From positions 67,138,659 to 67,202,658 of the forward strand of contig CM049313.1 in NCBI GenBank assembly GCA_026874595.1: a stretch of 64,000 nt of DNA, given 5' to 3'. Below, one piece after another: positions 1 through 64,000 of this stretch. Position numbers and translations under genes: made by a program. Origin of the DNA: Sipunculus nudus. Taxonomy: Eukaryota; Annelida; Sipuncula; Golfingiida; Sipunculidae. The notes beneath the pieces were generated by a model. That model saw only the letters and a program-made list of their open reading frames with translations. It made no database searches and was not told where the DNA came from. The number at the start of each line of letters is the position of its first letter. Within the stretch, counting starts at the first letter, position 1.

Positions 1-335
1 GTCTTTTAAAGCATATAATCCAAATGAACAGTTCACATAAATCTTCTTAGAGAATAACAGTCCAGTTCAATCACAAAATCAATTTGTTGTAATTCAAAAC
101 AGAAGTTCTGGTAGTGATCCAAAGCAAACTAAAGACTAATTAAAATCCGTTACAAATTCGAAGAAAATCTGTAACTGCTAGTCTGGGTCTTTCTCAAAGC
201 CCCAGACTAGCATGACCGCTGTTTACACGTCAGATCCAACGCGTGGGCCGGGCTATGCCACCATAGCAACGGCTAATTCTAGCGCTGCACATACACATAG
301 GACTGCTGCATACAATAAAAGAGACATCTGTAACA
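1..335 (-). mobile_element. LTR fragment of the TGTTACA Gypsy-type family, cut by window edge
   Basis: Read on the minus strand, the LTR starts with TGTTACA at 335 and runs off the window at position 1. It shares long blocks with the copy at 40963-41300, for example the segment around 193-335 with the AGAAAGCCCCAGACTAGCAT and TACAATAAAAGAGACAT stretches. No internal coding region is adjacent on the right, so the 335 end is the outer LTR border, and the body of any element would lie left of the window. The family call rests on the other copies, one of which abuts a Gypsy gag. Confidence 0.75.
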
Positions 336-3278
336 AATCGATCCAATTATCTTACATCATTAAATTTTATCGTTATCTCTATGGCCTATTATCTTTTATC
401 ATTAAGTTTTCTCATTTACTCTATGGCCCTTTTGGATTCCCTGGGGTCATAGAGCTCATAAAAACTCTTTTTTAGTTGCAATCGACAGAACACATTCAAA
501 GACGTATAAATCGGTCCAACAACATTAAGATTTAAGCGACAGTTACAGTATAATACTATTATCTCTATGTAAAGACTGCAGTGGTGGCCATTTTGGAACA
601 GGGTTCATTAAACATTATAACCTGCATTCATTCATCAGATTAAGAGCAAATCAAAAGAAAGCAAGCACTATCTCAGTCAATTTCTACGAAAACGTTCTGT
701 TTCACGTGCAAGTACACTATATCCCGAACACTCAATGATTCCAATGGGTGAAGGCGGCCATCTTGGATTTTCGGTGTTAGAGGGATCTGAAAATGTGTTA
801 CCTAACATTTTCCATTAGTTCATATCCTGTTAATGCCAAATCAGTCATTTTCGCAATTTTGGCATAATATTCCTATGGAAAAACCTCCTCGTCTTCACTA
901 TTGGCTTCATATACAGAAATTTAACCCGTCTCTAATTTCAGAAGCAGAATCTATAAATGCTTGATTGAGTAAAATAACGTCATATTTTCTCTTGCACTTA
1001 TTTTGCTTTCAGTTCACAGTACATGAGCAGTCAATCGTTTGTTTACCAGAGCAGTAAAGTCGGCAATTAAAGTCGGAGGACTGATGAGATTTGGTCTCGT
1101 GACCAACAAGGCACACAGAATGCCAGCTTGATAATGATCTCATAACCATTTTTCGAAAGAAAATAATGGCGGCCGCCCATGCGTGACGCCAGCCAGCCTA
1201 TCACATTCGACTAAAGAATTATAGAGGCGGAAAGCTGAAAACGTTATATTTATGGTGAGGTTTTTCTTCTCGCGCTGAAGTAGTATTCCTAGTGTAATTG
1301 ATGTTAAAGGTGTCAGGAGAAAGAATCTGATCGTATGCTCGCTCATGAAATGCTTCGTGATGTATAATGGTGTTGACAAGGCCATACATTTTGGGAGAAG
1401 CATACGCCGTTGATACGCTGAGTTTAATTTAGGACTGGTTAGCTGATCGAGTGTCTTAGGTGGTCACTCCTACATTTATGTTATATTAACAAATATTATA
1501 CGGCATTCTTTACCGTTTAAGCTGGAATAAAATAGCAGTTATTAATTATACGCTTCTTCAAATAAACATATATCTAAAGTTTCAACCAAATGAAAACCAA
1601 AAAAATACGAAAGGTAATCTTTCAAACGTGAGAGAGATAATATTGTTATATCCCGAGATGGCTTGTCATTTTCAAGCATGAATTATGCATCACTCGATTG
1701 TTAATGCAATTTAACGTAATTAGCCGGCTTTCCACTCAGACCTAGCCGTCAATCCCTTCTTAATAAAAATGTCTCTAGAGATTTGATTTGTAATTTGATT
1801 ACTTTATCTTTCTTAACTATGATGTAAAGACATTTAAACAGGTAGGATGGAAAGATATTAGTCTTAATTTATCAATTTGTCCCAATAAGAACCGCTGGGC
1901 AATACACTCAGTGCACTTACTGCTTCCTGAAAGAAACTGAAAATTAAATATTAATTGAAGATAATAAAGAGAAACTGATGTCCGCGGACAAACAATTAAT
2001 TATTATAGATGGCCTTTCCCATTTTTATCAAAATTTAACGAATGGGCCCTAGAAAGAGACAAGTTTAAATTATTCGCCAATAACACACGATTGATCGTCC
2101 AAGTACGTGCGACCTGTAACGAGTTTAAGTGTACGCAAGATGACAGCCCACATGAATAGAGAACTAGATCTGTCACTGTTCGATAGCATGACAGCGTCTT
2201 TGCGAAAACCTGTCTGCGGAAAAGGTAAGGTTGCAAGGGGACAATGTTTAATGCGGAATAAAGCTTTTATCGGACCACACCCAGATCCCTCAGATCCTAA
2301 ATCTATAGTAGATGTGTGTGTATGAACAGCTCTTTATATGCATGTAATACTAATGATTGACTGCAGACTTCAATTTATGGTTTTGTGTCGGAAAAATAAT
2401 GAAGATGCATTTCATAAATATACATTCTTATTAAGCTATGACATGGGAACGAGAGAGGCGGACTTCAGGTAGAGTTGTCCTGGCAATGCATGTTTTGAAC
2501 TTAGGCAGCAGGAAAAAAGCAATGAGTTTCATCATTTTGAAAAAAAAAATAAGTCACTCAACAAATTTTTGTGCTGAGAATTATTTTTAAACATACGCAG
2601 ACTTATTACAAGTAAGTGGTAATCTTTTTGTTGTTGTTGAAGTATTATGAAATTCGACATTTCTATGAAAATATCTCTTCAATTCAATTTGAAATTCATT
2701 TTCAAATATGCCCTTACGGTCATTTTCATCAGTGAATGCCAAGAAGCACGCAGCTACCTATCGATTTACCCAGTAGTCTTAAATCCTTATCAAATGTGGT
2801 GTTTATACGGTTGTTAATAGAAAATATAAACCTAAATTAAACAGGTTATTCATCGATAAATAAAATACTTTCACTTATCACAATCAGATATTTTTATGTC
2901 AGTCAAGTAACACAGAATTACACTTACAGACCCCTGTGAAATTTAAAGTTCTTCTGCATGCGCTACTCCAATCGACCTATCACATAGAAAATTGAAAACG
3001 GAAAAAAAGCTCATGCTTTGTTCGTTTCATTTTCTAGGTCACTCTACAGGGAATCAATGAGAAGGTTTGGGTGTTCTAGATATCGGCATCTGAGGTAAAT
3101 ATGATGTAAATACTCATCAAAATAAGGAAGACATTGTCACTCGGAGTAATCATGAATTTTACAGCGATAACAGACACGCACTTCTTTAAACAATCTACTT
3201 GCAGCGGGGAGATTTTGCCTCGTACGCTCGTAATTGTTTTGTGTGTTTGCAGGTGTGGGGGTGTGGGAGGGTTTTTAG
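336..3278. other. Unassigned AT-rich DNA
   Basis: No recognisable gene. At 350-435 there is a degenerate direct duplication of about 43 bp, each half ending near CTCTATGGCC. The open frames here are short, overlap on both strands and show no domain. Confidence 0.5.
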
Positions 3279-3326
3279 CTCAGCTGACTGAAAGTCTGTC
3301 CGGCCGTCCGTCCGTCCGTTAACAGG

Positions 3327-3960
3327 GCACAAATCGTAACCGCTGGACCTGGAATCTTTTACCTTGACATCAAGGGAGGTCCATGAAAAATCTCCTTGGA
3401 AACCTGAAATTAGGTCTCTGTTTCCTATATTCTCCGAGCTATAGGTCACTAAAGTACCCCCCCCCCCCCGCCCCATAATAATCAATAATTTGATACAAAA
3501 ACTTCAGTACATGAATAACTAATGCCTTGAAAACCATGATTCTTTGCATGAATATTGATCATGGAGAGTTCAATCGGTTCCTGCAAACTGGTAGCGCCAC
3601 CTGTACTTTTTCTAATTTTTACGATTTGTTACTTTGATACTTTCAAAGAAGCTTTCATCTGTCAACAGGGCACAAATTGTAACCGCTGGACCTGGAATCT
3701 TTCAACTTGATATCCTTAGGGATCCATGGAATATCTCCTTGGAAACCTGAAATTAGGTCTCTCTTACCCATATTTTCCGAGCTATGGAGCTCATTAGTAC
3801 CCTTCAGAATAATCAAAGATTTGATACAAAAGCTTCAATATCTGAAAAACTACTGCATTGATCACCACGATTTTTTTGTCAGACAAGCTCATTTTGTCAA
3901 AGTTGAACCTGACCTATCAATCCGACATTCGGCATACTATTAGATGTCCCATAAATCTCC
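3327..3960 (+). repeat. Two direct ~340-bp units, left part of the composite
   Basis: Each unit opens with GGGCACAAATCGTAACCGCT or a close variant (3327 and 3668). A conserved middle AACCTGAAATTAGGTCTCT, an oligo-C or CCTT stretch after AGTACCC, and a late GGCGCCACCTGTA block follow (the last is seen in unit 1 near 3590). Unit 2 ends near 3960, where the central array starts to take over. The spacing of the heads is about 341 bp. No coding sense is apparent; stops occur in all frames. Confidence 0.75.
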
Positions 3961-4164
3961 TAATGTACCAAAAAGTGGGTCAATATGTCTTTGTTCCTTC
4001 ATGATATTAAGGACTAGGGATCCATGGGTCTCGACGCTGTATTTGTCTATAAGGATATATGTTTATGAGGTTTTCCCAATATTGGTCCTGTGATCAGTTT
4101 GAAGCCAACCTATCTACCCAAACTGGTGTTATCATCCATAAACTAATTTATGAATGGATGGGCC

Positions 4165-5400
4165 CTGTGATCTTAACCTTTGACCTAGTGACCCAAAAAT
4201 CAAAAGGAAACTTACCCCATTGGCAGGTGCACCACATGTCGATGATGGAAGGATTGAGATGAAAAGTTTGGCTTAAATGCATCCACAATCTTTCTTAAGT
4301 AGTGGGTCCTGTGACCTTGACCTTTGATCTCATGATCCCAGAATCAAAAGTTCTTACTTAAGTGGTGGGCCATATATAAGTCAAGTTTGAAACCAGTATA
4401 TCAAACCAAACTGGTGTTATCATCTGGAAACTAATATGTGGATAGATGGCCCCCATAACCTTGACCTTTGACCTTGTGGCCCAAAAATCCATATGTTACT
4501 TTCACTTTTGGCAGAGTAACATCTGGAAGTTTGGCTAAAGAAGTGGGTCCTGTGACCTTGACCTTTGACCTTATGACCCCAAAATCAAAAGAGTTCTTAC
4601 ATTATTGGTGGTTCATATATAAGTCAAAATTGAAACCAATATGTCCATCCAAACTGGAGTTTTCATCCAGAAACAAATATGTGGACAGATGGGCCCCTGT
4701 AACGATGACCTTTGATCTTGTGACCCCTTAATCATTCTTGTTCTTCACCTATTGGCAGCTCAGCTATATGTGCAAAATGGAAGGTTTTGGATGAAAAGTT
4801 TGGCTTAAAATGCATCCACAATCTTTCTAAATAAGTGGGTACTGTGATTGACCTTTGACCTCATGACCAAAAATTGAACAGAATCTTCCCCTATTGGCAG
4901 TTTAGCAATATCTTGAAGATGGAAGGTTTGCGATGAAAAGTTTGGCTTCAAATGCATATGCATTCTTTTCAAAGATATGACTCCTGTGACCTTGACCTTA
5001 GACCGTTGGACCCCAAAATCGACACGGTTCTGACTTTAGTGGCGAGTCATATATAACTCAAGTTTGAAACCAAAAGGTCATTCTTAACTGGAGTTATCAT
5101 CTGGAAACTAATTTGTGAACAGATGGCCCCTGTGACCTTGACCTTTGACCATGTGACCCCAAATTCATTTATGTTCTCCCAATACCAGTAAGTCAGCTAA
5201 ATGCGCAAAAGGAAAGTTTGGGATGAAAAGCTTGGCTTAAAATGCAGCCATAATCTTTTTAATGAATGAGTGTGGGACCTTGACCTTTGACCTCCTGACC
5301 CGATAATCATATAGGTTCTTGCTTTAGTGGTGGGCCATACGTAAGTCAAGTTGGAAATCCATGTGTCAATACAACCTGGAGTTATCATCTGGAAACTCAC
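4165..5400 (+). repeat. ~145-bp tandem array carrying TGACCTTTGACC motifs
   Basis: About nine degenerate copies of a unit containing CTGTGACCTTGACCTTTGAC followed by a CATGACCCCAAAATCAAAAG-like stretch. Motif positions are near 4176, 4318, 4462, 4559, 4706, 4849, 4993, 5139 and 5281, so the usual spacing is about 140-150 bp with one short step of 97 bp. Four are perfect TGACCTTTGACCT (4462, 4559, 4849, 5281). Read in one frame the units give the VTLTFDL peptide, which is a by-product of the repeat rather than a gene. Confidence 0.8.
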
Positions 5401-5848
5401 AGACAGACAAATAGGGTGATTACTATATGGCATCCACATGTGATCAATACACACACAAAGTTTTGGGACACTAGATGTAATTACAGCTGAGAAACTGACA
5501 TGATTGTTGTCATTTTTTAGTAAAACAAATAGAAAAATATTCGTTAAAATAACAAAAAATACAGGTGACGCCACCACTTTTCGGAAATTACAAAACTAGT
5601 CATGGTCAATATTTAAGGCAAGTTTCATGACAATCCATGCATAAGTTTTTAAGATATTAGAGGTTTTGTATTATATTTTTATTATTCTGGGGGGTACTTT
5701 CAAGCCCGATAGGTCCCCTGGATATAGGTCACAGTGACCTAATTTCAGGTTTTCAGATTTTTTATTGACCTCCTTGGATGTTCACTTAGAAGTTTCTAGG
5801 ACCAGCAGTTACGATTTGTGCCCTGCTAACGGACGGCAAGACAGACGT
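5400..5848 (-). repeat. Inverted ~340-bp unit
   Basis: On the minus strand from about 5848 down, the CCGTTAGCAGGGCACAAATC head reappears, followed by the CTGAAATTAGGTCACTGTGA middle, the AGTACCCCCCAG stretch and the GTGGCGTCACCTGTA block. It is therefore a copy of the unit at 3327 turned around. At about 5849 it meets a direct unit that lacks its head, which marks an inversion or template-switch junction inside the composite. Confidence 0.7.
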
Positions 5849-7440
5849 TACCCATATTCTTCAAGCTATGAGGCTCTGAAGTACCCCCCCCCCCCCCCAA
5901 GAATAATGAAAAATTTGATACAAAAGCTGAAGTATCTGAACAACTAATGCATTGATCACCATGATTCTTTGCACAAATATTGATCATGAAGTGTTTCATC
6001 AGTTTCTGCAGACTGGTGGCGCCACCTGTATTTTTTTCGATTTTTTTACGATTTTTGTTCTCTATTTTTGAGACCTTAAAAGATGTGGTCATCTGTTAAC
6101 AGGGCACAAATCGTAACTGCTGGTCCTGGAATCTTCTCTCTTTACATCCAAAAAGGTCCTTGAAAAGTCTCCATGATAACCTGGACTTAGGTCTCTGTTA
6201 CCCATATTCTTCAAGTATGGGGCTCCGAAGTATCCCCCAGAAAAATTAAAAATTTGATACAGAAGCTGAAGTATCTGAACAAACCCTTATACATTGATCA
6301 CCATGATTCTTTGCATGGATATTGATCATGGAGTGTTTCATCAGGTTTTGCAGACTGGTGGCGCCACCCGTATTTTTTTTTATTTTTTACGATTTTTTTC
6401 TCTATTTTTTAGACATATAAAATGCGGTCATCTGTTAACAGGGCACAAATCGTAACTGCTGGTCCTGGAATCTTCTCACTTTACATCCAAAGAGGTCCTT
6501 GAAAAGTCTCCATGATAACCTGAAATTAGGTCTCTGTTACTCATATTCCTCAAGCTATGAGGCTCCAAAGTACCCCCGAGAAAAATTAAAAATTTGATAC
6601 AAAAGCTCAAGTATCTGAACAACCTATGCATTGATCACCATGATTCTTTGCATGGATATTGATCATGGAGTGTTTCATCTGGTTCTGCAGACTGGTGGCG
6701 CCACCTGTATCTTTTTTTTATTTTTTTTTACGATTTTTTACTCTATTTTTGAGACATATAAATAATGCGGTTATCTGTTAACAGGGCACAAATCGTAAAT
6801 GCTGGTCCTGGAATCTTCTCACTTTACATCCAAAGAGGTCCATGAAAAGTCTCCATGATAACCTGAAATTAGGTCTCTGTTACCCATATTCTTCAAGGTA
6901 TGGGACTCCGAAGTACCCCCAGAATAATGAAAAATTTGATACAAAGCTCAAGTATCTGAACAAATTATGCATTGATCACCATGATTCTTTGCATGGATAT
7001 TGATTATGGAGTGTTTCGTCAGATTCTGCAGACTGGTGGCGCCACCTGTATTTTTTTATTTTTTTACTCTTTTTGAGCCAAAGCAAGGCACAAATCATAA
7101 CCATTGGATCTGGAATCTCCATACTTTAAATCCAGGGAGGTCCATAAGAAGTCTCCTTGGAAAAGTGAAATTAGGTCTCTGTTACCCATATCGTTTTAGC
7201 TATGCTGCTTCTAAGCACCCCTCAGAATGGTTGAAAATTTGATACCAAAGTAGGGCACAAATCATAACCATTTGGCCCAGAAACTTCTTACTTGACATCC
7301 TGAGAGTTCCTCGAAAGTTCTCCCCAGAAACTGAAATTTGGTCACTGTGACCTATATTCCCAGAGTTTTGGGGTATGTTTAAGCACCCCAGAAAATAATG
7401 CAAAATACACACCAGATTACTCAGGAAAGGCTGGACATTA
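5849..7440 (+). repeat. Direct array of ~340-bp units, decaying to the right
   Basis: Heads GTTAACAGGGCACAAATCGT recur near 6096, 6434 and 6776, a period of about 340 bp, and the middle and GGCGCCACC blocks recur in register. Two more diverged heads (GGCACAAATCATAACCATT) are at 7087 and 7254 with much shorter units. Similarity between the three central units is high by eye, so they look younger than the outer ones. The first unit (5849-6095) has lost its head. Confidence 0.85.
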
Positions 7441-7493
7441 TCTTAATTAGTTGCTTGTGCAAGGACATATTGTCAACATGTCAGTCGGCTGAG

Positions 7494-8839
7494 CGTCATG
7501 ACCCATGGGTCACTTGTTATAGATTGTGGCAACATTAGTATTGAGGCCAGGCCGAGTTCAAGGATTATTTCTGCACGTGAAATGAGAAAGAACCCGAAAC
7601 GACGTCATTGAAAGCACGTCAAAGCCTCCTCCGATCACCGTTCGGAACTCGTCCGCCGCTCTTTACCTCGACCGAGGCTCCTCAGTGCCTGAAAAAACCG
7701 CAGACTTCCACGATCCAAAAGATCCACAAGTTGTGCTCGCTGGGGGGCCAAGCGATCTCTTCCTGAGCTGCTTCCCAGCAAACTTTTGCCGAATTTGCTA
7801 AGAGTCCTCGTCACTAAAGAGCAACGAGCTCCCTAACGAGCCATAAAAAATACTGACGAGGCTCGTACGAGTGAACAATGTCCGTCCGAAGCCCGCCCGA
7901 AAAGTCCATTAAAAAAGAGAACGGCTCGGTAGGGGCTCGTTGACGTGATGTGACTGGGGCTTAAACATTTTGGCGAGCGTTGACAGAAATTTTTCAATGA
8001 TTTAACAGGAGCCGAAAAAATCGTTTTCAGCAAGTAACACCTGGTGTGCAACATTATGATCGGATAGGAACGAGGACAGATAGCCGCCTCGTGATTGGAC
8101 CAGTCCTGCTCGTGATCTCGAAGCCTGTTGGGTATGCCCAAAACAGACATATTCCTGGGATAATGAGAAACGACACAAGGTGAAGGATCTTAGCGTCGGC
8201 GTGCTTGATATTCTGTGATCACGTGACCCCACGAGTCGACCCATCGACGACTGTTATAGTCACAAACACGAACTTTAGTATACATTATATATCGTGTCTC
8301 CTTTGCTTTATATAGCAAGATTCTCCGGGTTTCATCACCAGGGCCAGCACAGAGCAAAGATCTGTTATCAGACCGTTAAGAGAGTGGCAGCGCACTGAGC
8401 GATACAACGGATACCAAAGCCTATTTCCAGAAAGTTACAATTGAATTGACTGCTTTGAAATCTAAGAATCATTAGTGTAAAGCGATCGAGTCTCTGGATA
8501 AACTACATATACCTGCACACTCTTCCTCATGTTCTCCTGTCTACTTCAGGCCTAGAAATGTTACTTCGGCTTTTAAGTCAAATACTCTGTGGCCATTGGG
8601 ACCGTAAAACGTGTGCGATTTTTTCTCTCTCTTCTTTTTGAAGTTACCAGGATGAGACAATATATGTGGCATTTCGCTTTTACAAAACTTTTCAAAGAGA
8701 GGTATTAATGTTGATAAAAATGCAGCTTTCATCTGAAATTATATAACCTTATTTATTTTACATGGATTATGTAAACAGTTGTTATAATTAATCAAGACAG
8801 TCTCTATAGCTCAGGGGATGGCGTCCGGTAGTCTGCAGA
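7494..8839. other. Unassigned DNA, partly GC-richer
   Basis: No recognised feature. 7600-7960 is noticeably richer in G and C than the surroundings. Overlapping minus-strand frames at 7833-8244 have no recognisable domain and give no reason to call a gene. Confidence 0.4.
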
Positions 8840-8945
8840 GGTTAAGGAAACCGGAGAACCTGGAAAAAACCATCGGCCTTGGACGGGCCACTGCAACCCA
8901 CTCTCATAGCAACGCCAGGGTCAGACACAGATCGCAAGCAGGGAG
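8840..8945 (-). repeat. SINE-like fragment
   Basis: GGAAACCGGAGAACCTGGA and the following ~80 bases match the layout of the segment at 12600-12770 (GGAGGAAATCGGAGGAAAAC, then a CACTCT block). Read on the minus strand this would be the part downstream of a tRNA-like head. It is short and diverged, so the family is uncertain. Confidence 0.4.
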
Positions 8946-9286
8946 TTCCCCCCCCCCCCCCCCACTTTCCAGGTTCCATGCTCCATATGCAGTGGTAACG
9001 CTATGTTCAACTATTCGCTCCACTGTAACCGCTGCACGAAACCGCGGTTGTCCATCAGATTTGGCAACCAGGCAGTGCTGTCTCTGTGGAATTCCCTCCT
9101 GCGTTATATTTAAGCAAACCCGTTTGAATACAAACACTGTTTGCATATTCTCTTGCAGTGCCACATATCTTTGTTTATACGTTAAGCAAAACAGATTTTG
9201 TCTTACCAAGCGTCACTTTGCTGCGTGTATGGCAGCTTGCCAAACCTGAAGAATCCTACCATTTCTCACAGCTTGTGAGTATAAGG
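8946..9286. other. Unassigned, with a C tract
   Basis: Begins with a run of 16 C (8948-8963). Frames open on both strands across 8818-9249 overlap each other and carry no domain. Confidence 0.4.
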
Positions 9287-10046
9287 TGTTACAGGTATCT
9301 GTTTTATTGTGCACAGAAGTGTTATATGTGCCTGTGACATTCTGATTCGTGTTAGAGATGTTAGAGATGGCGTGTAGAGAAACAGCACTCGGTGTAATCC
9401 GTACTGGTTGAACCCTGGCGTTAAAACACAGCGTTCGTGCTAATCTGGAAATTTTCTGGGCTGTTTGTGCTCTATGAGCGCGTGTGTCTTGTTGTGTTCT
9501 TTGGGATATTCGAGATAGAAGTTTCTGGGCTTTGAGTGAAGAGTTAAAAATTGGAGATGTGTTTAGAACCGAATGGAGAAGAGAAAAAAATCCAGCGGAC
9601 ACGGAAGAGTGTAAATCAATTTTGGGACCTTACCGATAATTGCAATGGTGTCAGATATTTAACGGACTTAACACTGATTTAATATGGACCGTCTCCACTT
9701 GCCTTTGGATTATTACATTTTACGTGGATCGTTGGATTTAAACAACTCTTATTGAGCTGTGACAGTAGTGGTATCCGGATATCAAAGCCTAGGATCCGGA
9801 CACACTGGTACTATACATTTTATTTGTAATACTTTGTTATTGTTTTGATATAGTGTATTGTAATGTTAGAATTTTTTAAGAATCAATTAAAATTGTTTGT
9901 TATAAAAAAAACCCCACTGACTTCTTTATTCATTCCCCTAGGCATTTCACGCTGCCTACTGTTACAGATCTGATTTTTTCTTTATCTCCGTAAAAAAATT
10001 CATGCTCGTCACGCTACGTGATCTGTTGTTATTAGGTTCCGTAACA
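9287..10046 (+). mobile_element. Solo LTR, TGTTACA family, plus strand
   Basis: Starts TGTTACAGGTATCTG and ends TTAGGTTCCGTAACA, so the termini are TG and CA with the inverted repeat TGTTAC/GTAACA. It is 760 bp. The four bases before it (9283-9286, AAGG) equal the four after it (10047-10050), a plausible target duplication for a Ty3/Gypsy integrase. Near the 3' end it has the family block CTGACTTCTTTATTCATTCC then CATTTCACGCTGCCTACTG, also found in the copies at 17394, 23048 and 32702. There is no internal region, so LTR-LTR recombination probably removed it. The TATA box seen in other copies is altered here. Confidence 0.85.
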
Positions 10047-10876
10047 AAGGTCTCCGGGAGGTCAAGCGCTGTTAGGGCAGGAGCAAACATCAGGTAAGGG
10101 GCATAAAAAAGAGTTTGTTCAACCCACACTACATCAAAGGTCTGATTCCATAGGGAGCTGGTATGGACCCCCTTGAACATCACCAGGTAGGTAGTAGAGA
10201 TGAAGTGTGGTATCACCTTTTGGCTACAGCATATATAATTGGATGTACCGTGACCTATAAATTGGTCAAAGTTAAGGGGTAGGGGTAGCTAATTAGGGAT
10301 TTTCTTAATTATTATTCACTCAAAAGTCATTATTATGGCATCAATTTATAGCCAACACATTTCTGTGAAAAACGGTGTATAATAAATTTTTTTCTACCAA
10401 AGCCCTGATGTGACATTGGGGTCAAAGGTCACAAAATGACTAAATTTTGACATTTTTATCATGTGTTTTACTGTTGGTTTACAGTTGTTCTTATTCTTGT
10501 TCTTGTTGTAGTTTAATGCCATTTTTTGTGTGAAACTGCAGGCCTTGAGTATATTTCTGTGCTGAAAGTCTGTTTAAACTTTTCCGAATTACTTGGAAAA
10601 AATCAGTACGGTGTACTTACACAGCAGGGTATTAATGTTTGGAACATTTAAACTTTGGGGCTTTTTGTCTGAATAGATCACATCAGTTTGATAATTTAAC
10701 GTTTCGTATTACTTACCCTGACTGTTTCTTTCGTGAGGAAATTTATAGGGTTAATAACTAAGTCAGACCTATTTTCATTGGCATTTTTACATTTCATATA
10801 TGTGACATGATTGTTTTTGAATTTTTGCAAAATGACACTTTTGGAACATTGTGACGATTCCCTACATTCTTTTTAA
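10047..10876. other. Unassigned, with one isolated DR1-like motif
   Basis: GGGTCAAAGGTCA at 10419-10431 is a near-perfect direct repeat of AGGTCA with one base between the halves. Otherwise AT-rich and featureless to me. Confidence 0.4.
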
Positions 10877-11306
10877 AGGGACCCAATCACCTTTTAAGCA
10901 TGTTGATTTAAAAATAGCTTCTTCCCTTTAACATATATCTGTACCTGCCAAAATATTGTCTTGAAACCCTTTGCTTACTCCTGTAAACGATTGTAAAACC
11001 ATAGACCGGGTGCGATCGGATGGCAGGTGTCAACATTAACGCACTGGGTGGGGCTGTGTGAAATGCGAAGCCAGAACGCGTGTCGATCATCAGATGCCCT
11101 GATTGACTTGGCCAAAAAAATATAATATATATTCCCGCCGGCTGAAACAACGCGTGTTGCCCCTCTTAATCGGACCTACGGGTACGCGGCCTTGTTGTGG
11201 TAAACAGACACACCTGGACTGTGTTTACCAACACAGCTTTTGATAAAGCAAAACTGAACTGATAGTGTTTAAGAACAGGCAAACTTTTGCCACTGATTAT
11301 GTCCCT
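10877..11306. mobile_element. 430-bp MITE with TTAA target sites
   Basis: Left end TTAA (10873-10876) then AGGGACCCAATCACC; right end read inward from the minus strand is TTAA (11307-11310) then AGGGACATAATCAGTGG. TTAA duplication is typical of piggyBac and Kolobok transposons. The interior has no transposase, so it is nonautonomous. Superfamily choice between the two is open. Confidence 0.65.
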
Positions 11307-12599
11307 TTAAATGTTACAATGTGTACAATATAAGTGTACGTATATTTACAGTATCAGTGAAAACCCACAGTTATAAAAGAATCCTGAGTGACGTTAATAT
11401 TTTACTTTCATTAAGAATTCTATTGAAAGCCTTCTACGGAAATTTTAGACAAGCTTAACTCAGTATAAGCTGCGTCAAATCTAAAACGTATAATGTCGCC
11501 GCGGATAAGAGCTGTCGGATTTTATGCCCGTTTACCATATCGCTTGAAACTTGTTGATGCCTAAACTAGTGCGCTTCGTATAGTATCCTCTAATGATATA
11601 ACAATATTGAATGGTGGGGCATCAATAGCACGGTTGCTGTAAATAAGATAAATGACATGCCCTGTGTCTATTTTACGTTAAAAACATAATGTGACGGATT
11701 AAACTTTTTAATATTAAATTTCCATCCAATAAATTCAGCTTAAGCCATTCATAATTGGCCTTCAAAGCACTAAGGCTGCCAATTTAAATTGGTCTTTTAT
11801 TTCTTTACTTTCTATCCATCACTGGTTTGAAAGTCCTTGGGGACTTTCTTCAACGTAATCGTCTTAATGCGATCAAAACCTGAACATGATCCCTCCGTAA
11901 TTGCTTTTGATACACTTGTTTCATTATTAAACTGGAAAATAGTCGGATGGACTATATTTTTCCTCTATTATTCTTTGAACCTTTTCAATTATTTGTGAAT
12001 TTAATGATGACCTGCTTTTTGAAAACAAGCACGTCACTTGTTATCCCCGTCCCGTGTTATCCCCGTCACGTGTTATCCCCGCCTCATTAAACGTAATCAC
12101 ACAAGGCAGGGCTGCGTCCGTCAAAGTGATTGCAAAATTTTACCTGTTTTGATTACAGCTTTCCTGATAAGTTTTACTAAAACACATCTTTCTTTCCTGT
12201 TCCTCATAAGAAACACTGTCTCTTTTATTAGATTTTAACCAAATTAGGACCATTTTTTATAGTTCATAGATAATGCAAACAGGCCGACATTAGGTTTGTA
12301 ACTTTAGTCACATTTAAATGTAAAACAGTGGGGACACCTCCTCGTCTGGTGTCTGGGATGTTACCCATTGCGCATCCGGAAAAATCGAGGAACCTGAAAC
12401 CCGCGAAAAACCTGAAGAAAGCGAAGAAACAGTCATTCTTGTTATGTAAAGATAACATTGCTCCAGCTTAAACGTATTTGAGACGTGGTTCTTTACCTTC
12501 ACTGTACTTTGCCAAACTTTTTTTATTTTACATGGTTTGTTAACTAGTTATTTTTAACTAAGAAAGGGCATTCTCCATGACTCGGACGCCGGCATTAGG
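11307..12599. other. Unassigned
   Basis: AT-rich. Holds only the small tandem repeat listed separately at 12034. Confidence 0.4.
12034..12085 (+). repeat. 16-bp tandem repeat, three copies
   Basis: GTTATCCCCG recurs three times with a 16-base period (unit CGTGTTATCCCCGTCA). Too short to have an evident role. Confidence 0.7.
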
Positions 12600-12770
12600 T
12601 ACTTCTTAATTCGGGGTGGAGGAAATCGGAGGAAAACACTGACCTAGGATGGGCAACTTCAACACACTCTCCTTTGACATGCATAGGATTGAACCAGTGT
12701 CGCAACGGAGAGTAACAACTGTTACCACTAAACTGTCCAGGTTCAGTGACTGTGTTTAATATGATCATCT
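12600..12770 (-). repeat. tRNA-headed SINE fragment
   Basis: On the minus strand there is an A-box-like TTAGTGGTAACAG followed by GGTTCAATCC, a B-box match, and then a body that resembles 8840-8945 (TTTCCTCCGATTTCCTCC). The order A box, B box, body fits a tRNA-derived SINE. No poly-A or target duplication is visible. Confidence 0.5.
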
Positions 12771-14210
12771 GAGAGGTTTGACTTATGTTATGATCTTCCG
12801 TGTCCACCAGTCTGCCTGTGTTTATATCAGCCTATGGAACCGTCTGCTTCTGACACACCGCTCATAGGAATTGTTTATTTTATTTCAATATCAATATATG
12901 AGTAAAGATTTTAAGAGGTTCTTTTTTAGGCCCCCAAGTGTTGAAAAATTCTGGGATTCTTTTTTCTGTTTTATTTTGGATTTTCCCTATTTCTACAATA
13001 CTGCTGATTTCATTGATTGCACCTGGTATATTTTACCTTGACCAAGTTTTATAGGTCGTGCACAACTTTATTTTTATTAATATGTCGATAGAGGATAAAG
13101 TTCTGTCTGTTTGTAAACAAGTGAACCACCAGAGTGCAGTGGTTGTATCCACAGGTGTTGACGACTGGGTGTAATTCGGTACTATGAAAGTAAGGGTGAA
13201 TGTTAACCTGTCCAGTAATTAAAATGATAGTTAAATGTTTGCGGAGGTTTGCGCTCTCGATATGATGTATTTTAAGAATTGCTTCAGCTTCAGCGCTGTG
13301 CCTCTTTAATATCAATGGCTAAGGTTTCCTTCGGTTGAATGATTTTACTTGAGTGAAATGATACGATGGATTTGTATACAGTACAAAACGGGGGATTTTT
13401 GTGTCATAGAGCTGTTCGCAATTAATCTTACAGGCTAAGTATTTCAAGTTCATATATTAGATGGCGACATTCTCAGATCATTTCGAGTATGATATACACA
13501 GGATGAGTTTGGGGAAATTTTTTTGAACTTGTAATGAAAGCCCCGCTCCGAATATTACCTATAGATCAGCGCGGGCTAGCTCCTGTGGTATTTTTAGAGT
13601 TATATTAGTAGAGTGATACTTGCGTATCGATTTTAATATAGGCTGATGCAATCCAATATTTTAGCTCGATGATGTACCAGTAATTTCAACAGAAGTGGCT
13701 CATATACTTCAAATCTGCAAAACTAATGACAAACTGTGAGAGCTATAATTCGCCATTTTATTGTTTCATTATCAAGTGAATGAGCATGGACTGCTTTGTT
13801 GAAAAAAAAAATAATTTTTAATATAAAGTTGGCACGAGAAATTAAATAAAATACAACTGTCTCAAATAACAACTATTTGTGATCTTTGCCATTTCATATG
13901 AATATAGCTAAGCACATTGGTATCAAAATTATTCAAAGCAGAAACAAAGCGGAAATCATGTTCTCATCCTGTAGAATTAAAAGCATATTTTCCTGTAAAA
14001 AAATGTCACGGAATACATTTAATTCATCAAACTACATGTACATGAATTTATATCTCAAACCGCTATTGCTTTTTTAGTTCTTAATGTTGTCGCTTATCCC
14101 ACAGTGCCTGATCAAGAAGGGGACGCCACAGGGAGTACGTCACAGGAAGTGCATACTCACGAAAAGTTGGACAATGGAAAATCGTGCTAATATTTTTAAT
14201 ACTCGTAAAG
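12771..14210. other. Unassigned AT-rich DNA
   Basis: No recognised gene or repeat. Confidence 0.4.
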
Positions 14211-14530
14211 CAAACCAAATAAGGTATGGTTCTCAGGCACCGCCCGCATCAATTTTAAACCCCTGCATCAAAACTTTTTATTTTGATTTTCAATAAAAAC
14301 TTTCCAATTTTGAGCTGCTGCCGCTCCGACATTTCTTTCAAGAAGATATTCCATTGTTTTGTTGTGCTTTTACTTATTTAGCAAAATAAAACTGTTGTTT
14401 TCATGCTTTTCCCTTATCATTTGACATTTTTATCGAAACATACCAAATAATTTAAAATAAAAAAAGCGCCCGCCCGCATTGATTTATGAAAAAAAGGTGC
14501 CTGAAAACCATACTTTTTTTTATTTTGGCC
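14211..14530 (+). mobile_element. MITE family GGTATGGTTCTCAGG, copy 1
   Basis: Left terminus GGTATGGTTCTCAGGCACC (14223 on) is matched by the inverted right terminus AGTATGGTTTTCAGGCACC ending at about 14515, and the inverted repeat continues outward to GGCCAAAATAAAAA (14530). A second inner inverted pair is CGCCCGCATC/GATGCGGGCG-like. About 320 bp, no coding capacity. Same family at 31395 (same orientation) and 63351 (opposite). Confidence 0.8.
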
Positions 14531-15709
14531 CACAATTAATGAATAGCTATTGGTCGGGTTACTCAAGTATAATAGTGGAATATCGTAATAGCGAATATAT
14601 AACTGGCACTATGCTGCCTGTGTCACATTCAATGAGACTTTTGTACTATTAGTTATTAATACTTATTATTCTTAATATACATGAAATTTAATGGCATACC
14701 AATTGCATACCAATCAAGCTTTTACACCAGTATATTTAACATCTTTACAAACATCTTTAAAACTCGTATTTGCAGGGAGTGAAGAAATATAAAAGAAACA
14801 TTATGAAAAGAATTATCAAAACAAGAAAAAACCCGACGTTCATGTTTACTGTTTACCTTGGCATGTGGGTCTCTAAAATGAGCTAGTTTTCCCTTAAATG
14901 ACAATTATGTTGTTATACGCGGTACCTGCTGGGGAGTCACATGTTAACAACCTCGCTTTGCGCTACAGACATAACAAAGTGAACTTGTGTCAGTAGTAGT
15001 TACGGCGTACAAATTATCTCGAACAGTATATGTATATATGTTATAGATCGATTTGTATTTCGATAATTTGATCCCAAGAATTCATATTTTCTAGATGTTA
15101 AGATTGTCCATTATTCCAGATGCTGGCCACGCCCAGTGTGACGTCAAGGGAACGTCTTTTGAGGGCATTTGTATGAAAAAATGGAGTAACAAATGAGTTC
15201 AAAATGGTATTTTTCGCTTGGGTTACATGCTGGTTTACCTCAATCCTTGGGCACTCTAGGAAACCACAGTCCCACAGCACAGGGCCTTTTATGTTTACAG
15301 TGACCAGCCTGATTGGTCACATGGTGATGGACAAAGACCTTTCCCAGGCGGTGTCCCAATTCTTTGGCGTAAAGGGAGTGATTTGTTAACGGCGCTAGAC
15401 AGCGCACTTCAGGGTAATTTGGTCAATTGAATAAACATGGGATGTATTCTGTGCACCCAACAGAAAGGTCATGTATATACAGAGTACAGGAAATTAACTC
15501 AAAGAGGAACGGCGTAGGGCCTGAAATCAGGGCAGGCCCAAATAGACCATATCATTCCAATCGCTTGTTAACTATAATTCTTATACTACCAAAACTGCAA
15601 CAAAAATCCCACGAACCTATGCTTTACAGAATTTAAAAAGATACTCCAAAAACCTTTAGCACTGATGGGAAAAACACAAAAATACTCTATGGCAATACAC
15701 TCTTCAATA
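14531..15709. other. Unassigned
   Basis: No recognised gene or repeat; short frames at 15098-15389 overlap on both strands. Confidence 0.4.
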
Positions 15710-16152
15710 CAGTGATGTAGTCGAGCAATCCGAGTCCGAGTGCAAATCACAGTCCTGGCTACTCGAGTCCGACTCCAAGTCCGAATCTTTGAGGTTCCAG
15801 TCCAGGTCCATCTTTTCCAAGTCCGAGTTACCTTGAATTTGAGTCCAAATTAAATCCTCCTTTTAAAGGAAATATTTAAATGGAAATTTGAGATTTTGTG
15901 TACTTTTATGTTAGTATACACACGCCTTTAAACTGAATGTTCAGTTACGTGTTCAGTTACATGTCTAACTAAAGTACGGTAAATAGAACTTTTTGTAGGC
16001 CTTATGTTCTAATGGTAGTTCGTCCATGTAAATAAATGTTCATAGTATGTAACAGAGCTGTTTTCCTACTGGACTCAAGATGTATTCGGTATGGTTTCTA
16101 TTTTCTCTTACCCCAGACTACGAGTACAAGTCCGAGTCCACAACATTCGTGA
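15710..16152 (+). mobile_element. hAT-like nonautonomous element rich in GAGTC, copy 1
   Basis: Begins CAGTGATGTAGTCGAG and continues with many GAGTC/GACTC words, then an AT-rich centre, then CAAGTCCGAGTCCACAAC near 16128-16145. The copy at 29255-29758 aligns closely on the minus strand: both have CAAGTCCGAAT, then TTGAGGTT, then TCCAAGTCCGAG in order. CAGTG-type ends and short subterminal repeats resemble hAT elements. The right border and a target duplication could not be fixed. Confidence 0.5.
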
Positions 16153-17043
16153 TAGCGACGCGTTTCACAGACCAAAATTTCTTTAACACCGCTCATACGT
16201 TTATTTAATGAACGATGAAATAGCAGGTGATCGGGCGGAAATCAAAACTGCTAGTCCAGTACAACGAACAGAATGAGAACGATACACTTTTCAAACGCCT
16301 TCTGAACAAAAACCCGTGTACAACAGCAACGGGACAGTTTTTATGGCTTTATTGCTTGCCGAAAATCGAAGATGTCTCCAAGCATGTTGGTCCGTTGCGA
16401 ATGTTTGTCATAGGGTCATAGGGCTTTTTGTACGAGGAATGGGTTTTAGAGCTTTAAAGGTTTTCTTGTTTGAAATTTATTGTAAAGTCACATGATGATA
16501 TATGAACCTCGTAAAAAAAATCTCGGCCCGAGGGTGGTTTCTAATCCTGTTAACCGAAAGGCATTCTTAATAACAGAGCCATTATAAATCAGATAAATTA
16601 TTTATTAGACAATAAGCAATCCATTGCTAAGCGTCATGCATATTCAGTTCTTTCAGATTTTATCTCTGACAGCAAGATCACCTTCTTAGATTTTATGAAA
16701 CATTCTGGCGGTTTCGATGTTGTCGGGCATACTGCGGTTGGTGTATGCATACTTTCTATATATGTATTTCATATATTTGGATTATAATAAGCAGCGCTAA
16801 TGTTATATATGGATTTTACATATATGGTGACCGCTTGTGTGCACGTGAACGATCAACAAAATTCATATCCGTCAGCGGGAACTTTGATGAATCTGTCAAT
16901 TCAAAATCAATTCTAATTCTTAGGTTATTCAACAATGAAATATATTCAATATATTTATATTTACCTGTATACAAAACATTAATATGTACAAAAAGTAATT
17001 TAAAAATAAACCTGCATTTAAAATATTTAAACTTCATTGTCTA
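16153..17043. other. Unassigned AT-rich DNA
   Basis: No recognised feature. Frames at 16745-17089 lie on very AT-rich sequence and have no domain. Confidence 0.4.
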
Positions 17044-17223
17044 TTGCGAAAAGCAAGCTTTACTAGCGAGACAGTTCGGTCCGATTTAATGTCACCCCGT
17101 TACACACCCCCTCTTAAGAGCGTTCGGCTATCAGAACAAGACTAATTATCCAAGGAGTCACACTTTGGTGAGCTTATTCCCTGAGCCACAAAGTTAACCG
17201 TCACGTTAGACGAGCTCCCATTT

Positions 17224-17389
17224 TGTTACGAAGACAAATTAATGAGGGGAAAATCCTGGGCTGCTCCGGGAGTCGAACCCAGGTCGGTGGCGCACAAGTC
17301 CGGCGTACCAACCGCTTCGCTAGAAAAGAAAGCTTCACTTGCGAGACAGTTCGGTCCGCTTTTATGTCACCCCGTAACAGTATATCTAT
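17224..17389 (-). repeat. 5' LTR of the TRIM
   Basis: Terminal 7-base inverted repeat TGTTACG...CGTAACA is perfect. The neighbour TGTTACA-family LTR at 17394 starts only 5 bases further right on the other strand, so the two elements lie back to back. Confidence 0.75.
17269..17322 (-). promoter_or_regulatory. tRNA-like Pol III A and B boxes inside the TRIM LTR
   Basis: Minus strand TAGCGAAGCGG (17322-17312) fits the A-box consensus and GGTTCGACTCC (17279-17269) fits the B box, with tRNA-like spacing. Around the B box a T-arm can be drawn (CTGGG, seven-base loop, CCCGG), and the D stem GCG/CGC is present. A 5' acceptor strand matching AGCAGCC is missing, so this is not a working tRNA gene. It could be an internal Pol III promoter; activity is not shown by sequence. 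Confidence 0.65.
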
Positions 17390-17393
17390 ATGG

Positions 17394-18146
17394 TGTTACA
17401 GGTGTCTCTTTTATTGTGCGCTGTTGACATTCTGATTCGTGTTCGGCAGGCCCTGGTTTATTTATGCGCAGTATTGTTACATGTGTCTGTTAGGCCGGCA
17501 TAGTTCGTTGCCATGGGAGACGTGCGAGTTGGTCTGGCTCGCGTGTGGGGTTTTAAGTGTAGAAACACAGCGTTCTTTTTTCTAGATGTTTCAAGTCTGT
17601 TCCTGTAACATGTGTTGGTTCTTACGGAATTTTTTCATTATCTAGTATTTTAGGATGAAAAAGTTATAAATAGGGGCTGTGTTTAGAGCCAAGGGGGAAG
17701 AGAGAGAAAAATTCAAATGGACACGGAAGATTGTGAGTCAGTTTTGGGACCTTTCCGATAATTACAGAACTTGTAGATATTCTTCAAAATTTTTTACGGA
17801 TTTTATGTCTTCAGATTGCCTTTTGAATCATTGCCAGAACTTCACTTTTTGATTACAACAGATTGATTTCGAGATTACATTGGACTTTTATGTTTGAGAA
17901 GATTAACGTGAACTGTTCATCTGGATTATACATTTTAAAGGACTTGTTGAGCTGTGGCAGTGGTGGTATCCAAAAAAGGCTAGGATCCGGACACTCTGGT
18001 ACTGTACATTTTTATTGTTTTAATGTGTAATTGTATTGATTTAGTGTATTGTGATGTTAGGATTGTTTTAAGAATAAATTTTAATTATTTGTTAACAAAA
18101 AAAAAACCCACTGACTTCTTTATTCATTCCCCTAGACATTTCACGT
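17394..18146 (+). mobile_element. LTR of the TGTTACA family, plus strand, 3' end lost
   Basis: Starts TGTTACAGGTGTCTC. It contains TATAAATAG at 17665-17673, the blocks CACGGAAGA, GTGGTATCC and GATCCGGACACTCTGGTACT, an AATAAA near 18073, and CTGACTTCTTTATTCATTCC. It then breaks off after GACATTTCACG at about 18146, while complete copies go on for about 100 more bases. It faces the minus-strand gag-protease remnant to its right, so it is not that element's own 3' LTR in the normal arrangement; a rearrangement or separate insertion is needed. Confidence 0.8.
17665..17673 (+). promoter_or_regulatory. TATA box of the LTR promoter
   Basis: TATAAATAG, followed by GGGGCTGTGTTT. The same word stands in the copy at 32702-33551 (minus strand, 33266-33258), which argues for a conserved Pol II promoter in this LTR family. 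Confidence 0.55.
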
Positions 18147-18337
18147 AGCAATGGTTATTAAAATATTGTCCTAACTTGGACTGCAACTTGGACTCCAACG
18201 CCTGCGAGTCATCATGACAACCCTTGAAGATATATTGACGCCACTGTCGGCGAATGTGCTTATTTGCGTGATAATCGCTACAGAAGCGATCATCATGCAT
18301 GGGTACACAAGAACTCAGAAGTTGACGGTAAGTTACG

Positions 18338-18889
18338 TCAGTTCCCCATCTTTTTGGTCAGAGTGTTGTTATCTGGACCATTATCCTGATGTGTGTTTTT
18401 CTTGGCCATAGATCTAGTTACAGCACATGAAGAATACAAACCAGGAATTTCCTGAATTTTAGGATCAGTGTCCTGATCAAGTGACGGCTTTTCTGTCACA
18501 ATTGGTACAGGCTTTACTTTGCCACCTGCAACATCATTGCCCAGTAGCAAATAAATTCCCTTAAAGTGTAAAGTAGTTCTTATGCCCACAGTAATATTCC
18601 CAGAAATCAAATCTGACTTTCAATGGATACTGTGTAGCGGAACTGAAGTGTGCTTGTCTGAAAACACACCATTAACAAGATCATGTGAACCAGTAAAAGA
18701 CCTATTAGAAAATGGTAAAGTGTTTGCTAACATATGAGTCTGGCCTGAACCAGTGTCCCTCAAACTTCTAATAGGGGTAGAATCTGAAAAATCACTTGAA
18801 AGTGATACAAAACCATCATGTATGAATGGCTCAAATAACTCCATTTCAGAGTCAAGAGAGGAATCTACTCCCTCAGTTTCATCAAACAA
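18338..18889 (-). pseudogene. pro: Ty3/Gypsy aspartic protease remnant
   Basis: The reading frame from 18889 down contains IRSLRDTGSGQ, with the DTG catalytic triad of retropepsins at 18757-18749, then a flap-like region and GIYLLLGNDVAGGKV (about 18540-18490), a stretch characteristic of Gypsy polyproteins just after the protease, and AVTRSMAKK. One in-frame stop (TGA at 18622-18620) splits it. The protein would cut the Gag-Pol polyprotein. Reverse transcriptase, RNase H and integrase should follow on the minus strand but nothing recognisable remains before the plus-strand LTR at 17394-18146. The element is dead. Confidence 0.75.
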
Positions 18890-19301
18890 AGAACTTCTCT
18901 TCAGAGTCCTTAGAGGAATCTACGTCCTTTTTACAATCGAACTCCTCAGCAGAAACAAACTTCTGTTTGTCAAATGAAGACCAAGCCTCATTTGAAATAC
19001 TCTCGCAAGAGTCATAAAAGGACTAAGACTTACTCAGAGAATACTCCTCGCAGGAGTCTTGAAAGAACCTACCCTTATTAAATTCCTCGCAGGAATCAAC
19101 TGAGGTTTTTACCCCGCAAGCTACGGATTCTTCTTTGGATTGAGACGGCACGTTGGCCTCCGTATCATCAAATTCTTTTTAGAGTCAATAAAGGAGTTAT
19201 CCCCTTATTTACCTGTAAAGAGCCTGGCTCTTGCACTATGCTATGCATATATTTTGAAACAAAAAAGAAGGTTTGCTTTTTGGTTTATTCGCAAGTTCCC
19301 A

Positions 19302-19343
19302 GCAGTCAGATATTAGATGACCTTTCTTCTTGCAGTAAAAACA
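19302..19343 (-). other. CCHC zinc knuckle of the gag remnant
   Basis: CFYCKKKGHLISDC fits C-x2-C-x4-H-x4-C exactly, the nucleocapsid RNA-binding knuckle of Ty3/Gypsy and retroviral Gag. Confidence 0.85.
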
Positions 19344-19411
19344 GATTTTCTTCGCAAATGACTGGTCTATGTTGGACTTAGACACAGTGGACGTGGACTG
19401 AGGTGTAGCAA

Positions 19412-19508
19412 TGGACTTTGTTGAACTACTAGTACCGGGTGACTGCGCTTTAAACTTCTTTTGACCATACTGATTTACATTCTTGTTTGTGAATGACTGA
19501 TCTGATTT
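19412..19508. repeat. 97-bp target-site duplication, left copy
   Basis: Identical base for base to 21822-21918 as far as I can align by eye. It encodes part of the gag linker (QYGQKKFKAQSPGTSSS on the minus strand) and ends directly at the T run of the LINE tail. Confidence 0.9.
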
Positions 19509-21821
19509 TTTTTTTTTTTTTTCCTTTTTTATGCCTCAGAATATATCACCAGTAATTCATTTGTTCTGTTGTACTTTTCATCATTGGCATAACATATATT
19601 TATTGTAACTCATTATATGCTTGTCCGAGTTACATTAATTAAGAAGAATAAACAAAAAAAAAAACATGCACCAATACAATTAAGGAATAGTGTTCGACAG
19701 AAACTTAAAATTCTACCCTGATCATTTAACTCCCGGTTTCAACATGTTACGAACATATCCGTGCATATACATACTTTAACAAATTAATTATATACATACA
19801 CAAACCTATGACATACACCTGCATGTTTATTAACACAATATATTCCTAGGTTTTACACCTAGTACCTATTCACAAAATGCCATCACCAAATGAACAAACC
19901 ATAAATGAAAAGGGCATATCCAAATCGAACAAAACAAAGAATACATATGAAGTATGATATTACATGCACTTGCATATTGCACATTTCATTTCCTTATATT
20001 GTCCCTTCACCATATTTCTCTTCAATGTTTTGGACCAAACTGTGCCACGTTTCAAAATATTTCTTCTCTAAACCTTTATTCATGAGAATTATTTTTTTCA
20101 TTTTTAATTCAACCAAAATATATTTGATAAAACAATGAAATTTAACAGACAATTCTAGACATTTCTGTCTATGAATAAAGTATTTTGCGTGTATTATTAA
20201 ATAATTCAGTTGCTCAGTTCGTGCGTGGTCTTTGTCTTCGTAGTAGCCGAAGAAGATGTTATCAACTGTTATTGAGAAAGTACATTGTTTACTAAAGACT
20301 GTCCATAGATGACTAAATGATTTCCAGAATTCTTCCATAAATATACAGTTGAAGAACCTATGTTCTAATGATTCTTTCTCGGTCTTGCAGATGTTACACG
20401 TTGGCTTTTCAATCAGTTTTTGACAATAAAGCCTTTCATTATAAGGAATAATTCTATGCATAAATTTTAAATGGAAATCTTGTAGCTTAATACTGTCTAA
20501 AAAAATTCTGCCTCGACTGATAGCTTTGTTAAAGTCCTCCACTGTTATATGATAGTGTATTTGCCATGTTAAAAGAGATGTGGCCTCTTCATATTTTGAT
20601 TTTATGAAATGATTGTACAACAGTTTACTTTTCCATTTGCTCACATAATTTAGGCTGGTTGGTGTGTAATTGTTGGTATAATTATTATTATCACTATTTA
20701 GACTCTCATCTATACTAGAATGTAACGTAGTTCTCCATGTCTTTGGTATCGAGTGTACTACGGAGTAATATTCTATAAAGTTAGTTTTCATATTATATTT
20801 TAAACTCAGTTGCTCCATCGACAGTACATTTCCTTTGCTGTCGTAGATATCATCTATGAAACATATTCCCGCATTATACCAGTGCGAATAAAACAGTCTT
20901 GTTATTTGGTAGTGACACGTATGGATTATACCAAATCATTTCGGTTCGTACATCTCCCACGTTTGTCGGGGACATGTTTTGTTTGAATTGTTTCAATGAC
21001 TTTAGAATATCTTTATAGAACATTGGAAGTGCATCTGGCATGGTAAAATAGCATCTACTTCGCAAGATATCTCGGAATAACATGAATTTATTGTTGAAGT
21101 ACGAATCGATTAGCGATTCAAGAGTTGGTACTGAACCGCTGAGAGTACGTTTTAACCAGGTCAATTTCAAGGCTCGATTTTGTGTATCTAAATCTATATG
21201 TTTCATACCACCTTCGTTAAGTTTTTTAACCATCACACTGTATTTGATTTTCGGCGGTCGATCATTCCAAATAAAACAGTTGATTATTTTTTGAGCCTTT
21301 AAAATATAGTCATTGGGAATGTGAAACATGGACATGAGATACAAGAGTTGAGACACTCCCAAGGTTTTGACCAGAATTATTTTTCCATATAGCGTGAGTG
21401 ATCGTTTTTTCCAGGCACTGAGTAGTGTTTCCATTTTCCCTATCCGCTCCTCTATATTATATTTTATCGTCTCACACTCTGTCCTACAAAATGTAATTCC
21501 TAATGTCTTAAATTTTCCCGTGCACGATCTCACAGGTAAGTCTCCATCTTCTTTTCCTACTCTACAACCAACCCATCTCGCTTCTGTTTTGTCCATATTG
21601 GCTTTTAAACCTGAACAATGTTCAAATAAGTTTAAAGTATCTAATACTTATGCGGAGGATATATTTTCTACGAAGCACGTGGTGTCATCTGCTAACTGTG
21701 AGAGTTTTATTTCGACATTGCTCAATTTAATTCCTTTGATTTTCTTATTATTTCTGATATTTATTGCCAGTAATTCAACTGCTAGTATAAATAAAATGGG
21801 TGACAGGGGACATCCCTTTGT
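19509..21821 (-). mobile_element. 5'-truncated L1/Tx1-like LINE inserted in gag
   Basis: 2313 bp between the two 97-bp duplications. The 3' end is a T run on the plus strand (19506-19522), that is a poly-A tail on the minus strand. The 5' end (21821) falls inside the reverse transcriptase, at the GCPLSP motif, so the endonuclease and the front of the RT were never copied. This is the usual outcome of incomplete target-primed reverse transcription. The 3' untranslated part is about 470 bp (19523-19993). Confidence 0.9.
19994..21819 (-). pseudogene. LINE ORF2 C-terminal half: RT core to zinc-knuckle-like end
   Basis: From 21819 down: GCPLSPILFILAVELL, then SQLADDTTCFV with the ADD catalytic pair. 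One in-frame TAA stop follows just after NISSA, and then FEHCSGLKANMDKTEARWVG (RT thumb side), YGKIILVKTLGVSQLLYLMS and FIWNDRPPKIKY. A one-base frameshift follows near 20870; after it the frame gives WYNAGICFIDDIYDSKGNVL, and the C-terminal CNICKTEKESLEHRFFNC (about 20395-20340), a C-x2-C-x7-H-x4-C arrangement typical of L1/Tx1-type LINEs. The protein would reverse-transcribe its RNA at the nicked target. With only one stop and one frameshift in ~600 codons, decay is modest compared with the gag around it. Confidence 0.8.
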
Positions 21822-21918
21822 TGGACTTTGTTGAACTACTAGTACCGGGTGACTGCGCTTTAAACTTCTTTTGACCATACTGATTTACATTCTTGTTTGT
21901 GAATGACTGATCTGATTT
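21822..21918. repeat. 97-bp target-site duplication, right copy
   Basis: Pairs with 19412-19508. The gag frame continues across its right edge (KMSFTSKSDQSFTNKNV on the minus strand). Confidence 0.9.
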
Positions 21919-22880
21919 GCTAGTAAAGGACATTTTGTGTGTTAATGAATAATCATCAGTATATTAAGCAGCAATGTCAAGTGTTTCATGACGTTTCTCA
22001 TCAAGAAAGGTTTTAACATCTGCGTTAACACAGCGCTTGAATTCTTCAAGCAAAATCAACTGGCGCAAATTGTCATAATTTTTCATTACATTTTTAGAAC
22101 TACACCAGCGATCAAACAACTGCTCTTTTGTCCTAGCAAATTCGACTTTTCGCTTTTCCATTTTCTGAATTTCTGTCGGTAAACCTTCTGAACTAACTCA
22201 TAACCTTTTAGGATTAACCGTTTTACCAGGTCATTGTCAGCAGCAGCTTCTCCTGAAAGCTCTGTATAGATTTCTCTGGCCATGCAAAATCAATACACTT
22301 TATAACAGCATAGTCCAATTTTGAATTTTCAGCTACTTTCTCAAAGTGTAAGAAATATTTATCAACCTCTTTTTCTTGACAAGGTGGGACAAGTCTAATG
22401 TGTTAAGTAACATCAAAACTGTGAGTTGTGGCAGCACGTAGACTATGTTCTAGTTTAAGTCTTTCTAATTCCAATCATTTTAACTCAATTTCTTTTCTTT
22501 TTTATAGTCTTTCTTTTTCTAACCTTTCATGTTCATCTCTCTATTCTCTTGGTTTTTCTAATTCTTACTGTTTTAACCTTTCATGTTCTTCCCCCTCTAA
22601 CCGTTTTAATGTCAGCTTATGTTGCATTTCTAACTCTTTTATTTCCAACTGCATAGCAAGGCTGTCATTTTTTTTATGTTTCCAATCTCTTCCTCTCTCC
22701 AATTATACCTTTGCTAACTAGATCCTGCATGATTTTAGCAATGATATCAGGCTTTCTCAATGCCCTTTTCCGACTTAGCCCTAAGTGTTGTCCCAAACGC
22801 GACAACTGTTCCTTTGTCAACTGTTAAAGTTTATCAAGGTCGGGATCGTCAACACAAGTCTCAGGTTTTAAATCCACCAT

Positions 22881-23047
22881 GTTAATATGTTAAAACAAAA
22901 AAAAACACCACTGAGATAAATCCTGTTAACAATGCATTGTAAACAATATGTAATCTTGTAAACAATGTATGATAGAACAATGTGTCCAGGTCATGACCCA
23001 ATCCATTTTAAAAACTAATAAGCCATCCAGACGAGCGCCAAATTTTA
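22881..23047 (-). other. Gypsy 5' leader with primer-site-like sequence
   Basis: Immediately after the LTR on the minus strand is TAAAATTTGGCGCTCGTC. TGGCGCTCGTC could be the primer-binding site since it starts with TGG, the complement of a tRNA CCA end. The matching tRNA cannot be named from sequence alone. The gag start codon lies about 150 bp further on. Confidence 0.5.
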
Positions 23048-23890
23048 TTTAACGGAACCTAATATCAACAGATCACATATGCGTGATGAACATAAACTTC
23101 GTCATGGAGATAAAAAACAATCAGATTCTGTAACACTAAGCAGAGTGAAATGTCTAGGGGAATGGATAAAGAAGTCAGTGTTTTTTTTTGTTTGTTTACA
23201 AATAACTAAAATTTATTCTTAAAACAACCTTAACATTGCAATACACTAAATTAAGTCAATTACACTGTACAACAACAGTATAACAGCAAATCAATATAAT
23301 CACACAGCCTAATAAACAAAGTGCACAGTACCTGGATACTACCACTATCACAGCTACAAGTTCTTTAAAATGTATAAGCCGGATGAATAGAAAAGAATAA
23401 CAGTCCAAAGTAATATTCTTGCAACAATCCCGAAAAAAAACTGAAGACCAAAAAATTTTCATCACAAATCCAGAAGAAAATCTATAATTGCCGCACTTAT
23501 CGGAATAGGTCCCACAAAATGACTTACACGCTTCTGTGTATATATATCTGCAATATTCTCTCACCTCTCTGCCGGCTTTAAAACACAGCCTCTTTATATA
23601 ACTTTTCACCTCAAGCCGAGAACTTTCCATTTCTCAAACAATCTAAAGAACCTAACATAATAAACACACTCAAAGAACAAACTAGAACAAAGAACGCTGT
23701 GTATCTACACGCAAAGGTTCAACATATGCGGATTAAACCGAGCCTGCAACAACCGGCCAGGTAAGGCCGCTACAACACGAGCTACGCGTGGCACACGAAC
23801 CAAATGTCAATAACGCATGGAGCACCCCTGAGCACAATAAAAGAAACACATTCAAGACCGCTGCTCACAATAAAAAGGGCACCTGTAACA
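23048..23890 (-). mobile_element. 5' LTR of the Gypsy remnant, minus strand
   Basis: Starts TGTTACAGGTGCCC at 23890 and ends with TTAGGTTCCGTTAAA near 23048, where complete copies have TTCCGTAACA or TTCCGTGACA. About 843 bp. Closely resembles 32702-33551 along its whole length. Its position just upstream of gag makes it the element's own 5' LTR. Confidence 0.85.
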
Positions 23891-24416
23891 AAAGCCTTCA
23901 AACATCTCTGCAATACAAGTCTGATCTAACACCAACAATACTTGTGTTCTTTTATGCCATACAAAAGCTCTCAATGTATATATCTGTATTGATATCCAGT
24001 TATCTATCTAAATTTATCTAAATCTTATTTTAAGAAAGTGTCGACAATGTCTTCTTTATAGTTATATCAAGGGCACCGCTGCGTGTAAAACCATTATGAG
24101 AGTGTGTTCTCGATTTTTATTACAAAGTTATGGACGCCCTCTTGTGTAAAGCTGTCGCTTTTATATCAGTTTTGTCTGATAAACATCCCAAGTTACTAGA
24201 GTACAACGTCATATAGGTCTTCATGAACCTGATAAACAATAGTGACGAATAGAGTGCTGTAGTTTTTGTTACCGTACTATATTTGGTGAGCCATAAATCT
24301 TTCACAGTACTTGAATGTAGCAGAAAAGGAAGCACCTTTCGAATATTTATACTTCCGAAAGCACATTTTGAATAAACAATTCTTAACACTGGACGGCGTA
24401 TAAAACATGAAGGTCC

Positions 24417-24472
<56 letters not shown>

Positions 24473-24983
24473 TATGTGCAGAAAGTACATATCAAATAAA
24501 ATCAAAAGTACCTGAATAATTATTTTAATTTCTAAATTTACTTCAGCTTATACTTTGTTTTTGAAATGGATATATAAATGGAAGCGTTTTGGTTAGACAT
24601 ATTAAACATACACATTTGTGCCGCTCTAAAATTAAAAATTAAAATCCTTACTAAGGTTCTTCAATGCTGCAAACAAATTTTATTTTATTTTTACAAAATA
24701 TATATATCGATACATGAAAATGAATTATACTGCCGACCACCCGCTGTATATGTAAGAAAGGACCTGTTTTAAAACTTGTCTCTTTACATGAAATCAAGTC
24801 GTGATCCTTATATGTTGTCAATGATGCTCTTGTTCTGTTTATGACGCCTGTATAAGCTGCAGTAATTTGAGAAATTAATAACATCCTTGTTTTGCATTTA
24901 TATTTAAGGTTATTATAAACGGGAAGAAATTATCTTTACAATAAATTCCAGGGTTTGTTCACCAATCTTCTTCTATATAATTA
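23891..24983. other. Unassigned, with a TA array
   Basis: Nothing recognised apart from the (TA)n run at 24418-24472. Confidence 0.4.
24418..24472. repeat. (TA)n microsatellite
   Basis: About 55 bp of alternating T and A, then ACATATAATATG. Confidence 0.9.
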
Positions 24984-27476
24984 ACTAGCTGATAAGCCCG
25001 GTATACCGGGCTTTTTACCGGGGTTGGGGATAGGTATTAATTGAGAGGATTTTTGGGTCCTTTTTATTCAAGAATTCAAAGAAAATATATATTTTCGGTT
25101 GTTTGGCATGACTGTAGTTAACTGACGCACCTCTCTGGGGCACAACACTTCTGTGAACAACGAACGTTTTTATGTCCAGCTGCTTGTATCTTAATTTTGC
25201 CACTTATTTTTATCTGCATCTTACTTCTTCATTACATGAATCCTAAACATCATACCGTCCATATACACTTATAACCTCGTCGAGACACTGCGTGAGTGAT
25301 CCTACAGTCGCTTCAGAAATTCATACACCGGTACGTTGACCTTAACGACCTGGTCAGTGGTGATGTTTACATTATTTTCGAACCGGAATGGGACGCTGGG
25401 ACACTCCGGTTTTCGATGGTCTTTGACTGGTTACTATTTTTGGACGTTTAATGTACAGGTTAATGTGAGGAAGACATTAATTCAACATAGCTTCACTTAA
25501 CCTCTAATTTAATTGGAGTAAGAAGGCATGAAAGATGAATTAAATGTACGTTTTAAGGCAAGGAATCTGTTCCTGAAGTAAGAAACGGAAATATGCATAC
25601 CTCGTTGGTAGCAGAAGCGGACCCAAGGGGAGTGCAGGGGGTTGGTCCCCCTTTTCAGTTTCAACCTTTTTTAATCGTAAGAGTCCAAGTTTTAGGCCTG
25701 AAACTTTCGGCCTCAACCCAACCTAAATGGGGAAAATGGGGACCTTGTATTAGGTTTTGTGTTTAATCCTCTTGGGTTGAACCCCTCCTTTTTGTAAAGC
25801 GAGCCAGAGTCATGTGTTTTTCACATTGACTGACCACACACATGGACCAGAGCATTTGTCAAATGTCAGCCAGAACATGCATAAATCCGTCACTGAAAGC
25901 AAGGTTATTCATATACACGGGAGTCCTTAAATCGACCTTATTCTGGGCTTGAGGTGACCACAAAGAAAATCCGGTCTTTGTCGAAGGCAGTTCGGCTGTT
26001 TTCGCCGCTCATATAAGAAAACACGCAAAAATCACTCAAAGTGATGTGTACATTAAAACTTATTCATTCTAATATCGGCTATGTCACCGAGGGAACAGTA
26101 ACCTTTAAAATGAGGTATAGGACAGTATCATACGCAACGCGGTTTCAGAGAACATTGCGAACACAGGTGGACCGAATTCCTTTTATAAGTATCAGATACG
26201 GAGTTGGTTTTTTTCTAGACCACGGTTTATACCTGCTTCCGTTCTGATTTGACTCTCCAAATTCGGAAGACGTATTGGTGATGTGCTCTTCTAGAACAAG
26301 TTTCTTTTATTTTACGGAATTATGCCCATTTAAGCTGAATTATTAATAATTTCAATATTTCCCCATTAGGTACCCCTATTTCTTTTGTACTGCAAGGTCC
26401 CCCACTCATGTAAAACATTTTCAGGGGGCGCCTCGGGGTTTTCACTGACCTGTTTAGACCGTGGCCAAAGCGCTTGTCCTACCCAATAGGCATTTACGTG
26501 CAATACGCGGTCACGCGGGTTCACTATAATCCCAAAAGATCCCCCATATCCATTGTAATGCCTCTAAAGGAATTTTCTCTCTCAAAAGAAAGTAAAGGTT
26601 TTTAATCCAAAGACCACATGACTCTGCTTTCAATGCGAGGACTTTTCAGTTTGGTTAACACTGGGCACTGTGACCACCGTTTGACAATTTTTTATGGGTT
26701 ACAGATATGTTGATTTTAATACATTCAAAAATATCTTTCAATGATAACAATAGTATCAAAAATTCGGCCAAGTCATGTGTTTTATAATTTTTTTTTAAAA
26801 AAGAAGCCCAACAACTTAATTATCATTCGGGTAGTGTGTGGGTTGGGTCTGGAGGTGGGGTTTAACATATATTTGTTAAGATCCGTTGTCTGTAGGGACG
26901 GTAAAGCATGAAAAAAATCACCAGTACATCTTTGAATTGATAACTAACTAGAATCTGTAGTCAAGGCGTACAGACCTCCACCAGAATCTCCTTTATTGTC
27001 AGTCACGTGTTTACGTGTATATGCGTTTCGTGTGTGAACACTGTCATTCTCTAGTAACACGAGTTCACACTCTTTCACACTTATTCACACTGGCAGCTAA
27101 ACGGTTCGCGTACAAGAGACTTCAACTACATATGCATGTGTATACAAACAACGCATGTGTCTGTTAACATGCCTTAGACTATACCCTCAACTGACTTCAC
27201 TGAATAATCATCGTTTTTTCACGATGTCGCCTGGACTAATACAAAGCATCTTTCAAAAATTTATTTATTTTTTGTGATGGAATAGAATAATTTGTCTGAA
27301 TATATTGACACTTTGGGGGAATTCTAGCAGAAGTAATCTTTATATCATATACGTAAAAACATGACAAAAATTCCTGCAAAAACCTTAGGACTAAAACATG
27401 CGTCGTTTGTCCCTATCAGCTCATTACAAAAATATGCATCAGATAGAGCCTTGGATTTTCCACGGGTGCAGCTAGT
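24984..27476. mobile_element. Candidate 2.5-kb element with short inverted ends
   Basis: Left end ACTAGCTGATAAGCCCGG (24984 on); right end ...CACGGGTGCAGCTAGT, which read inward is ACTAGCTGCACCCGTGG. The shared inverted core is the 8 bases ACTAGCTG, followed in both by a CCCG word. The left end also holds a perfect 20-bp palindrome. The interior has no recognised coding region. Eight-base ends can arise by chance at this distance, so this is a candidate only; sequences starting TAGCTGATAAGCCCGG are familiar to me as repeat borders. Confidence 0.35.
24994..25013. repeat. 20-bp perfect palindrome followed by T run
   Basis: AAGCCCGGTATACCGGGCTT equals its own reverse complement; TTT continues to 25015. 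As RNA it would be a GC-rich hairpin with a U tail, the form of a Pol III stop or a transposon-end hairpin. Confidence 0.8.
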
Positions 27477-28039
27477 ATTTTTTAAAATATAGATATTTGT
27501 ATAAGAAAGGGTCGATCTTCATTAATTGGCATGCATTTAAAGTCCTCATCAATTTTTTTATTGGCGTAAAATTCCACATTTCGGTACTAGCACTGTAGGT
27601 TATCAGTTTATGACCTAAATGCCGGTGTGTTTAAATGATTGCGCAAACAAGATACGATCCATTTTACAAGTTTATTTTTACGGTAACATGATTAATAACA
27701 GAAAGGGCTCATGCGCCGGAGTGTTAATAATCAACAATGGGAAACATGTACTTGATTACACTTAAATCTACCCCCCCCCCCCCCTTGATTATATAACTAT
27801 AACCTTCTTTGAGCGGTGACTCTGTTTAAGTTTCCTGCAGAGTAAGTTAGGCCTACTGTTCAATGATATTACCACAGAGAATCCGTCATTTCTAACTCGG
27901 ACTAAGATATATATTTATCTTTTGAAAACAAAATTATGGAAAAGTAATCGGAAAACCTAGTCTGAGAATAGCTGGGGGATTACTGATAAAACAAGTCTTT
28001 AAAAATGAGTTGATAATAAAACGGCATCATAATAAAATA
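27477..28039. other. Unassigned, with a C14 tract
   Basis: A run of 14 C at 27771-27784; otherwise nothing recognised. Confidence 0.4.
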
Positions 28040-28262
28040 TGACTAGAAGAGCACTCGGAGAGCACAGATCACCGCCAAGGCAGCTCATTGCGCTGATACG
28101 GCTTTGTCAGAAATGCAGCATTATCCTTAAAAAATCCTGGATCCATTTGGTAATCCGATTCACCCCCACACTTTGATTAATGATTCCCTGTATCTTTACC
28201 GAGCTATCCTCAAAATTTCATCAACATCCGTTTATAACTTTATGAGTTATGTTTCTAATAGA
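28040..28262 (+). repeat. Dispersed repeat starting ACTAGAAGAGCACTCGGAGA
   Basis: The segment GAGCACTCGGAGAGCACAGA, then TCACCGCCAAGG, and later AAATTTCATCAACATCCGTT, has the layout of a noncoding repeat widely seen in invertebrate genomes, as I remember it. There is no second copy in this window, so the call rests on recognition. Confidence 0.45.
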
Positions 28263-29254
28263 CAGAAAAGAATAAAACTGCCTTTGTTGTTGAGAACATG
28301 AACTCTCCAGATGAAGAGAGAAAAAATCTGCAGTTTTTTTTAAAGAATTTTACATTCATCAGGATGAAAATATAATAATTGGAGGAAACTGAAATATAGT
28401 TCTAACATGTTATGAATTATATAAATTGCATACTTACTTTCGAAAAGTTTTAAAATATAGATTTCAGATAGAAACAATTCAATATTCAAAAGGTAAATGC
28501 AGAGATAAACGATTGAAATAATTATGCTTAATGAAATATTATCATATTAACCAACGATTTGATATTTTCGGAGTACACCTGCACTCCAGTGTCCGTACAG
28601 TTGTTTCACAATTGTAAAACCGATTACATGTTCAAAGGCTCATAACCAACTTTATATTCTGACGATGTCTCAAGAAGATTGATTGAGGTGCTTGGATGAA
28701 TATCCCAGGGCTGTAGTGAGTAGGACATGATTACCCTCGTGGCCCGGTGGACTGCACGTGTGAGCCAGACTCCACGGTGGACCGAAACATGTCTCAGTAG
28801 GGCCTCGGCAAACTTCCTCGGACGTATTCTAACCAAATCTGTGACCTTCAAGGCAGAACCTCGAAATTGATGAAATGTAACACCAAATCAATCTTTCAAA
28901 CTTATCACCCCGTGGAGATAGAGAGGGACTTGGCCTTAACAGCTCCGTGAGATGAATCCATTCTGCAGGAAACCGGCGGTTAGATACCAGCTTATAGTTA
29001 GCATCTCTACGTCACTGGATGTGCTTCCATGAAGAATCTACCGAAATCGACTTAATCTGATTTCATTATGAATATTTTTTCTTAATTGTTGCGCCCCATT
29101 ACCATCTTGGTGGTAATACAGACATTATCCTAACGTCACCTTATGTTGTTAATGAGATTCCAGGCCTACCCCACTGCCTGAAAATATTCAGCCTGAAAGT
29201 TTTTTGATGCATTTGCTTTCGTAAAATTGTCATTCTGGCAGATTTGCGATGCGA
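28263..29254. other. Unassigned
   Basis: A 75-codon minus-strand frame (28851-28624) looks less repetitive than most but matches nothing I know and has no clear splice context; I do not call it a gene. Confidence 0.4.
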
Positions 29255-29758
29255 ATTTTTAGTCGGGCATGTAGAGTTAGGACTCGAGTCTGGACTTGCA
29301 CTGAAATCCGAACTCGAGTCCATTTTTTGAGGAAATCGCATTTTGACACCAGGGTGCTGAACTTGGACATGACGAGAATCAAGCCTACTCGATCTCAAGC
29401 CCAGTGGAGCTCTTTCAAATACTATGGGAACTAATATAAATGTGCGAACTGTTAATAGAATATAACAAAAAGGCTAGAAATTACCCAATAGCTCTTCATC
29501 GGGAGATGCATTTAACTACACATTCAAGGAAAAGCGTCTGTATAGATTAACATTCATGGTTATCTCATATTCTCCGTTTCAATTTATTGTATTATGAAGG
29601 GATACGATTGGAGTTGGACTCGGTTCCATCTGGCTCGGACTTGGACAGGTCGGGCTTGGACTTTAACCTCAAGTATTCGGACTTGAACTCGTGCTCGAGT
29701 GGCCTAGACTCAGACTCGCACTCCGACTCGAATAGTGTGGACTCTGACTACGTCACTG
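29255..29758 (-). mobile_element. hAT-like element rich in GAGTC, copy 2
   Basis: Minus strand starts CAGTGACGTAGTCAGAGTCC at 29758 and aligns with copy 1 at 15710 (CAGTGATGTAGTC), sharing GAGTGC, ACTCGAG, CAAGTCCGAAT and TCCAAGTCCGAG in order. The other end has the same word type in inverted sense (GGACTCGAGTCTGGACTTGC near 29279). About 500 bp, noncoding. Confidence 0.55.
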
Positions 29759-31394
29759 GTCGGGGACATAACGATCGCATCGGAACATGACGACCGTATG
29801 GGAACAAGAAGATCGTATAAAAACGCCAAAAAAAAAAGAAACATAAACATTTACAATGGTTATATTACGCCAGTAGTTCATTTTGACTGATTTACAGTGT
29901 TTTGTAGCAATACCAACCCGGGAACGTAGACATACATCTCCAGTTGTTCTGTTCGTTTGCTTTGTTTCTGTGTGTGAGTAAACACAGTCCACGTGTGTTT
30001 GTTTACCTTAATATGAATGTGTCCATTCATATGTCCGATTTTGTACATGAGTGACAACTCCAAAACAAGAGAACGTAAAGTAAGAAGAAACATGGTAGAA
30101 ATATCAGTTGGAAGCATGATAATTATTAATATGTGAAGTTGCATAGTATGGCTACCAGGTGGCGTGCGCGCTAATATTATAGTTTGTACCATTGATCGCG
30201 CCCATTGCAAGATTTTTTTTGGCATTCACTTTTTATATCAAAACATTGGCAGGCATCATAATATTTTGTAGGAGTTTATTTCTTGTAAATTTAACATATA
30301 TGTGAAGTGAAAAGGCTCCTTTAAGCAAATCGCGGTCGACAGGAATTCTGGTGTAATGGTTACACAGAAACAGGTACACATGTTACTCTTCTTTTTCTCA
30401 TCTTGTGCCCGCCAGTATAAATATGATATCAGGATGGGTACAAAAGCATATAAATGAATGAAATGATGCAAATCTGCAACAAAAAAATCGATTCATCAAT
30501 TCAGCGGACACTTCAATGGATTTATTTAATAAGCTACTGGTAGCTGCACTTAACAAATAAAATACTAACAAATGTTATTGTCGAAGATGTGCATACCAGT
30601 TAATAAATAATGTTATATGACGCTTCATTTCAAAAACAGTAATTTATATGCAGTTATAAAATAATTGGACGATTAGTTATAAATGTTTAAAATTAAATTG
30701 TATACACAAATTACGGTAATTATGACGATATTTCTGTTCACCCAACATTTGGCATTTAGAAGATATGACTAGATCACATATACTACCAATTTGGCAATTA
30801 GTGAAAGGTTTATTGCTTAGTTATATACACATAATTGAGAGCTAAGGCCTCATTTGTAACAAACCCAAAATGAAAAATGATATTTATTGAATCAATTTGG
30901 AAACGTATGGACTCAAATAGATCTTGGTTTCAATTGTTTCCCGAAGCCACAAATTGTTGTTATATATAAACCAAAGACAGTAGTCTAGCTAGACCGCACA
31001 TAAAACAAATATGTGAGGAGTCTGACCATAACAAGTTGCGTCACTATTCTTGTTCAGTCAAAAAATGGCGTCTGCGAATTCTAGGGTAAACGCTTCAGTC
31101 TAACCGATCCTCCGAGGCGGCAGGAAGCCTATTTTCCCTCCTGTCGCATCTATCTATTTATTATGACTAGTTTATTGTTCATGTCATCTTAAGCGCACGA
31201 GGCGTTACGAAACACCAAGTGTGTCATTTTCAAGTTACGTATAACCCTGGGGCTCCAAGTCACCATTTACATTTATTTAAGTAGTCCATAGTCACGTTCA
31301 AAAGTATCCATAAAATTAAAAGTAACGTTATTTCGTGTTATGGATAAACTATAAATATTTTACATTTTTTCCCCAGATCATCTACATGAAAACA
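29759..31394. other. Unassigned AT-rich DNA
   Basis: No recognised gene or repeat. Confidence 0.4.
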
Positions 31395-31690
31395 AAATTG
31401 CGAAAAAAATGAATGGTATGGTTCTCAGGCACCGCTCGTGTCAATTTTAACCCCCCCCCCCCCCCGCCCCCATCAAAAATATTTATTTTAAATTTTATCT
31501 TTCAAGAAGATAACATAATACAATTTATGTAGTGCACTTACCTGTTTAGCAAAATGTTATTTTCATGCTTTTACTATATCATGTGAAATTTTTATCGAAA
31601 CATACAAAAAAAGGTCAAACATAAAATACCGCCCGCCCGCACTGAAAAAAAGTGCCTGAGAACCAAACCTTTTTTTTTATTATTTTGGCC
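31395..31690 (+). mobile_element. MITE family GGTATGGTTCTCAGG, copy 2
   Basis: GGTATGGTTCTCAGGCACCG at 31415 and the inverted AGTGCCTGAGAACCAAACC near the right end, then TTATTATTTTGGCC to 31690. A run of C (31451-31465) replaces part of the left subterminal region, which in copy 1 reads TTTTAAACCCCTGC. This suggests C-tract growth inside the element. Confidence 0.75.
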
Positions 31691-32701
31691 TAAGCGAGTG
31701 AGGTCCGTGTAAGATCAAAGAAATTCAGTCGCGGTTTGAAATGAAACATTCATAGTGTCGGCGCAGATTGTGACTCGGGCTGAAACGTACATGATAACTT
31801 ATTATGCATTGTGGATATCAGAGACCGTACCGCCACTTGATAAGTTTCGATTAAAGAAGAGATTATTATAGGACAACATGATATGGCACGGAGTAAGGTC
31901 AGTCCTCTCTCGTTATCGTGCATGGAGCTCCGAACTTCATGGAAGGGAAAATGTCAAAGCGCTCCTTCCCACATTGTCTATAAGAGTTTAATTATCGCAA
32001 GAAATGTTAAATTCAAATGGCGGAAATCCACAAGCTTCGTTTTAGGTAATTTGATTAGGTAACTTGCCTGCTATGTCTCCAAGGGAGAAAAAGTGAAACT
32101 ATAAAATGTAAAATTTTTCACAGTATACTGAGTATTCATCATTTCTTTTTAAGACCACAAACACGAATTCGTTATATTAAAGACAAAGACCAGGTAGAAG
32201 AGGACTTAACCCGACGATCGCCGTCCATGCATTACTAAATCTCGCAATGGAGAGAAGACGTGTCAGGTTGGTATACCGGCTGCATGAACCCATGGCAATT
32301 AAAAGACAACATATACTTCCTTCGAGAAGGGTCTGAAGACTTCTCTTTTCAAACATTACCGTGAAGCGCATTGAAATAAAATATGTAATTCTCGCTTTTA
32401 AATGGTACTGAACATACATACATACATACACACATACATAATCCAAGACAACAAATATACATAAGAAATACAAAATACAAACATATTCGCTCCCATTTTG
32501 TACTGTCGTGATTCGTACCCATAGGACAGTAAATCATGCTTTAAACTATGCAGGTTATACATTCGCGTTGTTTCAACAAAACGGCACTCAAAGGACCCAT
32601 CTTGGAGAGAGTTGTCTTATTTATAATATATATTATATCCCGAGAAAGGCCGACAGTAGACTTGACTGGGCCTCTGGGTGTTTTAGAGTAAGGACTAGTG
32701 T
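31691..32701. other. Unassigned, with a short CATA repeat
   Basis: ACATACATACATACATAC at about 32412 is a small microsatellite; nothing else recognised. Confidence 0.4.
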
Positions 32702-33551
32702 TGTCACGGAACCTAATATCATAGGATCACGTATGCGTGATGAATAAAATTCCGAATAAAGATAAAAAAATCAGATTCTGTAACACTAGGCAGCGTGAAA
32801 TGTCTAGGGGAATGAATAAATAAGTCAGTGTTTTTTGTTAACAAATAACTATAATTTATTCTTAAAACAACCCTAACATTACAATACACTAAATCAATAC
32901 AATTACACAGTACAACAACAGTATAACACCAAATCAATATAATCACACAGCCTTATAAACAAAGTGCACAGTACCTGGATACCACCACTGTCACAGCGAA
33001 AAGTTCTTTAAAATGTATAAGCCGGACGAACAGTTCACACAAATTCTCTCGGAGAATAACAGTCCAATGTAAAGCACTTGTAACAGTCCCGAAAGTAAAC
33101 TGATGACCAAATAAGATTCGTCACAAATCCAAAAGAAAATCTGAAGAAAATCTATATTTGCTGCAATTGTCGGAATAGGTCCCACAAACTGACATACACG
33201 TTTCTGTGTCCGCTGGAATATTCTCTCACCTCTCTCTCGGCTCCAAAACACAGCCCCCTATTTATAACTTCTCGTCTCAAGCCGAGAATTTACCATTTCT
33301 CGAACAATCTAAAGCATCTAACACAGTAAACACGTACAAAGAACATACTAGAACAAAGATCGCTGTGTATCTAGGGTTCAACCGATGCGGATAAAATCGA
33401 GCCTGCAACATCCGGCCAGGCGAGGCCGCTATAACATGTGCTACGCGTGGCACACGAACCAAATGTCAACAACGCATGGAGCACCCCTACGCACAACAAA
33501 AGTAACACATGCAAGACCGCTGCACACAATAAAAAGGGCACCTGTAACATT
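32702..33551 (-). mobile_element. Solo LTR, TGTTACA family, minus strand
   Basis: Starts TGTTACAGGTGCCC at 33551 and ends TTAGGTTCCGTGACA at 32702, 850 bp. It has the TATA word TATAAATAG on the minus strand (33266-33258). It matches the 5' LTR at 23048-23890 nearly throughout, including TGTTACA-like sequence near 32785 that might be mistaken for the LTR end. The flanking four bases GTGT and TTGT are similar but not identical, so a target duplication is not proven. No internal region on either side. Confidence 0.8.
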
Positions 33552-33934
33552 GTGCATGGGCTATTTTGATGTATGGCGGCGCGGATAAGCACGGGTAAGG
33601 GCCCCAGGTACCAATAATTTGACTCATATACCCACTTTATCCCATCCTGATGCGACCGTCTGGTTCTTGTGGTATCAAAACGAGGCGGTGCAGCAGTATG
33701 ATCGCGCGTTGCATCCTGGATCTCGGGGGCTGTGTGGAAGAATAGAAAACACGTTGAAGCCCAACTTGGTTTAGCCCAAACAAGACCGTTTATCTCTACC
33801 ATTAGTTTATAAGCTGACAGTTTGGCCAGTGTCGTCTATTTATCTTTTAAGGTGGGGGGATTACTCGCAGATAAATATACACACATACACCCACAACCTA
33901 CACGATAGCCATCACACATACGCAAATATATATA

Positions 33935-33981
<47 letters not shown>

Positions 33982-34439
33982 TTTTCTTACGCCTGTATGA
34001 CACATTTCAAATATGTAAAATATATACTTAGTCATATTTAAAACGATACAATATAATATTTCACAGTTTACTTTAAACTGAAGTCTATAAATCTATAAAT
34101 TTATTGATATATTTCCCTTGCACTCTAAAAAGCGGGAGGGGGATGATTAATTGGACCCCCCCCCCCCCCCCCCGAAAAAAAACTTGCCAAAAAACAGGGG
34201 TAGGGGCTTATTGACGCCTCTGATTAAGGCGATGTTCCTTCCTGATTTAAAAAAAAAAATTAATCTCTAATTTAAGGGGATATTGAACATTTATTTTTCA
34301 GCGTTTATATTTTCATATAAATCAAATCTGATCTTTCAAAACACACTGATGAATCGCACAATGGTTCGTGGATTTGAGCGTGCTCCAAAAAAGCGCCATC
34401 CCGCTCTATACTTTACCAATAACGTCCCTTGTTTCCAAA
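33552..34439. other. Unassigned, with TA array and C18 tract
   Basis: (TA)n at 33926-33980 and 18 C at 34156-34173. No gene recognised. Confidence 0.45.
33926..33980. repeat. (TA)n microsatellite
   Basis: About 55 bp with one ATTTA interruption. Confidence 0.9.
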
Positions 34440-35660
34440 TTCTCTTCGTTCAAAGATTTTCGCGTGGAAGATGTTACCAAACTCTCTCCGCTCATAGATT
34501 TTGGCTTGGAAGCTTTTACTTAAGTCTTTCTGCTCATAGATTTTCGCCTGGAAACTGTTACCAAACTCTCTCCGCTCATAGATTTTCGCCTGGAAGCCGT
34601 TACCAAACTCTGTTGTTAGATTTTCGCCTGGAAGCTGTTATCAAAGTCTCCGGTGTTAGATTTTTGGCTGAAAGCTGTTACCAAACTCTCTTTGCTCAAT
34701 CATTTTCGCCAGGAAGATTTAACTTATCTCTCTCTGGAAGCTGTAAAAAAACTCTCTCCGCTCATAGAATTTCGCCTTAAAGCTGTTACCAAACTCTCTC
34801 CGCTCATAGATTTTGGCTTGGAAGCTTTTACTAAAGTCTCTCTGCTCATATACCTTTGCCTAGGGCTGTAACCAAACTCTCTCCGCTCAAAGATTTTGGC
34901 TTGGAAGCTCTTACTAAAGTCTCTCTGCTCATATACCTTTGCCTGGGGCTGTAACCAAACTCTCTCCGCTCATAGATTTTGGCTTGGAAGCTTTTACTAA
35001 AGTGTCTCTGCTCATAGACTTTTGCCTGGGGCTGTAACCAAACTCTCTCCGCTCAAAGATTTTCGCTTATAAGCTGTTAAGAAAAGTCTCTCCGCTCATA
35101 GATTTTTCCTCTGGAAGCTGTTACCAGACTCTCTCGTCTCATGGATTTAAGCCTGGAAGCTGTTACCAAACTCTCCGGTGTAAGATTTTCGCCTGAAAAC
35201 TTTTACCGAACTCTCTTCGCTCATTCATTTTCGCCTGGAAGCTTTTACCAGGCTGTCTCCGCTGATAGAGTTTCGCCTGGAAGCTGTAACCAAACTCTCT
35301 CCCCTCATAGGTTTTCGCCTGGAAGCTGTAACCAAACTTTCTCCCCTCAAAGATTTTCGCCTAGAAGCTGTAACAAAACTCTCTCCGTTTAAAGATTTTC
35401 GCCTGGAAGCTGTTACCAAACTTTCTTCGCTCATAGGTTTTGCCTAGAAGATGTAACAAACTCTCGCCGTTCAAGAATTTTCGCATGGAAGCCGTTACCA
35501 AGCTTTTTCCGCTCATAAATTTTCGCCTAGAAGCTGTAACAAAACTCTCTCTTCAAAGATTTTCGCCTGGAAGCTGTAACCAAACTCTCTCCGCCCAAAG
35601 ATTTTCGCCTTGAAACTCTTACCAAACTCACTCCGCTCATAGATTTTCTCCTTGAAGCTG
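34440..35660 (+). repeat. 42-bp minisatellite, about 29 copies
   Basis: Unit approximates AAGCTGTTACCAAACTCTCT followed by CCGCTCATAGATTTTCGCCTGG. Unit length is a multiple of three, so open frames arise on both strands. The plus frame gives a 14-residue SPGSCYQTLSAHRF-type repeat. The minus frame gives RRKSMSGESLVTAS-type repeats, for example at 35434-35225. Between about 34806 and 35057 two unit variants alternate (one with CATATACCTTTGCC, one with ATAGATTTTGGCTTGG), an 84-bp higher-order repeat. Several units are a few bases short, which breaks the frames, so a coding role is doubtful. Confidence 0.85.
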
Positions 35661-35796
35661 ATGAACAGGAACGAGTCCAGTTATAAATATATAATCCTGG
35701 TCCTTCCTTTTACTTTTAAGGTAACAGATGTGGGTAACAGATTGATACTTTTTTAATTCATTTGTTAGTGTTTTTCTATCTTTAATTTAATATAAA

Positions 35797-36067
35797 CACC
35801 GCCTTCTGTGGCTCAGTGATAGAGCACAGGACTAATAGCCGGGAGATTCTGAGTTCAAATCTCAGCCGAGGCGATGAGATTTACACGGGCGGCCCTGTCC
35901 CAGGGTGAGCGCCCTGCAGATTAAGGAAAGGTCGTACCCAAAGGCCGTGTTTCACTCCCTTCAGGAGTTTCCGGTTGTATGACCAGTAATGGGGACGATT
36001 ATACACTGAGGGTCCGCAGGTGCAATGGTCACCGTGCCTGGTTAACACCAAGATATGAAATGAGAGG
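35797..36067 (+). repeat. tRNA-headed SINE, most complete copy
   Basis: Head: CTTCTGTGGCTCAGTGATAG with an A box, AGCACAGGACT, and GAGTTCAAATCTC as B box; the end CGAGGCG pairs mostly with the start CGCCTTC, so the head is a recognisable tRNA fold. Body: GGCGGCCCTGTCCCAGGGTG, AAGGCCGTGTTTCACTC, AGTAATGGGGACGATTATAC, GGTTAACACCAAGATATGAA. Pieces of the same body or head occur at 39090, 44878 and 48405. It is a SINE, transcribed by Pol III when active and moved by LINE proteins. Confidence 0.75.
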
Positions 36068-37160
36068 TTGCATGTGATACTGCCCTGTCAAGTAGTCCGA
36101 AACAGGAATGGAATTCTGCAAAAGAACATGTACTTAGTTATGCCAGCATAAAAAATGGAGACGGTTACCTCCAACAAAAATTAAAAAAAAAATACCTTTG
36201 GACATATTAAGGGAATTAAGTGCTAGAGCACCCAAGATATGTTGCTGTGAATCTGGTGAGTTCGCAGGAACCTTGCACACTTGCTCAAAAGAAAAACCCA
36301 GGATTAGCAACTTACCATCTGTTGACGTAATGACCAAAAAGGTTACAAAGTTAGGTCAGTGTATTTCCTGCCACTTTTCTATTTCTTGAATAAAAGGGTA
36401 TTATAAAGATAGTTTGAAGTCTTCCAGTGAAGTCTTCCTTTTCATAGTTAATGTAAAATGCTAGAAGGTTTCAATTAAGCGGACGTAATTAGACGTGCCA
36501 GTATGCAAGATTTTTGCCAAATAATTGAAATTATTTGAGGAATTGAAGAGAGGTCATCGAGGTGTTACTGCATAGCACGATATGCCACTACCAACCGATT
36601 CAGGAAACCAATGAGGGAAATATACAGTAATAAAACACGCTTGATATGACAGCTAATTGGCGAGACAGTAAGACATCTAAAACCTTACAACTTAGGTCAA
36701 AACCAAGGTGAACACGTTCTAATATTTCAGTTTTATATGTCAGACATTTAAGCTACCGAAGACATTTCATAGACATGTTTATGATATTTATATTTTTAAG
36801 GGTTCGGGTTTCCATGTTGCAGGTATCATATTCTCTAAACAGTAATAGGCTGCTTATTAAGATGTGGAGGAACGAATTGCCTGCTAAACGATAACGATGA
36901 CTGGTATAGAAGTAGGAATTCTCAAGCAATATGAGAAATTCGCACTTTTAAAATAGCTTAATTAATAGTAAAATAGAGTTCAGAGAGTTCAGAGCAAGAT
37001 AGCAGAGTTAAACATAATAAGCATTATTCCCCCAACCCCTCCCCCTCCCCTCCCCCCCCCCCCGCCCCTCCAAATTGTCGTTCCAGAGTCTGATAGCCAA
37101 ACCAAAAACTATTGAGTTAGGGAATCATGCTAGAACAGTGCCCGAGGACTGGCTGGACCC

Positions 37161-37162
<2 letters not shown>
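36068..37162. other. Unassigned, ends in C-rich tract
   Basis: 37028-37075 is almost pure C with a few T and G. Nothing else recognised. Confidence 0.4.

Positions 37163-37247
<85 letters not shown>
37163..37247. repeat. (TA)n microsatellite, longest in the window
   Basis: About 85 bp of uninterrupted TA. Confidence 0.95.
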
Positions 37248-37250
<3 letters not shown>

Positions 37251-38188
37251 CCCTCAACTAGGATCTGTGCTCTGGTGTGTGCTGAACAGAAAACCATGTG
37301 CTCTGGCCACCAAAGGCTAAAACAAAGGCAGTCCTTATACAAGTGAATGGCTCTGCCAGGATAAAAAAAAAAAGAAAAACACAGTTGCCCTGTCTCAGAA
37401 TGGCGATGAATGATTTGACGCAAAATATGGTGAACACGATCATCTTAATCATTTTACATATTTAACAGAGGTCATGTACTGATGTCATTAAATGAAAGAA
37501 AGATGAAAGTTATTTTTATGAAATTAAACACGAATGATGTATAATACATTTTAATATACTTTTTGATTAGTTTTCTATTTTTAATGTTATTACTTTACCG
37601 TATACAATATTCAAAATACCTATATATCCCAGCAGGTTTATTTTAGATTAAAGTAGGTTTACTCGTATGAAAGTGAAAGAGAATAGCCTATATAGATTTG
37701 TGTCTGTGTGTGGGGTATCCACGTGTGAGCGACGGACGAAATCTATGTAAAGAACCCGGATTATGAACAGGATCAGCTGAATGCATGACTGGATATTTAT
37801 TTATTAAACAGGACTTATTAGAGACAACGGGGACGTGGCTAATCTTCCCTTATATTTTACGTCTGTATGGGCTATGTGGAATTGGATACGGCCAAATCCT
37901 AGCAGGCTTCGTCCAAGCGGGAGTAAATCTCCCTAGAGGAATCAATGAAACATTGATATTTTACATTCTACGGCCAGCGCCGAGAAAGCTGCTTCAGCCT
38001 CTAGATGGGTACAGATTCGGACATACACCGTGCATCGTGATTCTTTGATAAGCAGGAACACTATATAAAGATGCAAACCCGGGCGCTAGAACGACGTTAA
38101 ATAAAATTCAATCTGCGTCTGCTTTAAGGACTTGAACTCAGTTCGGGTGGGCATACAAATGATTTACGGAAAAAACAGAAGAAATACA

Positions 38189-38189
<1 letters not shown>
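37248..38189. other. Unassigned
   Basis: No recognised feature; the 87-codon frame at 37785-38048 has no domain. Confidence 0.4.

Positions 38190-38233
<44 letters not shown>
38190..38233. repeat. (TA)n microsatellite
   Basis: About 44 bp; left border of a segment that ends in another TA array at 38442. Confidence 0.9.
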
Positions 38234-38237
<4 letters not shown>

Positions 38238-38355
38238 ATTCTGTTATTTTTAGTCTTAACAGGGTTTTTTTTTCAAAAATGTTGCCACTCATCATAGCAA
38301 CCAAACCTTGCCCAAAATAAATAACAAGAACAGCTGGGTGCTTGTTTAGGAACAT

Positions 38356-38438
38356 TTACCTGATGATCGCCAGAGTGAAAACATCAGCTTAACCTTAGGC
38401 GTTGAAGTTGTAACAGAATGCTTTAACGTGTTTAATAC

Positions 38439-38441
<3 letters not shown>
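38356..38441 (+). repeat. Possible Penelope-like 3' tail before a TA array
   Basis: ACCTGATGATCGCCAGAGTG followed by AAAA and, about 60 bases later, (TA)n. The same order (CACCTGATGATCGG, then GTGAAAC, then (TA)n) ends the Penelope-like copy at 58172-58296. The shared feature is short, so the link is tentative. Confidence 0.35.
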
Positions 38442-38489
<48 letters not shown>

Positions 38490-38530
38490 AAAGAGTGAGA
38501 GAAAGGGAGAGACAGAGACAGAGAGAGGGA
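38442..38530. repeat. (TA)n followed by GA-rich tract
   Basis: TA to about 38486, then AAGAAAGAGTGAGAGAAAGG and GAGACAGAGACAGAGAGAGG. Confidence 0.85.
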
Positions 38531-39089
38531 GGGATACATTTCTTATTTCTTAGACATGTACTTCAAAGTTCAAACTGTGCTTTAATTATTTAATCCTTTT
38601 CAAACATCAGTTCCCGTTATTGTTATAAATGCTTATACAGGTAAGTCTTTTGTCATATGTGATCAGCCTTGTATCAAAGCCAATCCTCATTGCAGGAACA
38701 TTTCATCAAGATGATTTTGTGTGATCCTTTGGGTAAAAAGTGCTCTGACATGAATGTCAACAATTACCTTTTTAATGAAAAGTTTTGAAGGTTTATGTTG
38801 TTTACTCGACAGATCGATGGTATGTACCTTCGTTACCTGCCTGCAGACGGAGTTATTCTTAATGCCAATGCAACACGTATCTGCAAGATTAAATATTTGT
38901 ATTCAATTTATTTGTGCTCACAGTTTCATATAAAACCCCCAATCTAGAAGACATAGAAGCAAAAAACCCTTCTTTCTGCGTAGCTGTCTTTCTTCTGATA
39001 CCATAGGTGCTGAATATCGTAAGGTTCTGACAGGTGATATTTAAATAATTTTTTTGGTGGAGGTAACCACCTCCATTATTATGCTGATT
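38531..39089. other. Unassigned
   Basis: Nothing recognised. Confidence 0.4.
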
Positions 39090-39200
39090 TATTGGTTGAG
39101 GCCGACCGTGAAAATCTCACAGCCTCAGCTTAGATCTGTAATCACGATTTGTGCTCTACCCCTGAGCCATAGAAATCGGTGTATATATTTAGTTCTAGAT
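39090..39200 (-). repeat. SINE head fragment
   Basis: Minus strand CACCGATTTCTATGGCTCAG, then GGGTAGAGCACA, then GTGAGATTTTCACGGTCGGCC, matching the head and start of body of the SINE at 35797. The B-box part is eroded and the rest of the body is missing. Confidence 0.6.
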
Positions 39201-40962
39201 AGGGAAACACTAACGAATGAATTAATAAAGTATCAATCTGTTAACCAAATATGTTAACTTAAATGTAAAAGAAAGAGTCAGCATTTCTTATTTTATAACT
39301 GGAATCTGAATAGTAACACAGCTCCTAAACGCACTTCCTGGGGGAAGTCACACATGTTAAATGATGTCATTTTAAAATAACACCAAACAATTTGTGTGAG
39401 AGTGAGAATGAGAGAGGAAGAGTGAGAATATGTGGGGGAAAAATCCTCATTACTCTTCATGCACATAAAAGGCTTATTTCCTTTCTCCTTTTTCTTTATC
39501 TTTTATATTCTTTATTATAAACCAAAGGAACTGTGATCATTCAAGGGTTGGTGTGTTCTCCGGAGTAGCAGTTATGTATTGGTTTTAATGCTGATCCTGA
39601 GGGGTGGGGAACGTTTATTTCGATTAACTTAAGAACCGAAATAACGTTTAATTTCGGGGTTGGTATGCGGAAACTCTATTTATTTTCGTCATTTTTTAAA
39701 TGGACAAATTACTCATCATCGCGTTTGATTGTACTTAAATACATGGTGTAATATCTCGCTGATATTATGAAAAGTGAGAGCATATGTATACGTGCGGCCA
39801 TCCAGCATTTAAAATGTAATGTCTAAGACCTTGGTAAATCAAAATCGCATACAGAAAATATATCCGATTTGTAAGCAATCAGAGGAATTCTCAATGGAGT
39901 TTTCATGATGCTGGACTGCATAAGAATTCTATCAATTAACCCTTCCTGCAAATGAGGACTGTTCTGGCACAGCACTCACTCTATTAAGTATGGTCCCGTT
40001 GAATCAACCACATCAAACATCGATTTTCCTGAAGGGAATATATAAAACACGAAGCCCTTGAGGAGAATATGCAAAACTTACAATCGTTCTTATTACAAAA
40101 AAAAAATTATCAAGCAGACCCTAGCTAGACAGGCTGCTAGTACAAGGGTTATAACTGGTGTCAGCGCAGATCAAATGATCTGTAGAGCATATTAAATCTG
40201 TTATCTGTGGCTGTCCAGAGTAGCTTATTCCTTGCAAAGATAACAATTTACCACCCAATACTGAAATTTTGATCAAGCCGTGCTTACACGACTCAGCAGG
40301 CAGTTTTTTTGGACTGGCAAACCTAATTTTTGTCATAATACAAGCCATACGGATGATTGTACTGTAAGGTCATCCATCGTGTTGAATCGATATCGTGATA
40401 AAATACCGATAACCTTTACATTATTCGCTACGTGTCATGAATTAACACAAAAGAATACATGTGAACACACAAACAAAAGTGTAAATTCATCTATATGGTA
40501 ACTAGACAGTTCCTGTACCCTGTACATTTCGGCTATTATCCAGCAGCCCGTGTCAGCCATGCTTGTGTTCATGCGGTCAGAAATTCAGCAATCTTGCAGA
40601 CAGATTTTCAAATGTTTTCTCTTGAAACGGATTTTTTTTTGCTCGTGGTAGAACTTTAAAAAAAAAGAATACTTAAAGTGACATAAGACGTTGTCAAAAA
40701 TGACGAAAATAATTACACCTTAATTGAGTGTTACAGTGCGGTCCTCGTTCCAAGATGTGAGGAACTTTGACGCTGTTAATGTCAGAGCGCCGAAATGGCG
40801 CTCATATTAGATTAGATAATGCTTATTGCAGATTCACGGTCCATATGCATGTAAACATATGAGGCACGCTTGTACTATCTGGCATCGTAGTATTTAATGA
40901 GTATTATCTATTTTTGATTTCAGGGCTCATATATGGCAGTTTGATCAAAGATGCTAAACCAT
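39201..40962. other. Unassigned, one small perfect hairpin
   Basis: GAGCGCC, five-base loop, GGCGCTC at 40785-40803. No gene recognised. Confidence 0.4.
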
Positions 40963-41300
40963 CTTCTGTGTCCGCTGGAATATTCTCGCACCTCTCTCCC
41001 GGCTCTAAAACACAGCCCCCTATTAATAACTTCTCACCCTAAGCCGAGAACTTTCCACTTCCCGAACAATCCGAAAAATCTAACATAATACACAGTATAC
41101 ACGCGTTACAGGAAACATCTAGAACAAGAACGCTGTGTTTGTACATGTCTGGGTTCACACGCGAGAAAGCCCCAGACTAGCATGACCGCTATGTACACGT
41201 CAGACCTCACGCGTGTGCCGGGCTATGCCGTCATTGCAACAGACAACGCTAGCGCTGAGCAAACACACTGCTGCATACAATAAAAGAGACATCTATAACA
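40963..41300 (-). mobile_element. LTR fragment, TGTTACA family
   Basis: Minus strand from 41300 (TGTTATAGATGTCTC, so the first LTR bases have mutated from TGTTACA) to about 40963, where similarity to other copies stops at TCTGTGTCCGCTGGAATATT. It is closer to the copy at 1-335 than to the 32702 copy, sharing CCCCAGACTAGCATGACCGC. Confidence 0.75.
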
Positions 41301-44300
41301 ATTTATTTATATATTTATGTGAAACGGTATGTCAATACAGGCTTGTCAATTGCCGTTTTAACAATGCCGTATTCAATGTATACGGTATTGGATAAAATTC
41401 TTATCGTGTTCTTACTGTACCAGAAAAGCTTATTCAGTAGAGTATTGTAAAAGGTATTCTAGTCAGTTCATACGGGATCAATGGAAATTATATCGAAACT
41501 ATAGTTCCTGCTAGGGCAATAGGTTGGAACGCGAAAGAATACTCATGCAGTGAACAGAAAGTGAATTTGCCTTGAATAAAAAAGTTGTCCGTTATCGGTA
41601 TCGTTATTAGTGAATACCAGTCAACTATGAAAACGAGATAAGTTCCGCCCCGATTGTTTAATTAAGAATGTTATAAATTTATCCCATCTGACGTCGTGGT
41701 CACATATAAGATTGTAATTCATTTAAACTTAACTTTTAGTCCCATCAGTTATGTTTATTACGCTATTACTACCTAATAAATCAATAAAAAGTAACTTTTT
41801 AATTAACTCGTTGTGGGAGCATCGATGGGCTGCTTGATGGTCTATTATATATTTTGTAAGACTAATTTGTTATAACTGACTCATGTAATTAAACTGTCAG
41901 ACGGGAAAAAATAAGCAAATACATACAAGATGCACCTTTTTTAAATATTTTATCAACATGTCGCTGTTTTACTTCGATTAACGAAGAAGATGCACGCTTG
42001 GCTATAATGAGTAATACATTTAGTAGCTCTCGCCTCTTGGGATTTATAATTGAGTTTACGGTATGAAAAATACCAACATGTTACTGTATGTGTCTACTTA
42101 TTTTATTCCCTTAGCCTTTCCACCAATTATTAACAAAATACGTAATTATGTTTTTTTTTATAAAAAATGTGATTTTTTTTCAAATTAAATCCGTGATTTT
42201 TTAAATATTCTTTTTTACATTTTGAGAAGTTTCATCATCTGACTTGTTTACGAGCAATATGCGGCTGCACGGCTTGTATAATTTCCATAATCTCGTGTTA
42301 TTGTTATATTTAAACGTGAAAACAAATTATATAGAGTTGTTTATACCGGATTCTAGTCTTAACGACATAAACGTTAATAACAACATTGGATGCTGCTAAT
42401 CTACATCCAATATATAACAGAATCACCGGGAAATGCTTTCAGTAGCATCCTTGGCTAACACATCTCAATTTACAATCCACCCAAAAGCCTTTCTTAGATT
42501 CAATGAAGTATATATAAGCTATGCAGAGCTCTTTCTAATGGAATATGTTTCAAAGAAATTCATTTTCATGTGAAATTATTTAAAAATTTTTGAGAATTTA
42601 TAATTTTTTAATAGTGCACAATAGAAGCAACCAGTAACAGCAAACAACTTTTTAATGTTAACATCAAACCACATGACATTACCTAAAAGCCAGTTTTTTT
42701 TTAGTTTTTTTTTATTCAATTAAACATTTTAAATCTCATTTTCAAACATAAAAGATATATGGTAGATGTTAACGAAAAAAAAACATTTCTTTCTTTTTAA
42801 ACGTCATACGATCTGTCGAATACATTGACTTATATTTAGTCAATTTATATATTGCCTGTAATTTTTTTGTCATTCTATTTTCAAACTGCCATGCATGCAT
42901 TTAGTAAATTGACCAAAATTTCAGACAATTACCTTCGTGATTGAACACATTGACTGCAGTATATACAAGCAATAACGTATTATATAGTATAAGTAGGTAA
43001 TGGACCTGTGGTAGCCTATCAGCTCGTAGTCTAATATATCTTTAAAATAGGGATGTGCGATATCGATATATGATTATATCGCGATATGGTGATCCATGTA
43101 TTGCGTGTCTCGATATGGTTTTTATATATCCTTATTTTTTCGATTTTTTTTTCAAACCTGATTGAAACTGATATAGTGTATTAAAAATAAGTTTCTGTTC
43201 AAATTGTGACATCTATGTGGTTGAGATTGTAAATGGCTGAAAGTGAAAGCCGCTGCCGTGTCTAAAGGCACACCTCGGGCCAAATATTAGGAACTCTTAA
43301 AGTAGGCTTGATGAAACATTTGATAAAAAGTCCATCACAGGGATTCTGAATTTCTACTCGATGACTAATTGGTACCTAAAAAGAAGAAGGTTCCACAGAA
43401 AAAAAATTCCCAACATTGTCGAAATAACTATTTATTATTAATTAATAATCCGCCTTTTCATCCTGTAAATTGCAGTAAGACCAGTGCCAACTGATCAATT
43501 TTACTGCTGAAGAACAACAGCCTTGCATTGTGGTACATGACTGTGTTTTCCCTCTCAATGCGAAACTGCAGTACAGAAGCTCTTGTTGCCAAGTTATTTG
43601 CATATATTAAAAATTATTTTAAATGTTTCTTCGACTTCTGAAAATTTACTGTCCTGAGTAATATTGATACAATAAGTTTCTTAAGCTTTTTATAATGAAA
43701 TATATTCAATTACACTCCATCTCGTACAAGGTTATTAGAATCAAGATTCGACATATGGTAGTTATATTCAAAGCAAAGCGCAAATGTTAGTCTGCTAAAA
43801 ACGACCCGTTTTTTGTTAATATTCCCACATAATAAAAATCTGTTAAAATATAAGTTAAATAAAACAAAGAATACGCACATTATTCTGGCATACTTTATTA
43901 AATCGCCTAATGTCTCTGTACTCAGAAATCAACAGAACTATTGACTGCTAATTAATTAATTATTTAATTAGTTAAGATCAATTGAGGGTGCATTTAATAT
44001 TCAATTAAACAGATTTTTTTTATCCAAATCAAATTGACCTTAACCTGAACATTTAAGCTGACCTTTTAAAACATATATACACATGGAAAGTCATTATTTG
44101 TTGGGAGAATGTTTGAAACCGCAACAATCATTCCCTGCGACGAGGCAATAATACAAATTGATTGGAGCAGAGACAGGATTTCAGAAAAGGTAGACCTGCA
44201 CATCAAGAGAAATTAGTGATGGCATGGGGGCAACTCCCCTCTCATGGTGTAGGAATAATTTGCGAATTTAATCTGTAATGCTGTTGAGTGGTTTGATTTC

Positions 44301-44877
44301 AGTATTATGGGCATACTTTTTTTATTTCGAAGGGTCAAAAATGGAGATTCGCCTTCGCGCTCAGTATCCGTGCAATCTTAATTTTGTATGCAGCACACGA
44401 ATTTTAAATGGTAAAATATCAAAGTTATTTAACTGCATATAGTACAGTTTACGTAAGAGGTAGAATCATATACCGATATATAATATAAGCTTTACTTTAT
44501 ACTTGTGATAGGTCGTATAGTCATAATCAATGCCACCTACACAGAATAAATATACAACATTGAAATTTCTCATCTGGATTCTGGAATGATGTCGTAACGC
44601 GAAAGCAGGATGCGGTTTAGTAGGCAGAAATCTCGTATATATAACATGAAATTAATCAGGTAACCATTTGATGACATTTCTAAACGTGTGGGTAATATGT
44701 CTCATGCGCTGTTATGCGAGTATTACCATGGTATCAAATGTGAGTAATAATATATCATACGTTACTAAAAGGATATTCGTCCCTGGAAAAACCCTGGTAA
44801 CAGTTGCTAATACGACGGGATGGATTGTTGCTAATTAGCTTTCCACGTCGATGTTGCAGGATACTTTTTACCTATCA
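41301..44877. other. Long unassigned AT-rich stretch
   Basis: Mostly poly-A/T-rich DNA. At 43049-43130 the sequence GGGATGTGCGATATCGATAT and more GATAT/ATATC palindromic words resemble one end of a hAT element; no partner end was found. No gene recognised. Confidence 0.4.
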
Positions 44878-45145
44878 CTACCGGCATCTGTGTTCTTGGG
44901 ATCGATTATAGCACTCAAAATCTGTCGGCCCCCTACCTAGGGTGAATGCTCTACAGATTTTCGGGAAAATCATGCCCCACTGCCGTGTTCATGCACTTAC
45001 AAAAAACGATAGCTTCTTTGCCGGTCTACAGTTTCTCGGGCCAGCAATGGGTTGATCACAAATCCAAGACCCGCCGTAGCGATTGTCTGGTCAACATCAA
45101 GATAAATGAGAGAACGCCTGTGCCACCGCCTTATCACGTTATCCT
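44878..45145 (+). repeat. SINE body with damaged head
   Basis: CGGCCCCCTACCTAGGGTGA, CTACAGATTTTCGGGAAAAT, GCCGTGTTCATGCACTT, CAGCAATGGGTTGATCACAA and TGGTCAACATCAAGATAAAT follow the body of the 35797 copy in order. The tRNA-like head is reduced to CCGGCATCTGTGTTC. Confidence 0.6.
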
Positions 45146-46113
45146 AAACCCAAATGGAATACTGTAGAGAGCTAAGATTAAGATTAATTAATGGGCGGTT
45201 ACCCTACCAAAAAAAGAACGTTTTCTATCAAAATAAAATAAAAAGACAATGACTGAAATCACTTTATTGAGGACTAGGATGACAAATATGAGTGAAGGGT
45301 TTTTTTATATGTATTTTTGCGTCCCATATTTTTAACTTTTTTACCTACCAAAGTAAACCAAATGAAGTGATCAACCCGTACCCTGATTGTTATTTAGCTG
45401 TGTATGCATAGCTGTGTGAACAAGAATCCCTAACAACACTATATGTTGATAAATATTCCAGCGTGGCGGTTGTTTTGGGTTTTTTTTCTCTCTCTCTCTC
45501 TCTGTAACCTAGCTACATTTCCATTACCATCCACACCGCCAAGAAACGTAGATGGCAACATGCAGCTCACACTAATAGGCAAGGGTTTGTTAGTTGACGC
45601 GTATTTTTCTAGTGTGAATCAATCACATCACCAGTTAGATTTTTAGTTAAATACCAAGGTTGGCGGTTGAATGAGAGAGGAATTGTAACCCGCTCCGGTA
45701 AAGCTAAGTTATTGCTGTTTTCTATTAAAGCAACCAACGTCATTAAAAAAAAGAAAATTTATCTTTTGTCCCAGTACCCCTGTTCGCATGTTTTTAGGGA
45801 TAAATTTTCATAGCTATTATCAACAGTATCAAGATTTCTGGTCCAAAGATTACAGGAGCATTTCCGCCGACTGCTTGCAAAAAAATTGATGTCTTACCCT
45901 TTCATTTAATTCCTATGAGACAAATATTCCGATATATGTCAAAACAGGAAAACTACTTTTTCATCACCGGAGAAGTAACCACAAACAAACAAGGCAGTTG
46001 CCGATGTGGTCATTTTGCACATAAAGAGGTTAGACCGCAAAGAACTAAAATAAAAGATAATCATTAAATGAAAATGCAAGCTGCGTTGAGAACAATAGCA
46101 ACGACAAATCGGT

Positions 46114-46172
<59 letters not shown>

Positions 46173-48404
46173 CGTCCCATATTTTCCATGTTTTCATATG
46201 AATGAGAGTATGCCCTCCAAAAACTATTCCACAACTTTTGAGAGAACAAAATACTGACAGGCTGGTAGTAAACCTTATCCGATACATGCAAATTAAATGC
46301 AATAGTTTCATTGTCTCATCACGCTATCTGGATTTCAGTCCCGATGTTGGTAATACAACCAATACCATACTAAATCGCCGCTTCCCTATAGGATTATGTG
46401 GACACTGTTATAAAGAAGAAAGGGCATATATTACCTATGGATGCCATTGATGAATATTCTACTTAATACTTTTCCATATAAATGCCTCTACCAGCGATGG
46501 GAAAGTTTGTATCATAAACGATGTCCGTATAAATATGTTTGAGAGGCAGCTAAAGGGAATCAAAGACTGCGCCGAATATTTTGCTGATGATCACGGAATT
46601 TCATTTTTTTTTCAATTTTCTCAATCGGTAATACGGTGGTTTAGTTTCGAAAGACACCAACCATTTGTTAACAAAATGCTGTGAGACCACGGTGTAATGG
46701 CTAATGTTTTAACTGCTGTTTGTGTTAAAAACAAGGTCCCTGCAGCTCACGTGATCGATAAATTTGCCTTGGAACCTTAATGGTAGTCATGCAACCGGAG
46801 CTTGGTTTGTTCAAGGTTTTTTCCTGTGAACATACAACTCTTGAATAATATTACTTTATCGTGTGGCTGAAATTGGAAGCTGTACACTGCCCTTTTTGCT
46901 GAGCAAAGGCAGTGCTTCCTTCAGAGCATCCAGATAACCAGCAGGTTCAGGGATCTGTAGCATCAGTTTATAATATTTACTTTCGGGCAAAACTCACTTT
47001 TTCCATGCGATTGATATGATCATTTTTGTACCTGACAGCTCATAAAACAAGACATCACATTCTCATTTTAAAGTGAAGTGACCGAAATAACACAGATATA
47101 TGTGATTTAAAAGGAAATCCAAATGCAGTTAGATGGAGACATAGTTTATACGATTGATACAACCTGCCCTTGGTCATCATTGGTCTTAATTATTCCTGGA
47201 TCGCTGAGTTAGCAAACTGAGGCATTATATCAAACTCACGAGGCCGGTATCAATAAGAACAAATCTTTTTTTATGGTAAAATGTTCAAAAACCTTGATGG
47301 GGCGATTTTCCAATGATATAATTCCGAGCATGACATAGCGATATGTCCACCAAAAGAAGACCCTCTAACCCAGGAATTTGAAAGTTTTGATTAAGTTGCG
47401 TCTTTAAATCAAAAGAACAAGTAAACACAGGGAACTAAATCCGATTCCGAAGGTGAAAATCAATTTTGGTTAATGTTGTATTTGTGATATATATATGTTA
47501 ACCGCAACGAATACCTTATGAGTGTAAAGTTTTTTTCATTTCAAGATTAGCCGTGCGGTTTAAACCTAGTCTATAATTCGCCCAAAAACCTAACTCGCAG
47601 TTTTTTTTTATTTCCAAAGATTAAAATTATATATAGAAGTTCCTCGGCATGTATTTTCAGTTATTTATTATATAATGCGGGATTAGCATATATTGGCCCA
47701 GCTGGCTGCATCCCTTGGCCAGATTATCTAAGAATACCTCGAAAGCATGCAAAAAATTAGTTTTTTACCATTTTTTTTAAATATTGTATATGCACAAACT
47801 AAATTCCAGGCAGGCATAGATGCGAGTGCCTATCGAAATAATTGAAATATCTTATAAGCTTAGCTGCTGAATAACAACAAAGAGTTTTAAAGGAAATTAG
47901 TAATATTCAGGTCTCAGGATCAATTTCGATAAAATAGCAGTAATACCTCTATAAACAGGGCTAATAAGTTCAGGTAGAAAAATTAAACCTAACATGGTCA
48001 AATGAGAAAATAAATGTACTTGCTGTCACAATTACCTCATCATTACAAAATGTAATTTATATCAATTAACTACCAAAATAGATAAATAAAAAGTATACTA
48101 TCTGTATGGTCCTAAAGAAAACTGACCCAGTTTGAAAGATAACCAGCAGTTCTACCAAATCCACCAAAAGAAATTTTTAAAAGGGTTGAAAAAAATGTAC
48201 AAGTTTATTTTAGGCTATGGAAAAGAGTGAGTAAAAGGAATATATTGATATCTTTAATGCTGTTATAACACACCTTTTGTCAAATATTAAAGGTACTATA
48301 TTATAAGGGATGGCGGTTTTTACCAATTTTAAATCAGTTGGTTTACTAGATGCGTCATTTCAGTATAGCTGCGGCTTTCAGCTGAAATTGCAATTGTTTG
48401 ATGG
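45146..48404. other. Unassigned, with TC and TA microsatellites
   Basis: (TC)n at about 45487-45505 and (TA)n at 46120-46169. At 46690-46760 a weak tRNA-like word (GGTGTAATGGCTAATG) may be another SINE head. No gene recognised. Confidence 0.4.
46120..46169. repeat. (TA)n microsatellite
   Basis: About 50 bp. Confidence 0.95.
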
Positions 48405-48925
48405 GTGTATTATCGTCCCCATTACTGAGTCATTCCAGCGATGAACCCTCGAAGGGCGCACTTGTATGTGAGTGAAACAGGGCCGTTGGGCATGGCCTTC
48501 TCATAAAGGCAGCATTCCATTCATGCGTATGCAGCTAGAACGTCACCCAATGTATTTTCTCAGAGTGATCCGATACATACGTATGCATTCATACGTATTC
48601 GTATGCAGCACGTTTCGATCGCTCAGGGACGGGGAAATTCCAAACTTTGACGTCAGTGATAAGATGACTTCTCTTCTCATGCAGCTCTATACTATATGCA
48701 GGTCCGATTTTGGTTGCATATACGTACCGCATACGCATACGTATTAATGTAACAACAGACGTCCCATCCCTAACCGCAAATGCATACGTACTTCATCTAT
48801 TCGGCTCAGCCCTGGGTGGGGGCCGACCATGGAATATCTCACCGGCTCGTCTAGGATATCCTGGTTTTGAGTCCTGTGCTCCACCCTTGAACCACAAAGG
48901 CTGGTGTTTATTAACGTTTGTATGA
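48405..48925 (-). repeat. SINE split by a ~260-bp insert
   Basis: On the minus strand the SINE head runs from 48920 (GCCTTTGTGGTTCAAGGGTG, GAGCACAGGACTC) to CCCAGGGCTGAGC near 48803. After a gap the body resumes near 48530 with GGCCCTGTTTCACTC and CAGTAATGGGGACGATAATA, ending near 48405. Head and tail are in the same orientation and order as in the 35797 copy, so the middle is an insertion with possible loss of some body. Confidence 0.65.
48545..48800. mobile_element. Insert in the SINE with CATACGTATG palindromes
   Basis: Many copies of the palindrome ATACGTAT and its variants lie near both ends (48570-48610, 48720-48745, 48780-48790). The core 48627-48769 has CAGGGACGGGG and the inverted TAGGGATGGGA, weakly hAT-like. 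No exact target duplication was found, so borders are approximate. Confidence 0.4.
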
Positions 48926-49439
48926 AGGTTATGCGTAGAAGTATCTTACATGTGTTGAATGAGTGTTTTTACCTTTTTGTTTACTGCGACTAAATATATG
49001 GCAGTAAATAATTATCCTTAATTAAGCACATATACCACTTAGTTAATTCATTCTCATTTTGAGTTTTATTCAGCATTTCACCGACACTTTATTTTCCATT
49101 CATAGTTGTGTCGGATCGGGAGACAGTTATATACATAGTACAGTAAGTGTAGGCTACAAGTACTCAATGTGATTTGTTTTAGAGTGTTTATTAAATAGAT
49201 TAAATGTAGAATTACATGGTATACATATTTATGCAGTTTGACGTCGGATTCAGATTTGCTAGAGTGATATATTTGCAGGACAGTTTATGAGAGTATTAAT
49301 GTACACATATGATACTGAAACCAAGCGATCATTTCCATGTATAATATTAAGTGTCATGTCATTTGTAATGTCATGTCACAGGTTTATATTTTTTATTTTT
49401 GTTTTATAAAAAAAAAAAACAAAGAACACAATTGGCAAA
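48926..49439. other. Unassigned AT-rich DNA
   Basis: Nothing recognised. Confidence 0.4.
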
Positions 49440-49935
49440 AGAACACAATTAACAAAAGTTGCCCTGGTTGCATCTTTGAGGTTGCAACGTAACGGAAGAT
49501 GAACGGTTGGAACGAACAAGAACGGACGAGGAACGCATAGGAACGGATGGACAACGGACTCCTACCGAACACCAACGGGTAGGAATGGACAGTTAAGGGA
49601 AAAAGGAACGTACGAAGCGTAGGAGTGCCGGAGACGGAACGAACAAAGCGGACTGGAACCGGAGAAGGAACGTAGAGGAAACAGTAAACGGATCCAGTTT
49701 TATAAGAAGAGGGGACAGGATGCGAATACGCTGCTGTTGCGGAAAATGCACGGTCCATCTCCGGTCCATGTCCGTCCCGTATATGTTTTTGTACGTGTTC
49801 TTCCGTTTCTTCCGTTAAATGTACGTAACTTATCCGTTCATTGTCAATTCTATTCCTTTACGCTTGCGTTACTTATACGTTAGTGCTCGTCGAACATACT
49901 TCTACGTTTCATTCCTTCTTTTTCCGGTAATGATC
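49440..49935. repeat. Degenerate ACGGA repeat in two inverted halves
   Basis: 49490-49690 on the plus strand has many GGAACG, AACGGA and ACGTACG words and is purine-rich. 49748-49930 carries the reverse-complement words (TCCGTTTCTTCCGTT, ACGTAACTTATCCGTTC). The turning point is near 49745. It could fold into an imperfect hairpin. No termini or target duplication identified. Confidence 0.5.
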
Positions 49936-50829
49936 CGGTGAGCAATAGCAATCACCGGAGACAAACGGCGATTATAACAGAGGGGTCCAGTATTACAGGT
50001 TGATCATACGAAGCCATACAGAAGGGTGGCCAGAGCAACGAATCTACACGTATTGATTTCAGTGTCTTTCTTTTAGGTGTCTCTTGTTCCATGCTAATTT
50101 GCAGTCTACCAAATGCACAGTTTGCCTAAGCAAGTATGTTATTAATTTTTTTTGTCGAATGTATAGCTGTCGAGATGGTAGCTGAACTGGTAGAATTACT
50201 TTCACCTTTGCCTCGCCTTTGCTGATGCAAGGTTGGGAGAGGGGTATCATCTTTCCAAGGGGCAGGCTGGTTTGGAACTTAAATTACTGGTTAAGTTTAG
50301 ACTGACTCCAAGACAAGTGAGCTAACCATCCTCTGCTAAGCAGGACGTTATGTGGATGTTGTTCTATAGCCTTGGTGTCCCTGTTTGAACAGGCTACCAT
50401 CAGAACGGTATCCATCCCCATCTTAAAGGGCTCCTGAAGTTTTGGAGCATTATGCTGAAGAAGATGGAGAAAAGGGTCACGTTTATGACACCGCCATGCA
50501 TTTTACAATTTTCGATTGGGAAAGGCTCTAAGAGGTCGTTACAGCATTTGGAATGTTTATGATAATCTTTAACAGATATTTGACTCATTGTTCTATCTTA
50601 ATTAGGCCTTGACCCCTTCATCTGATAACCTGTTATGTTACGTACAAACCAGAAATAAATAAGTACGCGTACGTCTTTCTGTTAAAAGAGACATGTAGAC
50701 ATTATATGACAAGACAACGTAATACAGTGACCACTAATTCACGCAGCCAATGCATAGAATTTCCCACCACAAAGATTAGAGTTTAATTTCCTGCCATGAA
50801 AATACTGTTTATTAAACTCAGTCATTAAC
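49936..50829. other. Unassigned
   Basis: No convincing feature; part of 50400-50829 could be more of the degraded LINE to its right but I cannot align it. Confidence 0.35.
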
Positions 50830-51150
50830 GTTCTGAAAGGTCACAGCTGCACCTGAAATGTCCACGCTACTGTCCATGCCTCTGGTAAAAAGGCTTGAGA
50901 CTCCTTTTCGAACTTGCAGCAGACATTTCCTGCTAACAGGGTTGAACGCTTTGGTGAGGTTTACAAACGGCACGTACAGTACCATGTTCTACATTCCTCT
51001 TGAAGCTGCCTGAGACCGAAGAATATGTCGGCTCTGAAGCCACATAGACTCATTAGGCATTAGCTAAAGCTCTGTGCAGACCAGCAACTCGCCAGCAGTT
51101 ACAGCAATACCAATCAGAATGACAACCTCAGAACAATCAGGTATCTTATA
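50830..51150 (-). pseudogene. Degraded LINE reverse transcriptase fragment
   Basis: Minus strand frames give CGFRADIFFGLRQLQEECR (around 51050-50990) and, after a frameshift, LYVPFVNLTKAFNPVSRKCL (around 50972-50910). These correspond to the RT region that in intact LINEs reads roughly as a CGFRA motif, a helix with RQLQEKCR, then FVDLTKAFD with the first catalytic Asp. Here that Asp is Asn (VNLTKAF), and stops lie between, so the copy is dead. The clade is uncertain and it is not the same LINE as 19509-21821. Confidence 0.6.
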
Positions 51151-52085
51151 TTTCTAAGTTAGGGCCTATGCTAAATGACCGACTGACCATACCCTCGTCC
51201 GTAGTCAACTTGGTCTCCCCCTTAGGCTCTACATTAAGCCCAAACGAAATAGAGGAAACAACGCAAGGAAGACACCCCGGCCCCCTCCCAGAACTACTTT
51301 AGGTACACCTAAATATGACCATCCCGCAAACATCAGAAGATGTCCTAGGGTTCGCAACATTTAACAGTAAAAAACTGTTCGATATCCCAGCTGAATACTT
51401 CCAATAGCATTAATTTCTGACTGTAAAACTGTCTTAACTGTATCTGGGTATTTACTCTTAGTTTTCGTTTTTAAGTAGAAAAACATGTTTTCGAAACTGT
51501 CTTCAGAACAAAAATAAACTAAGATTATTTCCAATAAAACACCCACCAGCCAGACCTTTTTTATCTACTTTTGTCCTTTGCGCAGGTGGCTGGTGATGCC
51601 TTCATTAATTAACAGAGCAATACTTATAATCGCAACGTTAGCAGATATCACTCTTGAACCATGTCTTTCCCCGACTGATTAGACTCATACAAGTTTTGCC
51701 TTATAATTACCCCTGCATCATCCCCGGAAAGAAAAAACTCTGTCAGGTTGCGAGGTATCATGTCTTTCTCTTTTAGCAACTTTACGCAAAAATAATGAAG
51801 AGGTATTGAAACAATTTTTGGGTCAGTTCAACAACAAAGGGACAATCCATTGGATTTGGAGATCCACTTAATACTATTATTCTTAATAAAAAATATTCAA
51901 TACTGCTGTGAGATTCTTTGTTCCAGGTGTTGCTTGGCCATTCGTTGGTATTAGGGACATTTGTTCTAGAGCAGACCGAGCTGTGATGAAACGATGGAAC
52001 AAAAATTTCATGAGAATTCTTGCGTGGGTTGTGGTGTCTAATTAGTGTCTATTTATGCTCAGATCGGAGCCATATCCCCAAATCC
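51151..52085. other. Unassigned
   Basis: No recognised gene or repeat. Confidence 0.4.
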
Positions 52086-53455
52086 TTTATCTATCTATCT
52101 TTCTTCTCTCTATCTTTCTCTCTATCTCTATCTATACCTCTATTCCTATCGATCTATCTATTTATCGCTATATATCTCTATATATCTCTCTATCTCTATT
52201 GCTCTCTCCCTCTCCCTCTCTCCCTCCCGTCCTCCCTCCCTACCCATCCACTCACCTACCTTCCTACCTCCCTACCCATCCACTCACCCACCCATCCACC
52301 TACCTACCTCCCTAACCCTCTACCCACCCGACAACCTTCCTACCTACCTACCTACCTCCCTACCTATCCACCCGCCCACCCACCTACCTCCCTACCCACC
52401 CACCTACCTTTTCCTACCTATCTTCCTACCCACACTCCCACATACCTACTAATCCATCTGACCACCCACACAACCGCCTACCTACCTACCTACCTACCTC
52501 TCACCCACCCATAATCTACCTCCCTCCCTTCCCACCCACCCACCTACCAACCTACCTATGTACCACCCCACCCACCCAACCACACATCCGCCTAACTTCA
52601 TACCTGCATCATCACCCACCCATTCATCCACCTACCTCTTTACCTACCTCCCTATCCAGCGTCCCGCCAACCTACCTACCTACCACCCTACCCATCCACC
52701 CACCCACCTTCCTACATACCCTCCTCCCTTACTCTCTACCAACCCACCCACCTTCCTACCTACCTACCCCCCCCCCCCCACACACACACACCTACCGACC
52801 CGCCCAAACACGTACCTTCCTACACACTACCTACCTCCCCACCCACTCACTTACCTTAACCTACCTAACTATCTTCCCACCCGCCCACTCATCTACCCAC
52901 CAACCAATACGACCATCCACACACCCGCCTACCTACCTACCTACCTCCTTTCCACCAACCCAAAATCTACCTAACTTCCTATCTAAGTACCTCCCTACCT
53001 ACCTACCCACCTACCAACCTACCTATGTACCACTTCACCCATCCAACACACATCCACCTACCTACCTCACCACCCACCCATCCACCTACCTTCCAACCTT
53101 CCTCCCTACCTCCTCCCCCCACCCACCCAACTACCTACCAACCAATACGACCACCTACACACCCGCCTACCTATCTACCGCCCTCCCACTCTCCCATTAT
53201 CTGCCTACCTCCCTACCCACCTACCTTAACCTACCTAACTAGCTCCCTACCATTCAATACGACCATCCACTCACCCGCCTACCTACCTACCTCCAACCCA
53301 CCCATAATCTACCTACCTTCCCCTCTACTCCCCTATCTACCTCACTAGCCACCCATCAGCCCACCTACCTATCTACCTCACTACACACCTACCGACCTAC
53401 CTACCTCCCTACCCACCTACCTTCACACCTACCTACCCATGTACCTACCCAGTTA
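52086..53455 (+). repeat. 1.4-kb CTAT/CTAC/CCCA tract, nearly free of G
   Basis: Begins with ATCTATCT and CTCTATCT repeats (to about 52210), then CTCCCTACC, CCTACCTACC and CCCACCCA words to 53455. The plus strand has hardly any G; the minus strand is therefore GGTAGG/GGTGGG-rich. Long proline-, threonine- and tyrosine-rich open frames here are by-products of the repeat. A C-tract plus (AC)n lies at 52767-52790. Confidence 0.9.
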
Positions 53456-54647
53456 GTATAATCTGTGTAGACTGTATAATCTGTCTTATCTAATGTTTAT
53501 ATGTGACGATCGATGTATACTGGTGGTTATATCTAGCTTAGTGTAAAAGTGTGCTATTAAATGTCATTGTGTATAATCCCTTGTGAAAACAAACCCTTTA
53601 TTTAAAAGATATCGTATGATACCGCAATATTATTAACAATAATATATACTCTTTTAAGTACACACAGTAGTTTTTAAGCACCTAGTCATAACAAGCAAAT
53701 TTGAAGGGGTTTAAGTGAAACAAAATTTAATATTTTGCATCGTTTTTGTTTTTCCTCTACTGTCCACCTTTCTTTAAAAATGTATATATTTTAAAGGGGG
53801 AAAAAATTTAAAAAAAGTGTAATGAAACCTGGTGGAGGAACAGCTAAAGAGTTTTTTTATTTTTATTTTAAAATTCAATTATATACGCGTCGCGGACGCC
53901 ATTTATTGTTAGTAATAAGATTTGTCAAAACATTGTATCAAACAATAGTTTAGGTCCGTTTTGTGTCACAATGCTAATGGTTAAGGATATGGCTAGCATT
54001 TTCACAAAGATTAATTATACAAGACCTTTCTTATGTTAATTGATGCGTATCTGTTGAACTTTTAATTCGGATTATACGTGCAAGATTTGTGAATATAATG
54101 AATAAGGTATGTGAATGTGTTAATTATTAATTGATATCGTTACAGGTGCTCTTTTTATTGTGTGGCACGGGCGTAACTCGTCGGTAATATGCACATTCTT
54201 CATCTTATAATAACTCATTTACTTGTTTTTTTTTCTTTAACATAGGGCCATTTTTAATTTTAGCGTTGGTTCGATGAAAATGTTGTGTGATTTGTTCACA
54301 TGCACGCTTTTATGAAAAAAAGCATGAAAGCCCAACAGTTATTATACAAAACAAGTTCACAAAAGTCTATCCGTACATAATTGCAGCACCAGGTATTGAT
54401 ATAAAAAAAAAAGCAGTAAGTGCCAATCGATTCACTGAAATATCTCGATTTTCTACTTATTAATTAGAACACTAGGCAAGTGTTAAATGGGTCGGCGGTA
54501 TACAAGGGCTATACAATACCTATTACAGTTCTTTGTAATTAACAGCCTGAATTCATGTTAGAAAAGCTCACGTGAAGGGTAACGTTTCAGGATAAGAACA
54601 TTAATACAGATATAAAATGGATGTATATATATATATATATATTGTTG
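53456..54647. other. Unassigned AT-rich DNA
   Basis: Ends in a short (TA)n run at 54623-54642 that touches the Penelope-like pair. Nothing else recognised. Confidence 0.4.
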
Positions 54648-54956
54648 TTTGAATGAAGCTAACGGCGTGGTTTGAAAAGCCGAGACTTTACGAGATTACG
54701 CTTTGTGCGTATTGGGGGAACATTTAATGACTGACACTTATCCCATTGTCCTCGGGGTCACAATAGGATTGGGCGGGGTACATGTGCGACACTGGAACAT
54801 AACAGGGCACAGAGGTTTATTGTGATTTTAATGTTTATAATTAATACAAAGATATTTTACCAGGAAGCCCGTTAGCAAGTAAGCTGATATTTAATAGTGT
54901 CCTGGGCACAGAAACATTTCAGTAGTATACACATATGATATAAATAAACAATACAC
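54648..54956 (-). mobile_element. Penelope-like 3' region, minus copy, distal part
   Basis: Inverted match to about 57855-58165: GCTAACGGCGTGGTTTGAAA, GGAACATTTAATGACTGACA, CACAGAGGTTTATTGTG and AAGATATTTTACCAGGAAGC all recur as reverse complements. It is noncoding and lies downstream of the minus-strand Penelope-like ORF, separated from it by the hAT-like insertion. Confidence 0.8.
54949..54956. repeat. 8-bp target-site duplication, left
   Basis: CAATACAC, identical to 56543-56550. Confidence 0.9.
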
Positions 54957-56542
54957 CAGAGCCGGGTCCGAGTACTTTTAAAGTACTCGAGTACGAGTAC
55001 TGAGTACTTTAAAAGTGCTCGAGTACAAGGATGAGTAATTTTGCACTTTTTTATTGTGTTAAAATTATTTTTATTTATGAAAACCCAGTACAAAATACAA
55101 AGATATACAATGTTGTGTTATGCTGAATCAAAATACTGAGGCGAAATGTAAACTCTAGGGCACATAAACAGGCCATATACAGCTGAAATATATCAAAGCT
55201 TTAACTTATTAAAGTAGACGGTTAGCATTGAAGAAACATCTGGTCTCGTAGGTTTTCAGTGATTATTACATGTAATGTGTAATATAAATTGAAAATTACA
55301 GGTTTTCAACGTTAGTAACAGTAATATGACAATTGATAGAAAAGAAATTTGAACTAGCAATGGTTAGAGTACCCCTAGTAATAGAATAATAGCTATTACT
55401 TTTTTATTACAACCCTAGGGTAACACATCTGATGAATAGAGTGTTTGTTTGATTAGGTTGATAGAGCAGAATGAAGGGCCCAGTGTAGTGTGATAAGTTA
55501 ATGCTGGGTTCTTTCCTGGTCCAGTGGGCACTGGACAGAAGGCTTTGGCTTGAGGTTAACCCCTGGTTCTCATTGTTGATTCATTAAGTAGGCTTGGTCA
55601 TAAAACATTGGAGAAGTCCTTTGTGAGCAGACACAGTATGTTGGGAAGTTACTGTCAACTGATAGTAGAATGTGATGCTGCAGCCTATGTTGTAGCAGCT
55701 ACGGGGTGTATGGTCTGATAGTCACAGCTTTTCATGGGTTAATCAGTTGACAGTCAAAAGTTGAGTATTAGTTGTGTACAGAGCTCACCAAAGACTGCAA
55801 TTCCAACTGAAAATCTGCTAATCCTACATTCACATTTAGTTTCATATATAAATCAATTTAAGCTTGATTAGCCCAGGCCCCAGAGCACTGCTGAATTTAT
55901 GTCATGATGAACAGGTTCTGAGTATATTTATTTGTATTGAATTATGGCAAATCTTAACTTTTTTATTTTGGGATCTTTCAAAAATTAGATTTTTTTCTTT
56001 TGAATTTTACTCAGTATGAATTTACTTATTTAATGTTTTATTGAACACTAGGTACTTATCTTGCTGGAAATATATATTGCTGTACATATGTACACATGAA
56101 TTGCATGAATGTATTAATAATAAATAGTTCAATTTATTTATATTTTATATTAAATAAAAGTGTTAGTTTTAGTAAAAGAAGCAAAGTAATAGTAGTAGTT
56201 ATCAATGTTGTAATAGTTTCAGTTATAGTAACAGATGGATTACTTTAAGTACTATTATATATGATATTATATATGTTATATATTTTATATATCTTATAAT
56301 ATTCTTTAATATACTATTACTAATATAACAAATTAAGATTAAAGTTTATTTAGAAAAATATGAAATACCCGAAAGTACTCATAAATTACTCATATGAGTA
56401 CCGAGTACTTTCAAAGTACTCGAGTACAAGTATGAGTACTTTTGTGATTTTTAAAAAGCACTCGAGTGCGAGTACAGAGTACTCAACAAAGTACTCATGA
56501 GTACGAATACAATGAGTACGAGTGCTTTTGGACCCAACTCTG
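54957..56542. mobile_element. 1.6-kb nonautonomous hAT-like element
   Basis: Ends are CAGAGCCGGGTCCGAGTACT on the left and, read inward on the minus strand, CAGAGTTGGGTCCAAAAGCA on the right. Both are followed by GTACTCGAGTAC-type palindromes (54982 on; 56415-56430). The 8-bp duplication CAATACAC flanks it exactly, and the inverted paralogue of the host sequence has the empty site as GTGTATTG at 57855-57862. The 8-bp duplication and CAG-type ends fit hAT. The 1586-bp interior has no transposase. It would move by enzyme supplied in trans. Confidence 0.85.
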
Positions 56543-56550
56543 CAATACAC
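56543..56550. repeat. 8-bp target-site duplication, right
   Basis: CAATACAC, pairs with 54949-54956. Confidence 0.9.
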
Positions 56551-56823
56551 ATATACTATGAAAATATACAATTCAAAAGGCAAATATACAATATAAAAAG
56601 GAATATAAAAGACAAATGTACTATACTCATACCGAGTGGTGCAGGTCTCCTAGCTAAAGGTCGTAAAGCCCCTTAGACCAGGATAAAGTAGAACTTACCT
56701 GTCATCCAATGGACTCCACGAGCCAGCAGTGAGAGAGCAACTACCTGAACAGATGAGTCTGCCCAGCAGATCCTCGTGGTGGGGGGGGGGGGATTAGCGG
56801 GCACGTAGAAATTAGTATGAATA
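56551..56823 (-). mobile_element. Penelope-like 3' region, minus copy, proximal part
   Basis: 56551-56706 is the inverted match of 57709-57855 (CATCCTGGTCTAAGGGG, GCTAGGAGACCTGCACCACT). 56707-56823 has no partner because the plus copy lost it. A run of 13 G is at 56780-56792. Confidence 0.75.
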
Positions 56824-57353
56824 CTAGGTTTTAAAACATTTCAGAGTGAATTTGTTTTGGTGGCGGCACTTGGAGAGAATTTCAGCTCTTGGGTTCAACA
56901 ATGATCCAGGGGGGGGGGGGGGGAGGCGTTGCTATAAGTAGCTTTTCAGACAAACAGAGATTACAATTTCTGGTCCCATAGAAGTAAGGTGCTGCCGTAG
57001 CAGAGATTTCCCAGGAGAGCTTTTAATTGATATTGTTGTCTTTAAGTGTCCAGATGTGTTTAGACAGTTCAGTGTTTTTAGCGTGGGGTCTGTTACGAAA
57101 GGATTGTTTGTGGTTATTGTATCTGGTCGTGAAATCACCTTCAGTACACCCTATGTAGTGTTTCTAGTCATTGTCTGTACTAACTGTTGCCTTATAGACA
57201 ATGCATCTCAGTTGACACTGACCATTCATAGGACATTCATCGTTTTTACGGCAGTTGCATTGTTTTTGAGGTACATTCACAGCTTTGTCAGTATTTAGAA
57301 CTTTCATATTATGTTTGCTGATCAGGTTAGACATGTTGGGTAGACAGCTGTAT
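56824..57353 (-). pseudogene. Penelope-like element C-terminus with GIY-YIG domain
   Basis: From 57353 down: CLPNMSNLISKHNMKVLN, then the cysteine cluster CNCRKNDECPMNGQC, then the GIY-YIG start CIVYKATV. A stop follows, and then KHYIGCTEGDFTTRYNNHKQ with the YIG part and the conserved Arg, then NTELSKHIWTLKDNN. A second stop is followed by CNLCLSEKLLIATP, and after a frameshift LNPRAEILSKCRHQNKFTLK to a stop at 56826-56824. This order is that of the endonuclease end of Penelope-like elements. The enzyme nicks target DNA for insertion. The frameshift coincides with a run of 15 C on the minus strand (56923-56909) that reads as poly-proline, so tract growth probably broke the frame. The RT domain is absent: the copy stops at 57353, head to head with the plus copy. 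Confidence 0.85.
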
Positions 57354-57398
57354 AATATAGCTCTTCATTTTACCTAAAGCTTATAATATAGCTCTTCA
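57351..57398 (+). repeat. 17-bp direct repeat at the head-to-head junction
   Basis: TATAATATAGCTCTTCA at 57351-57367 and again at 57382-57398, 31 bases apart. It sits exactly between the two Penelope-like copies. Confidence 0.8.
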
Positions 57399-57708
57399 CT
57401 GCAGGAGGTGTCAGTTTGAAAGCCAAACCCATGTATGACAAAGCTTTAGCGAAAAGCGGATTCTCAGAAAGCTTACAATATGTTAAACCCACAGTGAAAA
57501 GCAAAAGAAACAGGAAAAGGAAAATAATATGGTTCAATCCCCCCTACAGCCGTCATGTAGAAACCAACATTGGCAGACAATTCATAAAACTATTTGGAAA
57601 CACTTCCCTAGACATCACAGGTACCACAGACTATTCAACAGGAACAATTTGAAAATTAGCTACAGCTGTCTTCCCAACATTCTAACCTGATCAGCAAACA
57701 TAATATGA
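57399..57708 (+). pseudogene. Penelope-like element, RT-to-endonuclease linker, plus copy
   Basis: GGVSLKAKPMYDKALAKSGF and KRNRKRKIIWFNPPYSRHVE are visible from 57404 on, with TNIGRQFIKLF, then by frameshift HRLFNRNNLKISYSCLPN (ending about 57685). IIWFNPPYS and KISYSCLPN are hallmarks of the segment between the RT thumb and the endonuclease of Penelope-like elements. A one-base loss relative to the minus copy (AACATTCTAAC against AACATGTCTAAC) breaks the frame after LPN. The GIY-YIG domain that should follow is gone, see the junction at 57709. Confidence 0.85.
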
Positions 57709-57716
57709 AAGTTCTA
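57709..57716 (+). other. Deletion junction AAGTTCTA
   Basis: In the minus copy AAGTTCTA occurs twice, at 57303-57296 and 56706-56699, about 597 bp apart and flanking the endonuclease coding part. In the plus copy only one AAGTTCTA is present and the two outer flanks are joined through it. Confidence 0.8.
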
Positions 57717-58171
57717 CTTCATCCTGGTCTAAGGGGATTTACGACCTTGAGCTAGGAGACCTGCACCACTTGGTATGAGTACAGTACATTTGCCTAATAT
57801 ATTCCTTTTTATATTGTATATTTGCCTTTTGAATTGTATATTTTCATAGTATATGTGTATTGTATATTTATATCATATGTGTATACTACTGAAATGTTAC
57901 TGTACCCAGGACCCTATTAAATATCAGCTTACTTGCTAATGGGCTTCCTGGTAAAATATCTTTGTATTAATTATAAAACATTAAAACCACAATAAACCTC
58001 TGTGCTCTGTTATGTTCCAGTATCGCACGTTTACCCCACCCAATCCCATTGTGCTATCGAGGACAATAGAATCAGTGTCAGTCATTAAATGTTCCCCCTA
58101 ATACGCACAAAGCATAATCTCTTAAAGTCTCGGCTTTTCAAACCACGCCGTTAGCTTCATTCTAACTACAT
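57717..58171 (+). mobile_element. Penelope-like 3' region, plus copy
   Basis: Uninterrupted partner of 54648-54956 plus 56551-56706. It contains the empty hAT site at 57855-57862. Noncoding, about 450 bp. The pair of arms could form a long cruciform or RNA hairpin. Confidence 0.8.
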
Positions 58172-58242
58172 TCACCTGATGATCGGGTCGCATCCCGTGA
58201 AACAGACTGTATTATATTTACAGTGTTGTTTTTTCTTCAGAG
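58172..58242 (+). other. Hammerhead-like core at the Penelope-like 3' end
   Basis: CTGATGA (58176-58182), a stem CGGG/CCCG (58184-58187 with 58194-58197), then GAAAC (58199-58203) follow the order of a hammerhead ribozyme core, and such ribozymes are known in Penelope-like elements. Against it: an unpaired T flanks each side of stem II and I cannot draw a good stem I. It may be a decayed ribozyme or chance. Confidence 0.35.

Positions 58243-58296
<54 letters not shown>
58243..58296. repeat. (TA)n microsatellite at the Penelope-like 3' end
   Basis: About 54 bp immediately after the plus copy; a shorter TA run (54623-54642) abuts the minus copy on the other side, so both outer ends of the pair touch TA arrays. 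Confidence 0.9.
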
Positions 58297-58299
<3 letters not shown>

Positions 58300-58811
58300 T
58301 TCTATTCATGATCACGGAAAAATCCAAGTTTACAGGTTTCCCTTAATTTTGATACCTAGTTTTTCGACGAGGAATATTTAATTTACCTGAAATAGGAGTT
58401 GTGTCCTGATACCGTTATCATATCCAGCTATAGATATATTACTGTCGGTCTGATATTAAAACCTGTATACTCGATGATGGTCACGTCGCTTTGCCAGATG
58501 GTCCACATATTCCTTTCGTCCACATGGAGAATACTTTTTCAGAGTCACATCTCCCTTTTTTGAAGGAACGTATACTTCTCGGTAGGACACACATCGTCTA
58601 ATTTTGACGTTAAATGTAACATTATGTTATTTAATATTATTTTAAATCTTATTTTGTCATATTTTATCGTACTGTTTTATTTTACATTGTATAATTACAT
58701 GATATTTCGATATTATAAAGTGTTATAGCGGTTAATGATCGTCTAGCTATATTGATGGTTTTCTCACTTCTTTCTGTTTTTATTTGGGGGGGGAGGGAGG
58801 AGGGGGGATGC

Positions 58812-58867
<56 letters not shown>

Positions 58868-61800
58868 TATAAGCTTAATTAATTCAAAATCGGATAAACC
58901 TCACCATAAAACAAAATATTGTTCATTTTTTTTTCAATTTTCAATCGACACAAAACAATCGCTCGCAGGACGCCCTTGGTTTCTTCCCTGGATGATATAA
59001 AGTGGCTTTGTTTTAGAATACATAGTAAAATCAATGTTAAATGTAGTAGTTACATTTATTTATGAGCTTAGATTGAATTTTGACTGGCAGGGGACGTGTT
59101 ACAAGATACAGCATTATTAAAAAAAGATTGAAAATATGAGGCAGGAAAGATAGGATTTTACGTGACTTCTGAGACCATTACAATGCGAAACGACAAAGTA
59201 TAGGTGATCAATTTATACAAAATACATGCTAATCTCTAGCAGATCCTCCGGGAGTCATGATAAATTACACTCACGCCTTGCCTGGCTGACAAGAAGGCCG
59301 ACTGAGTCGCTGTTGTTTGCCCGGGTGTTATCTTTCGTAACATCTGTTCTATAGATGGGTTCATGGCCCGGAGCAGCCGCTGGTTACTGCTCATTCCTGT
59401 AGACTAAAACTGGCATAGAAACAACAACTGTTTGGACAAATGATCTTTTCTACAACATGCCTTGGCGGTGAACTTTGGTAAAGACGTGTATCATTCACCC
59501 GAGACCCAGGGAACAACTTGAATTTGAACGAGAACAAACTTTTCTTTCTGCAAAATTTTCCTCCAGGAAGTACTGGCGACCTGCTTATATGTAAGGGCAC
59601 GTATTTTGAGCCTTTAAAGTCCAAGTAATAGAATTCCTTTGTGTCTTGGACCTTTGGGGACGAGAAAATAACGCTCAAATGAGGACAGGCCCTGACTATC
59701 CTCCGGCGCCTTCGTCGCGGGTATGAAAAAATAACTGTTGCGGATCGTTCTCATTTATGCATTATAAATAGTAACATTCGCAAAAAAACCAGAATGTTTA
59801 TTTTTAGTTCCGAAAGGAATAATTCAACCAAGAAATGCTTGCAAACTCGTTAAGGGGGTTTTATATGTTCAATTCGTGCAAGGAACATTGAACATATTTT
59901 CATATTACCAAAGTTTAGGTATATCCGGAACAATCAGCTTGGTTTGAAAAGCGGCTAGATCGTCTGTTTCATGTTCAAGAAAAAAAAACCCTACAAAACC
60001 TTGTGCAAGATAAGTGCTCAAAATTTATGGTACTTGCCTAGTTATGTTCTATACATGGTGCAGCCCAAAAATTGCATATGTATCATTAGATTAAAAAATT
60101 ATTATATTAAAACATTATATGATTATAAAAGCTTAAATAATTAATGTGATCTTACCTTATTTTATTACTTTTTCATTTAACCACGGTAACACTTATGAAA
60201 CGGGCAGCGTTGTCGTTATGTTACCTAAAGTATATGTGTCGAAGCAAAATAATCATCTGGGCGTAGAGGATGAGCAACACAACTCTCTTATAATTATAAT
60301 GTATCATCTGATATGTCATTCTCTATTACTGGACAGCTGAAGTGCAGGACAATTGAGTCAGGTATCCGGTTATACAGGAGCACAAGTGTTAAGTAACCAC
60401 AAACTTACCTAGATTTAAATGATACTGCTTGCGACAGACATGGTAGGGATCAAAGTATAATGAGTCAGTTATTTAGTAAACGTAATGTTACACACACGAC
60501 CTTGTGCTAAGTAAATGGTGAGCACGACGCAATGTCACAAGCGATCATTCCACATAAGTTATCCATAAGTGGGTTTCACCATGACTTTCAATTATGAAAA
60601 TTGAGTCTGCAGACAGCTGACTTTGGTGTCAATTTAAACTGATGAAAGTTAAAAGGTTTTCTCTGTAAGTTCAGTATTGTATCGTTGAACCCTGCCTTCC
60701 GCTGTTAATTAATGAAGTGTTACTGATCACTGAAGAACAAATTAGTTATAAGAGATGATCGCGCAGGCTCCCAGCCGTTGATCATGTCACTCGGTGGAAA
60801 AACTAATAATTCCCTGGGCCCGACACCAGATTTTCTGAGTTTTATTTAAACGCCACCACAGTTGTTAACAAATTTGTTAACTCTAGATAAAGGTCAAACA
60901 CACATGACTGAGCACTGTGTGATTTAAAAAAAAATTGAACTCGTAGGATACTACGAAGTGTCCACTTGTGCGGATATGGAGATAGAATGACAAAGTTGAT
61001 ATGCATTAATCAGTACACATTTCAGCCAATTAATCTGTTATATAATATGCGACGAGGTGAAAACATATTATGTCATCTCCCCAACTCACAGCTGCAAGCA
61101 TATAAACTGGAATAATAGACAATTAGGCGTAGTAAGCGTCATCTGTCTTCTACAAGCTGAAGTGACGGTGTTTTCCTAAGACGTTAGCAGTAAATGGATT
61201 TTCCCGGAATTGAATTGGAGTGAATGCATCAACTTGTTAAAATATCAATAAGAAGGATCTGAAAGATCTTTCAACGACTTTGTAAAGGATGCAAATATCG
61301 GGGATTCAACCCATTCACGTGACAGGCCATTTGCATGAGCTCATCTAAATGACGTCCATTCTTCTGTAGGATAAAGTTCTATGTATAATCTTATACATAT
61401 TCTATGGCAATACAGGTAAGGTCCATAGGCGAAAAAAAAATCTGTCCTTAATTGTGCTGAGTGAGGTCAAGTGCAACCCATGGTTGTGCTTTTATTAAAC
61501 CGGATAATGTCGCGGTACGTACTGGTCAAACGTCCTGGGTGAAATTTCGAAGGCATGAAAGTCGCAATTATAGGCAGATAATGGGGAAAAAATCCTTGTA
61601 AAATTGTCCAGACTTGCTTGCGCTTCCGAATCTAGCGACAGCTTAATATCTATACGTCGATATGTAATTTTCGCAAACGTTGAATTGGCAGATCCCTCCA
61701 ACTGTGAACAGTTTTGAGTTATGCACATGTGTGCGTGAATTCTATCAATACTCAATTATGTTTGGCTGTCGCCAAAACCGGCATGTTCCCAATTTCCGGA

Positions 61801-61884
61801 AACAAGTCACAAGTTAACTCAGTTATTGGCGACAAAAGCTTTTTTAAATCATAAATTTGGTAATCACCCAGAAAAAAAAAGTGT
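58297..61884. other. Unassigned, with a TA array
   Basis: (TA)n at 58816-58870 after a G-rich stretch (58787-58809). The frame at 59678-59391 (minus) has no known domain. No gene recognised. Confidence 0.4.
58816..58870. repeat. (TA)n microsatellite
   Basis: About 55 bp with one C interruption. Confidence 0.9.
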
Positions 61885-62190
61885 GGAGCGTGGGGGTGAC
61901 GTGTAACGGTTAGTGCGCTGGACTTGTGGCTGCAAGGTTGTGGGTCCGCATCCCGACATGACCGGCTTTCGCGCTAAGATTCCTGGCCATAGTCTTTACC
62001 ACAAGGATGAACTCTCTCAACCCAGGAGTGAAGGGGTACTGGCCGTGTGCAGTAAACCAATGTAGAATGAAAAGCTATCCAGCCCTTATAAGGCCGCTAG
62101 GGTTGAATGCTCCCCCTGGAGCCGAGAAAAGCTACAAGAATGAACAAGCCAGGTAGACCATTGCATGATGGCAAAGTGTAAAAGTAGGAC
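61885..62190 (+). repeat. Second tRNA-headed SINE family
   Basis: TGACGTGTAACGGTTAGTGC (A-box region), CTGGACTTGTGGCTGCAAGG, GGTTGTGGGTCCGCATCCC (B box, one base off consensus), then a non-tRNA body to about 62190 including AACTCTCTCAACCCAGG and ATGCTCCCCCTGGAGCC. The head differs from the family at 35797. No poly-A tail or target duplication was found. Confidence 0.65.
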
Positions 62191-62429
62191 GAGTCGAGAC
62201 TGACGTCGTCACTGATACCAGACTATAAACCCCTCATCCTTTACCTTTGGTCTTATGACCCGCACAGAAGGAAGCTTCATACGGTCAGCGATTTCTAAAA
62301 AGGGACATATTTCCGCTTGGTAATCATCTACGAGTCTTTTCACTACCATCTGTCGGGAAGGAGATGCCGTTTTCTGTAGGAATGAATAGAGTTCATTTGG
62401 TACAAGTTGAGCGCAAGTTCAGAATATTT

Positions 62430-62700
62430 GCCTCCGCAAAGAGGGTATGAATTCATCCCCGTTCGTTTTTGTGTTTGTTCACAACATGACTCACACAATC
62501 ATGAATGGAATCTCATGAAATTTTTAGGGTATTCCGGGAATCGGCAAGGAAGAACAGATTAGATTTTGGTGAGGCTCCAGCATTTTTTCCGGATTCAGGA
62601 GCGTCGTCAAGAAATATTCACAAATGTACGGTCACTTATGCATGAATGAACCTGGGAATATGGACAACAACAAAAATAAACGAATGCATACACGCTCCAG
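62430..62700 (+). repeat. Dispersed repeat, copy A
   Basis: GTTTTTGTGTTTGTTCACAA, ATCTCATGAAATTTTTAGGG, GATTCAGGAGCGTCGTCAAG, ATGAACCTGGGAATATGG. Copy B at 62970 follows the same order with many changes. Confidence 0.6.
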
Positions 62701-62969
62701 CATTGTGCGCAACGCAGGCCTGTCCACCTGTTCAGGTCACGGTCGAGCAGTCGGAACTTGAGAGGGAGCATATCCAGTTGTTATCTGCAATAAAGTTTGA
62801 GCACACCGATATTTTCAAAGTATGAACTTTTGCACCGGGATTTCAATGTTCCCAGAGCGTTTTTGAAACGTGTGATCTCAGTTCAGATTTATTTACCATC
62901 TGCCCAGAATATCAAAGAGCTGGCCTCTCCCATGGGGCCCCAATTCAGATAAAGTAGACCAATTAAAAG

Positions 62970-63215
62970 AAAATTACAGGCGCTAGGAGGGTATTCCTAC
63001 ATTTCCGTACGTATGTGTTTGTGTAACTCACGAAGTCATGGGAAGAATCTCGTGAATTTTTAAAGCCATTTTTGGAATGGGCCAATGAAAAATCGATTAT
63101 ATTTTTGCATGGTTCCGTCACATGATCCTGATTCAGGAATTTTGTCAAGGAATATTAAATAAATGTACAGTCCTTCATGCACTGATGAACCTGAGAATAT
63201 GGGCTGAATAAGAGA
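62970..63215 (+). repeat. Dispersed repeat, copy B
   Basis: GTATGTGTTTGTGTAACTCA, ATCTCGTGAATTTTTAAAGC, GATTCAGGAATTTTGTCAAG, TGATGAACCTGAGAATATGG. The two copies lie about 540 bp apart in the same direction, so this is an old tandem duplication or two insertions. Confidence 0.6.
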
Positions 63216-63350
63216 ATGCTAACACGGGTTTTGAGAGAATCCCACAGTTTGGACAACCCCCCTCCCCCGCCACCCCATCCCCGCCCCCTACATAGCATAG
63301 GCTTGCATTCCTTGGAATTTATATTGCTAGCTTTTAATTGATTTTGATTA

Positions 63351-63671
63351 GGCCAAAATAAAAAAAGGTATGGTTCTCAGGCACTTTTTTCATAAATCAA
63401 TGCGGGCGGGCGGTTTTTTTTATTTTTAATGTTTTGGTATGTTTCGATAAAAATGTCAAATGAAAAGCATTAAAATAATAGATTTTGCTAAACAAGTAAC
63501 AACACTACAAAACAAAGGAAATTGTATGATTTGTTCTTCTTGAAAGAAATGTCTGAGCGGCTGCAGCTCGAAATTGGTGAGTTTCTATTGAAAATCAAAA
63601 TAAAAATTTTTGATGCGGGGGTTTAAAATTGATGCGGGCGGTGCCTGAGAACCATACCTTTTATTTTTGCC
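63351..63671 (-). mobile_element. MITE family GGTATGGTTCTCAGG, copy 3, most complete ends
   Basis: Left GGCCAAAATAAAAAAAGGTA then TGGTTCTCAGGCAC; right GGTGCCTGAGAACCATACC then TTTTATTTTTGCC. The inverted repeat is about 34 bp, longest of the three copies. Internal order is reversed relative to copy 1, hence minus. Inner GCGGGCGGGCGG and GATGCGGGCGG also mirror each other. Confidence 0.85.
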
Positions 63672-64000
63672 TGAAATATCTTTTTTTTTGTCAACAAGTA
63701 AAATAATCAGTAAAGTTCCAACATAAAGCTGTGTAATAAATCTCGAGTTCATTGGTCCTTCATAATAGGCCTCTGTAGCTGTAACTCGTTCAAGTTTGAG
63801 TTTTTATATCCTTATGGAAATATTAAAGATTAATATATCATGGCTTAAGTACTACACTGTGCATACAGCATACCGCGCGACCCATCTGTGTGCCTAAACG
63901 CTATAAAATCTTACATGGTTCAAGGGTGCACAGGTAAACAAACAGCAATTTTGTAAGTTTCTATTTTCCTTCCTTCAAATTGAAATTGCATGCCAAGATA
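63672..64000. other. Unassigned
   Basis: Nothing recognised. Confidence 0.4.

Follow-up and report, generated by a model that had tools for sequence, protein, structure and literature searches.

Helenus elements (TRIMp3) are TRIMs with tRNA-like LTRs, and they have been described in fungi, animals and one plant (Kojima 2024, PMC10886601). In animals, they are characterised by 4-bp duplications, Gypsy-like primer sites and mobilisation by Gypsy elements, and 51 families, with tRNA-Pro among their primers, have been reported from pteriomorph bivalves (PMC10886601). Box A has the form TRGCY...YGG and box B contains GGTTC in most families (PMC10886601). Transcription of Helenus by Pol III is expected, although it was left unproven in the original paper, and such elements are proposed to originate from the insertion of SINEs into LTRs (PMC10886601). 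Tandem arrays are known for one zebrafish family, LTR-11_DR (PMC10886601).

We analyzed a 64-kb stretch of DNA (the window) that contains, on its minus strand, a short element of this kind. It is very probably a truncated copy of a dispersed, non-autonomous and non-coding Helenus-type TRIM, whose LTR has absorbed a tRNA-type head and for which a Pol III route is predicted. Its assignment to the Helenus-type class, taken on its own, is close to certain. Like the published elements, it is a mini LTR element with no coding region, its LTR is tRNA-like and carries A and B boxes, and it has a primer site that can pair with the 3′ end of a tRNA, a purine tract and 4-bp duplications. It also shares with them the general lack of a functional tRNA, a size within the published range of 311–1263 bp, and the occurrence of tandem arrays. 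There are two differences. The A box reads TAGCG...CGG, with G as the fifth base where most Helenus families have the Y of TRGCY, and this counts against our reading; in addition, the genome studied here also contains a SINE whose head is similar. By structure, as compared with the published descriptions, the element belongs to a Helenus-type family and does not represent a new kind of element. A tRNA-type counterpart of the plant Cassandra elements in an animal, which the original prediction had offered as a parallel case, was already published in 2024 as Helenus (PMC10886601). Our search, which covered few subscription journals and no bioRxiv preprints, found no later literature on Helenus/TRIMp3.

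Three other groups invite comparison. Cassandra is likewise a very short LTR element whose LTR holds a promoter of the Pol III type, and it too occurs in tandem arrays; the short repeat at the ends of its RNA measures 18 bp (PMC10886601). Cassandra is found in plants, has a 5S rRNA promoter and has reported Pol III transcripts, whereas the element described here has tRNA-type boxes and is known from sequence; Rfam scans of the element locus gave no match to 5S rRNA. The biv-TRIM elements of bivalves (Satovic 2019, PMC6934838) resemble our element in being animal TRIMs with tandem arrays and solo terminal repeats. In the sections of that description considered here, however, the terminal repeats are 202–218 bp and the interior is 77–80 bp (156 bp and 119 bp in our element), the PPT is mostly GGGGAGA (here AAGAGGGGG), and no unambiguous primer site is given, in contrast to the clear tRNA-Pro-type site found here (PMC6934838). 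Finally, tRNA-derived SINEs (SINE2) share the tRNA-type head with A and B boxes but are without LTRs, primer site and purine tract and integrate in the LINE manner (PMC10886601), whereas our element has two LTRs and 4-bp duplications.

The original prediction named no strand. The functional strand is the minus strand, where the two boxes, the primer site and the purine tract are each found in 5′ to 3′ orientation. Coordinates of all features are given in the table. The primer site is presumably that of tRNA-Pro, an assignment that we made from the textbook site and that is consistent with the list of Helenus primers (Kojima 2024, PMC10886601). The match to the second LTR runs from 17104 down to 17048, where it ends with 57 of 156 bp present, while the complete plan seen in relatives spans 431 bp (LTR156-interior119-LTR156). 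The features first reported for the locus (an LTR, a primer-like site, a purine tract and the start of a second LTR, together making up a TRIM) are all found in its anatomy and again among the related loci described below. Two of the dimensions needed revision. The LTR does begin its range at 17224, but it ends at 17379 (156 bp) and not at 17389 (166 bp); and the full plan exceeds the proposed size of about 350 bp, the truncated window copy keeping 332 bp of it.

Features of the element in the window (positions are those of the 64-kb stretch)
Feature	Position	Strand	Remark
Helenus-type TRIM copy, 3′ LTR incomplete; 332 bp of the 431-bp plan	17048..17379	-	
Complete 5′ LTR, 156 bp, TGTTACG...CGTAACA	17224..17379	-	Most other copies begin with TGTTAC and finish with GTAACA
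Interior, 119 bp, non-coding	17105..17223	-	
3′ LTR, first 57 bp only, remainder lost	17048..17104	-	89% identity with matching part of 5′ LTR
Primer-binding site, tRNA-Pro type, begins 3 nt into interior	17203..17220	-	
Polypurine tract, immediately before 3′ LTR	17105..17115	-	
A box TAGCGAAGCGG, LTR position 58	17312..17322	-	Motif scan
B box GGTTCGACTCC, LTR position 101	17269..17279	-	Motif scan
TATA-like CATAAAAG, LTR positions 14–21	17359..17366	-	Intact in 74/82 LTRs; putative role
TTTT directly upstream of A box; in the 3′ LTR, a candidate site for Pol III to end	17324..17327	-	Putative role
TTTT 3′ of B box, possible premature Pol III terminator	17250..17253	-	Putative role

Several other repeats lie in the window. 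A repeat of several hundred bp (17387–18145) adjoins the element and is possibly another LTR family; partial relatives of it lie at 1–336, 9280–9951, 23052–23890, 32706–33549 and 40964–41313. Five neighboring frames were compared with Pfam. Next to the element, at 18338–19535 on the minus strand, lie broken reading frames that probably belong to a decayed LTR retrotransposon, and one of them contains a CCHC zinc knuckle slightly below the Pfam cut-off. An open frame at 19994–20935, also on the minus strand, has a zf-RVT domain and is probably the remnant of a non-LTR retrotransposon; the frame overlapping it (20874–21647) gave no Pfam match.

To place the window copy within its family, we searched the host genome (1.43 Gb, 153 contigs) with the first 39 bases of the LTR and with a 42-base stretch of the tRNA-like core. 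At ≤3 mismatches, the LTR start was found at 4,032 places and the core at 2,180, while reversed-letter controls for the two gave 0 matches. Core places are half as numerous as LTR starts, indicating that many LTRs have a diverged or damaged middle. We studied 40 loci, namely the window copy and 39 others fetched with their flanks. They are the best 40 of 2,714 candidates by likeness to the window copy, a non-random sample, and because of this choice the divergence between copies (mean 0.099) is underestimated.

The 431-bp plan recurs among the 40 loci, with minor length changes and some damaged ends. As anticipated, full two-LTR copies with target duplications are present in the source genome: both outer LTR ends are kept at 32 loci, and 23 of these have an exact 4-bp duplication, with three of the four bases agreeing at another 6 and two or fewer at the remaining 3. 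When left and right flanks were taken from different loci, 63 of 992 such crossed pairings matched exactly (6%). At 20 loci, the four bases on the left include at least one G or C, and 13 of these loci match. The 12-mer of the tRNA-Pro-type primer site is exact in 37, and has ≤1 mismatch in 47, of the 50 interiors that reach the primer site. Of the 50 interiors that reach the 3′ LTR, 38 have an exact purine tract. For the 23 loci with exactly two full LTRs, the LTR–LTR distance averages 0.080 (range 0.006–0.179; K2P mean 0.087). These distances are given without a clock, and they indicate that most of the 23 copies are not recent.

Some insertions have unusual surroundings. Several copies (L018, L026, L037, L046 and others) lie at or within (AT)n runs, a hint of integration preference or bias. 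At L035, L042 and L011, inverted LTR pieces are found directly beside or near the copies, reflecting rearranged or nested insertions.

The A and B boxes of the LTR are 43 bp apart, which agrees with the tRNA spacing originally predicted. With ≤1 mismatch allowed in each box, the 64-kb window contains no other pair at this distance, and 20 dinucleotide shuffles of the window yielded one pair in total. We aligned the 82 near-full-length LTRs among 94 LTR pieces, leaving out 12 incomplete ones. With the A box scored in its 11-base form, ≤1 mismatch was seen for the A box in 79 of the 82, for the B box in 72 and for both in 69, which rules out the idea that the boxes are missing from other copies. 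Each motif occurs at one offset only across the alignment, and the GGTTC of the B box is present in 70 LTRs. The T-arm can be drawn, as had been claimed, with 5/5 pairs formed in the window copy; the same holds for 50 of the 82 LTRs. A functional tRNA, on the other hand, is unsupported. ARAGORN found no full tRNA in the window or in the 39 loci (L009–L047), and Rfam scans of the element locus gave no match to the tRNA family, the matches to tRNA-like models (mascRNA and the T-arm part of tmRNA) being weak and below threshold. Folding of the tRNA-like stretch from three copies was slightly worse than for shuffles (z 0.7, 0.8 and 1.5).

A sample chosen independently of the boxes gave a different picture. 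We took six LTR starts on contig C1, these being the first plus-strand exact matches to the LTR start. Both boxes have ≤1 mismatch in two of the six; the tRNA-like part is absent from one (L078) and diverged in five. If these six are typical, the wider family is mostly decayed in its boxes. Within the alignment of 82, the majority base at non-CpG positions has a frequency of 0.956 in the boxes, 0.925 in the rest of the tRNA-like part, 0.977 in the LTR 5′ part and 0.914 in the 3′ part. Conservation of the boxes is thus below that of the LTR 5′ part, and no selection on the boxes was seen within the family.

Where might the tRNA-like part have come from? We surveyed 252 kb (the 39 loci, the window and three tRNA loci) for A/B pairs. 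Outside the element family and tRNA genes, the sole pair belongs to a SINE-like repeat (L039:1245–1430), a relative of which lies in the window at 61903–62071 (75% over 169 bp). The head of this SINE and the tRNA-like part of the LTR are alike at 42 of 62 aligned bases, with a z of 7.7 versus shuffles. In the same comparison, z was 2.9 for host tRNA-Lys, 2.9 for host tRNA-Met and 4.6 for a bacterial tRNA-Thr, and when a longer slice was compared with 18 distinct tRNA sequences, the top six had z values of 3.9–4.6. By this measure, the tRNA-like part of the LTR appears closer to the SINE head than to the few tRNAs compared. No likeness was seen by eye beyond the SINE head into the SINE body. 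One caveat here is that the tRNA set is small and that the SINE was itself found by its A/B boxes, which favors the SINE somewhat; hence SINE capture is supported, not proven. We consider it fairly likely that the tRNA-type head of the LTR derives from a SINE.

That one genome contains both the LTR and a SINE with a comparable head adds some weight to the SINE-into-LTR proposal of Kojima. It also prompts a more tentative idea, which we think less likely than not: the promoter might come from the head of a SINE lineage that persists in the same genome, such that LINE- and LTR-dependent parasites would have a common Pol III promoter module, in a host that may sit outside the bivalve group of the published molluscan Helenus families. 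If the host is outside Pteriomorphia, the known range of molluscan Helenus would widen. A molluscan haemocyanin domain was looked for in the host genome and not detected, a result of little weight, given that the controls gave no match either.

Among the host tRNA loci inspected, one contig (C9:40605435–40699894) holds a long tandem array of tRNA-Lys genes, many of them ∼1.67 kb apart, with tRNA-Met genes interspersed.

How is the RNA that transposes made? On the reading that we favor, an LTR would have acquired a tRNA-type head, most likely from a SINE. TFIIIC and TFIIIB would bind the A and B boxes of the 5′ LTR, and Pol III would initiate near LTR position 45, with the A box ∼13 bp further downstream. 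The transcript would run through the interior into the 3′ LTR and terminate at the TTTT that directly precedes the second A box, so that both RNA ends would have a short repeat in common, comparable to that of Cassandra. A Gypsy-type element would provide reverse transcriptase and integrase, tRNA-Pro would prime reverse transcription, and the copy would integrate with a 4-bp duplication. Mobilisation by a Gypsy-type element is the firmer part of this scheme, and we hold it to be probable. That Pol III is the source of the transposing RNA is a prediction from the promoter motifs, toward which we lean only slightly.

The main alternative is a conventional TRIM in which Pol II would use the TATA-like box for transcription and the tRNA-like part would be a passenger left by an old SINE insertion. 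This is a serious contender, though we rate it below the Pol III route. The TATA-like box, which could serve Pol II, is CATAAAAG in its intact form, and it stands in the part of the LTR that is best conserved, whereas the boxes are less conserved than that part and are decayed in four of the six LTRs picked by their start alone. The placement of TTTT also counts against Pol III. In most LTRs a TTTT follows the B box by ∼15 nt (75 of 82 have TTTT past LTR position 105), and it could stop Pol III before the primer site is reached; at the proposed end point, TTTT falls within the first 60 LTR bases in only 54 of 82. On the other side, AATAAA and ATTAAA are absent from all 82 LTRs. The constant spacing of the A and B boxes, kept in most of the 82, argues for Pol III, as does the rarity of LTRs whose middle is shortened. 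The starts predicted for Pol II and for Pol III nearly coincide (LTR ∼40–48), so anatomy alone does not decide the matter. With a family this abundant, the question still open for Helenus, namely whether the tRNA-type promoter makes the transposing RNA, becomes approachable.

The remaining alternatives fare much worse. Tandem arrays of the form LTR(n)-interior(n-1), with three to five LTRs and a period of ∼275 bp, make up 9 of the 40 loci, as might be expected of a tandem satellite that is not mobile at all. Yet the other 31 loci are single or partial copies, and six of the nine arrays have one exact 4-bp duplication at their flanks. Two of these six lie in (AT)n runs, where a match is uninformative, and the 40 loci are not a random sample; nevertheless, we regard a satellite as very improbable, and the arrays look secondary, or inserted as multimers. 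Still less probable is the mere insertion of a SINE into a single larger LTR at this place, even though the tRNA-like part resembles a SINE head of the same genome. In complete copies, the same 156-bp LTR with its tRNA-like part flanks the interior on both sides, and this arrangement recurs genome-wide; no SINE body or tail was seen within the LTR. A gapped pattern that allowed zero mismatches in the flanking words, with middle sizes of 59–84 outside the query, found 787 exactly flanked LTRs with a full-size middle (85–115) and 7 with a shortened one (28–58). The four short-middle LTRs that could be read are broken at different points, which suggests independent deletions and not a founder that lacked the tRNA-like part. 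For the family, then, a 166-bp SINE within a larger LTR, the arrangement against which the original prediction had asked to be checked, is excluded by the two-LTR copies and by these numbers, while a SINE insertion in an LTR is possible as the founding event. Least probable of all is that the motifs came together by chance in unrelated sequence. The window has a single full LTR and the A/B motif is a short one, but the shuffles, the thousands of genomic matches and the zero matches of the controls rule this out.

We also looked for an autonomous partner. RT_RNaseH_2 genes are abundant in the host genome. Among the 40 primer-site places listed, however, the nearest RNase H match is 85 kb away (150 of 6,977 candidates listed), and at this distance no partner is tied to the element, a point against the favored reading. 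At one locus (L079, contig C1:9442197), a related LTR whose end has diverged precedes a primer site of the tRNA-Pro type, while the interior differs from that of the element; this locus is a possible link to an autonomous partner. When its LTR end and interior were used as a query, the best 40 of 216 candidates comprised L079 itself and 39 others that match just 36–52 nt around the primer site.

One further observation concerns the assembly. Contigs C115 and C121 (L048–L052) look bacterial, with tRNA genes that encode CCA and long frames, and are probably from a symbiont or a contaminant. Two of these frames resemble, by eye, what we take to be NADH dehydrogenase and ClpB.
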